Shown: positions 1-64,000 of the stretch, in pieces | Layout of the letters: each line of letters starts with the position of its first letter | Position numbering within the stretch: the first letter of the stretch is position 1 | Assembly: GCF_024972755.1 (NCBI RefSeq) | Contig: NZ_CP087724.1 | Location: 2,232,001-2,296,000, forward strand | DNA: 64,000 bases | Direction of reading: 5' to 3' | From: Halanaeroarchaeum sp. HSR-CO | Lineage (GTDB): Archaea > Halobacteriota > Halobacteria > Halobacteriales > Halobacteriaceae | The notes under the pieces: model-generated | What the model saw: only the letters and a program-made list of their open reading frames with translations | Databases searched by the model: none | What the model was told of the DNA's origin: nothing | Position numbers and translations under genes: made by a program

Positions 1-67
1 GTCGGCGCTCGTTTCGCCCACCGTGTGTGTTCGCTATCGGTTTCAGTATCCCCCTCCACTTAAAGAA

Positions 68-80
68 CCTGATTATCAGG
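68..80. promoter_or_regulatory. inverted repeat upstream of the molybdoenzyme operon (possible operator)
   Basis: A 13-base perfect palindrome, CCTGAT-T-ATCAGG, lies about 120 bases upstream of the first operon gene. It sits between two A/T-rich stretches (TTAAAG near 60 and TAAAAATT near 107) that could serve as TATA boxes. The position suits a regulator of anaerobic respiration, but no factor can be named. The rest of positions 1-199 shows no gene I can support. Confidence 0.35.
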
Positions 81-183
81 CATCGACCGCAGGCGCGGGA
101 CCCCGCTAAAAATTCCTGGAACCGTAATGAAGGCACATCAAATCGTCAGAAGACACGGAACGAACCGCGTCCGCACCGCGTCG

Positions 184-193
184 AAGGAGGTGG
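184..193 (+). promoter_or_regulatory. strong Shine-Dalgarno site deciding the start at 200
   Basis: AAGGAGGTGG lies 6 bases before the ATG at 200. It is unusually strong for a haloarchaeal first gene, where leaderless starts are common. It fixes the start codon and implies a leadered operon mRNA. Confidence 0.6.
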
Positions 194-199
194 ACCGCG

Positions 200-2665
200 A
201 TGTCCGGTAGCGACGAGGAAGGCGTGACTCGTCGGTCCGTCCTGCGTTCGACGGGCGCAGCGGCTGCGGGTCTCGGACTCGGGGGCGGCAGTCTCGCCAC
301 CCTCGACGAACTCACCGAGGAGCAGCGGGCAACGGTAGAGAACTACGTCGGCGAAGACGAGGTACTCCCGAACTCCTGTGCCCCGAACTGTCGGGGTCGC
401 TGTCCGATCGAAGTCCACGTCAGGGACGGCCGCGTGAAGAAGACGGAGCCGGGTATCCCGGAAAACCGGGAGTACAAACGCGGGTGTACGCTCGGTCTCT
501 CCCACGTCCAGCGCATCTACAACCCGACGCGGCTCAAGTACCCGATGAAGCGCACGGACTGGTCGCCCGACGACCCCAATGTCGAGGGACGGGGTGAGGC
601 CGCCGAATTCGAACGGATCAGCTGGGACGAGGCGCTCACCCACATGGCCGAGCAGATGGAGGCGGCTGCCGAGGAGTACGGCTCCGAGAGCGTCTACTTC
701 GAGTCTGGGTCCGGCGACTACGGGACCGCCAGCGATCATCAGGCCCGTCTGGCCTCGCTGTTCGGTGGGACCCGGATGGACTGGTCCATCGACATCAACG
801 TCGGACAGGGCTTCCGCCGGGTCGGCGGCGCCGGCTGGTTCAACGTCCCGACCAACCAGGCCTCGGACCTGAAGAACGCGAACACGCTCATCGCGTGGGG
901 CGGTGACATCTTCGCGAGTCGACTCCAGCAGGACTCCTCGAAGATGCTGGATGCCATCGAAAACGGCGGCAAACTGGTCGTCGTCGACCCGGTGTACACC
1001 GGGACGGCCGCGAAAGCCGACCTGTGGTTACCCGTCGAGCCGGGGAAGGACGTCCACCTGGCGCTCGGGATGATCCACCACATCTTCGAGAACGACCTCT
1101 ACGACGCGGAGTTCCTCCGTAAGCGCACGCTCGGACCCGCACTCGTCGGGCCCGACGATACGCTGTTGAAAGCCGCCGACGTGGTGCCGGGCAGTGACGC
1201 GGACAAGGCAGTCGCGTACAACACGGAGACCGAGAGTGTCGAGGTCTTAGAGCCCGAGACCGAAGGGGCGTATGCACTCACCGGCGAATTCTCGGTCGGC
1301 GATACGACCGGACGGGTCGCACTCGACGCACTCGAAGCGGAGGCGGCGAACTACGTTCCGGAGGACATCGAAGAGACAGTCGGCGTCCAGGCCGGAAACA
1401 TCCGCAAAGCTGCCGAATGGCTCGCGACACGCGGGCCCGGCGGGGTCGTTCCTGGCCTCGGCGTGGACCGGTACAAGTACGGACACATCTTCGGTCAGGC
1501 GTATGCGGTACTCGTCGCGTTGACCGGGGACTACGGTCGCAGCGGTTCGTTCCAGGGCGGGTATTTCAACGGCGCCGCCGCGGACTTCGGCGATTACACC
1601 GCACCGGAGGGCAGTCCCGGCTACGAGTTCATCCGCCAGACGAAGATTCTCACCGGGATGGAATCGGGCGATCCGTTCCAGATCAAGGTCATGTTCGCCC
1701 AGGAGTCGAACTTCATCGGGAACCAGTTACCCGACAGACAGCGATGGCTCGAGGCCGCCAAGAACCTCGATCTCATCGCGGTCGCCGACATGCACCACAC
1801 GCCGACGGTCCAGCACGCCGACCTCATCCTCCCCGCGGCCCACTGGTTCGAGAAGGTGGGCGCGACGTCGCCGAGCACGCATCCACACGTCATGTACCGG
1901 GCGAAGGCCCACGACCCGCTCTGGGAGGCGCGGTCGGACTTCTGGATCAACAGCCGACTGGCGAAGAAGCTCGGATACGGCGAGTACTTCCACGAGACGA
2001 AAAGCGAAGAACTCGAATCGATGCTCGAGGCCGACGAGCACGTCGACTACGAGACGCTCAAGGCTCAGGGAACGGTCGAGAAACCGACACCCGTGGTGAA
2101 GTACACCGGCGAGTTCAACACGGACTCCGGCCGGCTCGAGATCTACGACGAGGACGCGCCGAGCGAGAAGGGCATCTCCCTCGAGGTTCCCCGTCCCGTG
2201 GAGAGTCGGACGGCCGAAGACTGGGAGGGTGCAGACGAGTATCCACTAACCTTCATGCAGAAACACTCCAAGTGGCGCATCCACTCCCAATTCGAGTATC
2301 AGCCAGTCCTCCGGGAGATCAACCCCGAACCGCAACTCGATATCAACCCGAAAGACGCGACGGCCCGGGGCATCGAGGACGGCGAATACGTCCGCGTCCA
2401 CAACGACCGCGGCGAGATGGTCGTCAAGGCCAAGGTGAACGACGCGATCCAACCCGGACTGGTCAACACCGACCAGGGCTGGTACAACACCGATTTCGTC
2501 CGCGGTCACCACAACGACCTCACCCACACCGACGTGAGTCCCGTCACCGGGAATTTCGCCTTCTACGACGTCCGCGTCGAGGTCGAATCGGCCCCCGACG
2601 ACATCGATACGAGCATGTACACTGACGATCAGACCGGTGTCCCGCAAGCGGGTGACCGGCAATGA
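200..2665 (+). CDS. dmsA: DMSO/TMAO reductase-type molybdopterin oxidoreductase, catalytic subunit
   Basis: Catalytic subunit of a respiratory molybdoenzyme of the DMSO reductase family (821 aa). The N-terminus is a Tat signal: Arg11-Arg12-Ser-Val-Leu followed by an Ala/Gly-rich hydrophobic stretch, so export is expected. Cys60, Cys64, Cys68 and Cys96 form the C-x3-C-x3-C-x27-C site for the first [4Fe-4S] cluster. Molybdopterin-binding and dinucleotide-binding regions follow, ending near residue 800. The Mo ligand is probably Ser196 or Asp198 in the motif DWSID; I cannot tell which. The downstream Fe-S, NrfD and TorD genes match the haloarchaeal dms operon. The true acceptor (DMSO, TMAO or a sulfur/selenium oxyanion) cannot be read from the sequence. 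Start chosen by the strong SD. Confidence 0.85.
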   Translation: MSGSDEEGVTRRSVLRSTGAAAAGLGLGGGSLATLDELTEEQRATVENYVGEDEVLPNSCAPNCRGRCPIEVHVRDGRVKKTEPGIPENREYKRGCTLGLSHVQRIYNPTRLKYPMKRTDWSPDDPNVEGRGEAAEFERISWDEALTHMAEQMEAAAEEYGSESVYFESGSGDYGTASDHQARLASLFGGTRMDWSIDINVGQGFRRVGGAGWFNVPTNQASDLKNANTLIAWGGDIFASRLQQDSSKMLDAIENGGKLVVVDPVYTGTAAKADLWLPVEPGKDVHLALGMIHHIFENDLYDAEFLRKRTLGPALVGPDDTLLKAADVVPGSDADKAVAYNTETESVEVLEPETEGAYALTGEFSVGDTTGRVALDALEAEAANYVPEDIEETVGVQAGNIRKAAEWLATRGPGGVVPGLGVDRYKYGHIFGQAYAVLVALTGDYGRSGSFQGGYFNGAAADFGDYTAPEGSPGYEFIRQTKILTGMESGDPFQIKVMFAQESNFIGNQLPDRQRWLEAAKNLDLIAVADMHHTPTVQHADLILPAAHWFEKVGATSPSTHPHVMYRAKAHDPLWEARSDFWINSRLAKKLGYGEYFHETKSEELESMLEADEHVDYETLKAQGTVEKPTPVVKYTGEFNTDSGRLEIYDEDAPSEKGISLEVPRPVESRTAEDWEGADEYPLTFMQKHSKWRIHSQFEYQPVLREINPEPQLDINPKDATARGIEDGEYVRVHNDRGEMVVKAKVNDAIQPGLVNTDQGWYNTDFVRGHHNDLTHTDVSPVTGNFAFYDVRVEVESAPDDIDTSMYTDDQTGVPQAGDRQ

Positions 2666-3420
2666 CGAGATACGGACTGGTGATCGACCAGGAACGCTGC
2701 ATCGGCTGTCAGGCCTGTGCGGTCTCCTGCAAGATGGAGAACAACGTGAGCCACGGTCAGTTCTGGAACCGCGTACTCACTGAAGGGGGCGACAGCCTCG
2801 ACAAACCGGCCGGGGGCTACCCCGAGCACGGCGAGGACGGCACCCTCTCGATGGGGTATCAGCCAACGGCGTGTCAGCACTGTGACAACGCCCCGTGTGT
2901 GAAGGTCTGTCCGGTCAACGCCACCTACACCCGCGAGGACGGCATCGTCGAGATCGACTACGACAAGTGTATCGGCTGTCGGTACTGCATGGCGGCCTGT
3001 CCGTACAACGCCCGCGTATTCAACTGGAGCGAGGCCGAGCACACCCCCGCTGAGGGCACTGGCGACGTTCCCGATCGACCTCGCGGCGTCGCGGAGAAGT
3101 GTACGTTCTGCTCACACCGCGTCGACGAGGGGCTCGACCCGGCGTGTGTCGTCAACTGTCCGTCGGACGCGCGTATCTTCGGCGACCTCGACGACCCGAA
3201 CAGTACGGTCTCGAAGTACGTCAGGGAGTACAACACCACCCGCCTCCTGGAAGACAAGGAGACGGAGCCGAAGACCTACTACATCCAGGGCGGCATGAGC
3301 CCGGGGCGGCCACAGATCGCGGACAAGATGGAGTCCGAACTGAACGCGGACGAACGTGAGGAGGCGGGCCTTCCACCGACCCCACACGTTCCCGAATCGG
3401 CCGTCGGAGGTGACGACTGA
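2662..3420 (+). CDS. dmsB: four-cluster Fe-S electron transfer subunit (DmsB/NrfC type)
   Basis: 252-residue ferredoxin-like subunit that carries electrons between the membrane anchor and the catalytic subunit. Four cysteine groups are visible: Cys13-x2-Cys-x2-Cys-x3-Cys at the N-terminus, CQHCDNAPCVKVCP, CIGCRYCMAACP and CTFC...CVVNCP. This is the classical DmsB set of four [4Fe-4S] clusters. It has no signal peptide, as expected for co-export with the Tat-signalled partner. Its ATG overlaps the stop of the catalytic gene (ATGA), so translation is coupled. Confidence 0.9.
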   Translation: MTRYGLVIDQERCIGCQACAVSCKMENNVSHGQFWNRVLTEGGDSLDKPAGGYPEHGEDGTLSMGYQPTACQHCDNAPCVKVCPVNATYTREDGIVEIDYDKCIGCRYCMAACPYNARVFNWSEAEHTPAEGTGDVPDRPRGVAEKCTFCSHRVDEGLDPACVVNCPSDARIFGDLDDPNSTVSKYVREYNTTRLLEDKETEPKTYYIQGGMSPGRPQIADKMESELNADEREEAGLPPTPHVPESAVGGDD

Positions 3421-4721
3421 TGGCCGTCGACACTGCCGGTGAGCACGACTCCATCGTCGCCGTCGACGGCTTCGGAACGCTCGGGAAGGTCTGGCTCGGG
3501 TTCCTCGGCCTGCTGATCCTGGGCGGCCTGTTCGCCTGGTATCAGCAGTTACAGCTGGGTCTGGCGGCCACGGGCATGCGCAACGTGTTCTCGTGGGGGC
3601 TGTACATCATGCTGTTCGTGCTGTTCGTCGGCCTCTCGGCCGGCGGTTTGATCATCTCGAGTGCGCCGAAGTTCTTCCACTCCGACGAGTACGAGAGTCT
3701 GGCGCGCTTTGGCGTGCTGTTGAGCCTGGCGGCGATCGTCGTCGCGGGCCTGCTCATCCTCCCGGACATCGGTCGTCCGGGCCGGATCTACCAGTTCATC
3801 ACCTCGCCGGATCTGCGGTCGCCGATGGTGTGGGACTTCGCCATCGTCGTGCTCTACGGGCTGTTCAACGTCTGGTACCTGTGGCTGCTCACCCGTCGTG
3901 ATCTCGCAGCGCGCGGGTCGGCGCTGGCGCTTGGCACCGACGACACGGCCGCGGGACGCGACCGCGACCGCCGTCTGGCGTTCTGGAGTGCGGCCATCGC
4001 GCTCCCGCTGGCGGTCATGCTCCACTCGGTGACCGGCTGGATCTTCGCGACCCAGGTCGGTCGTGGCGACTGGTTCAGCCCGCTCGTCGCGCCGACGTTC
4101 ATCGCGAAGGCGCTGGTCTCCGGGCTCGGACTGCTGTTGGTCGCAGCCATCGCTGCTGACCGGCTCACCAACTTCGAGTTCGAGGCGGAACTCCGGACTC
4201 GACTCGGCAAGTTCCTCGGCGTCTTCCTCGCGGTCCACGTGGTCTACCTCGTGGCCGCCGAACGCCTCCCGCACGCCTGGGCGGCGAACTTCGAGTTCTG
4301 GGCCATCACGAGCGGCTTCCTTGTCGGCGAGACCTCGTTCTTCTGGCTCTGGACGATCGTGGGCGGCGCGATTCCCATCGCGTTGCTGGCGATTCCGTCC
4401 CTGCGCGAGACGGCCTGGGCCGTCTTCACCGCGGGGGCGCTCGCGGTCTTCGGCGTCATCTTCGAGGGCGTTCGGCTCATCTTCGTCGGCTACGAGAGCG
4501 TGAACCTCTCGATGGCGCCCGGCGTCTCCGTCGGCGAATACGGCGGCCTCGGATCGACCATCTGGGCACAGACCGGCGTCTATACGCCGACGCTCATCGA
4601 GGTCGCCATCTCCCTGGGCATCATCGCTATCGGCGCGTTGATCCTGACGGTTGGTCTCGCGCTCCTGCCGATCCAGCACCGGCCGACCGACGTTCGCGCC
4701 GATGGCGGTGGCGAGGAGTGA
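3420..4721 (+). CDS. nrfD: NrfD/DmsC-type polytopic membrane anchor subunit
   Basis: 433-residue integral membrane protein with roughly nine to ten hydrophobic segments. It resembles NrfD/PsrC anchors that take electrons from menaquinol and pass them to the Fe-S subunit. No heme-binding His pattern stands out, in line with the family. The start codon overlaps the stop of the Fe-S gene by one base. An acidic, Gly-rich C-terminal tail follows the last helix. The anchor type is clear; the electron acceptor is not. Confidence 0.85.
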   Translation: MAVDTAGEHDSIVAVDGFGTLGKVWLGFLGLLILGGLFAWYQQLQLGLAATGMRNVFSWGLYIMLFVLFVGLSAGGLIISSAPKFFHSDEYESLARFGVLLSLAAIVVAGLLILPDIGRPGRIYQFITSPDLRSPMVWDFAIVVLYGLFNVWYLWLLTRRDLAARGSALALGTDDTAAGRDRDRRLAFWSAAIALPLAVMLHSVTGWIFATQVGRGDWFSPLVAPTFIAKALVSGLGLLLVAAIAADRLTNFEFEAELRTRLGKFLGVFLAVHVVYLVAAERLPHAWAANFEFWAITSGFLVGETSFFWLWTIVGGAIPIALLAIPSLRETAWAVFTAGALAVFGVIFEGVRLIFVGYESVNLSMAPGVSVGEYGGLGSTIWAQTGVYTPTLIEVAISLGIIAIGALILTVGLALLPIQHRPTDVRADGGGEE

Positions 4722-4726
4722 GCGGA

Positions 4727-5296
4727 ATGCACGGCGACGCCGTGACTGACGACGCCGTCTCCCCGGGCGACGGCCCCGACGCCGAATCGGGGTACCTCGC
4801 CCTCGCGGCGTGCTGGCGGGCGCCCACCGACGATCTCGTGACCGCAGTCAACGACGGTGACTTCGGGACGGTGTTCGAACGCGCGCCCCCGGTCGACCGC
4901 GCCGCGCTCGAACGCGAGTACACCCGCCTGTTCGTGGGGCCGGGCGAGCATCCGTGCCCGCCCTACGAGAGCGTCTACCGCGACGCCGAAGCGGGCCAAG
5001 AGCTGGGACCGGTGATGGGGGCCTCGACGGAAGCCGTCGAGCAGTGGTACCGCGAATTCGGGGTGGTCCTCGACGACGAGCACAGCGAACTGCCGGATCA
5101 CGTCGCGACGGAACTCGAATTCGTCGGCCACCTCCATCAGACCGCTGACGCGGCGACCGTCGAACAGTTCCTCGACGAACACCCGCGCCAGTGGCTCGAA
5201 CCGTTCCTCGACCGCGTCGATACGGCGACGAGTTCGCCGTTCTACCAGGAGCTCGTGGCCGCCACGCGGGCGGTCACCGACGCTCCCCGAGAGTGA
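4727..5296 (+). CDS. TorD/DmsD-type molybdoenzyme maturation chaperone
   Basis: Cytoplasmic all-helical chaperone of the TorD family, expected to bind the Tat leader of the catalytic subunit and aid cofactor insertion. Diagnostic segments are EYTRLFVGPGEHPCPPYESV and, further on, ELPDHVATELEFVGHL, corresponding to the E-PDH-x-EL-F signature. A GTG at 4718 overlaps the upstream stop, but GAGGAG at 4713-4718 is better spaced for the ATG at 4727, giving 189 aa. Its place in the operon after the membrane anchor is usual for haloarchaeal dms loci. Confidence 0.8.
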   Translation: MHGDAVTDDAVSPGDGPDAESGYLALAACWRAPTDDLVTAVNDGDFGTVFERAPPVDRAALEREYTRLFVGPGEHPCPPYESVYRDAEAGQELGPVMGASTEAVEQWYREFGVVLDDEHSELPDHVATELEFVGHLHQTADAATVEQFLDEHPRQWLEPFLDRVDTATSSPFYQELVAATRAVTDAPRE

Positions 5297-5298
5297 TC

Positions 5299-5646
5299 AT
5301 GCCGACCAACGACCTGTACGAGTACGACGTGGAGTTCGCCATCCCGGGCCAGCGACGGGACAGCTTCGAGCGGTGGCTGCCGATGGCCACCTGTCGCTGG
5401 GGGATCGACCGGCGGGTCGTCTCGTTCGAGGAGCAACACAACGACACCGGACTCGGGCCAGAGACGCGATTCGTGTTCGGTTTCGAGTCGCTGGAGGACT
5501 GGGCCGGGTTCGTCGAGGGGCGAGCGCACTCGGAGAACATGGAGACGCTCCGAGAACTCGCAAGCACGGTGCAAGCGACCCTGTGGTATCCGCCGTTATC
5601 CCGGGGGTCGCCGACGCAGACGTCGGTGGTAGCCAACCGGCAGTGA
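5299..5646 (+). CDS. small unknown protein closing the dms-type operon
   Basis: 115-residue soluble protein starting two bases after the chaperone stop, so almost certainly co-transcribed. It has a single Cys (TCRWGID) and alternating hydrophobic/charged strands with a central FGFESLEDWAGF segment. This recalls small ferredoxin-like alpha/beta folds, though I do not recognise a family. The C-terminal 20 residues look disordered. The operon context suggests a role in assembly or regulation of the molybdoenzyme; this is inference only. Confidence 0.65.
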   Translation: MPTNDLYEYDVEFAIPGQRRDSFERWLPMATCRWGIDRRVVSFEEQHNDTGLGPETRFVFGFESLEDWAGFVEGRAHSENMETLRELASTVQATLWYPPLSRGSPTQTSVVANRQ

Positions 5647-5773
5647 ACGGGCCTCTCGGCTGTTCTCGAACCGTCCATCTGTCCGGCGGTTATTTGCTGT
5701 TCGAAATCCAATAGATAGGTACGTACAGCCGACCGTATCGATCCGACGACCGCCAGACTGGAATTCAACACCC

Positions 5774-6991
5774 ATGGATATCACCGACATCGTCTCGACG
5801 GACTACGTGGAATTTTCACCCGACACACCGGTCTCGAAGCTCGTCGGGGCCTTCGAGGACCCCGGCGTGAAAGGTGTCATCGTCCGCGACGACCTCTTCG
5901 AGGGCGTCATCACGCGACGACAGCTCGCCACCTCGCATCACCAACCCGATCAGAAACTCGGATCGCTGGTGTGGCACGTCCCCAGACTGTCGCCCGACGA
6001 GGACGTCCGGAAGGTCGCCCAGTTGATGATCGACGGCGACTCACAGGTTCTCCCCGTCTTCGAGGGCCGAGAACTCGTTGGCGTCGTCACCGCAGACGAC
6101 ATCCTCGAGGCCGTCCAGGAGTTCCTGGACGCGGCGACGGTACGGGAGGCCTACAGCCGCGACCTCGTCTCGGTCGACCCGGAGACCACCTTCGGCGAGG
6201 CACTCAACGTCTTCCGGAGCCAGCACATCGCCCATTTGCCCGTGGTCGAGGACGGCTCGGCGCTGGGCATCGTGAGTCTCTACGACGTGACCGACCTCAC
6301 CGTCCGGTCCGCGAGGCGGAGTCAGGGCGGCGATGGTGGCGGGACCGACACGTTCGGCGGCGACATCTCGGACAGTGCCGGCCGCTCACGTCGGGGCGGG
6401 TTCGGCTCGCGCGAGGGCGAACTCGAACGGATGCTCGACCTGCCGGTACGCGATCTGATGGCCGCACCGGTCCGGACCATCGAACCGGACGAGACGTTGC
6501 AGGCGGCCGTGGAGGCGATGTTCGAGATGGGCGGCTCGTCGCTGGTCGTGATGCAAGACGGGAGTCCCGACGGCATCGTCACCAAGACGGACGTCCTCGA
6601 TTCGCTCACGTGGGAGGCCGGCGGCAACCGGAGCGTCCAGCTCTACGGCTCCGACCTCCTGGACGACATGAGCTACGACGCAGTCGTCGCGATGATCGAG
6701 AACTTCGACGACAAAGACCACGACATGGCCATCCTGGACGCGAAGATCCATCTCCACGAGCACGACGAGACGCTCAGGGGTCGGCCGCTACTCCTCGCCA
6801 GGATTCGACTCCACACCGACCGCGGGCTGTTCATGGCCTCCGGCGAGGGATACGGCGCGAGCCACGCCATCAAGCAGGCCCGTGACGTCCTCGAACGGCG
6901 GATCCGTGACCACAAGACCAAGGGGAAATCGAAGAAGCCGCCGACCGAAGAGTACTGGGAGAAGCGCTTCGGCTGGATGCTAGAGGAGTAA
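5774..6991 (+). CDS. CBS-domain protein with ribosome-hibernation (HPF/RaiA)-like C-terminus
   Basis: 405-residue soluble protein. Residues 1-180 hold about three CBS-like repeats (for example VLPVFEGRELVGVVTADDIL and HLPVVEDGSALGIVSLYDVT). A Gly/Ser/Asp-rich linker follows, then another CBS repeat (residues ~230-280, SLVVMQDGSPDGIVTKTDVL). The last ~110 residues have the S30AE/HPF pattern: alternating strand segments, LFMASGEGYGASHAIKQARD, then a basic helix DVLERRIRDHKTKGKSKK. CBS modules usually bind adenine nucleotides. The inferred job is an adenylate-sensing ribosome-inactivating factor. The gene stands alone; a downstream neighbour starts 104 bases later. Confidence 0.75.
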   Translation: MDITDIVSTDYVEFSPDTPVSKLVGAFEDPGVKGVIVRDDLFEGVITRRQLATSHHQPDQKLGSLVWHVPRLSPDEDVRKVAQLMIDGDSQVLPVFEGRELVGVVTADDILEAVQEFLDAATVREAYSRDLVSVDPETTFGEALNVFRSQHIAHLPVVEDGSALGIVSLYDVTDLTVRSARRSQGGDGGGTDTFGGDISDSAGRSRRGGFGSREGELERMLDLPVRDLMAAPVRTIEPDETLQAAVEAMFEMGGSSLVVMQDGSPDGIVTKTDVLDSLTWEAGGNRSVQLYGSDLLDDMSYDAVVAMIENFDDKDHDMAILDAKIHLHEHDETLRGRPLLLARIRLHTDRGLFMASGEGYGASHAIKQARDVLERRIRDHKTKGKSKKPPTEEYWEKRFGWMLEE

Positions 6992-7095
6992 GCCAGGTCG
7001 TCGGCCGGGACGGGCGCACCGACCGACGGATTTCGATGGGTTGCTCGCGCGGCTGCACGGGTGAGAGTTAAGGACGTGTCATCCGACTATCTAGT

Positions 7096-8118
7096 ATGGA
7101 GCTCATCGACGGCTACGACCACCAGCCAGGCGTCCACTGTGGAGCGACAGCGATTCGAAACGTCACGAGACACTACGGCTGGCAGTACACCGAGGCGACG
7201 AGTTTCGGCATCGGCGGCGGGCCGGCGTTCGTCCAGTACGCGGACCCCGGGACCGACTGGGGACCGATCAGAGCCAGTCCGGTCTGGCTCGAACGGGCGT
7301 TCTTCGAACGGACTGGCATCCCCCACCTGTACCGGTCGGGCGACGACTTCGCCATGGCCTGGGAGAACGTCGCCGCGCGGGTCGAGGACGACGACCCCGT
7401 CCTCGTCTTCCTCGACCCCGAATCGCTGCCGTACCTGTCCGCAGATGCTGCCCACGTCCCACCCCACGTGGCCGTGGTCGTCGGCTACGAGGACGAGATG
7501 GTGTTCGTCTCCGACGCCGCCGTCGACGACCGCCAGGAGCTATCCCGCGAGACGCTCGCCACAGCCTGGTCGCACGACCGATACCTCTCGATGGAGAACG
7601 AGTACCTGGTCGTGACGCGATCGGCGAAGACCGAGGAAGGGACCGACGCTGCTGCCGCGGGCCTTCGACAGGCAGCGACGTACATGCTCGATCCGCTCCA
7701 CGTCAAACGGAACGCCCGTGGACCGGGCGAAGAGGGGCTGGCGGCCCTGCGCGATTTCGCCGACTCGCTCGGGTTGTGGTCGGGTCTCGAGGACCCCGAG
7801 CCACCCGTCAGGGCCGCGAAACGAGCCATCGACGAGCACGGAGACGGGACCGCGTTCCGGGCCCTCTTCGCCGAGTCGCTCGCGGAACTCGGTCGACGGA
7901 CCGGGGTACCGATCGACCTCTCCGAGCGGATGGAACGGGTCGCTCGTGAGTGGGGAACCGTGGCAGACCGCCTCGACGACATCCTCGACGAGGACGGCCA
8001 GCGGGCGGCCACCTTCGAAGAGGCGGCAAGCGTCGTGGGGGGCATCGCGGACCGCGAGGAGGCGATCTTCGAGGAACTCGCGGCCGAACTCGGGCAGGTC
8101 GAGGACCAGCAAGCCTGA
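7096..8118 (+). CDS. BtrH-like N-terminal / DUF4872 protein
   Basis: 340 aa. The N-terminal half resembles the BtrH_N fold (butirosin biosynthesis protein H), with HCGATAIRNV placing a Cys at residue 15 and a candidate His in PPHVAVVVGYED near residue 125, as in papain-like acyltransferases. The C-terminal half is helical (family DUF4872). BtrH transfers an acyl group from a carrier protein to an amine; here no carrier-protein or biosynthetic gene is nearby, so the substrate is unknown. A TTAAG box about 28 bases before the ATG supports a leaderless transcript. Confidence 0.65.
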   Translation: MELIDGYDHQPGVHCGATAIRNVTRHYGWQYTEATSFGIGGGPAFVQYADPGTDWGPIRASPVWLERAFFERTGIPHLYRSGDDFAMAWENVAARVEDDDPVLVFLDPESLPYLSADAAHVPPHVAVVVGYEDEMVFVSDAAVDDRQELSRETLATAWSHDRYLSMENEYLVVTRSAKTEEGTDAAAAGLRQAATYMLDPLHVKRNARGPGEEGLAALRDFADSLGLWSGLEDPEPPVRAAKRAIDEHGDGTAFRALFAESLAELGRRTGVPIDLSERMERVAREWGTVADRLDDILDEDGQRAATFEEAASVVGGIADREEAIFEELAAELGQVEDQQA

Positions 8119-8171
8119 TTGGGGTCGCCTACCGTGTCGGCGTGTTCCAGCGGCATCGAGCCGTCGCGTGC

Positions 8172-8179
8172 CTTTATTG
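8172..8179 (+). promoter_or_regulatory. TATA-like box of the UspA gene at 8203
   Basis: CTTTATTG lies 24-31 bases before the ATG at 8203, the spacing of a leaderless archaeal promoter. It supports the internal start over the upstream in-frame GTG at 8119. Confidence 0.5.
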
Positions 8180-8202
8180 TGCAATCACACCAATCCCCAT
8201 TC

Positions 8203-8622
8203 ATGTCACTCCGCGTCCTGGTCCCGATGGACGACTCGAAACTCGCCGAACGGGCGTTACGCTACGCCCTCGAGACGCTTCCAGATGCGGAGATCACGGT
8301 CCTCCACGTCGTCGGCGGTCCCTCGCCGATGATGGGCGAGGCGACCCGAGTGGCCCTCGAAGACGATGCCGAACGGGGCGGCGACGAAGCAGCAGAGAAG
8401 CTACTGGAGACGGCACGGGACATCGCCGCCGAGTACGACGTCGAAATACAGACGCGCGTGGCGACGGGGCACCCGGCGCGCCAGATCGTCGATATCGCGG
8501 AGGATTTCGATACGGTCGTCATCGGCAGCCACGGGAGTTCGGTCGTCGAACGACTCTTCGTCGGAAACGTCACCGAGACCGTCTTCAGACGGTGTCCGGT
8601 GCCCGTGACCGTCGTCAGGTGA
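8203..8622 (+). CDS. UspA-family universal stress protein
   Basis: Single-domain universal stress protein (139 aa, normal family length). It opens with LRVLVPMDDSKLAERAL, the usual first strand and helix, and carries the ATP-binding signature G-x2-G-x9-G-N (GSHGSSVVERLFVGN) near the C-terminus, followed by CPVPVTVVR. The start is set by the TATA-like box. Its stop abuts the stop of the convergent phosphate permease with no spacer, which suggests functional pairing or at least very tight packing. Confidence 0.85.
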   Translation: MSLRVLVPMDDSKLAERALRYALETLPDAEITVLHVVGGPSPMMGEATRVALEDDAERGGDEAAEKLLETARDIAAEYDVEIQTRVATGHPARQIVDIAEDFDTVVIGSHGSSVVERLFVGNVTETVFRRCPVPVTVVR

Positions 8623-9798
8623 TCACCACCAGAACGAGAACAGCAGCGTGAACGTCGCGTAGGCCCCGAACGTCGAGAGGATCGGCACGACGTTCTGCAT
8701 CACGATGACCCGCCCGGTCGTCGCGGGGTCGAAGAGGTCCGCCGCGGAGGGGATATCCCGCGGGTCCTCGGCCCCGATGTCGGGGACCTCCTGTCCGGGT
8801 TCCTCTGCCGTGAGCGCGCCGACCGAGACGTTCGGCGTCTTCTCGCCGCGAACGACCTCGGGGAGGGTCGTCGTCCGCGTCGCGCGACCCCAGCCGAGGC
8901 CGATGATGGACGTGGTCGCGATGATGACGAACGAGGCCGGGATGCCGATGGCGGAGAGGCCGACGACGATGACCGAAGAGACGATCGCCACGACGATGGC
9001 CGCGGTGAGCGGCAGGTCGGTGATGTCGTTGCCGAGCGTGTCCAGCGTCCGCCGGGCGATGGTGAATGCCCCGACCGCGACGGCGGCACCGCCGAGGAGG
9101 ATCATGGTGTTCAGATCCGCGCCGGCACCGACCAGCGGGGCGATGGCGTTGGCGATGTTGGAGGTGCCTGAGGAGAATGCCATCAGCGACCCGATGGCGA
9201 TGACCGTGACCCCACCCACCATCTCCCGTCGCGTCGTGTTCGGGCCGGCACGGAGCCGCGGAACGTGGCCCGACCGATCGAATTCGAAGAGCGCGCCGGG
9301 CGTCGTATCGATGGCCACCCAGCGATTGATCCGCGGGTAGAAGTACCGGCCGATCATCCCGGAGACCCAGAAGCCGACGATCGGGGCGACGATCCACCAG
9401 ACCGCTATCTCACCCATCACTTCCCAGTTGAGTTCCCCGGTCGCGATTCCGAGGCCGGCGATGGCCCCGACTGCGGTCATCGACGTGGAGGCGGGAACGC
9501 CGTAATAGTTGCCGACGAAGAGGGCGCCGCCGATGAAAAAGAGCACGACGATACTCGATTCGATCGTGAACACACCGGGGTCGGTGACGAGTTCCACACC
9601 CAGGGTTTCGACCACCCTGCGGCCGATGGTCCAGCCGCCGATCATGAAGAATATCGACATCAGCGCCGCGGCGCCGGTCTTCGAGATGGCGTTCGATCCG
9701 ACCGCAGGACCGAACGCGGGACCGGTCGTCGCACCCCCGATGTTGAAGCCGACGAACAGCGCGACGATAGTTCCGAGCAGGAAGAGCAGTTCGGCCAT
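8623..9798 (-). CDS. pitA: PiT-family inorganic phosphate permease
   Basis: 391-residue membrane protein with about ten helices. The two halves carry the duplicated PiT/PHO4 signatures: GFNIGGATTGPAFGPAVGSN near residue 20 and SGTSNIANAIAPLVGAG after the middle. A cytoplasmic loop with EEPGQEVPDIGAEDP precedes the last helix. It should be a low-affinity phosphate symporter. The start is MAELLFLL; a longer in-frame version adds 32 Arg-rich residues and is unlikely. GTTTAAG at 9824-9830 gives a leaderless promoter. Confidence 0.85.
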   Translation of the reverse strand: MAELLFLLGTIVALFVGFNIGGATTGPAFGPAVGSNAISKTGAAALMSIFFMIGGWTIGRRVVETLGVELVTDPGVFTIESSIVVLFFIGGALFVGNYYGVPASTSMTAVGAIAGLGIATGELNWEVMGEIAVWWIVAPIVGFWVSGMIGRYFYPRINRWVAIDTTPGALFEFDRSGHVPRLRAGPNTTRREMVGGVTVIAIGSLMAFSSGTSNIANAIAPLVGAGADLNTMILLGGAAVAVGAFTIARRTLDTLGNDITDLPLTAAIVVAIVSSVIVVGLSAIGIPASFVIIATTSIIGLGWGRATRTTTLPEVVRGEKTPNVSVGALTAEEPGQEVPDIGAEDPRDIPSAADLFDPATTGRVIVMQNVVPILSTFGAYATFTLLFSFWW

Positions 9799-9823
9799 AC
9801 AGTGAGCACTATCTCGAAGTTCC

Positions 9824-9830
9824 TTAAACG
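9824..9830 (-). promoter_or_regulatory. TATA-like box of the phosphate permease gene
   Basis: On the minus strand GTTTAAG lies 26-32 bases before the ATG at 9798, compatible with a leaderless mRNA. Confidence 0.45.
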
Positions 9831-9979
9831 GACCGTCCGACCGGCGCCGCAAACGCGATCTGCCACCACGAGCCACGCCCCGGCCGGGCGTCAATGGATG
9901 CCTATTCCCGTCTGGAGGCCAGATGGCAGACCATGTACGGACTACGAGCGGACACTACGGGATCAGCGGAGGGATCCCG

Positions 9980-10717
9980 ATGAACCCGAGCCGGGTCGAC
10001 TTCGTCGTCGACCTCCTGTACGGCGTGGCGATCTTCGTCGCCATCGGGCTCATCTTGCTGGTCGGAACCGGCGTCGGTATTGCGTTCGGACTGGGCGTGC
10101 TGGTCTCCTACGTCATCCACATCGGCTGGAAGATGGCACGGTTCGACCCCGACTGGATGACCACCGAGGTCGCCGAACGCGTCGAAGAAACGGTCACGAA
10201 GGAAGTCGGCGAGGCCGTCAGCAAGGAGGTCGGCGATACCGTCAAAGAAGAAGTCGGTGAGACGGTCAGCAAAGAGGTCGAAGAGACCGTCAGCAAGGAA
10301 GTCGGTGCGACGGTCAAAGAAGAGGTCGGCGAGGCCGTCAAAGAAGAAGTCGGCGAAGCCGTCAGCAAGGAGGTCGGTGCAACCGTCAAAGAAGAAGTCG
10401 GCGAGACGGTCAGCAAGGAGGTCGAAGAGACCGTGAGCAAAGAGGTCAAGACAGTCAGCGAAGAGGTCGAGAAGACGGTCAGCGATACGGTCCACAAGGA
10501 GATGGACGAAGTGGCCGAGAAGGTCGGCGAGACCGTCAAAGAGGAAGTGACCGAGGACGTCGGCAAGGCCGTCGGCGTCGAGGTAGAACGGGCGGTCGGC
10601 GACGAAGTCGAGAAAGCGGTGGGCAAAGAGGTCGAGAAGACGGTCGGCAGGGAGATCGACGAGGTCATCGAGAAAGTCGACGAGATCAGCGAGAACGAGG
10701 ACGATGACGAGGAATAG
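9980..10717 (+). CDS. membrane-anchored protein with Val-every-fourth-residue repeats
   Basis: Roughly 245 residues. An N-terminal hydrophobic hairpin (residues ~7-45) is followed by ~190 residues in which a Val, rarely Ile or Met, recurs every fourth position: VGET VSKE VEET VSKE VGAT VKEE and so on, about 45 times with only a few phase breaks. The segments between are Glu/Lys/Gly/Thr/Ser, and the tail is DDDEE. The anchor plus a long charged rod is visible; the function is not. GGAGGG 6 bases before 9980 favours this start. An ATG at 9923 (also with a TGGAGG) would add 19 residues. Confidence 0.75.
   Translation: MNPSRVDFVVDLLYGVAIFVAIGLILLVGTGVGIAFGLGVLVSYVIHIGWKMARFDPDWMTTEVAERVEETVTKEVGEAVSKEVGDTVKEEVGETVSKEVEETVSKEVGATVKEEVGEAVKEEVGEAVSKEVGATVKEEVGETVSKEVEETVSKEVKTVSEEVEKTVSDTVHKEMDEVAEKVGETVKEEVTEDVGKAVGVEVERAVGDEVEKAVGKEVEKTVGREIDEVIEKVDEISENEDDDEE
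10195..10450 (+). repeat. degenerate 12/24-bp coding tandem repeat
   Basis: Within the preceding gene the DNA repeats units like GTCAGCAAGGAGGTC and GTCAAAGAAGAAGTC in tandem. The two longest near-identical copies encode VGETVSKEVEETVSKEV about 132 bases apart. Third-position differences between copies show that the protein pattern is kept while the DNA drifts. Expect length polymorphism by slippage. Confidence 0.8.
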
Positions 10718-10781
10718 TCGGTCTGCGGGGCCGGACTAACCAGATCGCGCCGAGCGACACCCTACACACCCGGATCCGTTT

Positions 10782-12026
10782 CTACGAGGGAGATTCCTCC
10801 GTCTGTCCCGCCTCTCCCGCATCGGCGGACTCCGCTGTCGCTTCGAGGTCGTTCGGGTTGCGACGCCGCCAGGAGACGAAAAAGGGGATCATGACGAGCG
10901 CGATGGCGATCTCGATGCCCCCGACCGCGAGGAAGGCGTCCCGGAAGCCGCGTTCCGAGGCGATGATCCCACCCGCGAGGATCCCCGCGAGGAATCCGAG
11001 GCTCCCGAAGATGTTGAACCCGGCCATCGCGACGCCACGCTCCGTCGCGTCGGCCATATCGGTGACCAGCGCCATCGTGGCCGGCGCCATCAGCGCCCCG
11101 AGCACGCCGACCACGAACAACATCGCCCCAGCGGGCCGCGGTCCCGCCGCCAGGCCGACGCCCACGATACCCAGTCCGTAGGCCGCGGACCCGGCGACGA
11201 TCGGTATCGTCCGCCCGATCCGATCCGAGAGAACGCCGAAGGGGTACTGGAACAGCGCGAACGGCGCGAAAAAGAGTGCGAGCATCGCGCCGGTGGCGCC
11301 GGGATCGAGTTCGAAGACGGTCCGGAAGTACAGCGTCCCGACGAGCGCGAAGAATCCGGCGGTGAGGCGGTCGATGAACCCGAAGGCGTAGGGCACCCCG
11401 AGTACGGGGCGGGAGCGGACCGTCTGGACGGCCCGCCGAAACGTCTCCCGCTGTGGGTTCGCCGCCCGCTCCTCGACGAACAGCGCGAGACCGGCGACCA
11501 CTACGAGGAACCCGCTGGCCGCAAACAGCGGCACCAGCGGTCCGACCTCGTAGAGTTGGCCCCCCAGCGGTGACCCGATGGCTGTCCCGAGGCCGATGGC
11601 GATCCCCGCCGCGCCCATGTTCCGACCGTGCCCGCCGTCGAGGTCCATCAGCATCGTCATCGCGAGCGAGAGTGCGCCGATGGTGGCGGCCCCCTGAAGA
11701 ACGCGCACGCCCAGGACGGTCCCGAATGTCACCGTGGTGAACCGCGGCAGCACGGCGAGGAGGCCGTACCCGACGGCTCCACCGAGGGCCCCCAGGACGA
11801 CGAAAGCCCGGCGGCGCCCGGCGGCGTCGCTCGCCGCGCCCCAGACCCCCGCGAACGCGACGAATGCCGCAAACTCGGCGGCGAGAAACCACATGCTCGC
11901 GTCGAGGGCCGTCTCGGCGCCCAGGGCGGCGACGAGGGTGTCGATACCGGGGTAGAGGAGCACCTGGGAGAGCATGATGGCGAACACGACGGCGGCGAGC
12001 GCGAATCGGTCGCGGCGATTGGTCAT
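10782..12026 (-). CDS. MFS transporter
   Basis: 414-residue major facilitator protein with twelve predicted helices. The loop after helix 2 has the MFS motif GVWGAASDAAGRRRAFVVLG, and the second half repeats it as GVLSDRIGRTIPI. The mid-protein loop is short (VEERAANPQRETFRRAV), typical of drug or sugar efflux-type MFS; the substrate is not predictable. The start is MTNRRDRFALA, 45 bases after a strong TATA box. Its end is 64 bases from the convergent repeat-protein gene. Confidence 0.8.
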   Translation of the reverse strand: MTNRRDRFALAAVVFAIMLSQVLLYPGIDTLVAALGAETALDASMWFLAAEFAAFVAFAGVWGAASDAAGRRRAFVVLGALGGAVGYGLLAVLPRFTTVTFGTVLGVRVLQGAATIGALSLAMTMLMDLDGGHGRNMGAAGIAIGLGTAIGSPLGGQLYEVGPLVPLFAASGFLVVVAGLALFVEERAANPQRETFRRAVQTVRSRPVLGVPYAFGFIDRLTAGFFALVGTLYFRTVFELDPGATGAMLALFFAPFALFQYPFGVLSDRIGRTIPIVAGSAAYGLGIVGVGLAAGPRPAGAMLFVVGVLGALMAPATMALVTDMADATERGVAMAGFNIFGSLGFLAGILAGGIIASERGFRDAFLAVGGIEIAIALVMIPFFVSWRRRNPNDLEATAESADAGEAGQTEESPS

Positions 12027-12070
12027 ACTGAGAGCGGCGTCTCGGGAGATGACTGGGGTGGCCAGGACCG

Positions 12071-12078
12071 TATATATA
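12071..12078 (-). promoter_or_regulatory. TATA box of the MFS gene
   Basis: TATATATA, a very clear TATA box, lies 45-52 bases before the start at 12026. It predicts a leader of about 20 bases. The remaining sequence up to 12268 shows no gene. Confidence 0.65.
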
Positions 12079-12268
12079 CGGGATGCGGCGAGGATGGACG
12101 GCGCCGTGGCCGTGATGGACCGCTCCCACCTTGCGGTTCCATCCCTTCGTCGGTCGAAACCCGTACCGGGACGGTCGGAGACGGTGGCCGGTAGCCACTC
12201 GGCCAATCGCCACCAGGGGGCCGCTGGCTCTGCCGACGACCACCGGTTGCCGGGGACCGGCCGAAGCG

Positions 12269-13147
12269 CTATCCGACCGTCAACACCGGTATGGGCGATC
12301 GCCGGAGGAGCCGTCCGGTGATACTCCCGAGCACCTGGTCCGGGGTCGCGCCCCGACCGCGGGTCCCCATCACGATCAGGTCGGCGTCGATCCCCGCGGC
12401 GTACTCCAGGATCTCCGCTTCCGGGAGGCCCCGGAGGACGTCCGTCGTCGTCTGGAGGTTGCGGTCACGGGCCAGTGATGCGATCTCGTCGACGGCGTTC
12501 TGTCCCCCGTCCTTGAGCAACCCGAGGATGCTCCGTGGCGTATCCTCGAAGTCGTACGTCGACGTGTCGACGACGTAGACCAAGTACACGTCGGCGCCGT
12601 ATCGCTCGGCGAATTCGATGCCGCGTTCGGCCGCCCGCGCCGCTGGATCGCTGCCATCGGTCGGGATGAGGACCGTGTCCACCAGTCCATACCTCGACGA
12701 CGGGACCGTGGCACCGGCGGCGAGTGGGACCGAGAGGACCGGTACCTCCGAGACGACCGCGACTCGCTCGGTGGTGCTTCCCAGCCGACGGTCTCCCCCG
12801 CCGGAGCGACCGCGGGTTCCCATCACGATCAGGTCGATGGCTTCGCGCTGACTGTACTCGAGGATCGTCCGATAGGGGACGCCCTCCAGGACGTCGCTCA
12901 CGACCTCGACGTCGTAGTCGCTGGTGAACTCCCGCACTGCCGCGGTCGCTTCGTTCCCGCGTGCTACCAGGGCCTGTCGCAGTGTCGTCTGTGCCTGAGA
13001 CTCGCTCGAGACTGGTTCGGCACCGCTGTCGGCCACGTACAGCGCGTGGACCGTCGCGTCGTCCATCCGGGCGAGGTCCACGGCGCGAGCGAGCGCCCCG
13101 TCGATCTCGGGGCTCCCATCGGTCGGAACGAGAATGGCGTCGAACAT
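12269..13147 (-). CDS. tandem-domain universal stress protein
   Basis: 292-residue protein made of two UspA domains in tandem (residues ~1-145 and ~150-292). Each has the opening strand (FDAILVPTDGS, DTVLIPTDGS) and its own ATP-binding loop: MGTRGRSGGGDRRLGS and MGTRGRGATPDQVLGS. Both G-x2-G-x9-G-S signatures are intact, so two ATP sites are expected. It is a single gene with its own leaderless promoter. Confidence 0.88.
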   Translation of the reverse strand: MFDAILVPTDGSPEIDGALARAVDLARMDDATVHALYVADSGAEPVSSESQAQTTLRQALVARGNEATAAVREFTSDYDVEVVSDVLEGVPYRTILEYSQREAIDLIVMGTRGRSGGGDRRLGSTTERVAVVSEVPVLSVPLAAGATVPSSRYGLVDTVLIPTDGSDPAARAAERGIEFAERYGADVYLVYVVDTSTYDFEDTPRSILGLLKDGGQNAVDEIASLARDRNLQTTTDVLRGLPEAEILEYAAGIDADLIVMGTRGRGATPDQVLGSITGRLLRRSPIPVLTVG

Positions 13148-13170
13148 CCTACCGCCAGGTACGTTCCCCG

Positions 13171-13180
13171 ATATAGTATA
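13171..13180 (-). promoter_or_regulatory. TATA box of the tandem UspA gene
   Basis: ATATAGTATA (read on the plus strand) is centred 28 bases before the ATG at 13147, giving a leaderless transcript. The ~180 bases between this box and the next gene end at 13361 show nothing else. Confidence 0.55.
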
Positions 13181-13360
13181 ACCTGTCCAACAATTTCGCC
13201 ATCGCGAGACGGTTTCGACTCGCTGGTCGGCCAGTCGAGAGAATACGGGTACCGACGGTCAGTTCGAGTGCGCAGGGAAGAATCGCACCCTTTGGTTCGA
13301 TAGTTCCGCACAGGCCACCAGCTGGGTACCCATGGCGGTTGATTTCGATCGGGGGCCAGG

Positions 13361-13777
13361 TCACATCGAACACGGTACTGCGTCGTCACCCTCGTACGGT
13401 CCCTCGTACAGGGCACACCAGTCGCAGGGATGGATCTTGCCGTCGACGAGGAGGCACGCGCCGTAGTCGTCGTCGTTCTGGTCGGGGACGAATTCCTCAC
13501 AGTTGCCACAGTGCTCGTCCCCCTCCGGAATGTGCTGGTAATTGACCGTCTCCGCATCTTTGGCCTGCACGAGGTCCGGGTCGCGGTCCTCGCCCTCGAA
13601 GGCCGTTCCGGTCGCCTCGGCGTCCGCCAGGCTCCCATCGTCGGGATGCGGAACCTCGTGGTTCGGTTCGGGTTCCCCACCGTTCCCGTCCCCACCACAC
13701 CCAGCCAGTGCCGTGACGGCCGCCACACCGGTGTATCTCAGGTAGGCCCGCCGATTCGCGAGCGTATCCAGGTCCAT
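13361..13777 (-). CDS. HiPIP-type high-potential iron-sulfur lipoprotein
   Basis: 138 aa. The N-terminus has NRRAYLRYTG followed by a hydrophobic stretch and the lipobox LAGC (Cys ~27), so Tat export and lipid anchoring are likely. An acidic linker leads to the C-terminal HiPIP signature: CGNC, GACLLVDGK and CDWCALYEG, the C-x2-C...C...C pattern that holds one high-potential [4Fe-4S] cluster. HiPIPs shuttle single electrons between respiratory complexes. An extra Cys (PCDWC) and a C-terminal Cys (VPCSM) are unusual. It stands alone on the minus strand. Confidence 0.8.
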   Translation of the reverse strand: MDLDTLANRRAYLRYTGVAAVTALAGCGGDGNGGEPEPNHEVPHPDDGSLADAEATGTAFEGEDRDPDLVQAKDAETVNYQHIPEGDEHCGNCEEFVPDQNDDDYGACLLVDGKIHPCDWCALYEGPYEGDDAVPCSM

Positions 13778-13918
13778 GGTAAAATGTCAGCTCGTGTGAA
13801 CTAAAACCTTTGCTTCGGATCGGCGATGGGGAGCGACACCGCTGCAAGGGGCCACTGGCATGGCGGTACGAACCCGACCGCCCACACCTTGAGTACCCCA
13901 CAGGGCCTACCGCGACGC

Positions 13919-14614
13919 ATGTGCGGGCGCACCTCGCTGTTCACGCCACAGCCCGAGATCGAACGGCGCTTCGAGGCGACGTTCGAACGCGACTTCGAAC
14001 CCCGGTACAACGTCGCCCCGGGCGAGGAGCTCGTCGTCGTCCACGACGACGATCAGGAGACGCTCACCGACGACGAATGGGGGTTCGTTCCCCACTGGGC
14101 CGACGATTTCGCCGAGGGTCCGCGCCCGATAAACGCTCGTGCCGAGACGGTCGACGAGAACGACCTGTTCCGCTCGGCGTTCGAGAACCGGCGGGCGCTC
14201 GTCGTCGCCGACGGCTTCTACGAGTGGCAGGGTGATCGGGGCGGCAAGCAGCCCTACCGGGTCGCCATGGCGGAGAACCGGCTGTTCGCGATGGCCGGCA
14301 TCTGGAGTCGGTGGGCGAACGGCGGGGCGGAACGGACCACCGTCGCGATCATCACGACCGACGCGAACGACGTGGTCGAACCCATCCACGACCGGATGCC
14401 GGTCATCCTCGACGAAGCGCACGAATCGACGTGGCTCGAACCGGACTCGCTCGCGGACGCAAAGGATCTGCTCCACCCCTACGAGGGTGAGGACCTCGGG
14501 GCCTATCCGATATCGACGGTCGTGAACGACCCCGCGAACGACTCGCCGGCGGTCATCGACCCGATCGGCGGTGAGACCGGCCAGACCGGTCTCGATTCGT
14601 TCGGGTCGGATTGA
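13919..14614 (+). CDS. SOS response-associated peptidase, YedK/HMCES family
   Basis: 231-residue SRAP protein that crosslinks to abasic sites in single-stranded DNA. After removal of Met1 the catalytic Cys2 (MCGRTSLF) is exposed. Other family residues are visible: PRYNVAPG, the Arg in INARAETV, the Glu in DGFYEWQG and the His in IHDRMPVIL. This start is required because Cys2 must be N-terminal; upstream in-frame Met codons are rejected. It is a single gene with the gene-free hairpin region downstream. Confidence 0.9.
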   Translation: MCGRTSLFTPQPEIERRFEATFERDFEPRYNVAPGEELVVVHDDDQETLTDDEWGFVPHWADDFAEGPRPINARAETVDENDLFRSAFENRRALVVADGFYEWQGDRGGKQPYRVAMAENRLFAMAGIWSRWANGGAERTTVAIITTDANDVVEPIHDRMPVILDEAHESTWLEPDSLADAKDLLHPYEGEDLGAYPISTVVNDPANDSPAVIDPIGGETGQTGLDSFGSD

Positions 14615-15237
14615 TCGGTGGGTCAGCAACCTCCAATTTCGCTAGATTCCTCACGTGCCGCTTCGTCGCGGTACCCATTCCGCGCCGCGTGAACGACGTC
14701 GCGGCTCGTTTCGACCTATCCCGGGTTGAGTCACGCAACGTCCAAATTCCTCATCTGGACCGTATACCCCCACCGATTGTACAGCAGATGCCCAGCGACC
14801 GACGAAGCCGCCACCAACAACGAGTGCTGATTCTATCGTAGTGTGATGGGCTCAGGCTTCCACCGAACGAGACGGTTCACTCATCGCGAACGTAGTGAGC
14901 GATGAGGACGTTTTTGGTGTGCTCACCGAGCGTAGCTCGGTGGCACTACCAGACCGCGAAGCGGTCTGGCTTGCAGTCAGAAGCACCGCTTCTGACGACA
15001 TCCAGCAGAAGCTTCGCTTCTGCGCGAGAGATTTTTGCGAGATGGGGTCCCACAGCGAGCGCTAGAGAGCGAGGAAACCCATCTCGTAAAACGGTCCAAT
15101 GGGACCGTCGAAGCATCGCTTCGCGAAGCTTCTGGCTCCCACTTCTTCCTCACTACGTTCGTCAGAAGTGGGACCGTCGAAACGTCGCTACGCGACGTTT
15201 CTGGCTCCCATTTTCTCCTCACTTCGTTCGTCGAAAA
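14615..15237. other. gene-free region with hairpin array and tRNA-Pro 3'-end repeats
   Basis: About 620 bases without a gene I can support. Positions 14615-14880 show nothing distinctive. From 14881 to 15237 there is a chain of short inverted repeats and two tandem 69-bp units described separately. All of it lies in the 3' direction of the minus-strand tRNA-Pro gene. Confidence 0.7.
14881..15023. repeat. array of five short inverted repeats, four with trinucleotide loops
   Basis: Five successive hairpins: 14881-14905 (TCATCGC / GCGATGA around an 11-base loop), 14924-14942 (8-bp stem, GTA loop), 14949-14969 (9-bp stem, GAA loop), 14976-14996 (9-bp stem, ACC loop) and 15005-15023 (8-bp stem, TTC loop). 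The last four are perfect and are all closed by GC-NNN-GC. Stem sequences differ from one another, so this is a repeat of shape, not of sequence. Confidence 0.75.
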
Positions 15238-15249
15238 TGGGACCGTCGA
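15100..15249 (-). repeat. two tandem 69-bp units, each ending in a copy of the tRNA-Pro 3' end
   Basis: TGGGACCGTCGA (plus strand), the last 12 bases of tRNA-Pro(GGG) including the discriminator, recurs at 15238, 15169 and 15100, exactly 69 bases apart. Each unit also has a 9-bp inverted repeat (15207-15215 with 15233-15241; 15138-15146 with 15164-15172) and a 10-position hairpin with a 3-base loop (15179-15201, perfect; 15110-15132, one A-A mismatch). Between the units three stem changes in the first inverted repeat and one in the second are compensated. Confidence 0.8.
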
Positions 15250-15310
15250 GATTCGAACTCGAGTCCGACGGACCCCATCCGCCGAGGATACCAAGCTACC
15301 CCACGGTCCC
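15238..15310 (-). tRNA. tRNA-Pro (anticodon GGG)
   Basis: The minus strand folds as a full cloverleaf. The acceptor is GGGACCG/CGGTCCC with discriminator A. The D-arm contains AGCTTGGTA. The anticodon stem is GGCGG/CCGTC with loop ATGGGGT (anticodon GGG). The variable loop has 4 bases, and the T-arm is TCGAG-TTCGAAT-CTCGA. CCA is not encoded. No intron is seen. Confidence 0.93.
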
Positions 15311-15335
15311 GCACTCGGACCAAAGCGTGACCGCG

Positions 15336-15343
15336 CATTAAGG
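15336..15343 (-). promoter_or_regulatory. TATA-like box of tRNA-Pro
   Basis: CCTTAATG on the minus strand lies 26-33 bases before the mature 5' end. The remaining bases up to the end of the next gene at 15485 show nothing else. Confidence 0.4.
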
Positions 15344-15484
15344 CCTTCGTTCCACCCCTGCCACGACTGGGCGTTTATCAACGATGACCGGGCAAGCGAC
15401 CGCCATCCCACCGCCCGGATCCCGAGTCGGACCCGCGAAATCGTGACACGCCCGCTCGGGACCCGCCAGTGTCACGTGTTCGCC

Positions 15485-16360
15485 CTACACCAGTACCCGT
15501 TCCAGGTCGACGACCAGTCCCTCGTCGGCGTCCGCGTCGCCAACCAGCCGGCCCAGGCAGACGGCGGCCCCGTTCGGGGTGTAACAGGCCACGAGACTGT
15601 CCTCGGGAGCGTCGTCCGCGTCGATGACGCCGGGGGCGTAGACCGGCGCGCCCTCGGCGACCTCTTCGGCGGCACTCGGCGCGATGGTCACGCTCGGGAT
15701 GTGTGTCAGCGCCCGCTCCGCGGGATGGACGACCTCGCGAAGCCACTCGTCGTCCCCGTCGTCTCGCCAGACGGCCAGGGCGTCGGCGAGGTCGTGCAGC
15801 GTGACCAGGTCGGTGTCGTCGAAGGGGTCGGTGCCGGTGCGGCGCAGGTCGCCCATGTGGGCGCCGGTCCCCAGCGCCAGCCCGACGTCGTGGCAAAGCT
15901 TCCGGACGTAGGTCCCGCTCTCACACCGGATGTCGAGCAGCGCCTGGCGATCTGCCACCTCGAGGACGTCGAGGTCGTGAATCGTCCGGGTGCGCAAGCG
16001 GCGTGCGACGGCGCTCTTCTTCGGGGGCTTCTGGTAGATCTCGCCCTCGAACTCGGCGACGACCGATTCCAGATCGGCCGGCGGGTCGTCGTGGAGTTCG
16101 AGGACGGCCACGTACGACTTCGCGCCTTCCAGGAGCGCGGGGACGAGGCGGGTTCCCGCACCGAGCAGGACCGGGAGACAGCCGGTGACCTTCGGGTCGA
16201 GCGTTCCGGCGTGAGCAGCCTTCTCGACGCCGACCGAGTCGCGGATCCAGGCCGAGACCTGGTGGGCCGACGGGCCGGGCGGTTTGTCGAGGTTGAGGAC
16301 GCCGAACTCGAGTAGCGCCTCGGGATCGCGGTCGTCCGGTGCGTCGCGAAGGTGTGGCAT
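15485..16360 (-). CDS. truB: tRNA/rRNA pseudouridine synthase, Cbf5/TruB family
   Basis: 291-residue archaeal Cbf5, the catalytic subunit of H/ACA RNPs and also a tRNA Psi55 synthase. Motifs: GVLNLDKPPGPSAHQVSAW, the catalytic Asp in HAGTLDPKVTGCLPV, and DIRCESGTYVRKLCHDVG. A PUA-like C-terminal domain begins near residue 215 (IPSVTIAPSAAEEVAEGAPV). It starts at MPHLRDAP, one base past the stop of cmk, so the two are an operon. Archaeal Cbf5 commonly sits next to cmk and adk. Confidence 0.92.
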   Translation of the reverse strand: MPHLRDAPDDRDPEALLEFGVLNLDKPPGPSAHQVSAWIRDSVGVEKAAHAGTLDPKVTGCLPVLLGAGTRLVPALLEGAKSYVAVLELHDDPPADLESVVAEFEGEIYQKPPKKSAVARRLRTRTIHDLDVLEVADRQALLDIRCESGTYVRKLCHDVGLALGTGAHMGDLRRTGTDPFDDTDLVTLHDLADALAVWRDDGDDEWLREVVHPAERALTHIPSVTIAPSAAEEVAEGAPVYAPGVIDADDAPEDSLVACYTPNGAAVCLGRLVGDADADEGLVVDLERVLV

Positions 16361-16361
16361 G

Positions 16362-16940
16362 TCAGAACTCGTAGTCCACGCCTTCGATGGGGAACGCGCC
16401 CTCGTCATCGTCGGGATCGTACTGCGCGACGGCCGTTCGAACGACCTCCATGACGCCCTCCGGCCCCCAGCGTGCGGTGTTCACGGAGAGGTCGTAGATG
16501 GAGCGATCGGAGAAGTCGATGTCGTAGTACCGGCGGTAGCGGACGACCTCGCTCTCTGCCCGGGCGTGGAGGGTACGTCGGGCCTCCTCGATCGGCGTGT
16601 TCTCGCGGTCGGCGACGCGGGCGGCCCGGACGTCCTCTGGGGCGTCCAGCCAGACCCGAATATCCGCGTAATCGCCGGCCATCCACCCGGAGAGTCGGGA
16701 TTCGAGCACGAGGTCGTCCCGCTCGCGGGCCGTCTGGCGCAGCCGTCGGTCGAGGTCGCGGTCGATCTGGTCGTCCTCCTCGGCGAGTTTGTTGAATTCG
16801 AGCGGCGTATAGTCTCGCTCGTCGGCGAGCGAGCGAAAGATGTCGCCCCCGGAGACGTGCTCGTAGCCGAGTTCCTCGGCGAGCGCCCGGGCAGCGGTGC
16901 TCTTGCCGCTACCGATGGGACCGGAGATGGTGATCAACAT
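16362..16940 (-). CDS. cmk: (d)CMP kinase
   Basis: 192-residue archaeal cytidylate kinase. Walker A is GPIGSGKST at residues 7-15. The CMP-binding region is [22 protein letters not shown], and the LID-like Arg-rich segment is [35 protein letters not shown]. It phosphorylates CMP/dCMP for nucleic acid synthesis. It is the third gene of adk - DUF106 - cmk - truB, with 71 bases to the upstream gene end. Confidence 0.9.
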
Positions 16941-17011
16941 AGTCGAAGTGAGACGGGACGAACTAAAGGGATTGTGAACCGGTCGGCGACCCCGTCGAAA
17001 CGAGAACCGGT

Positions 17012-17926
17012 TCAGGACGTCGGCGTGGTCTGGATGTTCAGCGCTTTCCGGATAACCTGGGAGAAGCTGATCGACGCCAGGATGTACCAGAGGATCCACG
17101 CCTGGAGCGGGCCGACGACGCCCGACCGCCAGGAGTCGACCGAGCCGACGATCGGCATAATGATCTGGTCGGGTTCGACCCCGACGATCTGCCCGGAGGC
17201 CCCTGGCAAAATCTTCCAGTACATCCAGAGGAACACCGGGATGGTGATCACCATGATCCAGACCATCGGGCGGAACTGCTCTTTGAACATCCCGAGCTGG
17301 TCGCCCATCGCGTCCATCTGCTCCTCGCGGATGCGGTCGAGGGCCTCGTCGTCACCGCGTTCGCGGGCCGCTTTCTGGCGCTCCTGGATGTCCTTCATCC
17401 GTTCCTGATAGGCACCCATCTTGTCCATGTTCATCAGGCTCCCCTGAAGGACCGTCGAGTACAGGCCGGTCATCACCGCGAGGACGATGATCACGGCGTA
17501 GAACGGGAGTATCGCGTCGAGCGGGCCCAAAAAGACGTCCATCGCGGAGCCGATGATGTTCCGGACCGGACCGAAGGAGTAACCCGCGAACAGGCCGAGC
17601 GAGAACAGGGCTGCGGCCTTGTCGTAGGTTGTCCAGCTCGTCTCCTCGTCCTCGATGTCTTCCGGTGCTGGGGAGGAGCCCGATTCACCATCGCCCGCGA
17701 TGTCGAGGCCCTCGCGGACGGCTTCCGGGTCGGCGAAACGGAACCCATCGTCGCCCTCCACGAGGACGTCCTTCTGGAGGAGGCGGCCCCACTGTCCGCT
17801 GGTGAGGTCTCCCTTCACGTCCCGCCAGCGGAGTTCGTCCTCGGATTCGAGCAGGTCCGCGAGCACGCTCTGGAGGGCCGGGTCCTCCTCGACGAGGTCG
17901 CGTACCTTCTCCGCGGTTCGTACCAT
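17012..17926 (-). CDS. DUF106 membrane protein (Oxa1/EMC3-like insertase)
   Basis: 304 aa. The acidic N-terminal ~110 residues are soluble and helical. They are followed by a membrane segment ([19 protein letters not shown]), a second ([20 protein letters not shown]), then a long charged cytoplasmic hairpin ([24 protein letters not shown]), and further hydrophobic helices ending in [18 protein letters not shown]. Three main helices with a coiled-coil loop are the hallmark of archaeal Oxa1-superfamily proteins related to EMC3 and TMCO1. It should assist SecY in membrane protein insertion. Its place beside adk is conserved in archaea. Confidence 0.85.
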
Positions 17927-17969
17927 TATCTGTCTCTCGGCGACCGGAGGTTAAGAACCTTTTACAATC

Positions 17970-18608
17970 TCACGGGTCGGCGCGCTCGGCCACCGCCTCG
18001 TGCACGTCGGTCCAGACTTCATCGGGGGTCTGTTCGCCGTCGATCTCGACCAGGGTTCCCTTCTCCCGGAAGTACTCGATGACCGGTTCGGTGCTCTCGC
18101 GGTAGGTCTCGATGCGGTCGCGAGCGACCGCCTCGGTGTCGTCGTCCCGCTGGTAGAGGTCGCCGCCGCACTCGTCACAGACCCCGGGCTCCTCGGGTGG
18201 GTTGAACTCGACGTGGTAGTTCGCCCCGCAGTCCTCGCAGACGCGCCGTCCGGTGAGACGGGCGATGAGTTCTGACTCCGCGACGGCCAGGTACAGGACT
18301 GCATCGAGGTCAGTGATGCCATCCAGGTACTCGACTTGCGATTCGTTTCGCGGATACCCGTCCAGTACGAAGCCGTCGGCCTCGGACAGTGCGGCCTCCA
18401 CGATCTCGTTGACGACGGGGTCCGGCACGAGGTCGCCGGCCTCCATGAACTCTCGTGGCGTCCCGTACTCGGTCTCCATGTCCTTGTTCGCGCGGAGGGC
18501 GTCGCCAGTGGTGACGTGTTCGACGCCGAACTCCTCGACGAGTCGTCGTGACTGGGTTCCCTTCCCGGCACCCGGGGCGCCGAGAAGCAACACTCGTGGT
18601 GCTCCCAT
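17970..18608 (-). CDS. adk: adenylate kinase, zinc LID form
   Basis: 212 aa. P-loop GAPGAGKGT at residues 9-17, AMP site [13 protein letters not shown] and [12 protein letters not shown]. The LID domain is a zinc finger: [14 protein letters not shown]...CDECGGDLY with four cysteines. Start at [10 protein letters not shown] is set by a TATA box 23-29 bases upstream, discarding a 7-residue extension. It begins the adk - DUF106 - cmk - truB run. Confidence 0.92.
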
Positions 18609-18630
18609 ACAGGAACACACCGGGTCCACC

Positions 18631-18637
18631 TATAAAG
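18631..18637 (-). promoter_or_regulatory. TATA box of adk
   Basis: CTTTATA on the minus strand ends 23 bases before the ATG at 18608; leaderless promoter. The 77-base gap is shared with the divergent gene at 18686. Confidence 0.55.
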
Positions 18638-18685
18638 AAGGTCAGGAACCCCTCGTTTTTGCACCCCGAAGCCGTCCGTGCGCGT

Positions 18686-19078
18686 ATGGGACGATTCGAC
18701 GCCGACACAGAGACCGACCGCGTGGAACTCGTGGTGGACGCGATTCGTGCGCATCGCGAGCGTAATAGTAGGTTCACCACGCTACAAACCCCCACGGACG
18801 CGGACGACGACCCCGAACCGTGGATCCAGTTCGACGCCAGGGAATCACTCCTCAATCTGGACTGCACCGACGAAGAATTGCATCGACTGGAGGGGTTATT
18901 CGACGAGTTCGGCGGGATGACCATCCACGAGCGGACGGCACCGGCGGACGTCGACGGCACGAACGTCCGTATCAGGACCCGGGTCGACGACGAACGAATC
19001 GCCCAGTTCGTCGAGCAGTGTTTTCGCAGGGTGTACGAGCGTCCGGTCGACTACCGGCTGTGGGTGACGGCGGTCTGA
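18686..19078 (+). CDS. conserved-looking haloarchaeal hypothetical protein
   Basis: 130-residue acidic soluble protein, divergent from adk. It has alternating short strands and helices, with VELVVDAIRAHRERNSRFTT near the start and VYERPVDYRLWVTAV at the end. There are two Cys and no membrane segment. I do not recognise the family. Codon use and acidity match the neighbours, so it looks like a real gene. Confidence 0.65.
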   Translation: MGRFDADTETDRVELVVDAIRAHRERNSRFTTLQTPTDADDDPEPWIQFDARESLLNLDCTDEELHRLEGLFDEFGGMTIHERTAPADVDGTNVRIRTRVDDERIAQFVEQCFRRVYERPVDYRLWVTAV

Positions 19079-19096
19079 GCCGGACTCGGACAACAC

Positions 19097-19102
19097 TTTA
19101 TA
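19097..19102 (+). promoter_or_regulatory. TATA-like box upstream of the UspA-permease pair
   Basis: TTTATA lies about 80 bases before the ATG at 19183, implying a leader of roughly 55 bases for the two-gene transcript. Confidence 0.35.
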
Positions 19103-19182
19103 CGACGCGTTCCAGAGCGATGGCATGAGCGTTTTCGCATCGGTAGACGAGTGGCCGAGCACCCTTCGTCACCGCCAGGACC

Positions 19183-19623
19183 ATGGCTGAATCTCTGCTC
19201 TCCAGGGTCGTCGTCCCCGTCGCCGGCCCCGATGACGCCGCCGCGACGTGCGAGGTGGCCGTTCCGCACGTGGCCGCGGCCGGTGGCTCGCTGACCGCGG
19301 TGTACGTCGTCGAGAAGGCGGGCGGGGCGATCGATAAGGCGTCCGTCGAACAGCGAGAGGAGTTCGCCGAGGAGGCCTTCGAAGCGGTCCGGAGCGCCTG
19401 TAACGGCGCCGACGTGGACTGCTCGACGGAAATCGTCTTCGGGACGGACGTCGTCGATGCCATCCTCGATTTCGGTCGCGATACGGACGCTTCGGCAATC
19501 GTCTTCTCGCCGCGGCGGGGGTCGCGGTGGCTCGATCTCCTCTCGGGCAACCTCTCGGCGAAACTCGTCAAGCAGGCCGACCGACCGGTGATCGTCTTCC
19601 CAAGCGACGGTGAGGAGGAATGA
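19183..19623 (+). CDS. UspA-family protein paired with an APC permease
   Basis: 146 aa. Opens with SRVVVPVAGPDDAAATCEVA and ends with the ATP-binding loop SPRRGSRWLDLLSGN and DRPVIVFPSDGEEE. It overlaps the downstream permease by four bases (ATGA), so the two are translationally coupled. Because the permease already has two C-terminal UspA domains, a third soluble UspA subunit points to a regulatory complex on the transporter. Confidence 0.85.
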   Translation: MAESLLSRVVVPVAGPDDAAATCEVAVPHVAAAGGSLTAVYVVEKAGGAIDKASVEQREEFAEEAFEAVRSACNGADVDCSTEIVFGTDVVDAILDFGRDTDASAIVFSPRRGSRWLDLLSGNLSAKLVKQADRPVIVFPSDGEEE

Positions 19624-21836
19624 GCGAACAGGAACTGGCGAAAGACCTCGGGCCCCTGGCCGCGCTGACCATCGGGGTCGGGACGATGATCGGCGCGGGT
19701 ATCTTCGTCCTCCCCGGCCCCGCGGTCGCCAGGGTTGGGCCGCTGGTCGCCGTGGCGTTCGTCCTCGGTGGCGCTATCGCGTTGTTGACTGCCCTGTCGG
19801 CCAGCGAACTGGGAACGGCCATGCCCAAGGCCGGCGGCGCGTACTACTACATCAACCACGCGCTCGGGCCGCTGTTCGGCTCCATCGCGGGGTGGGCGAA
19901 CTGGATGGGGCTCGCGTTCGCGTCAGCGTTCTACATGTACGGGTTCGGCCAGTACGTCGGTGAGTTCCTCTCCGTTCCCGGGGTGGAAATCGGATTGCTG
20001 TCGCTGCCTCCCGCGAAGGTCATTGCCCTCTTCGGTGCTGGGTTCTTCGTCGCGGTCAACTACGTCGGTGCGAAGGAGACCGGCAGACTCCAGAACATTA
20101 TCGTCGTGACGCTGGTTCTCATCCTGGCCGGGTTCACGTTGGTCGGGACCTTCAACGCCGACCTCTCGACGTTGCGTCCGATCGCACCTTTCGGCTACAG
20201 CCCACTGCTGCCCACGACCGGACTCATCTTCGTCTCCTTCCTGGGGTTCGTCCAGATCACCTCTGTTGCCGAGGAGATCAAAGATCCGGGGCGGAACCTC
20301 CCGCGGGCCGTCATCGGGAGCGTCCTCATCGTGACGGTCATCTACGCACTCGTCCTCGTGGTCTTACTCGCCGTCGTCGAGACGCCGGTCGTCGCGAACA
20401 ACGAGACCGCGGTCGTCGACGTGGCACGCATGCTCGCGGGCCCCGCCGGGGCGGCCCTCCTTTTGTTCGGCGGACTGCTCGCGACGGCCTCGAGCGCAAA
20501 CGCCTCCATCCTCGCCTCCTCCCGTATCAACTTTGCCATGGGTCGAGACGGTATCGTTACGGCGTGGCTGAACGAGGTCCACGAACGGTTCGCGACCCCC
20601 TATCGGTCCATCGCCGTCACCGGCCTGTTCATCCTCGTGTTCATCGTCTTCGGCGACGTCGAGACTCTGGCGACTGCCGGCAGTGTGTTACACCTCCTCA
20701 TCTACGGTCTGTTGAACGTCGCGCTCATCGTCATGCGCGAGGTCAACCCGCCCACCTATCAGCCCGATTACGAGGTCCCGCTCTACCCCTTCACCCCGGT
20801 CGTCGGTGCCATCGTCTCCTTCGCCCTCATCGGGTTCATCGAACCGATCGTCATCCTACTCAGCGTGGCCTTCGTGGTCTTCGCCGTCCTCTGGTATTTC
20901 TTCTATGCGCGCGAGCGAAGCAAGACGACCGGTGTCGCGTCGACGGCCCTGCGGAGATTGCAGGCCGGCCCGGAGACGACCCAGACGGCAGCACCCACTC
21001 CCGACGGGGGAACCTACCGCGTCCTCGTTCCGCTCGCCCACCCCGACCACGTCGACGACCTGATGACCCTCGGCGGCGCGATCGGCAAAGCCAACGAGGG
21101 GACGGTCGTGGCCGTCCACATCGTCACGGTCCCCGACCAGACCTCGCTCTCCTATGCCGCAGAACACACCGAGAAATTCGACCTCGCCACCGGTGACACG
21201 CTCGATCGTGCCGAAGCCAAGGCCGACGAACTCGGCGTCGACGTGGAGACGCACACGATCTTCTCCCACCGGGCCTTCGAGGAGGTCTTCGACGCCGCGC
21301 GGACCCACGACGCGGACACGGTAGTCATGGGATGGGGCAAGAGCGAGCACGGGTCGCCAGGCCGGGCGGAGAGTGCGATCGACGAACTTGCCCACGACCT
21401 CCCCGCGGACTTCCTCGTGTTGAAAGACCGCGGACTCGACAACTCGCGAATCCTCGTGCCGACCGCGGGCGGCCCGGATTCCGACCTGAGCGCGGTCGTC
21501 GCCAGGATCCTCGCCGACGAGTACGGAAGTCGGGTCTCGCTGCTCCACGTCGCCGAAGACGAGGAAACGGGGCAGGAGTTCCTCGAGGGGTGGGCCCGCT
21601 CGCACGACCTCGAGGACGCCGAGCGCATCGTCAGGGTCGATGCGGACATCGAATCGGCCATCAAGGAAGAAGCCGAAGACGCCACCCTGCTCATCGTCGG
21701 GGCGACCGAGAAGGGGCTCCTCTCCCGGCTGGTCCGCGGATCGCTCGTGATGGACGTGCTGGACGAGGTGTCCTGCTCGGTGTTGCTGGCCGAGACGAAG
21801 TCCGAACGGTCGTTCTGGCGACGGTTGTTGGGCTGA
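19620..21836 (+). CDS. APC-superfamily amino acid permease fused to UspA domains
   Basis: 738 aa. Residues ~10-430 form about twelve helices of an APC-type transporter (opening signature GVGTMIGAGIFVLPGPAVARVGP). The rest is cytoplasmic and contains two UspA-like modules (TYRVLVPLAHPDHVDDLM at ~465 and SRILVPTAGGPDSDLSAVV at ~615). Haloarchaeal relatives are usually called cationic amino acid transporters; the substrate is inferred only from that. It is coupled to the preceding UspA gene. Confidence 0.85.
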   Translation: MSEQELAKDLGPLAALTIGVGTMIGAGIFVLPGPAVARVGPLVAVAFVLGGAIALLTALSASELGTAMPKAGGAYYYINHALGPLFGSIAGWANWMGLAFASAFYMYGFGQYVGEFLSVPGVEIGLLSLPPAKVIALFGAGFFVAVNYVGAKETGRLQNIIVVTLVLILAGFTLVGTFNADLSTLRPIAPFGYSPLLPTTGLIFVSFLGFVQITSVAEEIKDPGRNLPRAVIGSVLIVTVIYALVLVVLLAVVETPVVANNETAVVDVARMLAGPAGAALLLFGGLLATASSANASILASSRINFAMGRDGIVTAWLNEVHERFATPYRSIAVTGLFILVFIVFGDVETLATAGSVLHLLIYGLLNVALIVMREVNPPTYQPDYEVPLYPFTPVVGAIVSFALIGFIEPIVILLSVAFVVFAVLWYFFYARERSKTTGVASTALRRLQAGPETTQTAAPTPDGGTYRVLVPLAHPDHVDDLMTLGGAIGKANEGTVVAVHIVTVPDQTSLSYAAEHTEKFDLATGDTLDRAEAKADELGVDVETHTIFSHRAFEEVFDAARTHDADTVVMGWGKSEHGSPGRAESAIDELAHDLPADFLVLKDRGLDNSRILVPTAGGPDSDLSAVVARILADEYGSRVSLLHVAEDEETGQEFLEGWARSHDLEDAERIVRVDADIESAIKEEAEDATLLIVGATEKGLLSRLVRGSLVMDVLDEVSCSVLLAETKSERSFWRRLLG

Positions 21837-21869
21837 CTGTCGCGGGGATCTGGATCGCTCCCCCTCTCG

Positions 21870-23414
21870 TCAGGAGGTCCAGTACGCCCTGGTGAGCACG
21901 ACCAGCACGGGTAGAATCTCCAGCCTGCCGAGCCACATCAGACCGACCATCACCAGTTTCGTCGTCGGAGGGAATGGCAAGTAGTTGTTCATCGGGCCAA
22001 CGATGCCGAGCCCCGGGCCGATATTTCCGAGCGTCGCGGCCGAGGCACTTGCCGCCTCGAGGACGGACAGCGTCAGGTCGACGCGCTGGGCGTCGAACAC
22101 GATGATGGCCGTGCCGAGGACGAATCCGACGACGTAGATGAGCGTGAAGCCGAATATCCCACGGATGTCGTTCTCGGCGACCGGTTTCCCATTGAGCCGG
22201 ATGGGTTTGACCGCTTCCGGATGGACGGTCACGAACAACTCCCGACGGATGACCTTGAGGATGACGAGCCACCGAATGATCTTCAGCCCCCCACCCGTAC
22301 TCCCGGCACTGCCGCCGATGAACATGGCCGCGACGATGACGAACGTCCCGGCCTCGTTGAAACCGTTGAAGTCGATGCTGGCGTACCCCGTCGTCGTCAC
22401 GATGGAGACGACCTGGAAGGCCGCGTGACGGGCCGAGGCTTCGAGGTCGCCCGAGAGCAGCTCCACCAGTTGAATCGACGATTCACCGTGCGTGAACAGC
22501 ACGCCGGTGACGGCCGCGGCGAGCACACCGAGCACCCCGACGTAGAACTGGAACTCGTCGTCCCGGAAGAGTCGCTTCGGGTCGCCGGAGAGGACGTGCC
22601 AGAACAGCGCGAAGTTCGTCCCCGCCGCGATCATGAACGGGATGATGACCCACTGGACGATGGCCGAGAACGCCTCGATCGACCGGGCCTCCGGCGAGAA
22701 CCCACCGGTCGGCATCGTGGTCAATCCGTGGGCGACGGCGTTGTAAAGTCCCATGTTCGGGGCGAACCCCGTCAGATAGAGGCCGTAGAGAAGAGCGATC
22801 TCCAGGAGGGTGATCCCGAGGTACGCCTTCCACAGGGCCCGGGCCGTCTCCCGGATGCGAGGAGTGAGTTTCTGAATGCCCGGTCCGGGCGCCTCCGCGT
22901 CCATGAGTTGTGCGCCACCGACGGAGAGCTCCGGGAGGATGGCGACGGCGAGCACGACAATCCCCATGCCCCCGAGCCACTGGGTGAGTTGGCGGTAGAG
23001 CATGAGCGCCTCGCCGTGGGTCTCGACCGAGATATCGCCCATCACGGTCGCGCCCGTGGTCGTGAACCCGCTCATGCTCTCGAAGAGTGCGTTCACCGGG
23101 TGGGCCACCGTCGAGGCCGTCCCGAAGCCGGCGATCACGTAGGGGATAGCGCCGACCATGCTGACGGCGAGCCACGACATCGCCACCATCAGGAATCCCT
23201 CGCGAGCCCCGATATCGACGTCGTCGGGGTAGAGCGACTCGAGGAGCGTGCCTGTCAGCAAGGCCACCGCGATGGTGACGGCGAACGCGAGGATGCCATC
23301 CCCGTAGACCACCGCCAGGAAGAGGGGGATGAGAAGCGGGACGGAGAGATACTTGACGACCCGGCCGACAAGCGAGAGTGCGGACCGCCAGTCGACGTAC
23401 ACGTGTCGCGACAT
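21870..23414 (-). CDS. trkH: TrkH-type potassium uptake channel subunit
   Basis: 514-residue membrane protein with the four pore repeats of TrkH/KtrB. P-loops are SGFTTTGATVMGDI, TMPTGGFSPEAR, TTTGYASIDF and AATLGNIGPGLG, all keeping the filter glycine. It begins two bases after the stop of trkA on the same strand, so the pair is an operon. In salt-in haloarchaea K+ uptake is central to osmotic balance. Confidence 0.92.
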   Translation of the reverse strand: MSRHVYVDWRSALSLVGRVVKYLSVPLLIPLFLAVVYGDGILAFAVTIAVALLTGTLLESLYPDDVDIGAREGFLMVAMSWLAVSMVGAIPYVIAGFGTASTVAHPVNALFESMSGFTTTGATVMGDISVETHGEALMLYRQLTQWLGGMGIVVLAVAILPELSVGGAQLMDAEAPGPGIQKLTPRIRETARALWKAYLGITLLEIALLYGLYLTGFAPNMGLYNAVAHGLTTMPTGGFSPEARSIEAFSAIVQWVIIPFMIAAGTNFALFWHVLSGDPKRLFRDDEFQFYVGVLGVLAAAVTGVLFTHGESSIQLVELLSGDLEASARHAAFQVVSIVTTTGYASIDFNGFNEAGTFVIVAAMFIGGSAGSTGGGLKIIRWLVILKVIRRELFVTVHPEAVKPIRLNGKPVAENDIRGIFGFTLIYVVGFVLGTAIIVFDAQRVDLTLSVLEAASASAATLGNIGPGLGIVGPMNNYLPFPPTTKLVMVGLMWLGRLEILPVLVVLTRAYWTS

Positions 23415-23416
23415 CG

Positions 23417-24754
23417 TCAGAGGAGATCCAGCACGTCGTCGACGACGCCCTCTCGGGCGAACAGTACGAGGTGGTCGTTCTCCTCGACGACGGTGTCGCC
23501 GCGGGGGACGACGAACTCCCCGCCGCGAGTGATCGCGCCGATAACGACGCCCTCGGGGAAGTCACGAACCGCCTCGCTGATGGGGCGGCCCGTGAGGGAG
23601 CTATCGGCCCCGATCTCGAGTTCCATCACCTCGGCAGTGCCCGATTCGAGGATCGCGACGTTCTCGGCACGGCGCTCCCTGGTGAACCGGGTTATCTCTT
23701 CGGCAGTCACTTCACGTGGGTTCACGGCGACGTCGACACCCACTGCCTCGAACAGGTCGACGTACTGCGCCTCGTCGACGACGGCGACCGTTCGCTCGAC
23801 TCCGACGCGTTTGGCGATGAGTGCCGCCAGGAGCGTCTTCTCGTCGCTGTCGAGTGTCGCCACGACGATGTCGGCCTCGGCGACGTGTTCCCGTTCGAGG
23901 AAGTCGAGATCCGTCGCGTCGTGTTCCATCACCGTGGTCCTCGGCAACTGCTCTGCGATCGTTCGGGCCCGGTCCGGGTCCGACTCGAACAGCCGTGGCC
24001 CGATGTCCCGCTCCTCGAGCAACCGCGCCACCTGATACCCGATGGAACTGCCGCCGACGATGACGACGTCCCGGGATGCCTCGACGGTCTCTTCGGCAGT
24101 CACGGCGGTCGCGAACTGTCGAACGGTTTCTGGATTCCCGATTACGACCACCCGGTCACCCGCTTCGATTACGTCTTCGCCGCTCGGGATGATCGCTTCG
24201 TCGTCGCGAACGATTGCGGCGAACGTCAGGCCGTCGTACTGGTCGGCCTGTTGGATGGTTCGACTGGTGAGGGGGCCACCTGTGGGCACTTCGAATTCGG
24301 CCATCTGCACGCGACCGCCCGCGAAGGGGTCCACGTCCTTCGCGGTCGGAAGCCCGATAAGACGGACGATCGACTGCGCGGTGAGGAGGTCGGTACAGAC
24401 CATGAAGTCCACTCCGAAGGCGGTATGGGACCGCTGCCAGGTCTCGAGATAGGCGAGTTTCTGGACTCTGGCGATGGTGAACGCATCGGAGATGGTCTTG
24501 ATCGTCCCGCTGATGGCCAGATTCGTCTCGTCCGAGTCAGTACTGGCGATGACGATATCTGCCTTCGCCGCATCCGCCTCCTCGAGAACGTCGAGTGAGG
24601 TCCCGTCGCCGTGGATGGGGAGGACGTCGTACTCGTAGGTGAGCGCGTCGACCCGCTCTCGATCGGTGTCGACGACGACCACCTCGTGTGAGCCCGACAG
24701 ACTGGCGGCGATCGACGAACCGACGTCGCCGGCACCGATGACGAGTAATCGCAT
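23417..24754 (-). CDS. trkA: TrkA potassium channel regulatory subunit
   Basis: 445 aa with two RCK halves, each an NAD-binding Rossmann domain plus a TrkA_C domain. The first has MRLLVIGAGDVGSSIAASL, the second VVIVGGSSIGYQVARLL; the C-domains end in DRVVVIGNPETV and DHLVLFAREGVV. It gates TrkH in response to nucleotide. Starts at MRLLVIGAG; an upstream 16-residue extension is not credible. First gene of trkA-trkH. Confidence 0.92.
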   Translation of the reverse strand: MRLLVIGAGDVGSSIAASLSGSHEVVVVDTDRERVDALTYEYDVLPIHGDGTSLDVLEEADAAKADIVIASTDSDETNLAISGTIKTISDAFTIARVQKLAYLETWQRSHTAFGVDFMVCTDLLTAQSIVRLIGLPTAKDVDPFAGGRVQMAEFEVPTGGPLTSRTIQQADQYDGLTFAAIVRDDEAIIPSGEDVIEAGDRVVVIGNPETVRQFATAVTAEETVEASRDVVIVGGSSIGYQVARLLEERDIGPRLFESDPDRARTIAEQLPRTTVMEHDATDLDFLEREHVAEADIVVATLDSDEKTLLAALIAKRVGVERTVAVVDEAQYVDLFEAVGVDVAVNPREVTAEEITRFTRERRAENVAILESGTAEVMELEIGADSSLTGRPISEAVRDFPEGVVIGAITRGGEFVVPRGDTVVEENDHLVLFAREGVVDDVLDLL

Positions 24755-24908
24755 GTCTTGACCACCTGTTCGTACGATGGAATCCTGACTGCCGGAGCAC
24801 AAAAGCGTTAAGACATGCGGACGGACATCGAGCAGTCTTCAACCCGCACTGGCGGCCCGAACTGCGGAGTCCGGGACCGTTAACACCCCGGCGCCCTTCG
24901 TTCCCGAT

Positions 24909-25673
24909 ATGACCGACGACGCCATTCTCGATCACGTTATGCTTCGCGTCGAAGACCTGGAGACCGCCCTCGAGTGGTACACTGGCCACCTCGGGTACGA
25001 GGAGACGGGTCGCTGGGAGGCGGAGACGTTCACCAACGTCTATCTCGCCCCGAGCGACGGCCACGAGCAGGGCGCGAAACTCGAGTTGACCTACAACCAC
25101 GACGACCGAACCTACGATATGGGCGACGCCTGGGGGCACATCGCCGTCCGCGTCCCTGACGGCGAACTCGAACGGGTCTACGACGAACTGATCGAGGACG
25201 GGGTCGACGAGTATCGACCGCCATCGGAGAACCCCGGCTACGCGTTCGTGAAAGATCCCGACGGCCACGAGATCGAACTGGTCCAGCGCGATCACGGCGC
25301 CCTGTTCAGCATCGATCACACCATGCTCCGCGTCGAAGACGCGGACGAGTCCATCGGCTACTGGACGCGGAAGTTCGGGTACGAACACACCGGCCGCTGG
25401 GAGTCAGACACCTTCGCGAACTACTACATGAAACCCGCGGGAGCACCCCCGGAGGCCATGGCAGTCGAACTCACCTACAACTACGACGGGCGGACCTACG
25501 ATATGGGCGACGCGTGGGGCCACCTCGCGGTACGGGCGACTGACCTCGGCGAGTACTGGGAGCAGTTGCAGACCCGAGGCGCCCCCGACTACCGCGACCC
25601 CGAATCCTGTGACTGGAACTACGCGTTCACGAAAGACCCCGACGGCCACGAGATCGAGATCGTCGAGCGCTGA
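24909..25673 (+). CDS. tandem VOC (glyoxalase/bleomycin resistance fold) protein
   Basis: 254 aa made of two VOC modules (residues 1-~128 and ~130-254). Both repeat the sequence of events ILDHVMLRVED / SIDHTMLRVED, RTYDMGDAWGH and KDPDGHEIEL/IEIV. The His and Glu of these motifs are the usual metal ligands, and the level of identity between halves indicates an internal duplication. It may be glyoxalase I or another VOC enzyme. It stands alone. Confidence 0.8.
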   Translation: MTDDAILDHVMLRVEDLETALEWYTGHLGYEETGRWEAETFTNVYLAPSDGHEQGAKLELTYNHDDRTYDMGDAWGHIAVRVPDGELERVYDELIEDGVDEYRPPSENPGYAFVKDPDGHEIELVQRDHGALFSIDHTMLRVEDADESIGYWTRKFGYEHTGRWESDTFANYYMKPAGAPPEAMAVELTYNYDGRTYDMGDAWGHLAVRATDLGEYWEQLQTRGAPDYRDPESCDWNYAFTKDPDGHEIEIVER

Positions 25674-25740
25674 GGCGGCCGCCGGGAGACGCTGGCTACC
25701 CAGTGGTAGGTGCTGTCACTATTTCGGGCGTACATACACA

Positions 25741-25749
25741 TTGATAAAG
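25741..25749 (+). promoter_or_regulatory. TATA-like box of the pilin-like microprotein
   Basis: TTGATAAAG lies 22-30 bases before the ATG at 25771, the spacing of a leaderless promoter. It supports this very short gene being expressed. Confidence 0.45.
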
Positions 25750-25770
25750 CCTCCACGGAAATATCCGGCA

Positions 25771-25866
25771 ATGACCGATAGAGCGATATCTTCCCCGATT
25801 GCCGTCGCATTGATGGTGATGTTCACGCTCGTTCTGGTCGTCCTGATCGGTGCGTTGACGATCTGA
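25771..25866 (+). CDS. 31-residue microprotein resembling an archaeal type IV pilin N-terminus
   Basis: The whole protein is MTDRAISSPIAVALM followed by VMFTLVLVVLIGALTI. It resembles the class III signal and hydrophobic N-helix of haloarchaeal type IV pilins (RAVSPVIGVILMV...), but a stop follows directly where the pilin head should begin. The following ~100 bases up to the UspA gene contain no in-frame head domain. It may be a true one-helix membrane peptide or the remnant of a pilin. A TATA-like box at leaderless distance favours expression. Confidence 0.5.
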   Translation: MTDRAISSPIAVALMVMFTLVLVVLIGALTI

Positions 25867-25969
25867 CCGACCGTTCCCGTTTCCCGACGTGACCATTGCC
25901 GTGCGCCGTGTCAATACGACGACGGCCCTCACGGAAACAGTGAAACCGTTCGTCGGACAATAGCACTTC

Positions 25970-26689
25970 ATGGCACTCACCGGTGAGTCGACGATTCTGG
26001 TTCCGGTCGACGTTTCGACCGTGGAACCGCCCGATAGCGGGGTGCTGGAACTCCTCCAACCGGTCAACGTCGTGGTGCTCGGGTGGTACCCGGTCCCCAA
26101 GCAGACCGCCCCGGCCCACCTCAAAGCAGACCACGAATCGGAAGCGGCAGCGAGACTGGCGACTGTCGTGGACCAGTTTGCGGCCACCGACCACGAGGTG
26201 GAGAGCGTCCTGGTCTTCACGAAGGACCGGCGGGACAGCATCGACCGCGTGGCAGACCAGTACGACTGCGATGCGGTGCTCATGCCCGGCGAGGGTGGAC
26301 CGATCGACCGCCTCCTCGTACCACTTCGCGGCGACGTGAACCTGGAGCGGATCGTGACCCTGGTCGGCGAACTCGTCAGGGCGAGCGACGCCTCCGTCAC
26401 CTTCTTTCACGCCGTTGAGCCCGACGCCGATCCGAGCCAGGGGGAGTTCGTCCTCCGTGGGGCGGCCGACCGTCTCTCCGAAGAGGGCGTCGAACGTGAC
26501 CGGATCGAATGGACGCTTTCGGAGCGTGACGAACCGAGGGCGGATATCGTCTCCCTCGCTTCGGAGCACGATCTAGTCATCCTCGGGGAGACCGAACCCT
26601 CGTTGCGCGAGCGCATCATCGGCGCCGTCCTGTCACCGATCCTCGACGAGATAGCGATTCCGGCCATCATCGTCAGGGACATCGACTGA
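25970..26689 (+). CDS. two-domain UspA-like protein
   Basis: 239 aa. Two Usp-fold halves: residues ~1-115 (STILVPVDVSTVEPPDSGVL) and ~118-239 (DRLLVPLRGDVNLERIV). The final segment LGETEPSLRERIIGAVLSPILDEIAIPAIIV resembles the UspA end but lacks the canonical G-x9-G nucleotide loop, so ATP binding is doubtful. It lies 33 bases before a UspA-fused permease on the same strand, repeating the arrangement at 19.2-21.8 kb. Confidence 0.75.
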   Translation: MALTGESTILVPVDVSTVEPPDSGVLELLQPVNVVVLGWYPVPKQTAPAHLKADHESEAAARLATVVDQFAATDHEVESVLVFTKDRRDSIDRVADQYDCDAVLMPGEGGPIDRLLVPLRGDVNLERIVTLVGELVRASDASVTFFHAVEPDADPSQGEFVLRGAADRLSEEGVERDRIEWTLSERDEPRADIVSLASEHDLVILGETEPSLRERIIGAVLSPILDEIAIPAIIVRDID

Positions 26690-26722
26690 CCGAACGATGA
26701 CGAGGAAATACGCTCGAGGGCC

Positions 26723-28951
26723 ATGACGGGAGAGCTGGAGGGGCAACTCGAACGGAACATCGGGTTCCTCGAGGCGATGACGCTTGGTGGCGGGACGATG
26801 ATCGGCGCGGGGATATTCATCCTTCCGGGTATCGCTGCCGAGAACGCCGGACCGGCCAGTTCGGTGTCGTTCCTGATCGGCGGATTCGTCGCGTTACTCG
26901 CGGCCCTCTCCCTCTCCGAACTCGCGACCGGCATGCCCATCGCCGGCGGCAGCTACCACTACGTGAACCGGGCACTCGGCGGGTTCTTCGGCAGCATCGT
27001 CGGGTGGGGGATGTGGACCGGGCTGATGTTCGCGAGCGCCTTCTACATGATCGGATTCGGCCAGTACCTCGTCGGCCCGATGCCGTTTCTCGATGGTCGG
27101 GCACTCGTGGTCCTCGTCGGTCTCGTGGGCCTGTCGTTGATCGTGGGGGTGAACTACTACGGCACCGAGGAGTCGAGCCAGCTCCAGAACGTGATGATCG
27201 GGACGGAGACGGCCATCGTCCTCGTCTACGTCCTCGTCGGCCTGTTTTTCGTGGATACCGCGAACCTGGAGCCGTTCGCCCCGACGGGACCGAGCGGGAT
27301 CATCGCCACGACCGGTATCGTCTTCGTCTCCTTCCTCGGCTTCGAGATCATCGCCACCGTCGCTGGCGAGGTGAAAGAGCCGAGTCGGAACATCCCGAAG
27401 TCCATGCTCCTCTCGGTCGTGCTCGTCACCATCCTGTACGCGCTGGTGATGATCGTCAGTACCGGCGTCATTCCCTACGAATCGCTCGGTGATTCGCTCG
27501 TCCCGGTCTCCGACGTCGCCGTGGTCTTCCTGGGTGCCGGCGGCGTTGTGGCCATCGTCGCGGCGGCGGCGATCGCCGCCATCTCGAGTTCGAACTCCTC
27601 GATACTCGCGGCCGCTCGGGTCAACTTCGCGATGGGGCGCGACGACCTCATGAGCGACCGGCTGAACGTGACACACCCACGGTTCGGGACGCCACATCGG
27701 GCCATCGTCGCCACCGGTGTCCTGACCGGCCTCCTCGTGACCGTCGGCCTGGTTGTCGAGACCATCGTCGCACTGCTGGCCGAGGTCGCGAGTTTCAGCT
27801 TCCTGGTCTCGTACTCGCTGGTCCACGTCTCGCTGGTCGTCTTTCGACGGGCAGACCCGGACGTGTACGACCCCTCGTTTCGAATCCCCGATTTCCTGTA
27901 TCCGGCCGTCCCGATACTGGGCGTCCTGTTGTCGGTCCTCGTCATCACGCAGATGGCGACGACCATCATCCTGCTCGGGCTCGGTATCGTCGGTCTCGGG
28001 ATGGCCTGGTACGTCGTCTACGTCAGAGACCACGCCCTCGACACCGGATTGCTATCGGAGGCACTCGCCGGAGAAATCGAGGACGGCTACCGCGTCGTCG
28101 TCCCCATCGCGAATCCGGCGACCCAGACGGACCTGCTCCGACTGGCGGCGGCCACGGCCCAGGCCCACACCGACGAGGCCACGCCCGAGCTGGTAGCTGT
28201 CAACGTTCTTCAGGTCGACGACCCATCCCCCGGGCAGAACGTCGAGGCGGAGCGCCTCGAACACCAGCACGACCTCCTCGAAGCGGCCCTGACGGTGGCA
28301 GCCGACCTGGACGTTTCGTTGCGAACACGGGCACTGACCGGGAGCCATGTCGACGAGGCGATTCTGGAGACGCTCGTCGAGGAAGACGCCGACCAGGTGC
28401 TACTGGGCTGGAGCGGCGAGTTGGTCCGCGATGGCTACGTGTTCGGTCCCAACCTGGACGCCGTCGTCGAACGAGCGCCGTGCGAGGTTTCGCTCGTGAC
28501 GCTCCACGACGAGACCGTCGGAACGCCGGTGGCACTCGCGGGACCGGGGCCACACTCGCAGGTCGCCGCCAGCCGAGCGGTCGAATTCGCGACCGTCGAC
28601 GACTCCGTCCCGACACTGCTCTCCGTCCAACCGACGACGACCGATGGGGACGGGGATCCGAAAGCCCGCGGGGCGGCAGTGATCGCCGACGTGGCCGATC
28701 GCGCCGGTCTCGACTCGTCCCAGTATCGGTCGGCTGTCGTGGTCGACGACGTCGAGGGGGCCATCCTCGACGCGGTGAGTCAGTACGACACCGTCTGCGT
28801 GGGTCTCTCGGAACGTAGCGACGCGGAACGGGTCAATTTCGGAACCATCGCCGAGCGGATCAGCCAGGAGGCGACTGGCAACGTCGCGATCGTTCGAGGA
28901 GCATACGACGCCACGGAATCCCCCCAGAGCCGGAGGGAAAACCGTCGGTAA
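26723..28951 (+). CDS. APC-superfamily permease fused to UspA domains (second copy)
   Basis: 742 aa. N-terminal transporter of about twelve helices opening with GGGTMIGAGIFILPGIAAENAGP. The cytoplasmic tail starts near residue 450 with GYRVVVPIANPATQTDLLRL and has two UspA-like modules. It is clearly paralogous to the permease at 19.6 kb. Probably an amino acid transporter, and co-transcribed with the preceding UspA-like gene. Confidence 0.85.
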   Translation: MTGELEGQLERNIGFLEAMTLGGGTMIGAGIFILPGIAAENAGPASSVSFLIGGFVALLAALSLSELATGMPIAGGSYHYVNRALGGFFGSIVGWGMWTGLMFASAFYMIGFGQYLVGPMPFLDGRALVVLVGLVGLSLIVGVNYYGTEESSQLQNVMIGTETAIVLVYVLVGLFFVDTANLEPFAPTGPSGIIATTGIVFVSFLGFEIIATVAGEVKEPSRNIPKSMLLSVVLVTILYALVMIVSTGVIPYESLGDSLVPVSDVAVVFLGAGGVVAIVAAAAIAAISSSNSSILAAARVNFAMGRDDLMSDRLNVTHPRFGTPHRAIVATGVLTGLLVTVGLVVETIVALLAEVASFSFLVSYSLVHVSLVVFRRADPDVYDPSFRIPDFLYPAVPILGVLLSVLVITQMATTIILLGLGIVGLGMAWYVVYVRDHALDTGLLSEALAGEIEDGYRVVVPIANPATQTDLLRLAAATAQAHTDEATPELVAVNVLQVDDPSPGQNVEAERLEHQHDLLEAALTVAADLDVSLRTRALTGSHVDEAILETLVEEDADQVLLGWSGELVRDGYVFGPNLDAVVERAPCEVSLVTLHDETVGTPVALAGPGPHSQVAASRAVEFATVDDSVPTLLSVQPTTTDGDGDPKARGAAVIADVADRAGLDSSQYRSAVVVDDVEGAILDAVSQYDTVCVGLSERSDAERVNFGTIAERISQEATGNVAIVRGAYDATESPQSRRENRR

Positions 28952-28995
28952 GCGTCTCAAAAGGAGTCTGCGCTGAGTACGCGTTTGCTGCAGAC

Positions 28996-30246
28996 TCAGG
29001 GGAACAGTCCGCGGTAGGCGTGGGCCGTGCCGATGCGCTGAATCGCGATGGCGTAGGCCGCCACGCGGAAGTCGGGGGTACCCAGTTCGTCGGCCCGTCG
29101 GATGACGTCGTCGAAGCCCTTCACGATCCGCCGTTCGAGGTCCTCGTTCACCTCCTCGAGCGTCCAGGCGTACTCCTGGGTGTTCTGGACCCACTCGAGG
29201 TAGGAGACGATGACGCCCCCGGAGTTCGCCAGGATGTCCGGAATGAGCGGGATGTTTCGTTCGCGCAGGACCCGATCTGCAGCCGGGGTGGTCGGGCCAT
29301 TGGCCGCTTCGACGACGATCTCCGCCCGGAGGTCCTCGGCGACGTCGTCCGTGATGACGTCGGCGATGGCCGCCGGAATGAGGACGTCGACGTCGAGACG
29401 GAGGAGTTCGTCGTTACTGATCTCCTCTTCTGCGTCGTACGAATCGAGCATCCCGCCCGCGTCTGCGTGCTCGAAGACGGCTTCGACGTCGAGTCCATCG
29501 GGGTCGTAGATCGCGCCCGTGACGTCACTGACTGCGACGACGGTCGCTCCGAACTCCTCCAGGATCTTGGCGGTCCACGAACCCACGTTCCCGAACCCCT
29601 GGATCGCCACCGTGGTATCCTCGAGCGAGCCCTGAACGTGTTCGACGAACTCCCGCGTGATGATAGCCACGCCGCGACCGGTCGCCTCGATCCGGCCCGG
29701 GGTCCCGCCCAGTTCGAGGGGCTTCCCGGTGACGACCTCGGGGACCGGATATCCCTCGTACATCGAGTAGGTGTCCATGACCCACGCCATCTCGCGGGGA
29801 CCGGTGTTCATATCGGGTGCCGGGATGTCCATCTCGGGCCCGATCATCCGACGAATACCCTCCGTATAGCGTCGTGTGACCCGCTTGATCTCGTCGCGGC
29901 TCAACTCCTTCGGGTCGACGACGACCCCGCCCTTCGCCCCGCCGTACTGCAGGTCCACGAGGGCCGTCTTGAGCGACATCAGTCCGGCCATCGCGATCAC
30001 CTCTTCGACGGTCACGTCTGGGTGATATCTGATACCGCCCTTGTACGGACCGCGTGTGCTGTCGAACTGACACCGGAATCCCTCCACGATCTCCTCGCTC
30101 CCGTCATCGCGCAACAGGGGCACCCCGACGCGGAGTGTGCGTTCGGGATGTTTCATGCGGACGAATACGTTCTGTGGAACGTCTGTATACTCGTGGGCCC
30201 GGTCCATCATCGTCCGGAGATTCTCGAACGGGCCGCCGTCACTCAT
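28996..30246 (-). CDS. gdhB: glutamate dehydrogenase
   Basis: 416-residue hexameric-type Glu/Leu/Phe/Val dehydrogenase. Catalytic and substrate segments: RGPYKGGIRYHPDVT, YGGAKGGVVVDPKEL and DIPAPDMNTGPREMAWVMD. The Rossmann motif is VAIQGFGNVGSWTAK. It links 2-oxoglutarate/ammonia with glutamate; cofactor preference is not obvious. It has its own promoter and lies among amino acid permease genes, which fits glutamate metabolism. Confidence 0.92.
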   Translation of the reverse strand: MSDGGPFENLRTMMDRAHEYTDVPQNVFVRMKHPERTLRVGVPLLRDDGSEEIVEGFRCQFDSTRGPYKGGIRYHPDVTVEEVIAMAGLMSLKTALVDLQYGGAKGGVVVDPKELSRDEIKRVTRRYTEGIRRMIGPEMDIPAPDMNTGPREMAWVMDTYSMYEGYPVPEVVTGKPLELGGTPGRIEATGRGVAIITREFVEHVQGSLEDTTVAIQGFGNVGSWTAKILEEFGATVVAVSDVTGAIYDPDGLDVEAVFEHADAGGMLDSYDAEEEISNDELLRLDVDVLIPAAIADVITDDVAEDLRAEIVVEAANGPTTPAADRVLRERNIPLIPDILANSGGVIVSYLEWVQNTQEYAWTLEEVNEDLERRIVKGFDDVIRRADELGTPDFRVAAYAIAIQRIGTAHAYRGLFP

Positions 30247-30334
30247 CGCCGATCCCCCCTTCCTCGTCCGGCGGTGATCTGGAACGGTCGGGTCCGGAAC
30301 GGAGTCGGTACGGACTGGGCATCACCCATGGTCG

Positions 30335-30345
30335 ATAATTATATT
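30335..30345 (-). promoter_or_regulatory. AT-rich TATA element upstream of gdhB
   Basis: ATAATTATATT (plus strand) lies about 90 bases upstream of the gdhB start and is the only strong TATA-like element in the 30247-30427 gap. It predicts a leader of about 60 bases. Confidence 0.4.
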
Positions 30346-30427
30346 GTCTGCACCACAAGTGTTGCGCACCGTCTCACCGGCTGAAAAATTGTGTACGGTT
30401 AGCACGGTAACACGCCCCCAGACGTGA

Positions 30428-31975
30428 TCACTGCCGCCAGAAGGAGGGGGTGAAGATGACCACCACCGAGAGGACCTCCAGCCGACCGATCCACATCAGG
30501 AAGACCATGTAGAGTTTCGCCCCGGCAGAGAACGGCAGGAAACTGTTCATCGGTCCGACGACGCCGAATCCCGGGCCGATGTTCCCCAGCGTGGCAATGG
30601 CGACACTCATCGCCTCCAGTCCGGACAGCGAGACGTCCGGCGTTCGGAGCGTGTCGAGGTAGAGGACCATCGTCGAGAACGCGAACAAGGCCACGAAGAA
30701 CACGACGAATACGAACACGTCCCGGATGGTCTCCTCCTCGACGATGTCCTGGCGCAAGCGAATCGGTCTGACGACGTCGGGGTGGACGGACGTGAACAGT
30801 GACCGACCGATGGCTCGTTTCACGAGCACCCACCTGACGATCTTGATCGACCCGGCGGCGGACCCAGCGGAGCCACCGAGGAAGTACGCGAACAGCAAGA
30901 TCGTCTGTGCGGACCCGTCCCACGTGTTGACGTCCATGCTGGCGTAGCCGGTCGTCGTCACGATTGCGATTACCTGGAAGAGCCCCTGTCTCAGGGCGTT
31001 CTCGAGGTTCCCGTGGATGACCGCGATGTTCGTCGGCGTCCCTGCGAGACCGACACCGGCAAAGAGGATTCCAGAAATAACGGTTCCGAATCCGACGACA
31101 GCGTACAGATACGACCGGAATTCGGGATTTTTCGTCAACCGGTTCGGCTCTCCCTGCAAGACGTACCAGAACAGGGCGAAGTTGGTCCCCGCGATGAGCA
31201 TGAACGGCATCACCGCCCACTGGACCGCGGGCGAGAATGCCTCAATGCTCCGTGCCTGCGGCGAGAAGCCGCCGGTCGGTAACGTCGTGAGCGCGTGCGC
31301 GACGGCGTTGTAGAGATCCATCTTCGGCGCGAGACCACCCAGATGGAGGGCGTAATAGACGAGCACCGCGAGGACGGTGAACCCGGCGTAGATGCCCCAG
31401 AGCGCTCGGGCAGTCTCCTGGATTCTGGGCGTCAGTTTCTCGAGGGAGAGTCCCGGTGACTCGTTGTCGATGACCTGTGCCCCACCCACGGACAATTTCG
31501 GGAGAATGGCGACCATCAACACGAGGATCCCCATGCCACCGAGCCACTGGGTGAGTTGGCGCCACAGCAGCATGGCTCGACCATGCGTGCCGATCGAGAT
31601 GTCGCCGAGGATCGTCGCGCCCGTCGTGGTGAACCCACTCATACTCTCGAACATGGCGTTGACGGGGGTGCCGACCGTCCCGGTTCCGGCCACGAGATAG
31701 GGGACCGTGCCAGCCATCGGGACGACCAGCCACGCGAGACTCACCAGCAAAAATGCCTCGCGATTGCCCAGTTCTCCATCACCCCGTAGCTGCTCCAGTA
31801 GGACGCCCCCACCGATCATGAGGACGCTCGCCGCGACGAACGGGACTGGATCTTCGTCGTAATAGAGCGCCAGGACGAGTGGGAACAGGGGAGTGACGCC
31901 GAGGAATTTGAGGACGCTCCCGACGTACGCCACGCTCAGCCGATAATCGACGTACGTACTCGGACTCGATACCAT
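30428..31975 (-). CDS. trkH: TrkH-type potassium uptake channel subunit (second copy)
   Basis: 515 aa, paralogue of the TrkH at 21.9-23.4 kb. The four pore loops are present: SGFTTTGATILGDI, TLPTGGFSPQAR, TTTGYASMDV and IATLGNIGPGFG. Starts at MVSSPSTYVDYRLSVAYVG, matching the N-terminus of the other copy; the 156-codon upstream open frame is not coding-like. No second trkA is next to it, so it may share the one at 23.4 kb. Confidence 0.9.
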   Translation of the reverse strand: MVSSPSTYVDYRLSVAYVGSVLKFLGVTPLFPLVLALYYDEDPVPFVAASVLMIGGGVLLEQLRGDGELGNREAFLLVSLAWLVVPMAGTVPYLVAGTGTVGTPVNAMFESMSGFTTTGATILGDISIGTHGRAMLLWRQLTQWLGGMGILVLMVAILPKLSVGGAQVIDNESPGLSLEKLTPRIQETARALWGIYAGFTVLAVLVYYALHLGGLAPKMDLYNAVAHALTTLPTGGFSPQARSIEAFSPAVQWAVMPFMLIAGTNFALFWYVLQGEPNRLTKNPEFRSYLYAVVGFGTVISGILFAGVGLAGTPTNIAVIHGNLENALRQGLFQVIAIVTTTGYASMDVNTWDGSAQTILLFAYFLGGSAGSAAGSIKIVRWVLVKRAIGRSLFTSVHPDVVRPIRLRQDIVEEETIRDVFVFVVFFVALFAFSTMVLYLDTLRTPDVSLSGLEAMSVAIATLGNIGPGFGVVGPMNSFLPFSAGAKLYMVFLMWIGRLEVLSVVVIFTPSFWRQ

Positions 31976-32207
31976 TCGATACTGCTTCCGTCGGCCGGGG
32001 GACTGATGGTCGTTTCGACACCAGGTAACCGGTTCGGAAGACCGGTGACAATCCGTTCTCGGCGGGGCCTCGGTCGGGAGGAGCGGGTCAACCGGGCTCA
32101 CAGAGAATCGCAGGTCCGACCGAACACTTTTCTGGAAACGGGGAAGTTTGGGCGAAAGGGGGTAGAAGACGCCGTCCTCAACTACCCGTAGAAGTTCGAG
32201 TCGAACG

Positions 32208-34406
32208 TCAGAACAGCCGCCGTTCGACTGCCCGACGGAGTCGCCCCGGCTTACTGGCACCGTAGACGATGAGCGTCCCGTGTTCCGTTTCGTCCCTCGG
32301 GAGCTCCGAGAGGTGACCGAACAGTCTGTCCGTGAGATGACGCTGGGTCCCACTGACCACGAGAAGGTCGGAGTCCTCGACCGCCCGTTCGATCGCGTCG
32401 TCGGTGTCTGCCTCCACGATCCGGGTCTGGACCGGCGCGTCACACATTCCGACGAGCTCTGAGAGGTAGTCGTCGATCGTGTTCCGACGACTCTCGGGCG
32501 GGTCTGCGCCGATGGGGAAATAAAACGTCACGGTCGCACCGACGGCCGCGCCGAGGGCGCCTGCCAGACCGACCTTGGCCGGATCGAACGGTCCCTCGTC
32601 GGTGACGACGCCGATGTGTTCGACGGCGTCGTGATCCAGATTCGTGACCTCGACGACGTCGCAGGGGGCGTGATTCTCGATCCAGTCCGCATCGTTGTGG
32701 AGCAATGTGTCGTGACCGGTCGTGCGCTCGATGATCAGCGTATCGGCGCCAACCCGTTCGGCGTAGTTGACGATTGCATGCCGGGTGTCGTGGCTGACGA
32801 TCTCTCCGTACCGCACCGGCATCTTCGAGTCCGTTGCACGGTCGGCCATTCGAGCTTCGAACGCCTGATCCGCCTCGGTGAGGGTATCTGACGACTGGGG
32901 AAGGGGCATCTGATCGGGCACCTCGTCGAACTGGGCGACGCGGATGCCGCCCTCGCGGGTTCGCGCCAGGTCGGTGGCAAGGTCGATCAGCGACCGCTCG
33001 ACGTCGGACGCCGTCCGTTCGGTCACGGCGACGAGGACTTCGTGACCGTCGCTTTCGACCTCGGATTCGGTCTGCTCGACGACGTCCCGGCCCACCTGTC
33101 GGCGGACCGCGTCGGTCATCGCTCCCTCCCGACCGACCCCACCCCGACGGGCGACGAAGAAGTAATACCAGACCATCGAACCAGCCACGATGACGACGGC
33201 CCCGACCAGCGGGACGAAGCCAATGTACCGCAGGAGGACGACGCCACCCACGATTCCGACCAGTTGCGGAACCGGATAGAGCGGCGATTCGAAGCTCGGA
33301 TCGTAGGCCTCGATCGACCCCTGGCGGAAGGCGATAAGCGCGACGTTGATCAGGATGAACACCATGATCTTGAAGGCACTGGCGAGTTTGGCGATGTCGT
33401 CGATGGGGACGAAGGCAATGAGGACGAGCAACACCCCACCCGTTATCGTGATCGCGTTCACCGGTGTCGCGAACCGTTCGCTGACCGCCTCGAAGACGTC
33501 GGGGGCGAGTCCGTCGCGGCTCATCGCGAACGGATATCGCGACGAGGAGAGGATGCCAGCGTTGGCGGTACTGATGAGCGCCAACAGCGCAGCGACGACG
33601 ACCGCGGCGACTCCGATCGCTGGCAGTGCGTTGGTCGCCGCGACCTGCATCGGGGTGGCCGAGTTGGTCAGGGCGGTCTCGTTCGCGACACCGACCATGA
33701 CGGTCACGATGGCCACGTAGATCGCGGCGGTGATGACGAGCGAGCCGAGGATCCCCAGTGGAAGATTGCGGTCGGGGTTCTCCACCTCCTCGGCGACGCT
33801 GGCGACCTTCGTGACGCCGGCGTAGGAGACGAAGACGAATCCGGTCGCAGCGAGGATGCCCTCGAATCCACTGTCGAAGAAGCCCTCGAAGCGGGCGCTC
33901 TCGACGCTCGGCGCACCGACGACGATAAACCAGACCATCACCGCCAGCATGATCGCGACGATAGCAATCTGCATCCGGCCGGTCTGCTTCGCGCCGACGA
34001 CGTTCAAGATGATAAGGAGGACGGCGACGGTGAGCGCGACCGGCGTCACGGGGAGGTCGAACAGTAACACCAGGTAGGGTGCGCCGCCGACCAGCGCCAG
34101 CGCCCCCTTGAACGTCAGCGAGAACCACGCCCCCACGCCGGCGATGGTGCCGAACAGCGGGCCCATCGCCCGCTCGATGTACAGATAGGTCCCACCGGCC
34201 TCGGGCATCGCCGTCGCCATCTCGGACTTGCTCAGCGCCGCGGGGAGCACGAGCACGCCGGCCAGGAAGTAGGCGAACACCACCGCCGGCCCGGCCATTG
34301 TCATCGCCAACCCCGGCAGGATGAAGATGCCGCTGCCGACCATCGCGCCGATGCTGATGGCCGTCACCGACGGAAGTCCCAGGTCGCGCTCCAGTTCTTT
34401 CCCCAT
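32208..34406 (-). CDS. APC-superfamily permease fused to UspA domains (third copy)
   Basis: 732 aa. The transporter part opens with SIGAMVGSGIFILPGLAMTMAGP. The cytoplasmic tail begins near residue 435 and carries UspA-like modules (HEVLVAVTERTASDVERSL; EHIGVVTDEGPFDPAKVGLA). It is less similar to the other two copies than they are to each other. It lies upstream of trkH on the same strand with a 232-base gap in which I see no gene. Confidence 0.85.
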   Translation of the reverse strand: MGKELERDLGLPSVTAISIGAMVGSGIFILPGLAMTMAGPAVVFAYFLAGVLVLPAALSKSEMATAMPEAGGTYLYIERAMGPLFGTIAGVGAWFSLTFKGALALVGGAPYLVLLFDLPVTPVALTVAVLLIILNVVGAKQTGRMQIAIVAIMLAVMVWFIVVGAPSVESARFEGFFDSGFEGILAATGFVFVSYAGVTKVASVAEEVENPDRNLPLGILGSLVITAAIYVAIVTVMVGVANETALTNSATPMQVAATNALPAIGVAAVVVAALLALISTANAGILSSSRYPFAMSRDGLAPDVFEAVSERFATPVNAITITGGVLLVLIAFVPIDDIAKLASAFKIMVFILINVALIAFRQGSIEAYDPSFESPLYPVPQLVGIVGGVVLLRYIGFVPLVGAVVIVAGSMVWYYFFVARRGGVGREGAMTDAVRRQVGRDVVEQTESEVESDGHEVLVAVTERTASDVERSLIDLATDLARTREGGIRVAQFDEVPDQMPLPQSSDTLTEADQAFEARMADRATDSKMPVRYGEIVSHDTRHAIVNYAERVGADTLIIERTTGHDTLLHNDADWIENHAPCDVVEVTNLDHDAVEHIGVVTDEGPFDPAKVGLAGALGAAVGATVTFYFPIGADPPESRRNTIDDYLSELVGMCDAPVQTRIVEADTDDAIERAVEDSDLLVVSGTQRHLTDRLFGHLSELPRDETEHGTLIVYGASKPGRLRRAVERRLF

Positions 34407-34632
34407 TACCGGGCGAGAAGTGCGAAACGCTCGTCGAATTCATTCAGTCCGTCGATAGCCGAAGCAACGGCTATTGACCATTCGTTCATATACTCGTGGG
34501 TAGGGTCCTGCGCCAATAAACGAAGGGATGACCTACGGAATCACCGGAACCCGTGTCGGCCGTTCGCAATGGAGCGATGGCGAGGCTGCCCGATCGAGTG
34601 GCGAGAGATAGATTCAGCGCAGACGAGTTGTT

Positions 34633-34659
34633 CTAAAAGGGAAATGGTCGGTGCCGACC
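34633..34659 (-). terminator. hairpin plus T-rich run after secY
   Basis: Just past the secY stop the minus strand has the inverted repeat GGTCG-GCAC-CGACC followed by ATTTCCCTTTTAG. A short stem with a T-rich tail is a plausible end of the ribosomal superoperon. The remaining bases to 34407 hold only the upstream region of the permease. Confidence 0.4.
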
Positions 34660-34662
34660 CGG

Positions 34663-36141
34663 TCAGTCGCCGAACATCTGGCGCATCATCGGGTGCATCT
34701 CCATCATCTGCTCTTCGGCGATCTCCTCGTAGAGCTTGTAGGTGATGGAGATGGTGAGCAGGAGCCCCGTCCCACTCACCTGCCCGATCGTGCCCAGCAT
34801 GTTGGCGAGGACGGCGAGCAGGCCGACGAGCGCCCCGCCGATGACCGTCACCTGCGGGATGTAGCGCTCCATGACCTTCTCGATGACCCCGACGTTCTGC
34901 CGGAATCCGGGGATCTGCATCCCGGAGTTCTGGATCTGCCGGGCCGTCGCGTCCGGCCCCATGTCGGCGGTCTCCACCCAGAAGATGGCGAAGATGGCGC
35001 CACCGACGATCATGAACGTCAGGTCGACCGAGACCCTGAGCAGGATCTGCCAGGGCTCGTTCGCCGTCTGACCGAGCCACCACATCCAGTCGCCCGGATT
35101 GTAGATGGGCGCGAGGTAGTAGAACAGACCGCCGACCGGATAGGCCTGTCCACCACTGACCGTGTACGCGCCCAGTATCGCCGGCATCGCATCTCCCATC
35201 TGGGAGTACAGGATGCGGCCGAGGAACTGGATGTTGGCCTGCAGCGCGCGAACGAGGATCATCGGCAGGACACTGGCGTAGATGAGCTTCACCGGGAAGC
35301 GACCGCGGGCGCCCTTCACACGAGCGTGACTGAGCGGGATCTCGACGCGAACGCTCTCCGCGTAGACTACCACGACGTAGATGATGACCGTCGTGATGAT
35401 CGCCAGGACGCTCGCATCGAGGAGGAGCCAGACGATGCCGTCGGAGGTCAGCAGCGGCGGGATGGTGCCGGCCTGTCCCAGGAGGATATCGATCCACTGC
35501 GGGATGATCCCCTGTTGGCCGCCCTCGCCGCCCCAGTAGAAGAGCCCACCGACCAGGCTCTGGGAGACGCCGGCGATGATGAACAGCCCGATACCGGACC
35601 CGACGCCCCACTTGGAGACGACCTCGTCCATGTACAGGATGAGGACGCCGCCGATGAAGATCTGAAGGAAGATGATGAACTGGACCCCGGTGAGACCGAC
35701 GCCCAGACTCGAAGCGAGTTGCTGACTCGGTGGGAGGAAGTTCCCCATGAAGACCATCGGCGCGGCCGTCAGGATCGTCATCACAATGACCAGGAGCTTC
35801 TGGAGACCCTGATAGAGCATCTGGTCCCGTGGATCCTGGGTGTCGAGTCCGAGCAGGTTCGCACCGCCGAGCAGCTGCAAGACGATGCTCGCGGTGACGA
35901 TCGGACCGATGCCCACCTGCATCACCGTCCCCTGGCCACCTGCGAGAAGCGAGCGGAACTGACCGAACAGGTCGGATCCGCTCCCCTGGAGGCCCCAGAG
36001 GTTGATGTTCGTCAGGAAAAAGTACAGGATCAGGACGACGCCCGTCCACATGAGTTTGCGGCGGAACGGGACGTGGCCCTCCGGACGGGCCACACCGGGC
36101 ATCCGCGTGAGGACGGGTTCAGCGGTCTCCTTCCATCCCAT
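34663..36141 (-). CDS. secY: preprotein translocase subunit SecY
   Basis: 492-residue core of the SecYEG channel with ten membrane helices. It opens with MGWKETAEPVLTRMPGVARP (cytoplasmic helix), then RRKLMWTGVVLILYFFLTNI, and contains the plug region WGLQGSGSDLFGQF. The C-terminus is cytoplasmic and ends EEQMMEMHPMMRQMFGD. It is the last gene of the S10-spc superoperon, three bases after rpl15. The adk gene that often follows in archaea is instead 16 kb away. Confidence 0.95.
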   Translation of the reverse strand: MGWKETAEPVLTRMPGVARPEGHVPFRRKLMWTGVVLILYFFLTNINLWGLQGSGSDLFGQFRSLLAGGQGTVMQVGIGPIVTASIVLQLLGGANLLGLDTQDPRDQMLYQGLQKLLVIVMTILTAAPMVFMGNFLPPSQQLASSLGVGLTGVQFIIFLQIFIGGVLILYMDEVVSKWGVGSGIGLFIIAGVSQSLVGGLFYWGGEGGQQGIIPQWIDILLGQAGTIPPLLTSDGIVWLLLDASVLAIITTVIIYVVVVYAESVRVEIPLSHARVKGARGRFPVKLIYASVLPMILVRALQANIQFLGRILYSQMGDAMPAILGAYTVSGGQAYPVGGLFYYLAPIYNPGDWMWWLGQTANEPWQILLRVSVDLTFMIVGGAIFAIFWVETADMGPDATARQIQNSGMQIPGFRQNVGVIEKVMERYIPQVTVIGGALVGLLAVLANMLGTIGQVSGTGLLLTISITYKLYEEIAEEQMMEMHPMMRQMFGD

Positions 36142-36144
36142 GGG

Positions 36145-36606
36145 TTATTCCTCGGATTCCTCGCGTGCGCGTTCGGAGACGATGGCGTCGCCACCGGCTT
36201 CTTCGATGAGCGCTGCGGCCGACTCGGTGAACGCGTCAGCTGTGACTTCGAGTTGTGAGCGCACCTGTCCGTCACCCAGCACCTTCACGACGTCGGCGTC
36301 GTGTCCGTCCTCGGCGACGTCCCGTGCGTCCAGGCGGTAGCCGTACTCCGTCTCCTCGGCGATACCGTCCTCGACGAGGAGCGCGATGTCCTCGTCGAGT
36401 TTCTGGACGGAGACCTCGACGGTCTCGGTCTGGGCTTTTTCCGGGCGTTTGAAGCCACTCTTCCCGAGCGGTTCGTAATTGTGGAACTCGTGTTTGTCGC
36501 GTCCCGCACGACCACGGCCACCGCGGTGCCCCGCACCGCGACGGTTCTTGTGCGTCCCGCCACCGTGGGTCCGCGAGCCGCGTTGTCGTCGTTTCTTACT
36601 GGTCAT
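36145..36606 (-). CDS. rpl15: 50S ribosomal protein L15 (uL15)
   Basis: 153 aa. The basic Gly-rich N-terminus (KKRRQRGSRTHGGGTHKNRR) threads into 23S rRNA, and the acidic C-terminal half (TADAFTESAAALIEEAGGDAIV) is typical of haloarchaea. Start MTSKKRRQ, two bases after the stop of rpl30. Confidence 0.95.
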   Translation of the reverse strand: MTSKKRRQRGSRTHGGGTHKNRRGAGHRGGRGRAGRDKHEFHNYEPLGKSGFKRPEKAQTETVEVSVQKLDEDIALLVEDGIAEETEYGYRLDARDVAEDGHDADVVKVLGDGQVRSQLEVTADAFTESAAALIEEAGGDAIVSERAREESEE

Positions 36607-36608
36607 GA

Positions 36609-37076
36609 TTATCGCATCGCGTTGAGGAGGTCGTCTATCTCCTCGGTAGTGTGTCTTCCGAGTTGACCCGACGTGGTCGCGGCGTGTTTGATACCGTCGT
36701 GGCCGCCACGTGGTGGGTGCAGTCGGAGCGTCGGCGAGAGACCCTGCTCTTTGAGGGTCGTCTCTTCGGCGATCAGCGCCGCCGCAAGGTCCTCGAAATC
36801 CTCGTAGTCCGTGTTCTCGGCGATCCACTCCTCGTCGACGTCGGCGATCCGGCCCTCGGCCGGTTCGGCACGTCGCTGGAGCAGCGTCACCAGCACGTCC
36901 TCACTGGGTTCACCGAAGGCCACGAAGTCGTGGACCTTGGTGAGCATCCCCTGGTAGGTGTCGCGCTCGGGAACGAGCGTACAGTGATTGACGCCGTGGA
37001 CGTTGAGCATGTCGAGGGTGTCCTCGACGGCCTCGGACATGTTGACGTCGCCGCGGAGCTGGACGACCGCCTGCAT
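36609..37076 (-). CDS. rpl30: 50S ribosomal protein L30 (uL30)
   Basis: 155 aa, the long archaeal/eukaryotic L7/L30 form. It starts [21 protein letters not shown], with HGVNHCTLVPERDTYQGML, and ends LGRHTTEEIDDLLNAMR. The ATG overlaps the stop of rps5; a GTG one codon upstream is in frame but less likely. Confidence 0.95.
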   Translation of the reverse strand: MQAVVQLRGDVNMSEAVEDTLDMLNVHGVNHCTLVPERDTYQGMLTKVHDFVAFGEPSEDVLVTLLQRRAEPAEGRIADVDEEWIAENTDYEDFEDLAAALIAEETTLKEQGLSPTLRLHPPRGGHDGIKHAATTSGQLGRHTTEEIDDLLNAMR

Positions 37077-37711
37077 CACTCGATCACCTCTCGGACGTCG
37101 ATGGTGTGCTCGGGGATGCGAGCTTCGGTCGTGTGTTTCAGCGCGTTGAACGTCGCCTTCGCGAAGTTGACCGTGGTTCGGGTCTTCCCGGAACTACGCG
37201 TCCAGATGTCCTCGATACCGGCGAGGTCCAGGACGTGGCTCACGGTCTCCCCGGCCGCCAGGCCGAGCCCGCGGGGGGCGGGAATCAGTTCGACCTCGAC
37301 GCTACCGGCCTTGCCGGTGGTGCGCAGCGCGACCGTGTGCGGACGGCCACAGCCACACTCCCACGACCCACAGCCGCGGGAAACGTCGATGATGTTCAGT
37401 TTCGCGATGTCGATCGCCTTCTGGATCGCGCCGCCGACCTGATCGTCCCGTCCCTCTGCGTAGCCGACGAAACCGTCGTGATTCCCGACGGCGACCACAC
37501 AGCGGAACTTCACCCGGCGGCCGGAGTCGGTCATCCGCTGGACCATGTTGATGTCCAGGACTTCGTCGTCCAGGCCCGGGAGGAGAGTGTCGACGATCTC
37601 CGGTTCCTTCAGCGGGAGACCGGAGTCGAGGGCGGTCGACATGTCGTCGATCTCGCCCTCCTGCACGAGGCGACCCAGGCGTGTCTTCGGTTCCCAGGTG
37701 TCGTGGCTCAT
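37076..37711 (-). CDS. rps5: 30S ribosomal protein S5 (uS5)
   Basis: 211 aa. The central S5 motif appears as [26 protein letters not shown], and the C-terminal domain as [22 protein letters not shown]. An archaeal insertion with several Cys ([14 protein letters not shown]) resembles the eukaryotic S2-type sequence. Takes part in decoding accuracy. Confidence 0.95.
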
Positions 37712-37714
37712 ATG

Positions 37715-38263
37715 TTAGTCCTCCTGTAGTGCTGCGAGCACGTCGTCGAAGTGCTCCGGCAGCGTCGTCGCGTCGAAGTCCCCGTACAGGGGCTCTTCGC
37801 GCTGTTCAGCATATTCAGCGATGTGCTCGCCACGGGTCCGATCCCAGTCGGCGAACACCGATTCGTTGTGCGGGACGTCCAGGCCGGCGTCGATGGCGCC
37901 TTCCTGGACCGCGAACACCTTCGAACCGGGCGTAGCGGTGTTGAGGCCGATATCGAGGACGGCCTCCTCCACGCCAGCGTCGAGGGCCCGCTTCCCGGCC
38001 AGGAACCCGGCCAGGTACGCGCTGGGGAGATTCCCGGTGGGAGCCTCCCAGCCGTACTCGGCCAGGTCGCCGGTGTGGGCACTCGCGAAGGTTTCGTCGC
38101 CGTCCGGACCGGTGCCGATCAGCTGCGCCCTGATGTGCCTGTTGCTCTTGCGAGCGACGAGCCGGGGCTTCCCGGATTTCAACAGGCGCAACCTCTGATG
38201 GTAGTCGGTCCGGACCTCGCGGCGTCGCCGCATCGGTACGTTGTATCGTGGTCCGGTTGCCAT
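37715..38263 (-). CDS. rpl18: 50S ribosomal protein L18 (uL18)
   Basis: 182 aa, binds 5S rRNA. Starts [25 protein letters not shown], with LVARKSNRHIRAQLIG, and ends LPEHFDDVLAALQED. Overlaps the stop of rpl19e by one base. Confidence 0.95.
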   Translation of the reverse strand: MATGPRYNVPMRRRREVRTDYHQRLRLLKSGKPRLVARKSNRHIRAQLIGTGPDGDETFASAHTGDLAEYGWEAPTGNLPSAYLAGFLAGKRALDAGVEEAVLDIGLNTATPGSKVFAVQEGAIDAGLDVPHNESVFADWDRTRGEHIAEYAEQREEPLYGDFDATTLPEHFDDVLAALQED

Positions 38264-38727
38264 TAGTCGTCACCTCCAGTGGAGATGTCTTCGTGTTCGT
38301 CGATGTAGGTCTCCAGGCGACGGACGCTGTCGAATTCGCCACCGTTGACCTTGTTGTAGAGTTCGCGGTACTGTGACGGTGACAGCGTCCCGTCGTCGCG
38401 GAGTTCGCGCAGCGTCCGGCGCTGGGCGCGGACGCGCCCGGCGTAGGCCGTCTTCGCGTTCTGACGGGCGCCGGCTTTCCCCTTTCGGGTGCCGGGGCCC
38501 TTGCGGTGGCCGTACGCACGTTTCTCGTCGCGCTCCCGTGCGCGACCGCGCGAGTTGCCCCGGGCGTCCTTCGCCTGGATGACGCCCTGCTGGACGAGTT
38601 CGCGGATGTCCTCGCGGGTGATCGCCTCGAGGATCTCGCCCTGCGATTCGGGGTCGAACCAGACGCGGTTCTCGCCGACGTCGAGGACGTCGGCTGCGAG
38701 TCGTTTCTGTGCGCTCAGATCACTCAT
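38263..38727 (-). CDS. rpl19e: 50S ribosomal protein L19e (eL19)
   Basis: 154 aa. Starts [24 protein letters not shown] long basic helix ([37 protein letters not shown]) is followed by [22 protein letters not shown]. Archaeal/eukaryotic-specific protein. Overlaps rpl32e by eight bases. Confidence 0.95.
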
Positions 38728-39436
38728 CGTCGGTCACCTCGACTTCCACGTAGGTAGGATTGAGGACGCGAATCTGGCGGTCCTCTGCGACCTCTTCGAT
38801 TCGTTCGCGCTTTCGCGCGCCGACCGCGGAAGCGATACGAGCAGCCTCCGTGTCGGGGTCGATGCCCTCGAGGTCGTCCACGTTGTGCACGCGAACCTCC
38901 TCGAAGCCACTCGGGTGCTTGCCCCGAACGGCGGTGGGCGTGCGGAAGCCGGCCTGCACGACGTCGCCTTTGCCCTTGATGCGGCGGCGCTGCTTCGAGA
39001 GGCCACCACGGGGGCGACGCCAGGACTCCGGCGTCCGTTTTTTCATGTGGTAATCCTGCCGATTGAACTGGGGCTTGCCCTCCCGCCGTCGCTGGCGGAC
39101 CAGGCGTTCCTCCTCTTCGGAGAGGTCCGGCGTCTTGTCGACGAGACCGCGGGGCTGGAGTTCCGTCTCGACGGGCTCCTCTTCCGCTTTTTCGGCTTCT
39201 TCGACGTCGGCCTCTTCGACCTCGGCGGCCGCTTCTTCGTCGACTTCAAGGCCACCGACGTCGGCCTTGATGCGGGCCGCGAGGGCGTTGCCGATGCCGT
39301 CGAGTTCGGCCAGTTCCGACTGACTCGCTGCTTTCACGTCCTCGACCGACTCGTAGCCGGCCTCGCGGAGTGCGTCGGCCTTCGATGGGCCGACCCCGCT
39401 GATGTCATCTAGGTCTGTGATTTCGTCGTCGGACAT
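38720..39436 (-). CDS. rpl32e: 50S ribosomal protein L32e (eL32) with N-terminal helix-hairpin-helix extension
   Basis: 238 aa, about 100 longer than the core family. The first ~62 residues form two helix-hairpin-helix motifs ([20 protein letters not shown] and [18 protein letters not shown]), followed by a Glu/Ala-rich acidic linker. The L32e core starts near residue 100 ([20 protein letters not shown]) and includes [20 protein letters not shown]. The HhH extension is known from haloarchaea; its role is unclear. Confidence 0.95.
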
Positions 39437-39973
39437 CTAGGCACCTCCGGTGCCGGGTTTCTCGACGATGTACACGCCGTCCTGGAAGACGCGCGTGTCC
39501 TTGTCCTTCACTCGCGTGAGCTGTTCGATGTCGCCGGCGGTCTGGCCGACGGCCTCCTTGTCGGGGCCGTTGAGGACGACGGATTCGCCGTCGATCTGGA
39601 CGTCGGTGTCGCCGCGGATCTCGGCCCGTCGCGGCGCCTTCTCGCCCAGGAAGTTCTCGATGACGACCTCACTCCCCTCGACGTTGACCTGCATCGGGAA
39701 GTGAGAGTAGTGGACCTGCAGTCTGTACTCCCATCCATCGGTCACACCGTGGATCATGTTGTCGACGTGGCTCTCGAAGGTCCCCATCGTCGCGGCAACC
39801 TTCTTGGTGTCCTCGTCGCTCTCGATGACCACGGCGTCCTGCGTCGTGGAGACGGTGACGTCGGGGAACCAGAGCCGGCGCGTGACCGCCCCGTTCGGCC
39901 CCTCGACCGTGAGGTCGAAGCGGTCGACGGTGGCGTCCACGTCGTCCGGAAGTTCGCATTCTATTCGTGGCAT
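39437..39973 (-). CDS. rpl6: 50S ribosomal protein L6 (uL6)
   Basis: 178 aa with two related alpha/beta domains. Starts MPRIECELPDDVDATVDRFDL, with TVEGPNGAVTRRLWFP and VNVEGSEVVIENFLGEKAPR, the conserved L6 segment. An upstream 11-residue extension is rejected because the ATG at 39973 directly follows the rps8 stop. Confidence 0.95.
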   Translation of the reverse strand: MPRIECELPDDVDATVDRFDLTVEGPNGAVTRRLWFPDVTVSTTQDAVVIESDEDTKKVAATMGTFESHVDNMIHGVTDGWEYRLQVHYSHFPMQVNVEGSEVVIENFLGEKAPRRAEIRGDTDVQIDGESVVLNGPDKEAVGQTAGDIEQLTRVKDKDTRVFQDGVYIVEKPGTGGA

Positions 39974-39977
39974 GATT

Positions 39978-40370
39978 CTAGTACACGTACGCGATAATCT
40001 GGCCACCGATGCCCTGTTCGCGGGCCTCGTAGTGGCTCATGATGCCGTGGCTCGTCGTCACGATGAGCGTCCCGTAGTCGCGGGCCGGGAGGTATCGCTT
40101 CTCCCAGTCCTCGAACTCGTCGACGCTCGCGGAGTACCGCGGCTTCACCGGGCCACACTCGTTGATGGCCCCTTTCAGTTCGACCTCGAACTCGCCGGCC
40201 TTGCCGTCCTCGTGGTACTCGAATCCGCCGATGTACCCGCGGTCGTAGAAGACCTCGAGGACGGCACCGATCACGTTCGAAGCGGGCGTTACCGTATGGG
40301 TCAGTTGCCCGACGCTCTCGGCGTTGTTCACGCCGGAGAGCGCGTTTGCCAGTGGGTCGTTTGCCGTCAT
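39978..40370 (-). CDS. rps8: 30S ribosomal protein S8 (uS8)
   Basis: 130 aa. Starts MTANDPLANALSGVNNAESVG and ends with the conserved S8 segment TLIVTTSHGIMSHYEAREQGIGG... Binds 16S rRNA helix 21 and helps assembly of the central domain. Confidence 0.95.
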   Translation of the reverse strand: MTANDPLANALSGVNNAESVGQLTHTVTPASNVIGAVLEVFYDRGYIGGFEYHEDGKAGEFEVELKGAINECGPVKPRYSASVDEFEDWEKRYLPARDYGTLIVTTSHGIMSHYEAREQGIGGQIIAYVY

Positions 40371-40372
40371 GG

Positions 40373-40543
40373 TTAGCTATACTTCTTGAAGCCCATGTCG
40401 CGGGCGATCTCGCGGAAGCACTGTCGACACAGCCAGATGTCGTACTTACCGACGAGTCCCTGTTCGCGGCCACAGCGGCGGCACGCGTGGGACTGTCCGG
40501 TCGCTTCCTCTTGGTCGTGGTTCTCGTCGTCGGCGTCGCTCAT
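40373..40543 (-). CDS. rps14: 30S ribosomal protein S14, zinc form (uS14)
   Basis: Only 56 residues: an acidic start ([20 protein letters not shown]) followed by [10 protein letters not shown] and [20 protein letters not shown]. The two CxxC pairs make the zinc-binding C+ form of S14. Its ATG overlaps the rpl5 stop by four bases (ATGA), and it ends two bases before the rps8 start. Its position between L5 and S8 is canonical. Confidence 0.95.
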
Positions 40544-41064
40544 TCGCTCACCTCCACGTCGTAGTGGGACTCGAGGTACGCGATGGCGTCCTCGGGTGTC
40601 AGTCGGTGGTTCGACGGGATCTGGCGGGTGACCGTATCGCGCTTGGCGACGCGGTAGCCCGGCCGGACGAGGTTGACGGTGACGTCAAGCCCGTAGATTC
40701 CGACGGACGGGTCGTACTCCTGGCTCGGGAAGTCGGTGTGCTCCTCGATGCCGAAACTGACGTTGCCCGTCTGGTCGAACTGCGACCGGGACAGGGACGT
40801 CGTCGCCAGCGCGCGGTCGAGGAAGTCCACGGCCGCGTCGTGGCGGAGGGTGACTTTCGCACCGATCGGGTCGCCCTCGCGGATCCCGAACTCCGGTTCG
40901 GTGCGCTTAGCCAGCGTCCGAACGGACTGCTGGCCGGTGATCGCTTCGAGGATCTCCTCGGCGTTCTGGAGGTCGACCCCACCCTGGCCGACGCCCATGT
41001 GGACGACGACCTTCTCGACGCGCGGTTCGCGCATCTCGTGGAAGTCGGCTTCGGTCTCGGACAT
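40540..41064 (-). CDS. rpl5: 50S ribosomal protein L5 (uL5)
   Basis: 174 aa, binds 5S rRNA. Starts [25 protein letters not shown] and carries [19 protein letters not shown] and [14 protein letters not shown]. The ATG shares a base with the rps4e stop; the in-frame GTG just before it is less likely. Confidence 0.95.
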
Positions 41065-41774
41065 CACTCCTCAGCCTCCTCGTCGTCCGCGACGAAGTTC
41101 TCGTCGATGACGACGACGTAGTCCTCGATGGTCTCGAAGGACCCGTCGTCCGTCTCGACGGCGACCGTATTGTCGGCGCTGCCGGGCGTGACGTCGATTC
41201 GCGTGACCTCGCCGATGTCACCGGCGTGCTTGCCGGCGACGGCGGTGACGAGGGCGCCCTCTTCGTAGACGAAGTGAGCGACGATGTCCTTGGTCTCGTT
41301 GTCGATGACGACCGAGTCGTTGCCGCTGTAGTCGTCCTCGTCGACGAGAACGTTCGAACCGTCGTGGAGGTTCAACTGGACGCGACCGCCCTGCACGAGC
41401 GTCTTGTCGTCGATCTTCCCGAGCCGGCTGTCGGCGGCGTCCTCGTCGATAGGCGTGAGCCCGAGGCGACCACCCTGGTCCGGGAAGACGCGGTAGAATT
41501 CATCGCGGTCCGGGAACGCCAGGATGTCGAACATCCCGATCGGGCGGTTGATGTCGTTGATGGAGTCGCCGTTGACGAGGACACCGTCGTGGTGGACGGC
41601 GTACTTCGCCTCTTTGGCGCTATCGACGTAGCCCAGGACGTCCCGAAGGACCACGACGAGCGGTACGCCGGCCTCACCGTGCGGGCCGGCACCGGCCTTC
41701 GCGGTGAAGGTCTCGGTCTTCCGCTCGACCGGCCAGGCCTTGGGAACGGAGAGTCGTTTCTGGTGTCGAGTCAT
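41064..41774 (-). CDS. rps4e: 30S ribosomal protein S4e (eS4)
   Basis: 236 aa. S4-type N-terminal segment ([20 protein letters not shown]), RNA-binding [19 protein letters not shown], and a C-terminal KOW-like domain ([16 protein letters not shown]). Archaeal/eukaryotic-specific. Overlaps the rpl24 stop by four bases. Confidence 0.95.
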
Positions 41775-42127
41775 TCGGTATCACCTTCGAGGCGCGATTC
41801 CCGGACGGGGTCGTCGAGGTCGAGGTCGGTGACGCGGAGGTTGCTCGCCTCGATGGCGCGCGGGACCTCCTCGCCGTCGGCCGATTCGATGGTGACGTCT
41901 TCGACGTAGACGACGCCGTCTTTGAGGTCGACCTCCATCACTTCGCCGTCTTCGCCGGCGAAGTCGCCGCGCATGACCTCGACGGTATCGCCCGCGTTGA
42001 CGCGGACGTTGCGCTGGTCATACTGCTCGCGAAGCGACTCGGAGAGGTGCGCTCGCACCTGGTCCTGTCGCTCGTGCAGCGGTGCGCGTTCCGTTCGGGT
42101 GCGCTGTTTGCGTGGTTGTCTGCTCAT
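41771..42127 (-). CDS. rpl24: 50S ribosomal protein L24 (uL24)
   Basis: 118 aa. Basic N-terminus ([19 protein letters not shown]) and KOW motif [24 protein letters not shown]. Acts early in 50S assembly. Two bases separate it from the rpl14 stop. Confidence 0.95.
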
Positions 42128-42129
42128 AT

Positions 42130-42528
42130 CTATACGATCATTGTCGCGGTGCTCGCGATGCTGCCGTACCGCTCTGCGACTTCACGGGAGATGGGACCCT
42201 TGATCTCGGTCCCGCGGGGTTCTCCCATGTCGTCGATGAGGACGGCGGCGTTGTCTTCGAACTTCACGCGGGTTCCGTCGGGCCGACGAATCGGTTTGCG
42301 CTGGCGGATGACGACGGCCTCCAGCACCTGTCGGCGCATCTCGGGCGTGCCCTTCGTGACGGACACCGTGACGGTGTCGCCCAGGCCAGCCTTCGGGTGA
42401 CGGTTCTTCGTGCCCTGATAGCCGGACACGCTGACGATCTTGAGTTCGCGGGCGCCGCTGTTGTCGGCACACGTGATGAGCGAACCCTTCTCGAGTCCCT
42501 GCGTGACGTCGGCCTTGATGGCTTCCAT
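42130..42528 (-). CDS. rpl14: 50S ribosomal protein L14 (uL14)
   Basis: 132 aa. Contains the L14 segment [20 protein letters not shown], then [21 protein letters not shown] and [21 protein letters not shown]. Overlaps the rps17 stop by one base. Confidence 0.95.
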
Positions 42529-42857
42529 CAGGCCTCACCTCCGTCTACAATCTCGACGACGACGTGTGATTTCGTCTTCGAGAGCGGTCGTGTCTCTGCG
42601 ATGCGGACCGTGTCGCCTTCTGCGATGTCGAAGCACTCCGGCGCGTGGGCCGGAACGCGTGACCGGCGTTTCATATACCGGTCGTACTTCGGTACGAAGA
42701 CATCGTACTCTCGCTCGACGACGATGGTCTTCTCCATGGCCGTCGAGGCAACTGCTCCTTCGATGACTTGTCCACGCACGGAAAGGGTCCCGTGGAACGG
42801 ACAGTCGTCGTCAGAGCAGGTGCCGTCGGGCTCTGGTACGTTCAATCCTATTGCCAT
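42528..42857 (-). CDS. rps17: 30S ribosomal protein S17 (uS17)
   Basis: 109 aa. Starts [21 protein letters not shown] and contains the OB-fold signature [20 protein letters not shown] and [21 protein letters not shown]. Its ATG lies inside the end of rnp1 (10-base overlap in another frame). Confidence 0.95.
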
Positions 42858-43213
42858 TGTTTGGTAACTCCGTTTTCGGTTCGGTAGGCGGGTCGTGAGA
42901 GCAGCGTACTGCCATCCACCGTAACGTAGGTCACGTCGTCGCCGTCCGACCCAGCCGTGGTGTCGGACGGTTCCGCCGTAGCCCCGGTACCCTCACGGGT
43001 TCCGGCGGCTTCATCTGTGATCGCGAATTCGAACGTGGTCCCCGCCTTGGGAACCTGCACGACCCCCGAGTCCTCCCGAATCCGAAGGGTCCGCATGGTC
43101 TCGCCGACCACGCGGCCTTCGACACCGACCCGGTTGGGGTCGGTCGACTCGACGACCCGCACGTGCAGGCCGACGAGTTCGTGTTTCGGGAGTGTCTCGG
43201 GTGTCAGTGCCAT
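42848..43213 (-). CDS. rnp1: RNase P protein component 1 (Pop4/Rpp29)
   Basis: 121 aa. Starts [21 protein letters not shown], with RVGVEGRVVGETMRTLRIRED and VPKAGTTFEFAI, the Sm-like barrel of Rpp29. An insertion of about 25 Gly/Thr/Ser/Asp residues (GTREGTGATAEPSDTTAGSD) precedes the last strand DGSTLLSRPAYRTEN. It is an RNase P subunit that processes tRNA 5' ends; the operon position between L29 and S17 is the archaeal norm. Confidence 0.9.
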   Translation of the reverse strand: MALTPETLPKHELVGLHVRVVESTDPNRVGVEGRVVGETMRTLRIREDSGVVQVPKAGTTFEFAITDEAAGTREGTGATAEPSDTTAGSDGDDVTYVTVDGSTLLSRPAYRTENGVTKQWQ

Positions 43214-43494
43214 TATTCGTCTGTCTCCGCTTGCTGCTCTTCGGTCGCCGCGCTCTCGTCTTCCTCGTCACTCGGCGATCCCGACGCCGCTTCCGCGGGG
43301 TCGCCTTCCTCCGTCTGAATCGTCTTGATCCGGGCGATGGTGCGGCGGAGCTCCCCGATCCGTCCGGGGTTCTCCGGTGCGCCACCGGCCGCCTTGACGG
43401 CGCGGTCGTTCAGTAGTTCCGTCTCGATCTCCTCGAGTTCGGCCTGCCGTTCGGCCGGCGTCATATCGCGGAGTTCCTCTGGGTGGAGGATCAT
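43213..43494 (-). CDS. rpl29: 50S ribosomal protein L29 (uL29) with acidic tail
   Basis: 93 aa. Residues 1-65 are the two-helix L29 ([23 protein letters not shown]...[15 protein letters not shown]). The last ~28 residues are a low-complexity acidic tail ([19 protein letters not shown]). Overlaps rps3 by four bases. Confidence 0.92.
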
Positions 43495-44396
43495 TCCTCA
43501 CCCTCCTCGTCGGCGTCCTCGAGGAGTTCCTCGGCTTCCGCCTCGGCGTCCTCGTCGACGTCTTCGAAGTCGTCTTCGACGTCATCCACTTCGTCTTCGA
43601 GTTCGTCGAGTTCGTCCTCCACGTCCTCGACGACCTCCTCCTCGATGACTTCCTCGTCGAGTTCCTCGGGGTCACCCGTCGGCGTCTCGACCTCCTCGAA
43701 GTCCTCGGCGGCCGCTTCGGTCTGTTCTTCGTCCGGTTCCCCTTCGAGGAGTTCCTCGACGGATTCGCCTTCCTCTTCGACGATGAGGTCGGAGATGTCG
43801 GCGTCCTCCTCGATACGGAAGTCGTCGGGGAGCTCGGCGTTCGGTGGGATGATCTTGACGTTGACACCGATGGTGCCCAGTTTCATCACCGCGACGCCCT
43901 GTCCGGCGTCGACGATCTCCTCGGCGGGTTCACCGTTGTGCTTGATGTACCCGCGGTTGAACTTCTCGACCCGCGAGCGGGCACCGGTAACCTTGCCGGC
44001 CAGGACGATCTCGGCGCCAAGTGCGCCGGCGTCCATGATCCGGTCGATGGTCGTGTGTCCGGCCTTCCGGAAGTACCAGCCGCGCTCGAGCGCGTTCGCG
44101 AGGCGGTCCGCGACGATCTGTGCGTTCAGGTCGGGTTCGTCGACCTCCTGTACGTCGATCTGCGGATCCTCGAGGTCGAATCGTTCCTCGAGCTGGCGCG
44201 TGATCTTGCGGATGTTCTTCCCGCCCTTGCCGATGACCATCCCGGGCTTCTCGGCCTTGAGGACGATCTGGGTTCCCATCGGGGTGTGGGCGACGTCCAT
44301 GCCACCGTAGCCGGCGCGGGCGAGTTCTTCAGCGAAGAACTCGTCGATCTGTGAGCGCTGGAGCCCTTCTTCGATGAATTCGAGTTCGTCTGCCAT
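43491..44396 (-). CDS. rps3: 30S ribosomal protein S3 (uS3) with long acidic C-terminal tail
   Basis: 301 aa. KH domain with [20 protein letters not shown] near residues 52-75; the S3 C-terminal domain has [20 protein letters not shown] and [20 protein letters not shown]. From about residue 210 the protein becomes an almost pure Glu/Asp tail of ~90 residues ([20 protein letters not shown] and similar). Such tails occur in haloarchaea, but this one is very long. Start codon overlaps the rpl22 stop by one base. Confidence 0.95.
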
Positions 44397-44875
44397 TATG
44401 TATCACCCTCCTCCGCTTCGCCGGGTTCGGCGACGACGAGTTCGACGTCCACCTCGGGGGTGTTCCACTGGGAGGCACGACCGAACGCCCGAGGCTTGCG
44501 GCCCTGGCGTTCGCCGACCTTGTGAGGGGCGACGTGAATGATCTCCATCTCGTCGGCGTCGAATCCCTGCTGTGCTGCGTTGTTCGAGACGTTCTCCAGG
44601 AGGGAGAGGAACTCCTCGCTGGCCTTCTCCGGATAGCGTCCGGCGTCCCAGCCGTCGATGTCGGAACGGTGTCCGACACCGCTGTTGTGCTGGCGGAACG
44701 GGACCGAGCGATCGCCGGCGATGACGGCGTCGAGGTACGCCTTCGCGTCGGCGACCGTCGAGCCCTTGATCTCGCGGGCGATTGCCTTGCTGTGCTTCAA
44801 GCTCATGGGCCGCTCCCGAACCATTGCTTTCGCGGTGGATTCGGGGTCGACGTCGATGCTGTAGTTGATTCCCAT
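44396..44875 (-). CDS. rpl22: 50S ribosomal protein L22 (uL22)
   Basis: 159 aa. Starts MGINYSIDVDPESTAKAMVRE; the conserved helix MSLKHSKAIAREIKG and the exit-tunnel hairpin GRKPRAFGRASQWNTPEVDVE are present. Three bases separate it from the rps19 stop. Confidence 0.95.
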   Translation of the reverse strand: MGINYSIDVDPESTAKAMVRERPMSLKHSKAIAREIKGSTVADAKAYLDAVIAGDRSVPFRQHNSGVGHRSDIDGWDAGRYPEKASEEFLSLLENVSNNAAQQGFDADEMEIIHVAPHKVGERQGRKPRAFGRASQWNTPEVDVELVVAEPGEAEEGDT

Positions 44876-44878
44876 GAT

Positions 44879-45304
44879 TTACTTGAGTGGCACGAACTTC
44901 GAGGAGCGGGTCGCACCGATACCCGCCTGGCCGTGTTCGACCGAGTTACGCGTCAACTGGAACTCGCCGAGGTAGTGCCCGATCATCTCGGGCTCGACCT
45001 CGACGCGTTCGAACTCCTGACCGGAGTAGACGGCAAACGTCAGTCCCACGAACTCCGGGATGATCGGCATGTCCCGGAGGTGGGTCCGGATCGGATCGTT
45101 GGCCGTCTCCTCGGGCTCGGAATCACGCGCCTCCTCGAGCAGTTTCTCGTACTCGGGGCCGAGGCCTCGAGTGATGGTTCGCCGCTGTCGTGCGGGGAGC
45201 AGTTCCGCGACCTCCTCGAGACTCATCGCCTGCAACTCCTCGAGGTCGTGTCCGCGATAGGTGAACTCACCCTCGCGGCCGGTTCGGTATTCCGAATCGC
45301 TCAT
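44879..45304 (-). CDS. rps19: 30S ribosomal protein S19 (uS19)
   Basis: 141 aa. Starts [21 protein letters not shown] and contains [20 protein letters not shown] and [20 protein letters not shown], the S19 signature. An upstream 39-residue extension overlapping rpl2 is rejected. Confidence 0.95.
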
Positions 45305-45305
45305 G

Positions 45306-46028
45306 TTACTTGTTCCCTCCTCTGCCGGTGCGCCGGGAACCGAGGTCCCCGACCTTCCGTCCGGGCGGGGCGTTCTTCGAGACGGATTTCGGGCGCCCGG
45401 GGTGCTGGCGGCCGCCGCCACCGAAGGGGTGGTCGACGGCGTTCATCGCGACCCCGCGAACCCGCGGCCACTTCGTGCCCCGGGCTTTCATCTTGTGATG
45501 TTTCGTCCCAGCCTTGACGAACGGCTTCTCGGTCCGGCCACCGCCGGCGACCACGCCGATGGTGGCGCGGCACTCCGGCGAGAGACGTTTGACTTCGCCG
45601 CTGGGGAGCTGGACGACGGCGACGTCCTGCTCGTGGGTGACCAGGTCGGCGTTGACGCCGCTCGCGCGGGCGAACACGCCGCCGTCACCTGGCTGGCTCT
45701 CGACGTTGCAGACGGGAACGCCCTCGGGAATCTCGCCCAGCGGAAGGGTGTTGCCGGGGTCGATGGCGGCGGAGATGCCGACCTCGATGGCGTCACCGAT
45801 GCCGACGCCCTCGGGTGCGAGGACGAGGCGTTCGTCGCCGTCCTCGAACTGGACGCGGGCGACCGGTGCACTGCGGGCGGGGTCGTGTTCGACGTCGACG
45901 ACCTCGCCGGCGAGCAGTTCGCCGTCTTCGTTGTCTTTGTGGGTGAGTTCCTGCTTGTATCGGTGCGACGGGGCGCGGAACGTCGGAGACCCGCGACCGC
46001 GTCGTTGTCCTTGAATGCGTCGTCCCAT
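45306..46028 (-). CDS. rpl2: 50S ribosomal protein L2 (uL2)
   Basis: 240 aa. Starts [21 protein letters not shown] and ends with the peptidyl-transferase-centre segment [20 protein letters not shown], then [17 protein letters not shown]. One of the most conserved proteins of the large subunit. Confidence 0.97.
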
Positions 46029-46030
46029 CG

Positions 46031-46285
46031 TCAGAACACCCCGATTCTGGAGGCGACGTCCTGTGCGTCGTCCTCTTCAGAGAGTGTCACGATCGCCTTC
46101 TTCAGGCCCTTCATCGTGATCATCGTGTTCACGTCGTCGACCGTGACCTCGTAACTGGACTCGACCTCGTCGCGAATCTCGGGCTTCGTGGCGTCGATAT
46201 CCACGACGAACTGGAGCTTGTTCTGGAAGTCCATGTCGTTCATGGCCTTCTCGGTGACCAGCGGGTAGTCGATGATATCCGTCAT
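46031..46285 (-). CDS. rpl23: 50S ribosomal protein L23 (uL23)
   Basis: 84 aa. Starts MTDIIDYPLVTEKAMNDMDFQ and contains NKLQFVVDIDATKPEIRDEVE and NTMITMKGLKKAIVTLSE. Binds near the tunnel exit and docks SRP and translocon. Overlaps rpl4 by four bases; the much longer open frame upstream is not coding. Confidence 0.95.
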   Translation of the reverse strand: MTDIIDYPLVTEKAMNDMDFQNKLQFVVDIDATKPEIRDEVESSYEVTVDDVNTMITMKGLKKAIVTLSEEDDAQDVASRIGVF

Positions 46286-47034
46286 CGCTCGGCCACCTCC
46301 GCGAGGGCGCTCTCGGTCCAGATGGTCAGTCGACCCGGCGCCGCGCCGGGTGCGAGGTCCTCTGCGTTCACCTCGGCGCCGGTGGCGACGTCGGCACCCG
46401 CGAGATTGCGGGCGGCCTTCGACGGACCGGACTCGCTGGAGGTCACGAAGAGGATCGATTTCGGTGTGCGGTACTTGCGGCCGCGAAGTTTGCCCTGGCC
46501 GGAACGGATGGACGAGCCGTCGTCGGCACGCTCGATGTCCTCGGCGACGCCGAGGTCCTCGAGCAGCGCGACGACGTCCTTCGTCTTCACGAGGTCTTCG
46601 AACGCGTCGTCGACCACGAGCGGCAGTTCGACGTCCTCGTCGAAGCGGTGGCCACGGTCGGCCACGCGGTCGGCGTCGGCAGTCGCCGCGATGGCGCTGC
46701 GGACGGCCGATTTCCGCTCTTTCGTGTTGACGGAGAGAGTCTGGTCCTTCTCGGCCTTCGGCGGGTGTGCCTTGCGGCCGCCGACGGCCTGCGGGACGCG
46801 AGCGGCCCGTCCGTTCACGCGGGGAACGTGGGCCATACCGCGACCACTCCCGGGTGACTCGGCCGGCGTTCGCATCCCAGCGAACTCGTCGGCACCGTAG
46901 TCCTGTTTTCGGTTGGCCTGGGCGGCGAGGACGGCCCGACGGATGAGGTCGGGGCGTACCGGTGTCTCGAACACCGACGGCAGCTCCGTACTGCCGGATT
47001 CGTCGCCGTCCAGGTCTCGTACTGTTGCCTGCAT
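46282..47034 (-). CDS. rpl4: 50S ribosomal protein L4 (uL4/L4e)
   Basis: 250 aa. Starts MQATVRDLDGDESGSTELPSV. The tunnel loop is RTPAESPGSGRGMAHVPRVN, and RKYRTPKSILFVTSSESGPS is typical of archaeal L4. Three bases follow the rpl3 stop. Confidence 0.95.
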   Translation of the reverse strand: MQATVRDLDGDESGSTELPSVFETPVRPDLIRRAVLAAQANRKQDYGADEFAGMRTPAESPGSGRGMAHVPRVNGRAARVPQAVGGRKAHPPKAEKDQTLSVNTKERKSAVRSAIAATADADRVADRGHRFDEDVELPLVVDDAFEDLVKTKDVVALLEDLGVAEDIERADDGSSIRSGQGKLRGRKYRTPKSILFVTSSESGPSKAARNLAGADVATGAEVNAEDLAPGAAPGRLTIWTESALAEVAER

Positions 47035-47037
47035 GAT

Positions 47038-48051
47038 TTATCCCTGGTTGGTTGCGGTACTCACGTAGCGCACCTCTGGGTCGAGGCGCGGCGATTCGCT
47101 CGGCCGAACGGCCGGTCGGAACCGGACGAGGCGGCCTTCGGGGCCCGGCAACGAGCCCTTGACGAGCGCGTAGTCGGCCTCGACCTCCCCGTAGTTGGGG
47201 AAGCCACCAGCGACGGTGACGTCGTCTTCGTTGCCGAAGTCGATGAGACGTTTGTTGAGTTCCGTGCGCTGGTGGTAGCCGGTCTGGCCCTGCTGTGGAA
47301 CCGTCGAGCGAACGCGGCTCGGGTTCCACGGGCCGAGGTTCCCGATGCGGCGCCGCCAGCCTTGGCGGGCGTGTTTGCCCTTGCGCTTCTGAACGCCCCA
47401 GCGCTTGACGGGGCCCTGGGTGCCTTTGCCCTTCGTGACGCCAGCCACGTCGAGGAACTCCCCGGCGCGGAAGACGTCGCCGAACTCGTAGGAGCCGTCC
47501 TCGTCGATGAGGTCGAGGGCGAATTCGACGCGTTCGTCGATGGTGCCGCCGCCGACGCGGTTCTCCATGATGTCGGGGCGTTTCTTTGGGACGCTCGGAA
47601 CGGCACGTGGTACCGTGTGGGAGATGACGCGGACATCCGCGACCCTCCCGGCTTCGAGCGCCTCGGTCAGTGCTTCTCGATTCTCGCTCTGGTCCCCGTC
47701 GGGGACGGAGAGCGCGCGGTCGAGGTCCTCGTCGAGGTCCTCGGCCCACACTTCAGTCAGTGGCTTGCGACCGTACGGCGTGTCTTCGTACGCGCGAACG
47801 GCGGCCGCCCGCATGGGCGGCACCTCGACGACGGTGACGGGGACGGACTGCTCCATCCCTTCTGACGGCGAGTTGGCCTGGTCGTCGACCATGACGACGT
47901 GGGACATCCCGGCCTTGAAGCCGGCGAATCCCTGCAGACCGACCTGCCCGTCGTCGTCGGGCCACGTGTTGAAGCGCGGCACTTCGGTGGCCGCGCGCTT
48001 GCGGGGGCTGAACCCCATCGAGCCTTTGCGTGGTCGGTTTGGTTGTGGCAT
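47038..48051 (-). CDS. rpl3: 50S ribosomal protein L3 (uL3)
   Basis: 337 aa, the long archaeal form. Starts MPQPNRPRKGSMGFSPRKRAA; the W-finger region reads GVTKGKGTQGPVKRWGVQKR and KGKHARQGWRRRIGNLGPWN. An early assembly protein near the peptidyl-transferase centre. Confidence 0.96.
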   Translation of the reverse strand: MPQPNRPRKGSMGFSPRKRAATEVPRFNTWPDDDGQVGLQGFAGFKAGMSHVVMVDDQANSPSEGMEQSVPVTVVEVPPMRAAAVRAYEDTPYGRKPLTEVWAEDLDEDLDRALSVPDGDQSENREALTEALEAGRVADVRVISHTVPRAVPSVPKKRPDIMENRVGGGTIDERVEFALDLIDEDGSYEFGDVFRAGEFLDVAGVTKGKGTQGPVKRWGVQKRKGKHARQGWRRRIGNLGPWNPSRVRSTVPQQGQTGYHQRTELNKRLIDFGNEDDVTVAGGFPNYGEVEADYALVKGSLPGPEGRLVRFRPAVRPSESPRLDPEVRYVSTATNQG

Positions 48052-48055
48052 CGTA

Positions 48056-48928
48056 TCACTCCGTGAGCGTCAGGCAGCCGAGTGATGCGAACATCGCTAC
48101 CTCAGTTCGCACCGTCTCGCTCCCCTGGTCTGGGATCGTGTTCAGCCAGGCGTCGAATCCCGCTGGGGCGTCGGTGGTGGGGTCGCCCTCGCCGGCCGTC
48201 GCGGAGCCGGTCGCGGCCCCGATATCCCGGACGTCGACGTCCAGAATGTCGGGGAGGCCACGACCCGGTGCTCCGAAGGCGACGGTCAGCCCGTCGGCGG
48301 CGACGCGCTCTACGAGTCCCGCCAGCGAGGACACCGTTACGGGTGTCCCGTGACGGGACGTGGCGACGCGAAAGCCTGCGTCGGGACGGTCGAGGGCATC
48401 CCGGAGGTTCGTCCGAGTGACGACGAACCCCGGAAGGGGTTCGTCGACCAGCTTCGCACGAACCGGTCGTCGCGAAGAGACCCTGATGGTCACGCGCTCC
48501 CCCTCCTCGACCGCCATCGATGGCGGGACGTGGAGGGAGATCGGGTGTTGCAGACCGCAATTGACCCGAACGCGCCCTTCAGATCCGACCTGGGTCACTA
48601 TTCCCTGTCGTAACGACCCCGAACCGCTCGATTCGGAGCCGGTCCATGCTGAAACGCGAAGCGGCGGCAGGATGCCGGCGTACTCCAGTTCGTCCCGCGT
48701 GCCGAAGGCCTCCTTTCGGAGGTATGGCGGCGTCGCGGCGTACCGCAGCACGGTCTCGACGAACCCGCCACCCCATCGACGCTCGCCGTCGGAATCGTCG
48801 AAGATTCCGAGGCGGTCGGCCCGGAAGACCGCGGCCGCACGGGCCACGTAGCCGAGTTTGCGAGTTGCCTCGCGTTTGTCCTCGGCTTCCCGGACGAGGG
48901 ATGACGGCACGAGCACACTGCGCGTCAT
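48056..48928 (-). CDS. SPOUT-family RNA methyltransferase (Methyltrn_RNA_3 / DUF171 type)
   Basis: 290 aa, first gene of the S10 cluster. Central segment ETVLRYAATPPYLRKEAFGT, an inserted OB-like domain (QGIVTQVGSEGRVRVNCGLQ), then VAFGAPGRGLPDIL, which corresponds to the SAM-binding knot (GxPxxGL), and FDAWLNTIPDQGSETVRTEV. Members of this family sit before rpl3 in many archaea and are predicted to modify rRNA; the exact target is unknown to me. Confidence 0.82.
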   Translation of the reverse strand: MTRSVLVPSSLVREAEDKREATRKLGYVARAAAVFRADRLGIFDDSDGERRWGGGFVETVLRYAATPPYLRKEAFGTRDELEYAGILPPLRVSAWTGSESSGSGSLRQGIVTQVGSEGRVRVNCGLQHPISLHVPPSMAVEEGERVTIRVSSRRPVRAKLVDEPLPGFVVTRTNLRDALDRPDAGFRVATSRHGTPVTVSSLAGLVERVAADGLTVAFGAPGRGLPDILDVDVRDIGAATGSATAGEGDPTTDAPAGFDAWLNTIPDQGSETVRTEVAMFASLGCLTLTE

Positions 48929-48983
48929 GCCGTGTCGCGTCCGCGTCTCACCATGAGACTGTAGTCGACGTACAGATTATGTC

Positions 48984-48991
48984 CATAAAAG
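48984..48991 (-). promoter_or_regulatory. TATA-like box of the ribosomal superoperon
   Basis: CTTTTATG on the minus strand lies 56-63 bases before the ATG of the SPOUT gene and is the best TATA candidate in the 48929-49138 gap. Nothing else is seen there apart from the tRNA-Gly promoter. Confidence 0.4.
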
Positions 48992-49099
48992 GGTGGCGTT
49001 TCCAATGCCGGCTGTGAGGGCCTCGCACGCCGGTTGAGTGGTGAATATTCGGTTCGCAAGTGGCGACATCGGTGCGACCTACTCGACCGTTTCGAAAGG

Positions 49100-49107
49100 G
49101 TTATTCA
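49100..49107 (+). promoter_or_regulatory. TATA-like box of tRNA-Gly
   Basis: CGAAAGGGTTATTCA, a BRE-like purine run plus GTTATTCA, lies 32-39 bases before the mature 5' end, as expected for an archaeal tRNA promoter. Confidence 0.45.
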
Positions 49108-49138
49108 TGCCCACCGGTTCAGAATAAATTGCAACAGG

Positions 49139-49209
49139 GCGCTGGTAGTGTAGTGGTATCACGTGACCTTGCCATGGTCACAACCTGGGTTCAAATCCCA
49201 GCCAGCGCA
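49139..49209 (+). tRNA. tRNA-Gly (anticodon GCC)
   Basis: Complete cloverleaf: acceptor GCGCTGG/CCAGCGC with discriminator A, D-arm GTGTAGTGGTATCAC, anticodon stem TGACC/GGTCA with loop TTGCCAT (GCC), variable bases CAACC, and T-arm CTGGG-TTCAAAT-CCCAG. CCA is not encoded. Its 3' end is the origin of the tandem repeats that follow. Confidence 0.95.
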
Positions 49210-49642
49210 GTTCTGTCGAACCACATCCGCGAGCAATGGCTTTGCCATTGCGAGCAATGCTGGTGAGACGAAATCGCTCTGGGATTTGAACTCAGCAAGT
49301 CGCAGCTCCCGAGCGAAGCGAGGGTGACCGTCTGATTTCGGTTCAAATTCCGATAGACTCGCTTCGCTCGTCTATCGACGTCCCGTTCGCCAAGGGCTCA
49401 CGGGACTCCCAGCCAGCGCATTTCTGTCGAACCACATCCGCGAGCGTTGGCCATGCCAACGCGAGCTATCGGGGTGAGACGAAATCGCTCTGGGATTTGA
49501 ACCCTGCAAGTCGCAGCCCGCGCAACCGACCGGAGGGAGGTGAGCAGGACCGTCTTGCTCTGGTTCAAATTCCGATAGACTCGCTTCGCTCGTCTATCGA
49601 CGTCCCGTTCGCCAGGGGCTCACGGGACTCCCAGCCAGCGCA
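49197..49642 (+). repeat. two tandem 211/222-bp units ending in copies of the tRNA-Gly 3' end
   Basis: CCCAGCCAGCGCA, the last 13 bases of tRNA-Gly, recurs ending at 49209, 49420 and 49642. Between copies the units share long blocks: TTCTGTCGAACCACATCCGC after each of the first two ends, GACGAAATCGCTCTGGGATT, and GGTTCAAATTCCGATAGACT through the next 3' end. The middle 50 bases differ. Each unit has a copy of the T-arm in inverted orientation (49279-49291 and 49490-49504, the latter a 15-base exact match) and a degenerate direct copy. Three hairpins per unit are described separately. Confidence 0.88.
49233..49628 (+). repeat. hairpins inside the tRNA-Gly tail units
   Basis: Hairpin 1: 49233-49251 (GCAATGGC-TTT-GCCATTGC) and its counterpart 49444-49462 (GCGTTGGC-CAT-GCCAACGC); both are perfect, and the two differing positions of the stem are both compensated. 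Hairpin 2: 49351-49377 and 49573-49599 (CGATAGAC / GTCTATCG), identical. Hairpin 3: 49380-49406 and 49602-49628 (GTCCCGT / ACGGGAC), identical stems. The first has the same GC-NNN-GC closing as the hairpins beside tRNA-Pro. Confidence 0.8.
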
Positions 49643-49925
49643 GTTCTCCGAATCGCAAGCCCGGAAGCCTGGGCGACACCCCTGGAGCGCCGGTGGCGAG
49701 ACGACAATCCACGACCGCTTTCGACCACGCCGCAGTGATACATATTCGATTGTCGATCCGAACGGCACACCGCCGCGAGACCAGATGAACAGTTCAAACT
49801 ATGATGATCTTCTGATACAATCGTCAGTAACGAATATATTATGTATTCAATATACATGGTAAAATTACCAGCAATCGTAGCGATAGGGGTACTTTTTTGG
49901 GATGGGTCGTCGAAGTTTTTCGTGT
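49643..49925. other. gene-free region with an AT-rich patch
   Basis: No gene supported. From about 49780 to 49925 the sequence turns clearly AT-rich (for example AATATATTATGTATTCAATA), in contrast to the GC-rich surroundings. It may hold the promoter of the OsmC gene and may also mark foreign or remnant DNA beside the tRNA gene. Confidence 0.55.
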
Positions 49926-50390
49926 ATGTCACAACAAGCGACAACCGACGAGCGGTTGGCGACGTTCGCGGTCCAGGCGGAAAGCGAAGGCCCGACTCAC
50001 ACGGTCGTGCAGGCCCGCGATTTCGAGTTCTCGGTCGACGAGCCGGAGCACCTCGGCGGCTCTAACTCCGGCCCGAACCCCGTCGAGTACCTCCTCGGGG
50101 CGCTGGCGGGTTGCCTCAACGTGGTCGGTCACACGGTGGCCGACGAGATGGACATGCCCGTCGACGACCTCGAAGTCGATATCGAAGGCGATCTCGACCC
50201 GGCGAAGTTCCTCGGGAAGGATCCGGAGCCACGCGCGGGCTATCAAACTGTTCGGGTCGACCTGTCGGTCGCCACCGATGCGGACCCATCGACCGTCGAG
50301 ACCTGGCTCGAATCGGTCGAAGAGCGCTGTCCGCTGAGCGATAACATCGCCAACACGACGCCGATCGACTTCACCGTCGACACCGAGTGA
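49926..50390 (+). CDS. OsmC-family protein
   Basis: 154 aa. The OsmC/Ohr fold is visible as GPNPVEYLLGALAGCLNVVGHTVA (reactive Cys in GALAGC) and the late ERCPLSDNIANTTPI (second Cys in ERCP). These two cysteines reduce organic peroxides in the family. The start at MSQQATTDERLATF is preferred over an upstream in-frame codon in the AT-rich patch. Single gene. Confidence 0.85.
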   Translation: MSQQATTDERLATFAVQAESEGPTHTVVQARDFEFSVDEPEHLGGSNSGPNPVEYLLGALAGCLNVVGHTVADEMDMPVDDLEVDIEGDLDPAKFLGKDPEPRAGYQTVRVDLSVATDADPSTVETWLESVEERCPLSDNIANTTPIDFTVDTE

Positions 50391-51111
50391 GTGGTGGAGT
50401 TGGCCGGCCACTACGGGTTTTCCGAACGGATAGCGATCCAGCGTCTTCGGTAGAGTTTGTTCGGCGTTTCGCTGGCCAGTCGTCGCGAACCCCACGCAGA
50501 AGATACCGCGTACTCGCTCGCAGGCGCCACGGAACCCGGCCGGATACCATACCAGGACGCATCGGTCTAAACCGTATTGAGAGCCGTCGATACTCCCTCG
50601 AACGGTACTGGAGCGGATAAATCGAACCGATTCGTGTATCGAGTTCGTCTTCGAGGGCTTCGATCAGGTCCTCGCCAGTGTCTTCGCCGCTGTGCTGGTC
50701 GCCGGTTGACGCCGTTCACTTGACCCGTTAGTGATCGGTGTATCGTACGCCGGGTGGTCTTTGCGCTCATCCGTTCGACGCAGTCGTTCAGTGGTGTCTA
50801 CTGAGAACAGCCGAGAATGCGTCAAACCGCCACCCAGTGGTTTCGACGTCCTTCGACAGCGCACGTCCACGAACAGTATCGGTCGTGGCCGGTCCGGTCG
50901 CGTCGGGCACTGATCACTTCGTGGTCCCCCGTCCATCGGTCGAGTTGTCCACAGTCTCCCCCGAGACGGCGGGCCAAGAATAACCCGACGCAGTTCGGCA
51001 GGTGAACCGCCCGTATCCGCCGTCATTGCGGCACTGCGACGGCCAACCCAGTCACCAACCGGGACGTGTAGAACGTGGGATACCCAAACGCCTTTGCCAC
51101 CGTGTAGGTGA
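50391..51111. other. gene-free stretch, possible gene remnants
   Basis: About 720 bases in which no intact gene is convincing. On the minus strand near 50610-50710 a short frame reads TGDQHSGEDTGEDLIEALED, acidic like a haloarchaeal protein, but it is closed by a stop just upstream and turns Arg-rich downstream. Reading frames elsewhere are Arg/Ser/Pro-rich, as in shadow frames. No inverted terminal repeats were found. Confidence 0.5.
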
Positions 51112-51585
51112 ATGGCGTCCATGGTGAACCTCCCCTCGAAGACCGGTTCGGAGATGAGCGAGGAGGCAATCAAGAGCCTGCTCGAGCGGAAGGGTCACGG
51201 CGTCCTGAGTATGGGGACGGAAAATCGGGGCTACGGCGTCCCGATATCGTATCACTACGATGCGGATCACCATCGGATCGTCGTCGGGATGGTGAAACTG
51301 CCGGGTAGCAAGCGGAGTACGTTTGCTTCGAAGACCGACGAGGCGACGATGACCGTTTACGAGTATCACGACGTCGATACGTGGGAAAGCGTCATCGCCA
51401 CGGGAACGCTCCATCAGGTTCGTGACGCCGACGTCCCCGAAGATCTCGCAGCGCTGTTCTTCTACCCCGAGGGGCCCGAGACCGATGGCCAGATGGTCGA
51501 ACTGGACCAGTTCGAACGTGCGTGGTACGAACTCCGGATCGAGGAGATCAGCGGCCGGTACGACGGAGAGAGATCACCGTCATAG
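51112..51585 (+). CDS. pyridoxamine 5'-phosphate oxidase-like FMN-binding split-barrel protein
   Basis: 157 aa. Early helix MSEEAIKSLLERKGHGVLSM, then strands with GYGVPISYHYDADHHRIVVG and a KRSTFASKTDEATMTVYEY segment, the pattern of haloarchaeal flavin-binding split-barrel proteins. The substrate is unknown. A second ATG at 51121 (MVNLPSKTG) is possible. Single gene. Confidence 0.78.
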   Translation: MASMVNLPSKTGSEMSEEAIKSLLERKGHGVLSMGTENRGYGVPISYHYDADHHRIVVGMVKLPGSKRSTFASKTDEATMTVYEYHDVDTWESVIATGTLHQVRDADVPEDLAALFFYPEGPETDGQMVELDQFERAWYELRIEEISGRYDGERSPS

Positions 51586-51664
51586 TCGGATCGAAAGCGG
51601 AAGGACCAGTCCCGACCGACGGTTTCTCGAATTCGCAACCGATGGCCGGCCTCGTCGGACCGCG

Positions 51665-51865
51665 TCAGTATACGTACAGCACGAACACCATCAGGGTGAC
51701 ACCACCGACGATGCTCCCGACGACCGCGAACGCGAGCCCCAGCGTGACGTCGATTGTCAGGAGGTACAACAGGACGAGAAGGAACGCGAAGTGCAGGCTC
51801 CCGATCACCAGCCCCAGTTTCACCCACTTCGTCTCGACCTCGATACCACCGATGGCACCGCTCAT
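51665..51865 (-). CDS. small two-helix membrane protein
   Basis: 66 aa. After a short polar start (MSGAIGGIEVETKWVK) two hydrophobic helices follow: LGLVIGSLHFAFLLVLLYLL and GLAFAVVGSIVGGVTLMVFV. Unrecognised family. Lies 80 bases downstream of msrB on the same strand. The long hydrophobic runs make it unlikely to be a chance frame in GC-rich DNA. Confidence 0.6.
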   Translation of the reverse strand: MSGAIGGIEVETKWVKLGLVIGSLHFAFLLVLLYLLTIDVTLGLAFAVVGSIVGGVTLMVFVLYVY

Positions 51866-51945
51866 CGGTGAGCAACGCTCCCGAATCGAGTCGGGTCAGT
51901 GGGTTGGACAACGCTCTGTCCAGGGATTCGAGGTGGCACGCTCGG

Positions 51946-52371
51946 TCACTCGGGTTCGGATCCGTCGGCGGGGTCGAACTCCAGTGCGACGGAGTTGATG
52001 CAGTATCGCTTGCCGGTGGGTTCGGGCCCGTCGTCGAAGACGTGGCCGAGGTGGCCGCCACAGGTTCCACAGGTGACCTCGATGCGCTGCATCCCATGTC
52101 GGTCGTCGACGGCCGTCTCCACGGCGCCGGCGTCGACGACGTCGTAGAAACTCGGCCAGCCAGAGTTCGACCCGTATTTCGTGTCGCTCTCGAAGAGGAC
52201 CGCACCACAGCCGGCACAGCGGAATCGCCCTGGCTCGTCGACGTCCAGCAACTCTCCACTGAACTTCGGTTCGGTGCCGCGTTCGCGGAGGATGTGATAC
52301 TCCTCCTCGGACAGTATCGAGCGCCATTCGTCCTCGGTTCGCTCCGCAGGGGCGGGCGTGGATTCGTCCAT
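51946..52371 (-). CDS. msrB: peptide-methionine (R)-S-oxide reductase
   Basis: 141 aa. Zinc pairs CAGC and CGTC, substrate motif YGSNSGWPSFYD, GHLGHVFDDGPEPTGKRYCIN with the catalytic Cys in RYCINSVAL. Reduces Met-R-sulfoxide. Starts MDESTPAPAERTEDEW; the longer upstream frame is not coding-like. Confidence 0.93.
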   Translation of the reverse strand: MDESTPAPAERTEDEWRSILSEEEYHILRERGTEPKFSGELLDVDEPGRFRCAGCGAVLFESDTKYGSNSGWPSFYDVVDAGAVETAVDDRHGMQRIEVTCGTCGGHLGHVFDDGPEPTGKRYCINSVALEFDPADGSEPE

Positions 52372-52541
52372 GCCGTACCGATACGGGCCGGTTGGAGAAG
52401 TGTCTGATGGGGACAGTTTCGGGGCGGTGAGTGTTCCCCGATCACGGGGTCCGAGAGGCCCCTTCCTCGCCCTCGACGACGCGACCTTCGTGGAAGGCGA
52501 CTGAGAACACTTTTCGTGAACACGCGCTTGGGCGACAGTAC

Positions 52542-53279
52542 ATGCCCGACCGGTCCAGCGTAGTGGTGGTCCTCCTCGCAATTTTGGTACTCCTCTCGGG
52601 ATGCACCATCTCGTTCCAGACGACGGATTACAGTGCGGGTCCCGACGAATCCGGCCTCTCGACCGGTGGACCGGGCGACGGTAGTGCGTGGAACGTTACC
52701 ATAACACACGTCGTCGACGGCGACACCGTCGAGGCTCGGTTCCCGAACGGCGAGACAGCCACCCTTCGGTTGCTCGGCGTCGATACCCCGGAGACCGCCC
52801 ACGACCGGATCACTCCTGACGAATACGAGGGGGTACCGGACACCGTCGCGGGACGCGACCACCTCTTCGAGTGGGGAGAGCGTGCGACTGCCTTCGCGAC
52901 CGAGGAACTCGAAGGGGAGACGGTCCGGATCGCCGTCGACGAGTCGGCGGATCGACGCGGTGGCTACGGACGACTCCTGGTCTACGTCTACGCGGACGGG
53001 AAGAACTTCAACGAGCGATTGCTGCGCGAGGGATACGCCCGACTCTACGACACGCCATTCTCGCTCCGCTCCGAGTTCGAGGCAGCCGAGACCGAGGCCC
53101 GAAATGACGAGCGTGGGCTCTGGGCGTTCGATAAGACCGAATCGACCTTGCAGACGGCGCCCGCCGTTCGACCCGGATCGTCACAGGTCGAGCGCGTCGG
53201 AGACCCCCAGTATCGCGCCACATTCGCCGCATTCGTAGACGACACCGCTCGTCACCTCGGTGTCGGATACCGCGACTGA
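52542..53279 (+). CDS. secreted lipoprotein thermonuclease (staphylococcal nuclease fold)
   Basis: 245 aa. Signal helix VVVVLLAILVLLSGC ends in a lipobox, so the mature protein is membrane anchored outside the cell. The nuclease domain has VVDGDTVEARF, LRLLGVDTPET, and RGGYGRLLVYVYADGKNFNE, with the Asp, Arg and Glu residues of SNase, and ends near GLWAF. A Ser/Thr/Gly linker (DESGLSTGGPGDGS) separates anchor and enzyme. The end overlaps an antisense zinc-finger gene. Confidence 0.85.
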   Translation: MPDRSSVVVVLLAILVLLSGCTISFQTTDYSAGPDESGLSTGGPGDGSAWNVTITHVVDGDTVEARFPNGETATLRLLGVDTPETAHDRITPDEYEGVPDTVAGRDHLFEWGERATAFATEELEGETVRIAVDESADRRGGYGRLLVYVYADGKNFNERLLREGYARLYDTPFSLRSEFEAAETEARNDERGLWAFDKTESTLQTAPAVRPGSSQVERVGDPQYRATFAAFVDDTARHLGVGYRD

Positions 53280-53315
53280 TTCGAGGGATTCCTCACAGTA
53301 TGGACAGTGTCCCAT
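53181..53315 (-). CDS. 44-residue two-CxxC zinc-finger microprotein
   Basis: MGHCPYCEESLESV ... VYECGECGAILGVSDALDL. Two CxxC pairs (CPYC and CGEC) separated by ~23 residues make a compact zinc ribbon, a class of microprotein frequent in haloarchaea. 99 of its 135 bases are antisense to the 3' end of the nuclease gene. TATTAA at 53341-53346 lies 26-31 bases before the ATG, fitting a leaderless transcript. Confidence 0.7.
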   Translation of the reverse strand: MGHCPYCEESLESVAVSDTEVTSGVVYECGECGAILGVSDALDL

Positions 53316-53521
53316 GTCGTCCAGTTCGACGTCCGAGTCGTTAATACCAGGGGCCTATCGAGACCGCCGGTCGCACGGCCGGCCAGTTCGGATGGCTGCA
53401 CTGGACCTTAAGGAATGGGTATGCGACTCAGGACGCGCTCGCGCCAAGACTTGCATCACTAACGACCATTATATATCATCATCGTTAATGGGCAAGTACC
53501 CGAGCAGGGAACCGAAATACA

Positions 53522-53662
53522 ATGTACTGCACGACATGCCAGACGAGCCATTCGAGTGGCTTTCCGACCGGATCGACCGGGTTCCAGTGGGACCCGAACA
53601 GCAAGAGCGGCATCCGTTACTGCGACAACTGCCAGTCGGTCCTCGAGACGTACCATCGCTGA
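53522..53662 (+). CDS. 46-residue two-CxxC microprotein
   Basis: MYCTTCQTSHSSGFPTG ... SGIRYCDNCQSVLETYHR. Two CxxC pairs (CTTC, CDNC) about 28 residues apart suggest one zinc site. TTATATAT at 53469-53476 is a clear TATA box 46-53 bases before the ATG. I know no function. It lies 207 bases from the other microprotein, on the opposite strand. Confidence 0.65.
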   Translation: MYCTTCQTSHSSGFPTGSTGFQWDPNSKSGIRYCDNCQSVLETYHR

Positions 53663-53794
53663 CACAGCGGTCACTCGAGGTGTGGCCAACCCGCCTCCTT
53701 CGACAGACTCAGTCCATCCGGAGCGACTGCGACGTATGGAAGTGTGGCCGGGACAGTACGTCACATTCTTTTCGTCGGGATTCCACGAACCGGT

Positions 53795-54271
53795 ATGGAA
53801 CGAGCGTTATTCGTCGCCCGGCGAGACTCCACGAAGACACGAGAGCTGCTTCGAGAAGCGGGCGACATCGTCGGTGGCGTCGATGGCACGCTGTTCGTCC
53901 TGCACGTGATGCCGGAGTCCGAGTACGAACAACGAGCCGAATCCCGGCGGGAATCCGGAGCCCTACAGAAAGACGGGAGCGAGTACAGCACCTACCCCAT
54001 CACCCAGGCCGAGTCGGACGCCAGAGAGTTCGCCGAAAGGATGGGCGACGACGTCCTGACAGCTGGTACCGTCGAGTGGGAGCCCCTCGGGACGGTCGGG
54101 CGCGAGGGGCGGTCGATCCTCGAGGTCGCCGACGACCGAGACGTAGACCACCTCTTCGTAGTTGGAGAGCAGCGCTCACCTAGCGGCAAGGCCATCTTCG
54201 GTGACCTCGCTCAGCGGCTCATCATCGAGTTCGACGGGCCGGTCACGACGGTCGTGCCGGACGAACGATAG
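53795..54271 (+). CDS. UspA-family universal stress protein
   Basis: 158 aa. Starts MERALFVARRDSTKTRELL, the opening seen in haloarchaeal Usp proteins; the C-terminal region is VDHLFVVGEQRSPSGKAIFG followed by LAQRLIIEFDGPVTTVVPD. The nucleotide loop differs from the canonical G-x2-G-x9-G spacing, so ATP binding is uncertain. A 17-residue upstream extension is possible. Confidence 0.78.
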   Translation: MERALFVARRDSTKTRELLREAGDIVGGVDGTLFVLHVMPESEYEQRAESRRESGALQKDGSEYSTYPITQAESDAREFAERMGDDVLTAGTVEWEPLGTVGREGRSILEVADDRDVDHLFVVGEQRSPSGKAIFGDLAQRLIIEFDGPVTTVVPDER

Positions 54272-54306
54272 AAACTGGTTTGCGGGATGCGACCGTCTGA
54301 CACGAT

Positions 54307-54618
54307 ATGACAGTCATCGGCTTTCTGTCGGTATCGCCCGTACAGGAGGGGAGTCTCGCTCCAGCCGTCGCCCACGCCGTGGCCGCACTCGACGAGTACG
54401 ACGTCACCTACGAGACGACTCCGATGGGGACGGTCATCGAAGCGACGGACGTAGACGAACTGCTGGCCGCCGTGGGGGCCGCACATACGGCGGTCGACGG
54501 CGACCGGGTGAGCACCTTCCTCAAGATAGACGACAAACGGACCAGCGAGACGAGTGCGGCCGACAAGGTCGACGCCGTCGAGCGTGAACTGGGCCGACCG
54601 CCACGTCGGGAACGCTGA
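54307..54618 (+). CDS. MTH1187-family thiamine-binding protein
   Basis: 103 aa, ferredoxin-like fold. GFLSVSPVQEGSLAPAVAHA and YETTPMGTVIEATDVDELL are the family's characteristic segments. Members bind thiamine or related molecules. It lies 39 bases before mch on the same strand. Confidence 0.82.
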   Translation: MTVIGFLSVSPVQEGSLAPAVAHAVAALDEYDVTYETTPMGTVIEATDVDELLAAVGAAHTAVDGDRVSTFLKIDDKRTSETSAADKVDAVERELGRPPRRER

Positions 54619-54657
54619 GGACGAAACCCTTTCACCGAGGCCGGCGAATTCGGCCGT

Positions 54658-55590
54658 ATGGATAGTCTCAACAGGATGGCCATCGAGCTGGCCGACGAGG
54701 CCCTCGACTTCGCCGAGGAGCTGAACGTCGGGGCATTCGAACTCGACAACGGCGCGACGGTCATCGACTTCGGCATCGACTTCTCCGGCGGTATCGAGGC
54801 GGGTCTCCTCCTCACCGAACTACAGACCGCCGGCCTCGCGACGGTCCAGACCCGGATGGACACGGTCGCCGGGACACCGATTCCGCACGTCGAACTCGCC
54901 ACCGACCGGCCGGATCTCGCGCTGCTCGGTTCACAGAAGGCGGGGTGGGAACTCAGCGTTGATGGGTTCGAGGGGCTCGGAAGTGGCCCCGCCCGATCGC
55001 TCGTCGCTGACGAGGATGAGTTCAGGGCCATCGAGTACACCGACGCCTTCGACCTCACCGTCCTCGCCGTCGAGACCGACCGACTGCCCACCGTGCAGGT
55101 CGCCGAGGAGGTCGCCGATCGGACCGGAGTGAACCCCGAGGGCGTCTACATCGCCGCGTTCCCGACCGCCAGCATCGCCGGAAGCGTCTCCATCGCGGCA
55201 CGGGCCGCCGAACTCGCCATGTTCCGCCTCTTCGAACTCGGCTACGACCCGACGAACGTGCTGACGGCGAGTGGGTCAGCCCCCATGGCCCCCATCCCAG
55301 CCACCGAGGAGGTGGCGATGGGCCGAACCAACGACGCCATCGCCTACGGCGGCCAGGTCCACCTGACGGTCACGGAGGACGCGGACATCCTCGACGAACT
55401 GCCGTCCACCGCGACCGACGCCTACGGGATGCCATTCCTCGACATCTTCGAGGCGGAGGACTGGGATCTCCAGTCGGTCGCCCCCGCGGTCTTCGCTCCG
55501 GCCACGGTCACGGTCGACGTGGTCGGTGGCCCCACCTACGCGCTCGGGGAACGGAACGATGGCCTGCTGGCCGAGAGCTTCGATTTGTAG
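54658..55590 (+). CDS. mch: methenyltetrahydromethanopterin cyclohydrolase
   Basis: 310 aa. Starts MDSLNRMAIELADEALDFAEE and contains FGIDFSGGIEAGLLLTELQTAG, GSGPARSLVADEDEF and VYIAAFPTASIAGSVSIAAR, the Mch pattern. In haloarchaea it serves one-carbon metabolism with a folate or H4MPT-like carrier, not methanogenesis. Co-directional with the MTH1187-type gene and the HAD gene. Confidence 0.92.
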   Translation: MDSLNRMAIELADEALDFAEELNVGAFELDNGATVIDFGIDFSGGIEAGLLLTELQTAGLATVQTRMDTVAGTPIPHVELATDRPDLALLGSQKAGWELSVDGFEGLGSGPARSLVADEDEFRAIEYTDAFDLTVLAVETDRLPTVQVAEEVADRTGVNPEGVYIAAFPTASIAGSVSIAARAAELAMFRLFELGYDPTNVLTASGSAPMAPIPATEEVAMGRTNDAIAYGGQVHLTVTEDADILDELPSTATDAYGMPFLDIFEAEDWDLQSVAPAVFAPATVTVDVVGGPTYALGERNDGLLAESFDL

Positions 55591-55638
55591 CGGCCAGGTA
55601 GCGCGAGCCTTATTCGGGTCGACGGTCTACGACGAACC

Positions 55639-56310
55639 ATGACAGTCGACGGCGTCCTCTTCGACCTGGACGAGACGCTGGTGCGGTACGAGCGACCCGC
55701 ATCGGCAGTTCTCGACCTGGCGTTCGAGGCGGTCGGTGTCGACCCCTTCTTCGACGTTCGGGACTTCCAGGATCGGTACGATACGTTTTTCCCCCAGAGC
55801 GAATCGATCGATCACCTCCGCGAACTCGTCTTCGAGGACATCGCGACTGACGCCGGACGTGACCCCTCCCTGGGCCGTCATCTGGCCGCCAAGTACGCCG
55901 ACGAACGCGACCACGCCCGGGTGAACCTCCTCCCCGGCGCCCCAGCGCTCCTCGACGCGCTCGACGGCCGGCCACTCGGGCTGGTCACCAACGGTGACCC
56001 CGAGATGCAGCGGCCAAAGCTCGAAGCGACGGGGCTCGACGGGCGCTTCGACACGGTGGTCTACGCCGGACACGATACGGCCTCGAAACCGGACGCAGAA
56101 CCTTTCGAACGGGCCCTCGAGGACCTGCACGTCGACGCCCCCACCGGTGCCTTCGTCGGCAACGATCCGGTCGCCGACGTCCACGGCGCACAGTCCGTCG
56201 GGCTGCGCTCGGTGTGGATCAGGAACGGGACCGAGGGCACGCCCGCCGTGCGACCCGACGCGACTGTCGATTGCCTCGACGAACTTCTCGATAGCTGGCT
56301 AGTCCAGTAG
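55639..56310 (+). CDS. HAD-superfamily phosphatase
   Basis: 223 aa. Motif I LFDLDETLV (the two Asp), motif II LGLVTNGD, motif III Lys in DTASKPDAEPF and motif IV GAFVGNDPVADVHGAQSVGL are all present. A helical cap between motifs I and II. Phosphoglycolate-like phosphatase is possible; the substrate is unknown. Its end overlaps the convergent GTPase gene by 12 bases. Confidence 0.88.
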   Translation: MTVDGVLFDLDETLVRYERPASAVLDLAFEAVGVDPFFDVRDFQDRYDTFFPQSESIDHLRELVFEDIATDAGRDPSLGRHLAAKYADERDHARVNLLPGAPALLDALDGRPLGLVTNGDPEMQRPKLEATGLDGRFDTVVYAGHDTASKPDAEPFERALEDLHVDAPTGAFVGNDPVADVHGAQSVGLRSVWIRNGTEGTPAVRPDATVDCLDELLDSWLVQ

Positions 56311-57897
56311 GTCGGTCACGGTTCCGACCCCCTTGCTCCGTCCCTCGCGGAAGACGAACCGCTGTCCCTCCTGGACGTGGTACGGTTTGAACTTGAACCG
56401 GACCGTCGTCGTCCCCCGGTCGCCCGGCAGGAGTTGCCCACCGTGGGGGTCGAAACGGGCCGCCTCGCTTATCGTTTCGAGGTGGACGACCGGTTCGTAG
56501 CCCGTGTGGATCCGCGTCGGATGATTGAGCACCATGACCTCCGCCTCGAAGGCACGGACCGGTTCCGGATCGGCGTCCTCGGCGAGGAGGGCCATCCCGC
56601 GCTCGACGTCGGCTTCCCTGACCCCTTTCAGGGCGATACCGACGATGCGGCCGGCCTCCGCGTGGTCGACCCGGTGATAATGCATCTCGATGGACCGGAC
56701 CTCCACCTCCCGGTACGAGCCATCGTGGAACGGACCGAGTTGTAGCTGATCGCCCACGTCGACGGTCCCGGATTTCACGGTCCCGGAAGCCACGGCGCCG
56801 ACCCCGGCCACCTTGTACGAGCGATCGACGTACAGCTCGAAATCGCCGTCAGCCCTGGCCGTCTTCGGCAGTCGCTCGAAGAGCGTGTCGAGAGCAGGGA
56901 GGCCCTCTCGCGAGACCGCGGAGGTGCGGACGATCGGAACGACGGAGTCCCCGATCTCGTCGATGGCGGCCTCGACGCCGTGGCGGGAGACGGGCAGTGG
57001 ACTGCGGTCCGCGTTCCGGAGCAGTCGCTCCACTTCCCGTTCCACCTCGTCGACGCGCGCCGCCGAGACGAGGTCCGCTTTCGTGATCGCGACGATGGTC
57101 GGCAACTCCGTCGCCAGCAACACCCCGAGGTGCTCCCGGGTCGTGGTCGTCGGCCCGTCGTCCGCCGCGACGGTCAGCAGGCCGTAGTCGAGTTTCTGCC
57201 CGACCAGCCCGCGGATCGTCGTCGAGAGCCACGGTTCGTGACCCACCGTATCGACGAACGAGACGACCCGGTCGGCCTCCTCGACGATCGCCGCACGGTC
57301 CGATTTCCGGTCCGGATTGTCGACGCGGAGCGGGCCCTCCTCGTCGAAGCCGTAGACCCCATAGGAGAGGTCGGCGCTGAGCCCTCGCTCGATCTCGTGG
57401 GGTTGCACGTCGAGATACGAGCGAAGGCCGCCTTCGCCGTCGTCTGGGGTGCCGGTGACGAGACTGCCCACCAGCGTGCTCTTCCCGTGGTCGACGTGGC
57501 CCGCCGTCCCGACGATGAGGTGGTCGTCCGCCACCTCGAGAGTCCCACCGTCCACGATGGTGGCCACCCCGACGAGACCGCCGTCCTCGGTACCCCAGGT
57601 CTCGACGTCCTCGATGTGAGCGCCGGCCTCCTCGGCGAGCAGACTCAACACGTCCATCGTCTCCGAGAAGGCTTCCTGGGAGATGCCTGCGATGCCACCG
57701 CCGTCGGTGACGCCGACGACGTACATCGCCTCGCCGTCGCCGGAGAGAACCCGGTGTCTGAGCTGGGCGGCGAGACTCTCGCGACGGCCGCTCGCCAGGT
57801 GGAGTTCGCGCGTCAATCGCTCCTTGAATTCGACGCTGCCGCCCTCCTGCTCCCCACGGGCCAGGGCCGTTCGCAGCAGGGCTCGGTCGCCGGACAT
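56299..57897 (-). CDS. GTPBP1-type translational GTPase
   Basis: 532 aa. N-terminal ~125 residues resemble the GTPBP1 leader domain (QLRHRVLSGDGEAMYVVGVT and GGIAGISQEAFSETMDVLSL). The GTPase domain has G1 GTAGHVDHGKST, G3 DTVGH and G4 ITKAD, then two EF-Tu-like beta-barrels (VGAVASGTVKSGTVDVGDQL and RGTTTVRFKFKPYHVQEGQR). GTPBP1 relatives act in mRNA surveillance or translation rescue in eukaryotes; the archaeal role is unclear. Start MSGDRALLRT; the 91-codon upstream frame is not coding-like. Confidence 0.85.
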   Translation of the reverse strand: MSGDRALLRTALARGEQEGGSVEFKERLTRELHLASGRRESLAAQLRHRVLSGDGEAMYVVGVTDGGGIAGISQEAFSETMDVLSLLAEEAGAHIEDVETWGTEDGGLVGVATIVDGGTLEVADDHLIVGTAGHVDHGKSTLVGSLVTGTPDDGEGGLRSYLDVQPHEIERGLSADLSYGVYGFDEEGPLRVDNPDRKSDRAAIVEEADRVVSFVDTVGHEPWLSTTIRGLVGQKLDYGLLTVAADDGPTTTTREHLGVLLATELPTIVAITKADLVSAARVDEVEREVERLLRNADRSPLPVSRHGVEAAIDEIGDSVVPIVRTSAVSREGLPALDTLFERLPKTARADGDFELYVDRSYKVAGVGAVASGTVKSGTVDVGDQLQLGPFHDGSYREVEVRSIEMHYHRVDHAEAGRIVGIALKGVREADVERGMALLAEDADPEPVRAFEAEVMVLNHPTRIHTGYEPVVHLETISEAARFDPHGGQLLPGDRGTTTVRFKFKPYHVQEGQRFVFREGRSKGVGTVTDLLD

Positions 57898-58017
57898 GTG
57901 CGCGGGTTGGTGGCTACCGGATAAAAACCTTCCTCGGGTTTCGACCCCGCCCGCGGCGGGGACGGGCGCGTCATCCCCGGCGCAATGCCTTAGCGTGCAT
58001 GGGTGCAATTCACATTC

Positions 58018-58200
58018 ATGAGCGTGGAGGGGCTCTGTCAGATCTGTGAGCGCGAACCGGCCAAACACGCCTGCGACCGGTGTGGGGCGCTGGTCTGTGA
58101 GACGCATTACGACCGGGCAGTCGGCCGCTGTCTCGAGTGTGCCAGGGAGACGAACCGGCCGCCGGACCACCTGGACTCCGGCGACGACGTGCTCCGGTAG
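58018..58200 (+). CDS. HIT-type zinc finger protein
   Basis: 60 aa. CQICEREPAKHACDRCGALV then CETHYDRAVGRCLEC has the C-x2-C ... C-x2-C ... C-x3-H ... C-x2-C spacing of zf-HIT domains, which bind two zinc ions. The C-terminus is a short acidic tail. Starts at MSVEGLC; an upstream GTG is in frame. Convergent with pyrF. Confidence 0.78.
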   Translation: MSVEGLCQICEREPAKHACDRCGALVCETHYDRAVGRCLECARETNRPPDHLDSGDDVLR

Positions 58201-58210
58201 CCGGCCAGTC

Positions 58211-59005
58211 TCAGCGGAACTCGTTGAGCCGTCGCTTGAGTCGTTTCGCGGCCGAACCGGCGGCCGCCGCCCAGCGTTTCTCGCCCTCGCCGGCGAAGAT
58301 GATTCCTCTCGAGGAGTTCACGAGGCCGACGCCGTCGGCCAGGCCGAATTCGACCGCCGCCTCGGCATCGCCACCCTGTGCCCCGACCCCGGGGACGAGA
58401 AACGGCAAGGAGGGGACCAGTTCGCGGACTGCCTCGAGTTCCTCGGGGGCGGTGGCGCCGACGACCAGGGCGACGTTCCCGTGTTCGTTCCAGGAGGCCG
58501 CCAGTTCGGCGACCCGTTCGAAGACGCGGTCGCCGTCGGCGAGTTCGAGATCCTGCACGTCGCTGCCACCGGGGTTAGAGGTCCGCGCGAGGACGAAGAC
58601 GCCCTTGTCGGCCCGCGAGAGGAACGGCTGGAGGGAGTCCTGACCCAGGTACGGATTGACCGTGATGGCGTCGGCGTCGTCCAGTAGCTGGGCGTACTGC
58701 CGGGCCGTGTTCCCGATATCGCCGCGCTTGGCGTCGAGGACGACCGGGACGTCCTTCCCGTGGGCGTACGCGATGGTCTCGCGCAGGGCTCGCCAGCCGT
58801 CCGCGTCCTCGTAGAAGGCGACGTTCGGTTTGTAGGCGGCCGCGTGTTCGTGGGTAGCGTCGATGATGCGGCGGTTGAAGGCCCATCGAGGCAGGTCGGC
58901 GTCAGCGACCGACGGAGGCAGGCGGGACGGGTCGGGGTCGAGGCCCACGCTCACCACGCTGTCGACGCGGTCGATACGCGTCGCAAGGTCGTCGAAGAAC
59001 TGCAT
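58211..59005 (-). CDS. pyrF: orotidine 5'-phosphate decarboxylase, type 2
   Basis: 264 aa. The active-site motif VVLDAKRGDIGNTARQYA (Lys and Asp) is intact; SVGLDPDPSRLP, NPYLGQDSLQPFL and FLVPGVGAQGGD follow. This is the longer type 2 form shared with bacteria. Last step of UMP synthesis. Confidence 0.92.
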   Translation of the reverse strand: MQFFDDLATRIDRVDSVVSVGLDPDPSRLPPSVADADLPRWAFNRRIIDATHEHAAAYKPNVAFYEDADGWRALRETIAYAHGKDVPVVLDAKRGDIGNTARQYAQLLDDADAITVNPYLGQDSLQPFLSRADKGVFVLARTSNPGGSDVQDLELADGDRVFERVAELAASWNEHGNVALVVGATAPEELEAVRELVPSLPFLVPGVGAQGGDAEAAVEFGLADGVGLVNSSRGIIFAGEGEKRWAAAAGSAAKRLKRRLNEFR

Positions 59006-59060
59006 GGCTCGCCCTGTGCCGGGCCGGCAGAAAAGCGTTCCTCATCCGGACAGCAACCGG

Positions 59061-59441
59061 TCAGGCGGTTCCGGTAGCGGCCGCTTCGAGGACGTCCAGG
59101 GCCCGCTTAATCGTCGCGCCGTTCTCGACGAAGACGAGCAGGCCCGGTGGCGTCGTCGCCTTCGGTCGCGTCCGGAGCCCGACCGCCTCGGCGCTCTCGC
59201 GGGCAGCGACCAGGTCGCCCTCCACCTCGAGGGAGATCCGGTCGTCCTGCAGATAGACGGACGCGAGGGAATCACCGCCTCGCTCGACGTCGAAGATCCG
59301 ATTGCCCGGTGGTTCCGTGTCGGCGTCTGCCCGTTCGTTCCCCACGACCATCTCGTCGAAGGGGGGTTCCGACAGCCCGTCGACCTCGGCACGGAGGAGG
59401 TCGGCGATGCGACGGCCGTCCGTGATTTCGCGGTCCACCAT
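59061..59441 (-). CDS. haloarchaeal hypothetical protein downstream of DUF2240 gene
   Basis: 126 aa, soluble and acidic. Opens MVDREITDGRRIADLLRAEV and ends LLVFVENGATIKRALDVLEA. No membrane segment or clear motif; an alternating strand/helix pattern. It starts two bases after the stop of the DUF2240 gene, so the two form an operon. I do not recognise it. Confidence 0.68.
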   Translation of the reverse strand: MVDREITDGRRIADLLRAEVDGLSEPPFDEMVVGNERADADTEPPGNRIFDVERGGDSLASVYLQDDRISLEVEGDLVAARESAEAVGLRTRPKATTPPGLLVFVENGATIKRALDVLEAAATGTA

Positions 59442-59443
59442 CG

Positions 59444-59890
59444 TCACTGCACAATGGCGTCTCGTGCCTTCGCCGCGGTCTCCTCGACGTCCACGCCGGT
59501 GGCCCTGGCGGTCAACACCGCCGCGACCTCGGCGGTCACCCCGAGGGATTGCTGGCGTTCGTTGATGGCGGCGACCGCGGCCTGCCGTTCCATCCCGCTG
59601 TCGACGAGCGCGTCGAGCACGTGCTCGAAGACCGACCGCTCCCGGAATATCGACGCGTCCGGTTCGAAGTCCTCCGGGATGGTGACCTCGTCGTACGGAA
59701 ACGTCGCGACGAGTTCGTCGCCATCGCGGTCGAGGAGTCCACTCCGTTCGCCGATATCGACCAGGCGTTTGGCCTGGTCCGGCGATACCCAGTCGCGGTC
59801 GAGTGACAGCGCGACCACGAACGCCTGTTCCCCCATCCGATCTCGTCCCGTCCCCTTGAACGGGGCGGCGACGACGACGCGCAAGCTCAT
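59444..59890 (-). CDS. DUF2240 family protein
   Basis: 148 aa. MSLRVVVAAPFKGTGRDRMGEQAF followed by ALSLDRDWVSPDQAKRLVDI, a helical region that recalls a winged-helix, and a C-terminal helical domain (VLTARATGVDVEETAAKARD). DUF2240 is an archaeal family without a proven role. Operon with the gene at 59061. Divergent from rps8e. Confidence 0.75.
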   Translation of the reverse strand: MSLRVVVAAPFKGTGRDRMGEQAFVVALSLDRDWVSPDQAKRLVDIGERSGLLDRDGDELVATFPYDEVTIPEDFEPDASIFRERSVFEHVLDALVDSGMERQAAVAAINERQQSLGVTAEVAAVLTARATGVDVEETAAKARDAIVQ

Positions 59891-59977
59891 CGTCGAACCC
59901 AGTCGGTCGGACACCCTAACGGTTGCCATCTCGCCCAAACGAACGATTCAAGTACGCGACGGGACTCTTTTCCCCAC

Positions 59978-60349
59978 ATGCAGTACCAGGGACGCTCCAA
60001 GCGGATGAAGACGGGGGCCCGCGCACGGCCACAGCACAAGAAGAAAAAACACGAACTCGGTCGCTCCCCGACGGAGACGGAACTCGACGAGCCGCGCTTC
60101 CGCGTCGTCGAGTCCCGTGGCGGGAACCGCAAGGTTCGAGCCCTCGCGACGGACGTCGCCAACGTCACCGACGAGGGCGAGACCGTCCAGACCGAGATCC
60201 TCGACGTCGTCGAGAACACGGCGAACCCGAACTACGTCCGACGGAACATCCTCACGAAGGGCGCCGTCATCGAGACCGGTGAGGGGACCGCCCGCGTCAC
60301 CTCCCGCCCGGGCCAGACCGGTCAGGTCAACGCCGTTCTCGTCGAGTGA
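59978..60349 (+). CDS. rps8e: 30S ribosomal protein S8e (eS8)
   Basis: 123 aa. Basic start MQYQGRSKRMKTGARARPQHKK; the S8e core shows GRSPTETELDEPRFRVVES and VRRNILTKGAVIETGEGTAR. Located far from the main ribosomal cluster, as usual for S8e. Confidence 0.95.
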   Translation: MQYQGRSKRMKTGARARPQHKKKKHELGRSPTETELDEPRFRVVESRGGNRKVRALATDVANVTDEGETVQTEILDVVENTANPNYVRRNILTKGAVIETGEGTARVTSRPGQTGQVNAVLVE

Positions 60350-60433
60350 TCGGTTCGGTCTTCGTCGACAGCGACCCAGTGGCCACGCTGGCGACGGCGT
60401 AACTGGTAAGCACTGGGGACGAGAGAGACGAGT

Positions 60434-61270
60434 ATGGACCGGATTCCGTTCGGTATCGGTCGCCTGGATTCCCGCATCGGCGGTGGTGTGCCCTCCGGAA
60501 GCGTCGTCCTGCTCGCCGGCGAGGCGGGTGCCGGCGCGCGGGAGTTCGTGTACACGAGTGCGGTGCTCAACGGACTCGATTCCGCCGACCCGGACCTCTT
60601 CTCGCTCCACTACGGCGACCTCCACGAGGACGCGACGCCGCCGAACGGCATCCACTACGTCTCGTTCACCGCCGACGCGAACGACCTTCGTGGTGAGATC
60701 GCGTTCGCGATGGACCGCGAGATGGTCGATGCGGGCCTCGAGCCCGTCGAGTTCGTGGACCTTTCGCCGGAGTTCTTCCAGTTGAGTCCCGTCCCCCACG
60801 ACTGGTACGCCCAGAGTCATCGGACCATCACGGACATCGGCCGGGGTAGCGATCGGCGAGGGGTCCTGGAAGCCTTCGCCGACTACCTCGACGAGCACGC
60901 CGCCGGCGGCCTGGTTCTGGTGGACTCACTCGACGACTTACTGGCGGCGGGCCGCGAGGCAGTGCAGTTCAGCGACGTCGTCATGTTGCTCAAGGGACTC
61001 CGCCGGGCGTCCCGGGAGTGGGACGGCCTCGTGATGATCCTCCTCGAGAAGGACGCCGTGACCGACCGGCAACTCGGGAGTCTGATGACCGCCGTCGACG
61101 GGACCATCCAGTTCGAATGGGAGACCGGCGGCAACGAGCGCGTCAGGACGATGTTCGTCAACGAGTTTCGCGGCGTCCTCTCGCAACTCGAAGCGGAGGA
61201 TATCATCCGCTTCGAGACCGAGATCCACGACGCGGGCTTCGAAGTGAGTAATATCAGAAAAATCCGGTAG
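60434..61270 (+). CDS. RecA/KaiC-fold protein with degenerate Walker A
   Basis: 278 aa. Resembles RadA/KaiC-like ATPases: MDRIPFGIGRLDSRIGGGVPSGSV is the usual lead-in and GLVLVDSLDDLL is a Walker B-like strand. The P-loop reads GEAGAGARE instead of GxxGxGK[ST], so the phosphate-binding Lys and the Mg-binding Ser/Thr are missing. It therefore probably does not hydrolyse ATP. Haloarchaea have related 'HTR-like' proteins. Function unknown. Confidence 0.75.
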   Translation: MDRIPFGIGRLDSRIGGGVPSGSVVLLAGEAGAGAREFVYTSAVLNGLDSADPDLFSLHYGDLHEDATPPNGIHYVSFTADANDLRGEIAFAMDREMVDAGLEPVEFVDLSPEFFQLSPVPHDWYAQSHRTITDIGRGSDRRGVLEAFADYLDEHAAGGLVLVDSLDDLLAAGREAVQFSDVVMLLKGLRRASREWDGLVMILLEKDAVTDRQLGSLMTAVDGTIQFEWETGGNERVRTMFVNEFRGVLSQLEAEDIIRFETEIHDAGFEVSNIRKIR

Positions 61271-61299
61271 TCGTCAGCCAGCCGCGATCCGGCGCCAGT

Positions 61300-62142
61300 T
61301 CAGCCCAGGACGGCCCTGAGCGCGAACAGCATGTTCTCTTTGCGCTCGCGGGCGCGACGATAGAAGTACTGGAACCACTTGCCGCCGTAGGGCACGTACT
61401 GGTAGACCTCGTAGCCCTCGCGAGCGAGGCGCTCCTGTTCGTCGTCGCGAACGCCCATCAGCATCTGGAACTCGTAGTCACGGTCGTACTCCTCGCCCAG
61501 TTCGATGGCGAAGTCGATCATCTTCTGGTCGTGGGAGCCGACCCCGATACCGGCCTGTTCTTCGAACTCCGAGAACATGTACTCGAGGTCGGCCCGGTAG
61601 CGCTCGTTGACCCGGGATTTCTTCTTGTAGGAGATGTCCTTCGGCTCGTCGTAGGCACCCTTGACGAGCCGGATCTTGCCGGGCACGTCCTTGACCCGTT
61701 CGAGGTCCTCGCTGGTGCGCTTGAGATTGGACTGCAGACAGACGCCGACGCCACCCTCGTACTCGCGAGCGAAGTCCTCGTAGGCGTCGAGGGTCACGTC
61801 GGTCGTCTCGTGGTCCTCCATGTCGACCCAGACGAACACGTCGCGGGTGTCGGCGATGGAGACGATGTCCCGCAGGTTCTCGCGGAACGTCTCCTCGCCG
61901 ACGTCGATACCGATCTGTGACGGCTTCACGGAGACCACTGCCTCGGCCCCCGAGGCGTCGACTGCCCGGACGAGGTCGAGATACTGGTCCCGGTCCTCGG
62001 CGGCCGGTTCCGGCTCGTGGTAGTGTTCGCCGAGCAGGTTGACGATGGCCTTGATGTTCTTGCGATTCAGCGACCGTGCGTGGTCGATTGCCTCTTCAGC
62101 CGATTCTCCGGCGACGAAATTGTTGGCGATTGGGGGAATCAT
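61300..62142 (-). CDS. proline dehydrogenase
   Basis: 280 aa, a monofunctional FAD enzyme (TIM barrel). Conserved segments: VSVKPSQIGIDVGEETFREN, VDMEDHETTDVTLDAYEDF, IRLVKGAYDEPKDISYKKKS, GSHDQKMIDFAIELGEEY and YVPYGGKWFQYFYRRARERK. Oxidises proline to pyrroline-5-carboxylate. Starts MIPPIANNFVAG, 47 bases after the AOR gene on the same strand. Confidence 0.9.
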   Translation of the reverse strand: MIPPIANNFVAGESAEEAIDHARSLNRKNIKAIVNLLGEHYHEPEPAAEDRDQYLDLVRAVDASGAEAVVSVKPSQIGIDVGEETFRENLRDIVSIADTRDVFVWVDMEDHETTDVTLDAYEDFAREYEGGVGVCLQSNLKRTSEDLERVKDVPGKIRLVKGAYDEPKDISYKKKSRVNERYRADLEYMFSEFEEQAGIGVGSHDQKMIDFAIELGEEYDRDYEFQMLMGVRDDEQERLAREGYEVYQYVPYGGKWFQYFYRRARERKENMLFALRAVLG

Positions 62143-62188
62143 TGTCAGTGGTGTGTCCCTGTTGCTGTTTGTGGGCGGGCTCTCGCAG

Positions 62189-64000
62189 TCAGGCCGCGAG
62201 TTCGTTGGTGACGCCGATGTCGTCGGCCACATCGGGGAGGTCGAGTTCCTCCAGCGTCTCGTCGAGGGGCGTTCCGGAGATCGTCCAGCCACGGGCCGTG
62301 TAGTATCGGTCCAGTTCGCGTTCGTACTCCCCCTCGTCGATGGCCTCGCCCTCGTTCGGGCCATCCGCTGCGGGTTCGGTGAGTCGCGGGATGAGCCGGT
62401 CGTCCTCGCGGCCGAACCCTTCGCGGATGTTGAAGGCCTTCGAGAGGTTGTAGGTTCGCTCGCCGGTGGTCAGCAGTTCGGAGGTAGAGAGATCGAACCC
62501 GGTCATGGCGTTCACCAGTTCCCGGACGCCCTCGGCGAGGGTGATGCCGCGAGTGAACTTGCACACGCCGGTGATGTCGTAGATGGTCATCAGGTCTTCG
62601 AGCGCCTTGAGCGCGAGCGCCTTGCCGTCCATGCGCTTGCGGTCGTAGTTCTCGAACTCCCAGAAGTCGCCGCCCATCTCCAGGGCGTACAGACAGGAGG
62701 TGAGGTGGTCGGCACCGCGGGGGGAGACGCCGAACGCCAGCGCCATCCCCTTGATGCCCCGGGCCTCGAAGCCGGCAGGGGCCTGGTTTTTCACGTGGAT
62801 CGCGAACTCCTCGCCAGCCCCGAGTTCCTGCGCCGCGTGGGCGTGGCCGTTCATGAGAAGCTGGGCCAGTTCACCCTCCGCGTGGGCCATCTTCTCCAGC
62901 AGTTCGAGGACCGCGTCGGCGTTCCCGAACTCGAGGTCCGCCTCGATAGAGTCGAGATGTTCGTCGTCGAGGAGACCGCGGTCGGCCGCCTCCATCGCCC
63001 AGGAGATGGCGTTCCCGGCGTCGATGGTGTCGAGGCCCTCGTGGTCGCAGATCTCGTTCGCCTTCGCGACGGCCTCGATGTCGTCGAGTTCGACGTTGCC
63101 ACCGAGTGCGTACTGGGTCTCGTACTCGGGACCGTCGACCGCGATGTCGCCGTACTTCGTGTCCTCCGCCTCGAAGTACTGGCTGCACGGTTTCGTGCAG
63201 TACGGACACGGTCGCTTGGTCTGGACGTACTCCTCGGTCCAGTACCGGGGATCGACCGAGACGCGGTCGTTGTCCGGGTCCTCGAGTCGGTCGTAGGCCT
63301 TCTTGAAGTATCCCGACTGCCAGTTACGCGTCGGATAGATGCCCAGTTCGGTGTTCTTCGCGTCGAAGGCCTCGCCCGTGCCGTACTGGACGTCGACGTT
63401 GGGGTTGCCCGTACCCTCGATGGCGGTATCGCCGCGGCCGGTGGTCTCCAGGCGCCACTTCTTGTTCAGCTCCTCGAGTTCGTCCTCCCGGGCGACGGGG
63501 ACCCCCTTCGTCCCCTTGACCGCGATCGCCTTGAGGTTCTTCGAGCCCATGACCGCGCCCGGGCCACCGCGGCCGGCCTGACGGTCCTCGCACTCGATCA
63601 TCGAGATCTTCGAGCGGTTCTCGCCCGCCGGACCGATGACGGCCGTGCGGAACTGCCCGCCGTAGGTCTCCTTGAGCGCGTCGTCGACTTCCCAGGTGTC
63701 CATTCCCCAGAGGTCGTCGGCGCTCTCCAGACGGACGTCGTCGTCCTCGATGACGAGTGTGGTGTGTTCGTCGGCGGCACCTCTGATGACCAGCGCGTCG
63801 TACCCGGCCCGTTTGAGCTGATCGCCCATCTTCGCGCCGACGAGCGACTTGCCGTAGCCACCGGTCAGCGGCGATTTGAACCCGAAGGTCGTCTTCGATC
63901 CCGTCGGAACGGAGGGCCCGACCAGGAGTCCCGGCGCGATCGCCAGGACGTTCTCGGGATCGAGGGGGTCGACGTCCGGCCCGACCTCGTCGTAGAGGAG
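62189..64000 (-). CDS. aor: aldehyde:ferredoxin oxidoreductase, partial (N-terminus beyond window)
   Basis: 603 residues are visible; the gene enters from the right edge, so perhaps the first ~30 residues are missing. The frame is open to 64000 (LLYDEVGPDVDPLDPENVLA). Pterin-binding segments include GPGAVMGSKNLKAIAVKGTK and GISPRG-like GVSPRGADHLTS. The [4Fe-4S] ligands are CPYCTKPC and a later Cys in GVCKFTRG. A tungsten-bispterin enzyme oxidising aldehydes with ferredoxin. Co-directional with proline dehydrogenase. Confidence 0.9.
   Translation of the reverse strand, partial: LLYDEVGPDVDPLDPENVLAIAPGLLVGPSVPTGSKTTFGFKSPLTGGYGKSLVGAKMGDQLKRAGYDALVIRGAADEHTTLVIEDDDVRLESADDLWGMDTWEVDDALKETYGGQFRTAVIGPAGENRSKISMIECEDRQAGRGGPGAVMGSKNLKAIAVKGTKGVPVAREDELEELNKKWRLETTGRGDTAIEGTGNPNVDVQYGTGEAFDAKNTELGIYPTRNWQSGYFKKAYDRLEDPDNDRVSVDPRYWTEEYVQTKRPCPYCTKPCSQYFEAEDTKYGDIAVDGPEYETQYALGGNVELDDIEAVAKANEICDHEGLDTIDAGNAISWAMEAADRGLLDDEHLDSIEADLEFGNADAVLELLEKMAHAEGELAQLLMNGHAHAAQELGAGEEFAIHVKNQAPAGFEARGIKGMALAFGVSPRGADHLTSCLYALEMGGDFWEFENYDRKRMDGKALALKALEDLMTIYDITGVCKFTRGITLAEGVRELVNAMTGFDLSTSELLTTGERTYNLSKAFNIREGFGREDDRLIPRLTEPAADGPNEGEAIDEGEYERELDRYYTARGWTISGTPLDETLEELDLPDVADDIGVTNELAA

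Follow-up and report, generated by a model that had tools for sequence, protein, structure and literature searches.

The tRNA-Pro(GGG) gene in the window (the stretch of 64,000 nucleotides analysed here) is followed by a two-unit tail that recopies the gene's own 3′ end. This tail is one case of a genome-wide and class-wide pattern, beyond what the original prediction from the same letters could show: tRNA tails are a class-wide feature of Halobacteria. Our conclusion is that the tails have a sense strand that is structured and under constraint, and we tentatively suggest, at a probability of about 0.4, that the tail belongs to a class of structured tRNA-gene 3′ extensions whose units provide fail-safe 3′-end formation on read-through transcripts.

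The tail of the tRNA-Pro(GGG) gene

In the window, truB stands upstream of tRNA-Pro(GGG), and both genes lie on the minus strand; the tail therefore goes from 15237 down to 15100 (Table 1). With the Rfam tRNA model the tRNA-Pro gene fell below the gathering score and was put into the gene set by hand. The original prediction had placed two 69-bp tandem units 3′ of the gene, and we recovered them as direct repeats at 15169-15237 and 15100-15168 that are 83% identical. It had also reported that the end of the tRNA recurs twice at a spacing of 69 bases, and a 14-mer containing this end does occur three times, 69 nt apart, with copy 1 differing at the first of the last 12 bases. Each unit consists of a first hairpin with a T-rich arm, a second hairpin and a copy of the last 11-12 bases of the tRNA, and the sense-strand fold of each unit has two hairpins, in line with the two inverted repeats seen earlier. 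When a single unit was folded alone, the first hairpin formed, and GGGA then paired with the UCCC of the copy to close around the second hairpin like an acceptor stem on a long arm; in unit 1 this predicted acceptor-like stem joins copy 1 to GGGA at 15206-15209. The tip of hairpin L1 in unit 1 has two tandem G·A steps and a GAA loop, and its palindrome covers 15207-15241 when the flanking CCCA/TGGG is counted.

Table 1. Features of the tRNA-Pro(GGG) locus and the second tRNA gene of the window
Feature	Position	Strand	Basis and remarks
truB	15485-16408	minus	open reading frame, name given from sequence
tRNA-Pro(GGG) gene	15238-15310	minus	ARAGORN; its 3′ end CGACGGTCCCA is the recopied sequence
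Unit 1 of the tail, 69 nt	15169-15237	minus	direct repeat and fold
Hairpin L1, unit 1	15211-15237	minus	TTTTC start immediately 3′ of the tRNA; sequence and fold
Hairpin B, unit 1	15179-15201	minus	fold
Copy 1 of the last 12 tRNA bases	15169-15180	minus	first base different, TCGACGGTCCCA in common
Unit 2 of the tail, 69 nt	15100-15168	minus	direct repeat and fold
Hairpin L1, unit 2	15142-15168	minus	CTTCT start; three compensated pair changes relative to unit 1; fold
Hairpin B, unit 2	15110-15132	minus	one compensated and one uncompensated change; fold
Copy 2 of the last 12 tRNA bases	15100-15111	minus	direct repeat
tRNA-Gly(GCC), the other tRNA of the window	49139-49209	plus	

Five predicted pairs differ between the two units and four of them are compensated. 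In the first stem all three changes (T-A to C-G, T-A to C-G and C-G to T-A) are matched on the other arm, while in the second stem one change is matched (A-T to G-C) and one is broken (G-C to T-T); these are the same five pairs, with the same outcome, that had been put forward as covariation. The predicted fold energy of the whole tail was -61.2 kcal/mol for the sense strand and -55.2 kcal/mol for the antisense strand. The sister species has a single unit behind tRNA-Pro, with a decayed end. As to conservation among relatives, on which the original prediction had also touched, the outcome is mixed: the number of units varies, while the pairing of the arms is mostly retained.

tRNA genes recopy their own 3′ ends

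We scored a copy when the last 26 nt of a gene were found again within 300 bp at a local score of at least 12. The gene set of the window genome comprised 44 tRNA genes (43 found with RF00005, plus tRNA-Pro); 26 of the 44 had their own 3′ end copied downstream and one of the 44 upstream, so that the repeat behind tRNA-Pro is more than a chance match. No end of another gene was a better fit in 25 of these 26 tails, and the mean score in the same tails was 14.6 for the gene's own 3′ end versus 8.1 for the 3′ ends of other genes. In four further genomes, for which the best 30 of 42, 46, 50 and 44 tRNA loci by score were taken, a downstream own copy was found in 16/30, 21/30, 17/29 and 20/30. Pooled over the five genomes, 100 of 163 tRNA genes had their own 3′ end copied downstream and 6 upstream, and 63 of the 163 were without a tail at this threshold. 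By eye, 3 of the 17 copies counted in the Haloferax genome are tandem tRNA genes and no tails. The region behind tRNA-Gly(GCC) (about 49210-49590, plus strand) also contains a tail, in which an inverted T-arm and a hairpin accompany an incomplete copy of the end of this gene; hairpins with GAGCGAAGCGAG tips then recur on both strands.

Individual loci are patchy. A survey of tRNA-Pro started from 432 TruB relatives, of which 80 loci from named genomes were kept, 74 of them with tRNA-Pro downstream. At the chosen threshold a recopied end was present at 10 of these 74 loci, compared to 2 of 74 in the reversed control, and no recopied end was found behind tRNA-Pro in Halobacterium salinarum (L112); in a set of 30 tRNA-Pro loci there were 7 with a recopied end. 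When two sister species were compared gene pair by gene pair, both genes had a tail in 10 pairs, neither in 7 and only one in 8, a concordance that is not significant (p = 0.10). Many tail-less tRNA-Pro genes (L017, L020, L025, L112, L131 and others) have a short GTGGTCGGCGTGAG.. start right behind the gene. This start resembles the edge of an integrated element, and integration may displace tails there. At two loci the intact gene is preceded by a piece of tRNA-Pro that spans the anticodon arm through the 3′ end, about 1 kb upstream in L004 (at 462-502) and about 50 nt upstream in L010 (at 1405-1447).

The tail signature is nearly confined to Halobacteria

As a signature of the tails we used an inverted T-arm (X′) followed after 24 to 54 nt by a direct copy (X). 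This signature was present in 216 of 242 Halobacteria genomes, and the reversed-pattern control gave 0 in all of them. Within a sample of the phylum, the window's order had it in 49 of its 53 genomes (counted by hand); 3 of 241 other genomes had it, each with a single match, one of which is by eye a tandem tRNA gene. We then checked 40 signature sites that were picked by hand, one per genome; since the sites were selected by the signature, the results tell what the signature marks and not how frequent tails are. At 37 of the 40 sites the same strand had an Rfam tRNA within 450 nt upstream; none was found in L336, L365 and L370. In 35 of the 37 tails the gene's own 3′ end ranked top of 37. In the window genome all 14 distinct signature sites adjoin tRNA genes, 13 of them downstream and in sense orientation. 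The signature at G000:C1:443072-443115 lies ~215 nt upstream of a tRNA gene; it may go with another tRNA gene or be part of an old tail. We rejected a free mobile repeat, because the window genome gave no signature site at a distance from tRNA genes, and on the same 14 sites also a REP-like dispersed repeat.

A common unit plan

The tails inspected in the window genome typically follow one plan: the tRNA, a hairpin (L1) that mostly opens with a T-rich tract, an inverted T-arm X′ (GGATTTGAACC-like), a second hairpin (L2), and the direct copy X, which spans the T-loop to the discriminator base and is often 22 nt long and exact. The plan was also found as tandem repeats, with a unit spacing of about 125 nt (10th-90th percentile 93-194 nt). 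The units behind tRNA-Pro are a short form in which another hairpin takes the place of the T-loop part. The L2 hairpins group into a small number of recurrent families whose inner parts are constant (AGTCGCAGC..GACCGTCT and AGTCGCGCGC..GAGCACGTCT) and which are common to different tRNAs and genera; the constant parts might be a protein-binding site.

The sense strand is favoured

Many hairpins have a tip of the form C-GA-NN-loop-NN-GA-G, whose two G·A steps can stack, as sheared G·A pairs, on that strand only. Within 250 nt downstream of tRNA genes, we counted 175 such tips in sense and 36 in antisense orientation, and in the independent set of 37 tails 48 and 6. Upstream of tRNA genes the tips were also biased towards sense (41 versus 18), which means that such hairpins are not restricted to tRNA tails. 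By eye, the G·A steps lack the three-base bulge of a kink-turn, and we rejected this reading of the tips. Over the first 140 nt, the sense strand was predicted to be more stable than the antisense strand in 74 of 99 tailed genes (p = 1.3e-7) versus 29 of 64 tail-less genes; this excess was clear in four genomes and absent in the sister species (12/20), and in the independent set the sense fold was more stable in 33 of 37 tails. Where the inverted arm departs from a perfect complement, G·U-type departures (96/810) exceeded the mirror A·C type (46/867; p = 1.7e-6, for places that share ancestry and are not independent). Over all stems the mismatches did not differ significantly (78 G·T versus 63 A·C).

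The arms of L2, which played no part in choosing the units, paired with their own partners over a mean run of 4.90, compared to 3.58 for permuted partners (sd 0.09, n = 115). In small groups of L2 hairpins of the same length, two-sided changes were present in 6/16, 12/20, 4/20 and 8/20 pairs. Because the tips and the predicted stability favour the sense strand and the arms covary, the tail probably works as RNA, which is the simplest bearer of these features; the same strand as displaced single-stranded DNA is a possible alternative. The original prediction had named a structured RNA and a palindromic DNA element side by side. The strand asymmetry, the covarying arms and the wobble-type departures favour the former as far as sequence can tell, while the latter is a poorer fit, given that the hairpins keep G·A mismatches which only the sense strand can use.

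Fail-safe 3′-end formation as a tentative function

We infer that the units act on read-through pre-tRNA transcripts. With a strong tRNA promoter and a leaky first T-tract, every unit would offer an extra stable hairpin, a tRNA-like 3′ end and often a T-tract. RNA polymerase would stop, or 3′ processing would cut, at the hairpin, the copied end or the T-tract of a unit, and the units would thereby insulate the downstream gene and keep the 3′ end of the tRNA free. The inverted T-arm would pair with the copy and would thus be prevented from unfolding the tRNA, and new units would be born at the tRNA and decay outwards.

T-rich tracts are enriched 3′ of the tRNA and 3′ of the copies: a run of at least four T within 14 nt followed copies in 53 of 163 cases, tailed tRNAs in 24 of 94 and random tail positions in 27 of 815. 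According to the available text of PMC7237163, in Haloferax volcanii T5C stops 95% of transcripts and one tested hairpin stops 59%, and a tRNA-Pro gene of this species has two mapped RNA 3′ ends downstream. A gene on the same strand started within 150 nt of 18 of 63 tail-less versus 2 of 100 tailed tRNA genes, a comparison that is weak and partly trivial because the tail itself takes up the space measured. On the T runs, the Haloferax volcanii termination figures and the neighbourhood counts, we consider fail-safe termination and 3′ processing the most likely role. The downstream position of the own-end copies, the sense bias of tips and folds, the pairing of the L2 arms and the gene-specific inverted arm also speak for this reading. 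We count against it that the tails are patchy, that the G·T and A·C mismatches of stems at large do not differ significantly, that sense-biased tips also occur upstream of tRNA genes, and that T4 runs stand behind just a third of the copies. Moreover, a terminator can do its work without repeating the end of its gene, and termination thus leaves the own-end copying unexplained; the copy could be a pairing partner for the inverted arm, a processing signal or a mutational habit used by selection.

Behaviour of the copies and rival explanations

A serious rival to a fail-safe function is that the tails are a by-product of local copying, a reading that we regard as possible while leaning against it. 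At the 3′ ends of highly transcribed tRNA genes, stalled forks, slipped pairing and template switching by fold-back would duplicate the end directly and inversely, quasi-palindrome correction would match the arms, and old units would drift with no selected function. The divergence of the copies with distance is as this reading expects: the mean number of mismatches in 22 nt was 1.7 in first copies (n = 99), 2.6 in second (n = 60) and 4.0 in third copies (n = 21), with few and mixed values past the third. Of 60 genes with several copies, 29 had the better match to the tRNA in the first copy and 11 in the last. The copies also track their own tRNA. In three sister-species pairs with a tail in both species (L034/L247, L043/L259 and L045/L256) the tRNA ends differ, and in either species the first copy matches its own tRNA in full, with 82, 55 and 64% identity in the intervening segments. 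In two further pairs with differing ends, the copies had 0 and 1 mismatches (L052/L273), or one species had an exact copy and the other a copy with five mismatches (L036/L246). The patchiness of the tails (10/74 tRNA-Pro loci) likewise fits local copying. On the other hand, local copying does not lead one to expect the sense-strand bias in tips and stability, the recurrence of L2 families across different tRNAs and genera, or the restriction to one class. Nor would G·A and other stem mismatches persist, as templated correction would remove them; quasi-palindrome correction, which the original prediction had allowed as a source of the matched changes, falls short by itself for this reason and may still contribute.

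We also considered self-renewing arrays, in which a dedicated process would take the final 22 nt of every tRNA gene, copy them in direct and inverse orientation, add a unit beside the gene and keep the copies identical to it while the hairpins turn over, so that the tail would be a gene-specific RNA device guarding tRNA 3′-end formation. We hold this more elaborate view to be doubtful.

The extent of the copies raises the question of integration. In 91 of 164 copies the identity with the tRNA, counted from its 3′ end, extends over exactly 21-24 nt, and we therefore take the usual copy to begin at the T-loop; two copies that reach the 55-nt limit are whole tandem genes. A duplicated integration target would look the same, and tRNA genes are the usual sites of archaeal integration, with an attachment site of just 14 nt in SNJ2 (available text of PMC8371274). 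The tails could then be attachment-site scars or miniature integrative elements, in which integrases acting at tRNA ends left direct repeats around a short palindromic element. This is unlikely, since units of about 70-190 nt have no room for an integrase gene, the signature sites of the window genome keep strictly to tRNA genes (14/14, 13 downstream and sense), and RNA-like strand bias and covariation would be unexpected. Virus contigs are also nearly free of units: of the 62 that matched two patterns, a single one (L319, at 13866-13908) resembles a haloarchaeal tail unit by eye, and the remaining matches are AT-rich chance, tandem tRNAs or other palindromes. We accordingly rejected spread by viruses.

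Finally, the inverted T-arm could be part of a switch, pairing with the 3′ half of the tRNA and delaying its folding or maturation until it is released by the copy; alternatively, a unit set free could act as an antisense RNA on tRNA precursors. In four of the five genomes (p = 0.0005, 0.007, 0.0005 and 0.003) the inverted arm is a better fit to the T-stem of its own gene than to permuted ones, and the excess of wobble-type departures (p 1.7e-6) also speaks for such pairing; in the sister species the own T-stem was no better match than permuted ones (p = 0.22). At sites that distinguish the copy from the tRNA, the inverted arm agrees equally often with one and the other (71 versus 70, neither in 30). 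This decides for neither of them; we count it against a switch or small RNA, and we regard this explanation, too, as improbable.

Relation to known elements

At the gathering score, no Rfam 15 family covered the tRNA-Pro tail, the only matches in the window being tRNA-Gly and an L4 leader, and eight tail loci compared with Rfam 15 gave matches to tRNA only. A copied tRNA gene or pseudogene was rejected, as most of the tRNA body is not duplicated and 91/164 copies comprise just 21-24 nt. The tails do have the direct repeat of the tRNA 3′ end that marks an attachment pair, and share with attL/attR the stretch from the T-loop to the last base. They differ by having units of 69 to about 190 nt with no element or integrase between the copies, an inverted T-arm and hairpins, and tandem arrays; with copies 69 nt apart here and a general unit spacing of 93-194 nt (10th-90th percentile), we rejected an attachment pair with an integrase element between. 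REP/REPIN-type intergenic repeats are imperfect palindromes with shared tips. The tails are alike in this, and such palindromes also occur elsewhere in haloarchaeal intergenic DNA, but in the window genome the tail signature stands beside tRNA genes only and copies each gene's own sequence. As an analogy only, CRISPR arrays also alternate short repeats with segments and decay away from one end, whereas in the tails the repeat is the tRNA's own end and the segments look like recurring hairpin families. Archaeal T-stretch terminators (T5C in Haloferax volcanii) may resemble the tails in the T-rich tract, often then C, behind the tRNA and often behind the copies, and in hairpins of a kind able to stop transcription (available text of PMC7237163). 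Known terminators, however, require no copy of the gene end and are not known as gene-specific unit arrays.

The open-access literature searched held no description of the tails, although an older mention is possible in haloarchaeal tRNA-gene papers of the 1980s or in a small-RNA paper of 2012; they are not described in the available text of PMC3119063, PMC9897764, PMC7237163, PMC3956466, PMC3432209, PMC2864571, PMC2584109, PMC2841640 or PMC8371274, and the tip motif as printed letters gave eight matches in open-access papers, all unrelated. An apparently undescribed structured element accompanies over half of the examined tRNA genes, in a class that includes the genetic model genus Haloferax. 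The tails bear on the ending and maturation of archaeal tRNA transcripts and supply many study cases of covariation and concerted copying. They can also mislead tRNA gene finding and searches for integration sites that rely on recopied tRNA ends, and their role is open to immediate testing in Haloferax volcanii.

The L4 leader in the window is L4-Archaeoglobi (RF03135, 48483-48582, minus strand; 76.6 bits, cut-off 34.5), and its host lies outside the named group. Past the tRNA-Pro tail, at 14880-15091, there are more hairpins, including a 19-nt inverted repeat with T-run/A-run arms (15033-15091). A similar element, TTTTTACTCGTCGGGTT..AACCC..TCCTCGCAAAAA, was found 3′ of many tRNA genes in other haloarchaea; it has its G·A steps on the opposite strand, as might be the case for a terminator of the other direction.

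Follow-up and report, generated by a model that had tools for sequence, protein, structure and literature searches.

Tandem structured units ending in tRNA 3'-end copies behind haloarchaeal tRNA genes, and their resemblance to enterobacterial RtT

The tRNA-Gly(GCC) gene in the window (the whole 64,000-nucleotide stretch of DNA that was analysed) is followed by two tandem, structured units, both of which close with the 3' end of that tRNA, copied exactly. Comparable units stand behind more than half of the tRNA genes of this genome. The family is real and widespread, and it is new as an archaeal, genome-wide form of the arrangement represented by RtT RNA (Rfam RF00391), until now an oddity known from a few enterobacterial tRNA operons. 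We propose, with a probability of roughly one half, that the array is the haloarchaeal counterpart of RtT: a series of tandem structured units in the tRNA 3' trailer region, putatively co-transcribed, cut and renewed by strand switching. The initial annotation had described the 13-nt 3' end of tRNA-Gly (CCCAGCCAGCGCA) as recurring twice downstream, and tandem units of 211 and 222 bp terminating in it. Both descriptions proved accurate, and a repeat search found long blocks of 116-118 nt in the two units, at 211 and 222 bp spacing and 87-88% identity. The features of this locus, and those of the second array in the window, are as follows.

49139..49209, plus strand: tRNA-Gly(GCC), the parent gene and source of the copied 3' end (ARAGORN; Rfam RF00005, 66.7 bits)
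49210..49420, plus strand: unit 1, 211 bp (tandem repeat blocks)
49210..49274, plus strand: unit 1 hairpin 1, abutting the tRNA 3' end (array fold, sequence)
within 49210..49274, plus strand: inner stem of unit 1 hairpin 1, GCAATGGC/GCCATTGC, with tandem GA/GA on its flanks
49275..49295, plus strand: unit 1 antisense copy of the tRNA-Gly acceptor/T-arm strand (CGCT--CTGGGATTTGAACTCA)
49296..49339, plus strand: type B hairpin 2 module of unit 1, with relatives behind other tRNAs of the same genome
49340..49351, plus strand: sense T-loop copy of unit 1, GGTTCAAATTCC, which pairs with the antisense arm (inverted repeats, fold)
49352..49407, plus strand: two extra hairpins within the closing stem of unit 1, the type E addition (fold)
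49408..49420, plus strand: copy 1 of the tRNA 3' end (exact match)
49421..49642, plus strand: unit 2, 222 bp, with the layout of unit 1 (tandem blocks)
49486..49504, plus strand: unit 2 antisense copy of the tRNA-Gly acceptor/T-arm strand (CGCT--CTGGGATTTGAACCC; alignment score 34.5)
49492..49575, plus strand: unit 2 antisense T-arm, type B hairpin 2 and sense T-arm (matches to positions 383-466 of the array query)
49630..49642, plus strand: copy 2 of the tRNA 3' end (exact match)
15238..15310, minus strand: tRNA-Pro(GGG) (ARAGORN)
15100..15237, minus strand: two 69-bp units behind tRNA-Pro, ending in TCGACGGTCCCA

The first hairpin is perfect in both units, as had been recognised earlier: GCAATGGC-TTT-GCCATTGC in unit 1 and GCGTTGGC-CAT-GCCAACGC in unit 2 differ at two pairs (A-T to G-C and A-T to T-A). 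The antisense copy of the tRNA T-arm and acceptor strand that each unit carries (49275-49295 and 49486-49504) had been missed; the arm of unit 1 scores 32.5 when aligned to the reverse complement of the last 24 nt of the tRNA. An insert similar to the type E addition of unit 1 is present in the last unit behind tRNA-Gly(TCC), and segment 49492..49575 of unit 2 has matches in many haloarchaeal genomes, those in its own genome lying at tRNA loci. Within the array Rfam recognised the tRNA and no other family. The 433-nt array folds 7.15 SD below its dinucleotide shuffles, which together with the genome-wide counts given below demonstrates that the array is not a chance arrangement.

The haloarchaeal genome of 2.79 Mb has 44 tRNA genes, counted as its Rfam tRNA matches plus tRNA-Pro(GGG) of the window. 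The 900 bp downstream of each gene were scanned with its own last 12 nt as query, allowing at most one mismatch. Copies of the 3' end were found downstream of 25 of the 44 genes, against a single hit in the upstream control and a single hit in the reverse-complement control. They define 50 units of 69-274 bp, one to six per tRNA, which end in the last 12-24 nt of their own tRNA. The initial annotation had proposed a genome-wide family and had pointed to a second tRNA of the window with such units. That tRNA is tRNA-Pro(GGG), and the proposal is borne out by the counts above, by the units found at 17 of 30 orthologous tRNA-Gly(GCC) loci of relatives, and by the 33 anticodon types represented in the pooled set. 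The largest array encountered here is that of tRNA-Gly(TCC) (locus L015), with six 3'-end copies detected within 0.9 kb downstream; its first three units are identical, at 111 bp each. A further element, CACCTTTTTACTCGTCGGGTTCGC..GCGAACCCTCCTCGCAAAAATCTGGACCAAAAACGTCC, which is a long hairpin containing runs of T and of A, is common to several array loci. It is located in unit 2 of L004 and in the tails of L025 and L063 in the same genome, and in congener G001 in the tails of tRNA-Arg(cct), tRNA-Lys(ttt) and tRNA-Ala(cgc).

A typical unit leads from hairpin 1, placed immediately behind the tRNA, through the antisense T-arm/acceptor copy and an exchangeable hairpin 2 module to the sense copy of the tRNA 3' end. 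The sense copy extends from approximately tRNA position 53 to the discriminator, the antisense arm often lacks 2-4 nt at the acceptor/T-stem junction, and the hairpin 2 modules fall into several recurring families. The copies lack CCA, which rules out retro-copying from mature tRNA. Antisense and sense arms form the closing stem of the unit, and in 190 of 207 units 12 or more of the final 21 nt pair back into the unit. Pooling gave 248 units, among which type A is enriched because many loci were fetched by that pattern; the pooled units are mutually related, so that P values do not have the meaning they would have for independent samples. The antisense arm matches its own tRNA more closely than it does other tRNAs, with a median rank of 9% among 43 types (P = 2e-38 over the 248 related units) and 46% in the reverse-complement control, although the single best tRNA was its own in only 11 of the 50 own-genome units, where 1.1 were expected. 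Folding z-scores relative to mononucleotide shuffles have a median of -4.3 for units versus 0.07 for tRNA upstream regions.

Of the two strands, the tRNA-sense strand is the preferred single strand, and it is rich in tandem GA/GA pairs. Across the pooled 248 units, 2x2 internal loops on this strand were GA/GA in 286 cases and TC/TC in 19, and the sense strand was the more stable one in 206 units. Covariation is evident in type A, where 24 equal-length units from behind many tRNAs display double changes at nine pairs (score 0.203 versus 0.089 when shuffled). No G-U excess was detected on the sense strand of the pooled units (568 vs 654). Selection on RNA would predict such an enrichment, so this result counts against it, and selection on a G-U tolerant RNA stem is unsupported. 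Column 26-36 of the type A inner stem frequently swaps C-G for G-C with no common G-U intermediate. Depletion of T runs within the arrays was not seen.

A scan of GTDB with a strict type A pattern gave at least 129 copies, with the first 120 contigs listed. Among the matches listed, contig titles name haloarchaea, except for one labelled only Euryarchaeota, and 120 of 129 copies follow a same-strand tRNA at under 1 kb (background 6.8%); the locus edge truncates seven of the nine remaining copies. Among the listed copies, 97 carry the 3' decamer of the tRNA that they follow, and these lie at a median distance of 50 nt from it. Within the same order the strict pattern occurs in 22 genomes out of about 83; none of about 311 other genomes of the phylum has it, and 30 tRNA loci sampled outside the haloarchaea in that phylum had no units. 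In an unselected sample of relatives, units were present at 7 of 26 loci. As a motif, the type A module stands behind 29 tRNA types. It was not found in 2.9 million viral contigs, a collection whose haloviral share is unquantified; a general hairpin motif, scanned separately against viral contigs, is not haloarchaea-specific and therefore makes a weak positive control. The tRNA-Gly(GCC) array has no match among phage records, and the phage, plasmid and viral collections contained no units outside haloarchaeal replicons. Of the plasmid matches, one falls on a secondary replicon, at a tRNA-Gly locus whose ribosomal-protein synteny is conserved, and the other is short and has no detected tRNA. 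No earlier description of haloarchaeal tRNA 3' repeat units was found in the open-access literature.

The RtT RNAs of Escherichia coli tyrT/tyrV and proK, like the haloarchaeal units, follow tRNA genes and share their strand. RtT units measure 168-178 bp, and their last stretch repeats the 3' end of the local tRNA exactly, with tyrT and proK each having their own. The exact proK 3'-end copy in the RtT behind proK indicates that RtT, too, is tRNA-specific, as the haloarchaeal units are. At the E. coli K-12 proK locus (L284), the 168-bp unit begins with the proK Rho-independent terminator, which is repeated after the unit, and a second, truncated RtT follows. When the tyrT/tyrV units were folded, GGGGAAGGAT paired with ATCCTTCCCC in an antisense/sense closing stem like that of the haloarchaeal units, and the units end in the tRNA-Tyr 3' end. 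Tandem copies and tandem GA pairs are common to both systems; the GA motif has been noted in RtT by others (PMC7657543), and rtT RNA has a 175-bp VNTR that is variable in Salmonella Paratyphi A (PMC2658671).

Unlike RtT, the haloarchaeal modules comprise several unrelated families behind more than half of one genome's tRNAs, and the haloarchaeal unit opens with a GA hairpin of its own; the 3'-end copies include CCA in E. coli RtT but not in haloarchaea. With the RtT covariance model, none of 21 haloarchaeal genomes had a match above the gathering cut-off of 45 bits, the matches below it lie away from tRNAs, and the model had no match in eight array loci. By sequence, therefore, the haloarchaeal units are not members of the RtT family, while their anatomy and location are the same: they lie directly downstream of a same-strand tRNA (25/44 own tRNAs; 120/129 type A copies among the matches listed), end in a copy of their own tRNA 3' end, close with an antisense/sense stem (190/207 units) and have tandem GA on the tRNA-sense strand (286 GA/GA vs 19 TC/TC).

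On the RtT-like reading, the array would be transcribed as a long pre-tRNA trailer, and tRNase Z would cut at the end of each tRNA-end copy to free RNAs of approximately 70-270 nt. In Haloferax volcanii, tRNA-like elements are cut by tRNase Z (PMC4946936). Such haloarchaeal elements resemble the units in having tRNA-like ends as candidate RNA processing signals; they are tRNA-like structures beside other RNAs, whereas the units copy only the last 12-24 nt and pair them with an antisense arm. Strand switching from one tRNA locus to another during replication, at the T-loop core TTCAAATC/GATTTGAA, a shared octamer, may be what creates new units, after which inverted-repeat templating could make the antisense arm match; tandem duplication together with T-loop strand switching would multiply the units. 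Switching of this kind would account for a sense copy that starts at the T-loop and runs on into the local acceptor strand, and for modules that travel between tRNAs. Two questions are raised: by what route a module takes on the 3' end, with its complement, of any tRNA behind which it lands, and whether haloarchaeal tRNA transcripts include a trailer RNA family. More tentatively, at less than even odds, haloarchaea and enterobacteria may hold a cross-domain class of hairpin modules that hop between tRNA genes, acquire the local 3' end and its complement, and yield trailer RNAs, through convergence or a shared mechanism.

Units are gained, lost, swapped and decayed. Orthologous tRNAs of congener G001 have units of different number and kind. 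Within one family, L050 has an extra tRNA-proximal unit relative to L042 and L046, and at the unit-free locus L033 flank positions 1-31, directly behind the tRNA, match the flank that follows the 120-bp unit of its relative L049 (positions 121-151) with 90% identity. Neighbouring units of tRNA-Met and tRNA-Leu(tag) have hairpin 1 and the antisense arm in common and differ in hairpin 2, which shows that modules are exchanged at the T-loop core. Where the sense copy has diverged, the antisense arm fits the intact tRNA in 31 cases and the diverged copy in 17 (P = 0.06). Units thus appear to decay rather than to be maintained pair by pair, and the idea that antisense arms compensate for decayed copies is unsupported.

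The alternative that survives best, which we regard as somewhat unlikely, is that the units are selfish repeats at the DNA level: non-autonomous palindromes, REP- or attC-like, that a recombinase or transposase inserts at tRNA 3' ends by way of a single-strand hairpin, with no role as RNA. It remains a serious rival because the C-G/G-C swaps lacking a G-U intermediate and the absence of a G-U excess fit DNA templating and speak against RNA-pairing selection alone. The recurrence of hairpin 2 modules behind many tRNAs, decay without compensation, and the unit-free locus that runs straight into a post-unit flank likewise fit such repeats, and the strand preference also fits one folded DNA strand. 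Integron attC cassettes and REP-BIME palindromes are arrays of imperfect palindromes with strand-specific folding and resemble the units in this respect; a generic integrase search identified no cassette genes or integron integrase, and the units are tied to tRNA 3' ends. Against selfish repeats, no dedicated enzyme was found, units were never seen in the viral contigs and seldom away from tRNAs, and a simple element would not come with arms that suit the individual tRNA.

Simple tandem duplication of the 3' end of the tRNA together with its flank, moulded by slippage and gene conversion and with neither function nor dedicated mobility, is improbable as the whole explanation. It would fit the three identical units behind tRNA-Gly(TCC), the Salmonella rtT VNTR (PMC2658671), and the post-tRNA flank, which is repeated after the last copy above the 95th percentile in 18% of arrays where 5% is expected. 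Duplication creates neither antisense arms nor the same hairpin 2 modules behind different tRNAs, and the tRNA-Met and tRNA-Leu(tag) neighbours, with identical hairpin 1 and different hairpin 2, demonstrate module exchange. Less probable still is that the 3'-end copies are decoy attachment sites diverting provirus integrases from the tRNA gene. The copies do span the T-loop to the discriminator, and a Haloquadratum provirus integrated with a 22-nt tRNA duplication (PMC3119063), but decoys leave the antisense arms, hairpins and tandem GA motifs unexplained, and no provirus was inserted in an array among the loci inspected.

Integrative elements and proviruses at tRNA 3' ends, like the units, duplicate the tRNA 3' end at their far junction; they span kilobases and carry an integrase, whereas the units measure 69-274 bp and contain no recognised gene. 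The serial-integration origin that the initial annotation implied, unlike its genome-wide family, is not supported: exact duplication of a tRNA 3' end is a hallmark of integration, with haloarchaeal cases known (PMC3119063), but scars of serial integration and deletion are the least credible source here, as all spacers have one fixed two-hairpin layout with an antisense tRNA arm and no recognised gene remnants, the nearest of nine tyrosine integrase matches in the genome is about 8.5 kb from an array tRNA and none is linked to a duplicated tRNA end, the units do not align to integrative element ends, and phage and viral collections (haloviral share unquantified) gave no homologues. For annotators, a duplicated tRNA 3' end need not mean an integrated virus.

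Two further observations concern the window itself. A strong Rfam match to the L4-Archaeoglobi ribosomal protein leader (48483-48582, minus strand, 76.6 bits) sits within a 290-aa reading frame (48056-48928, minus strand) that adjoins the ribosomal L3/L4 cluster. An annotated RNA methyltransferase gene occupies the corresponding position beside L3 in Natronorubrum bangense. Either the Rfam family captures coding sequence or the leader overlaps the reading frame. Degenerate 21/24-bp tandem repeats at 10181-10704 are probably coding.
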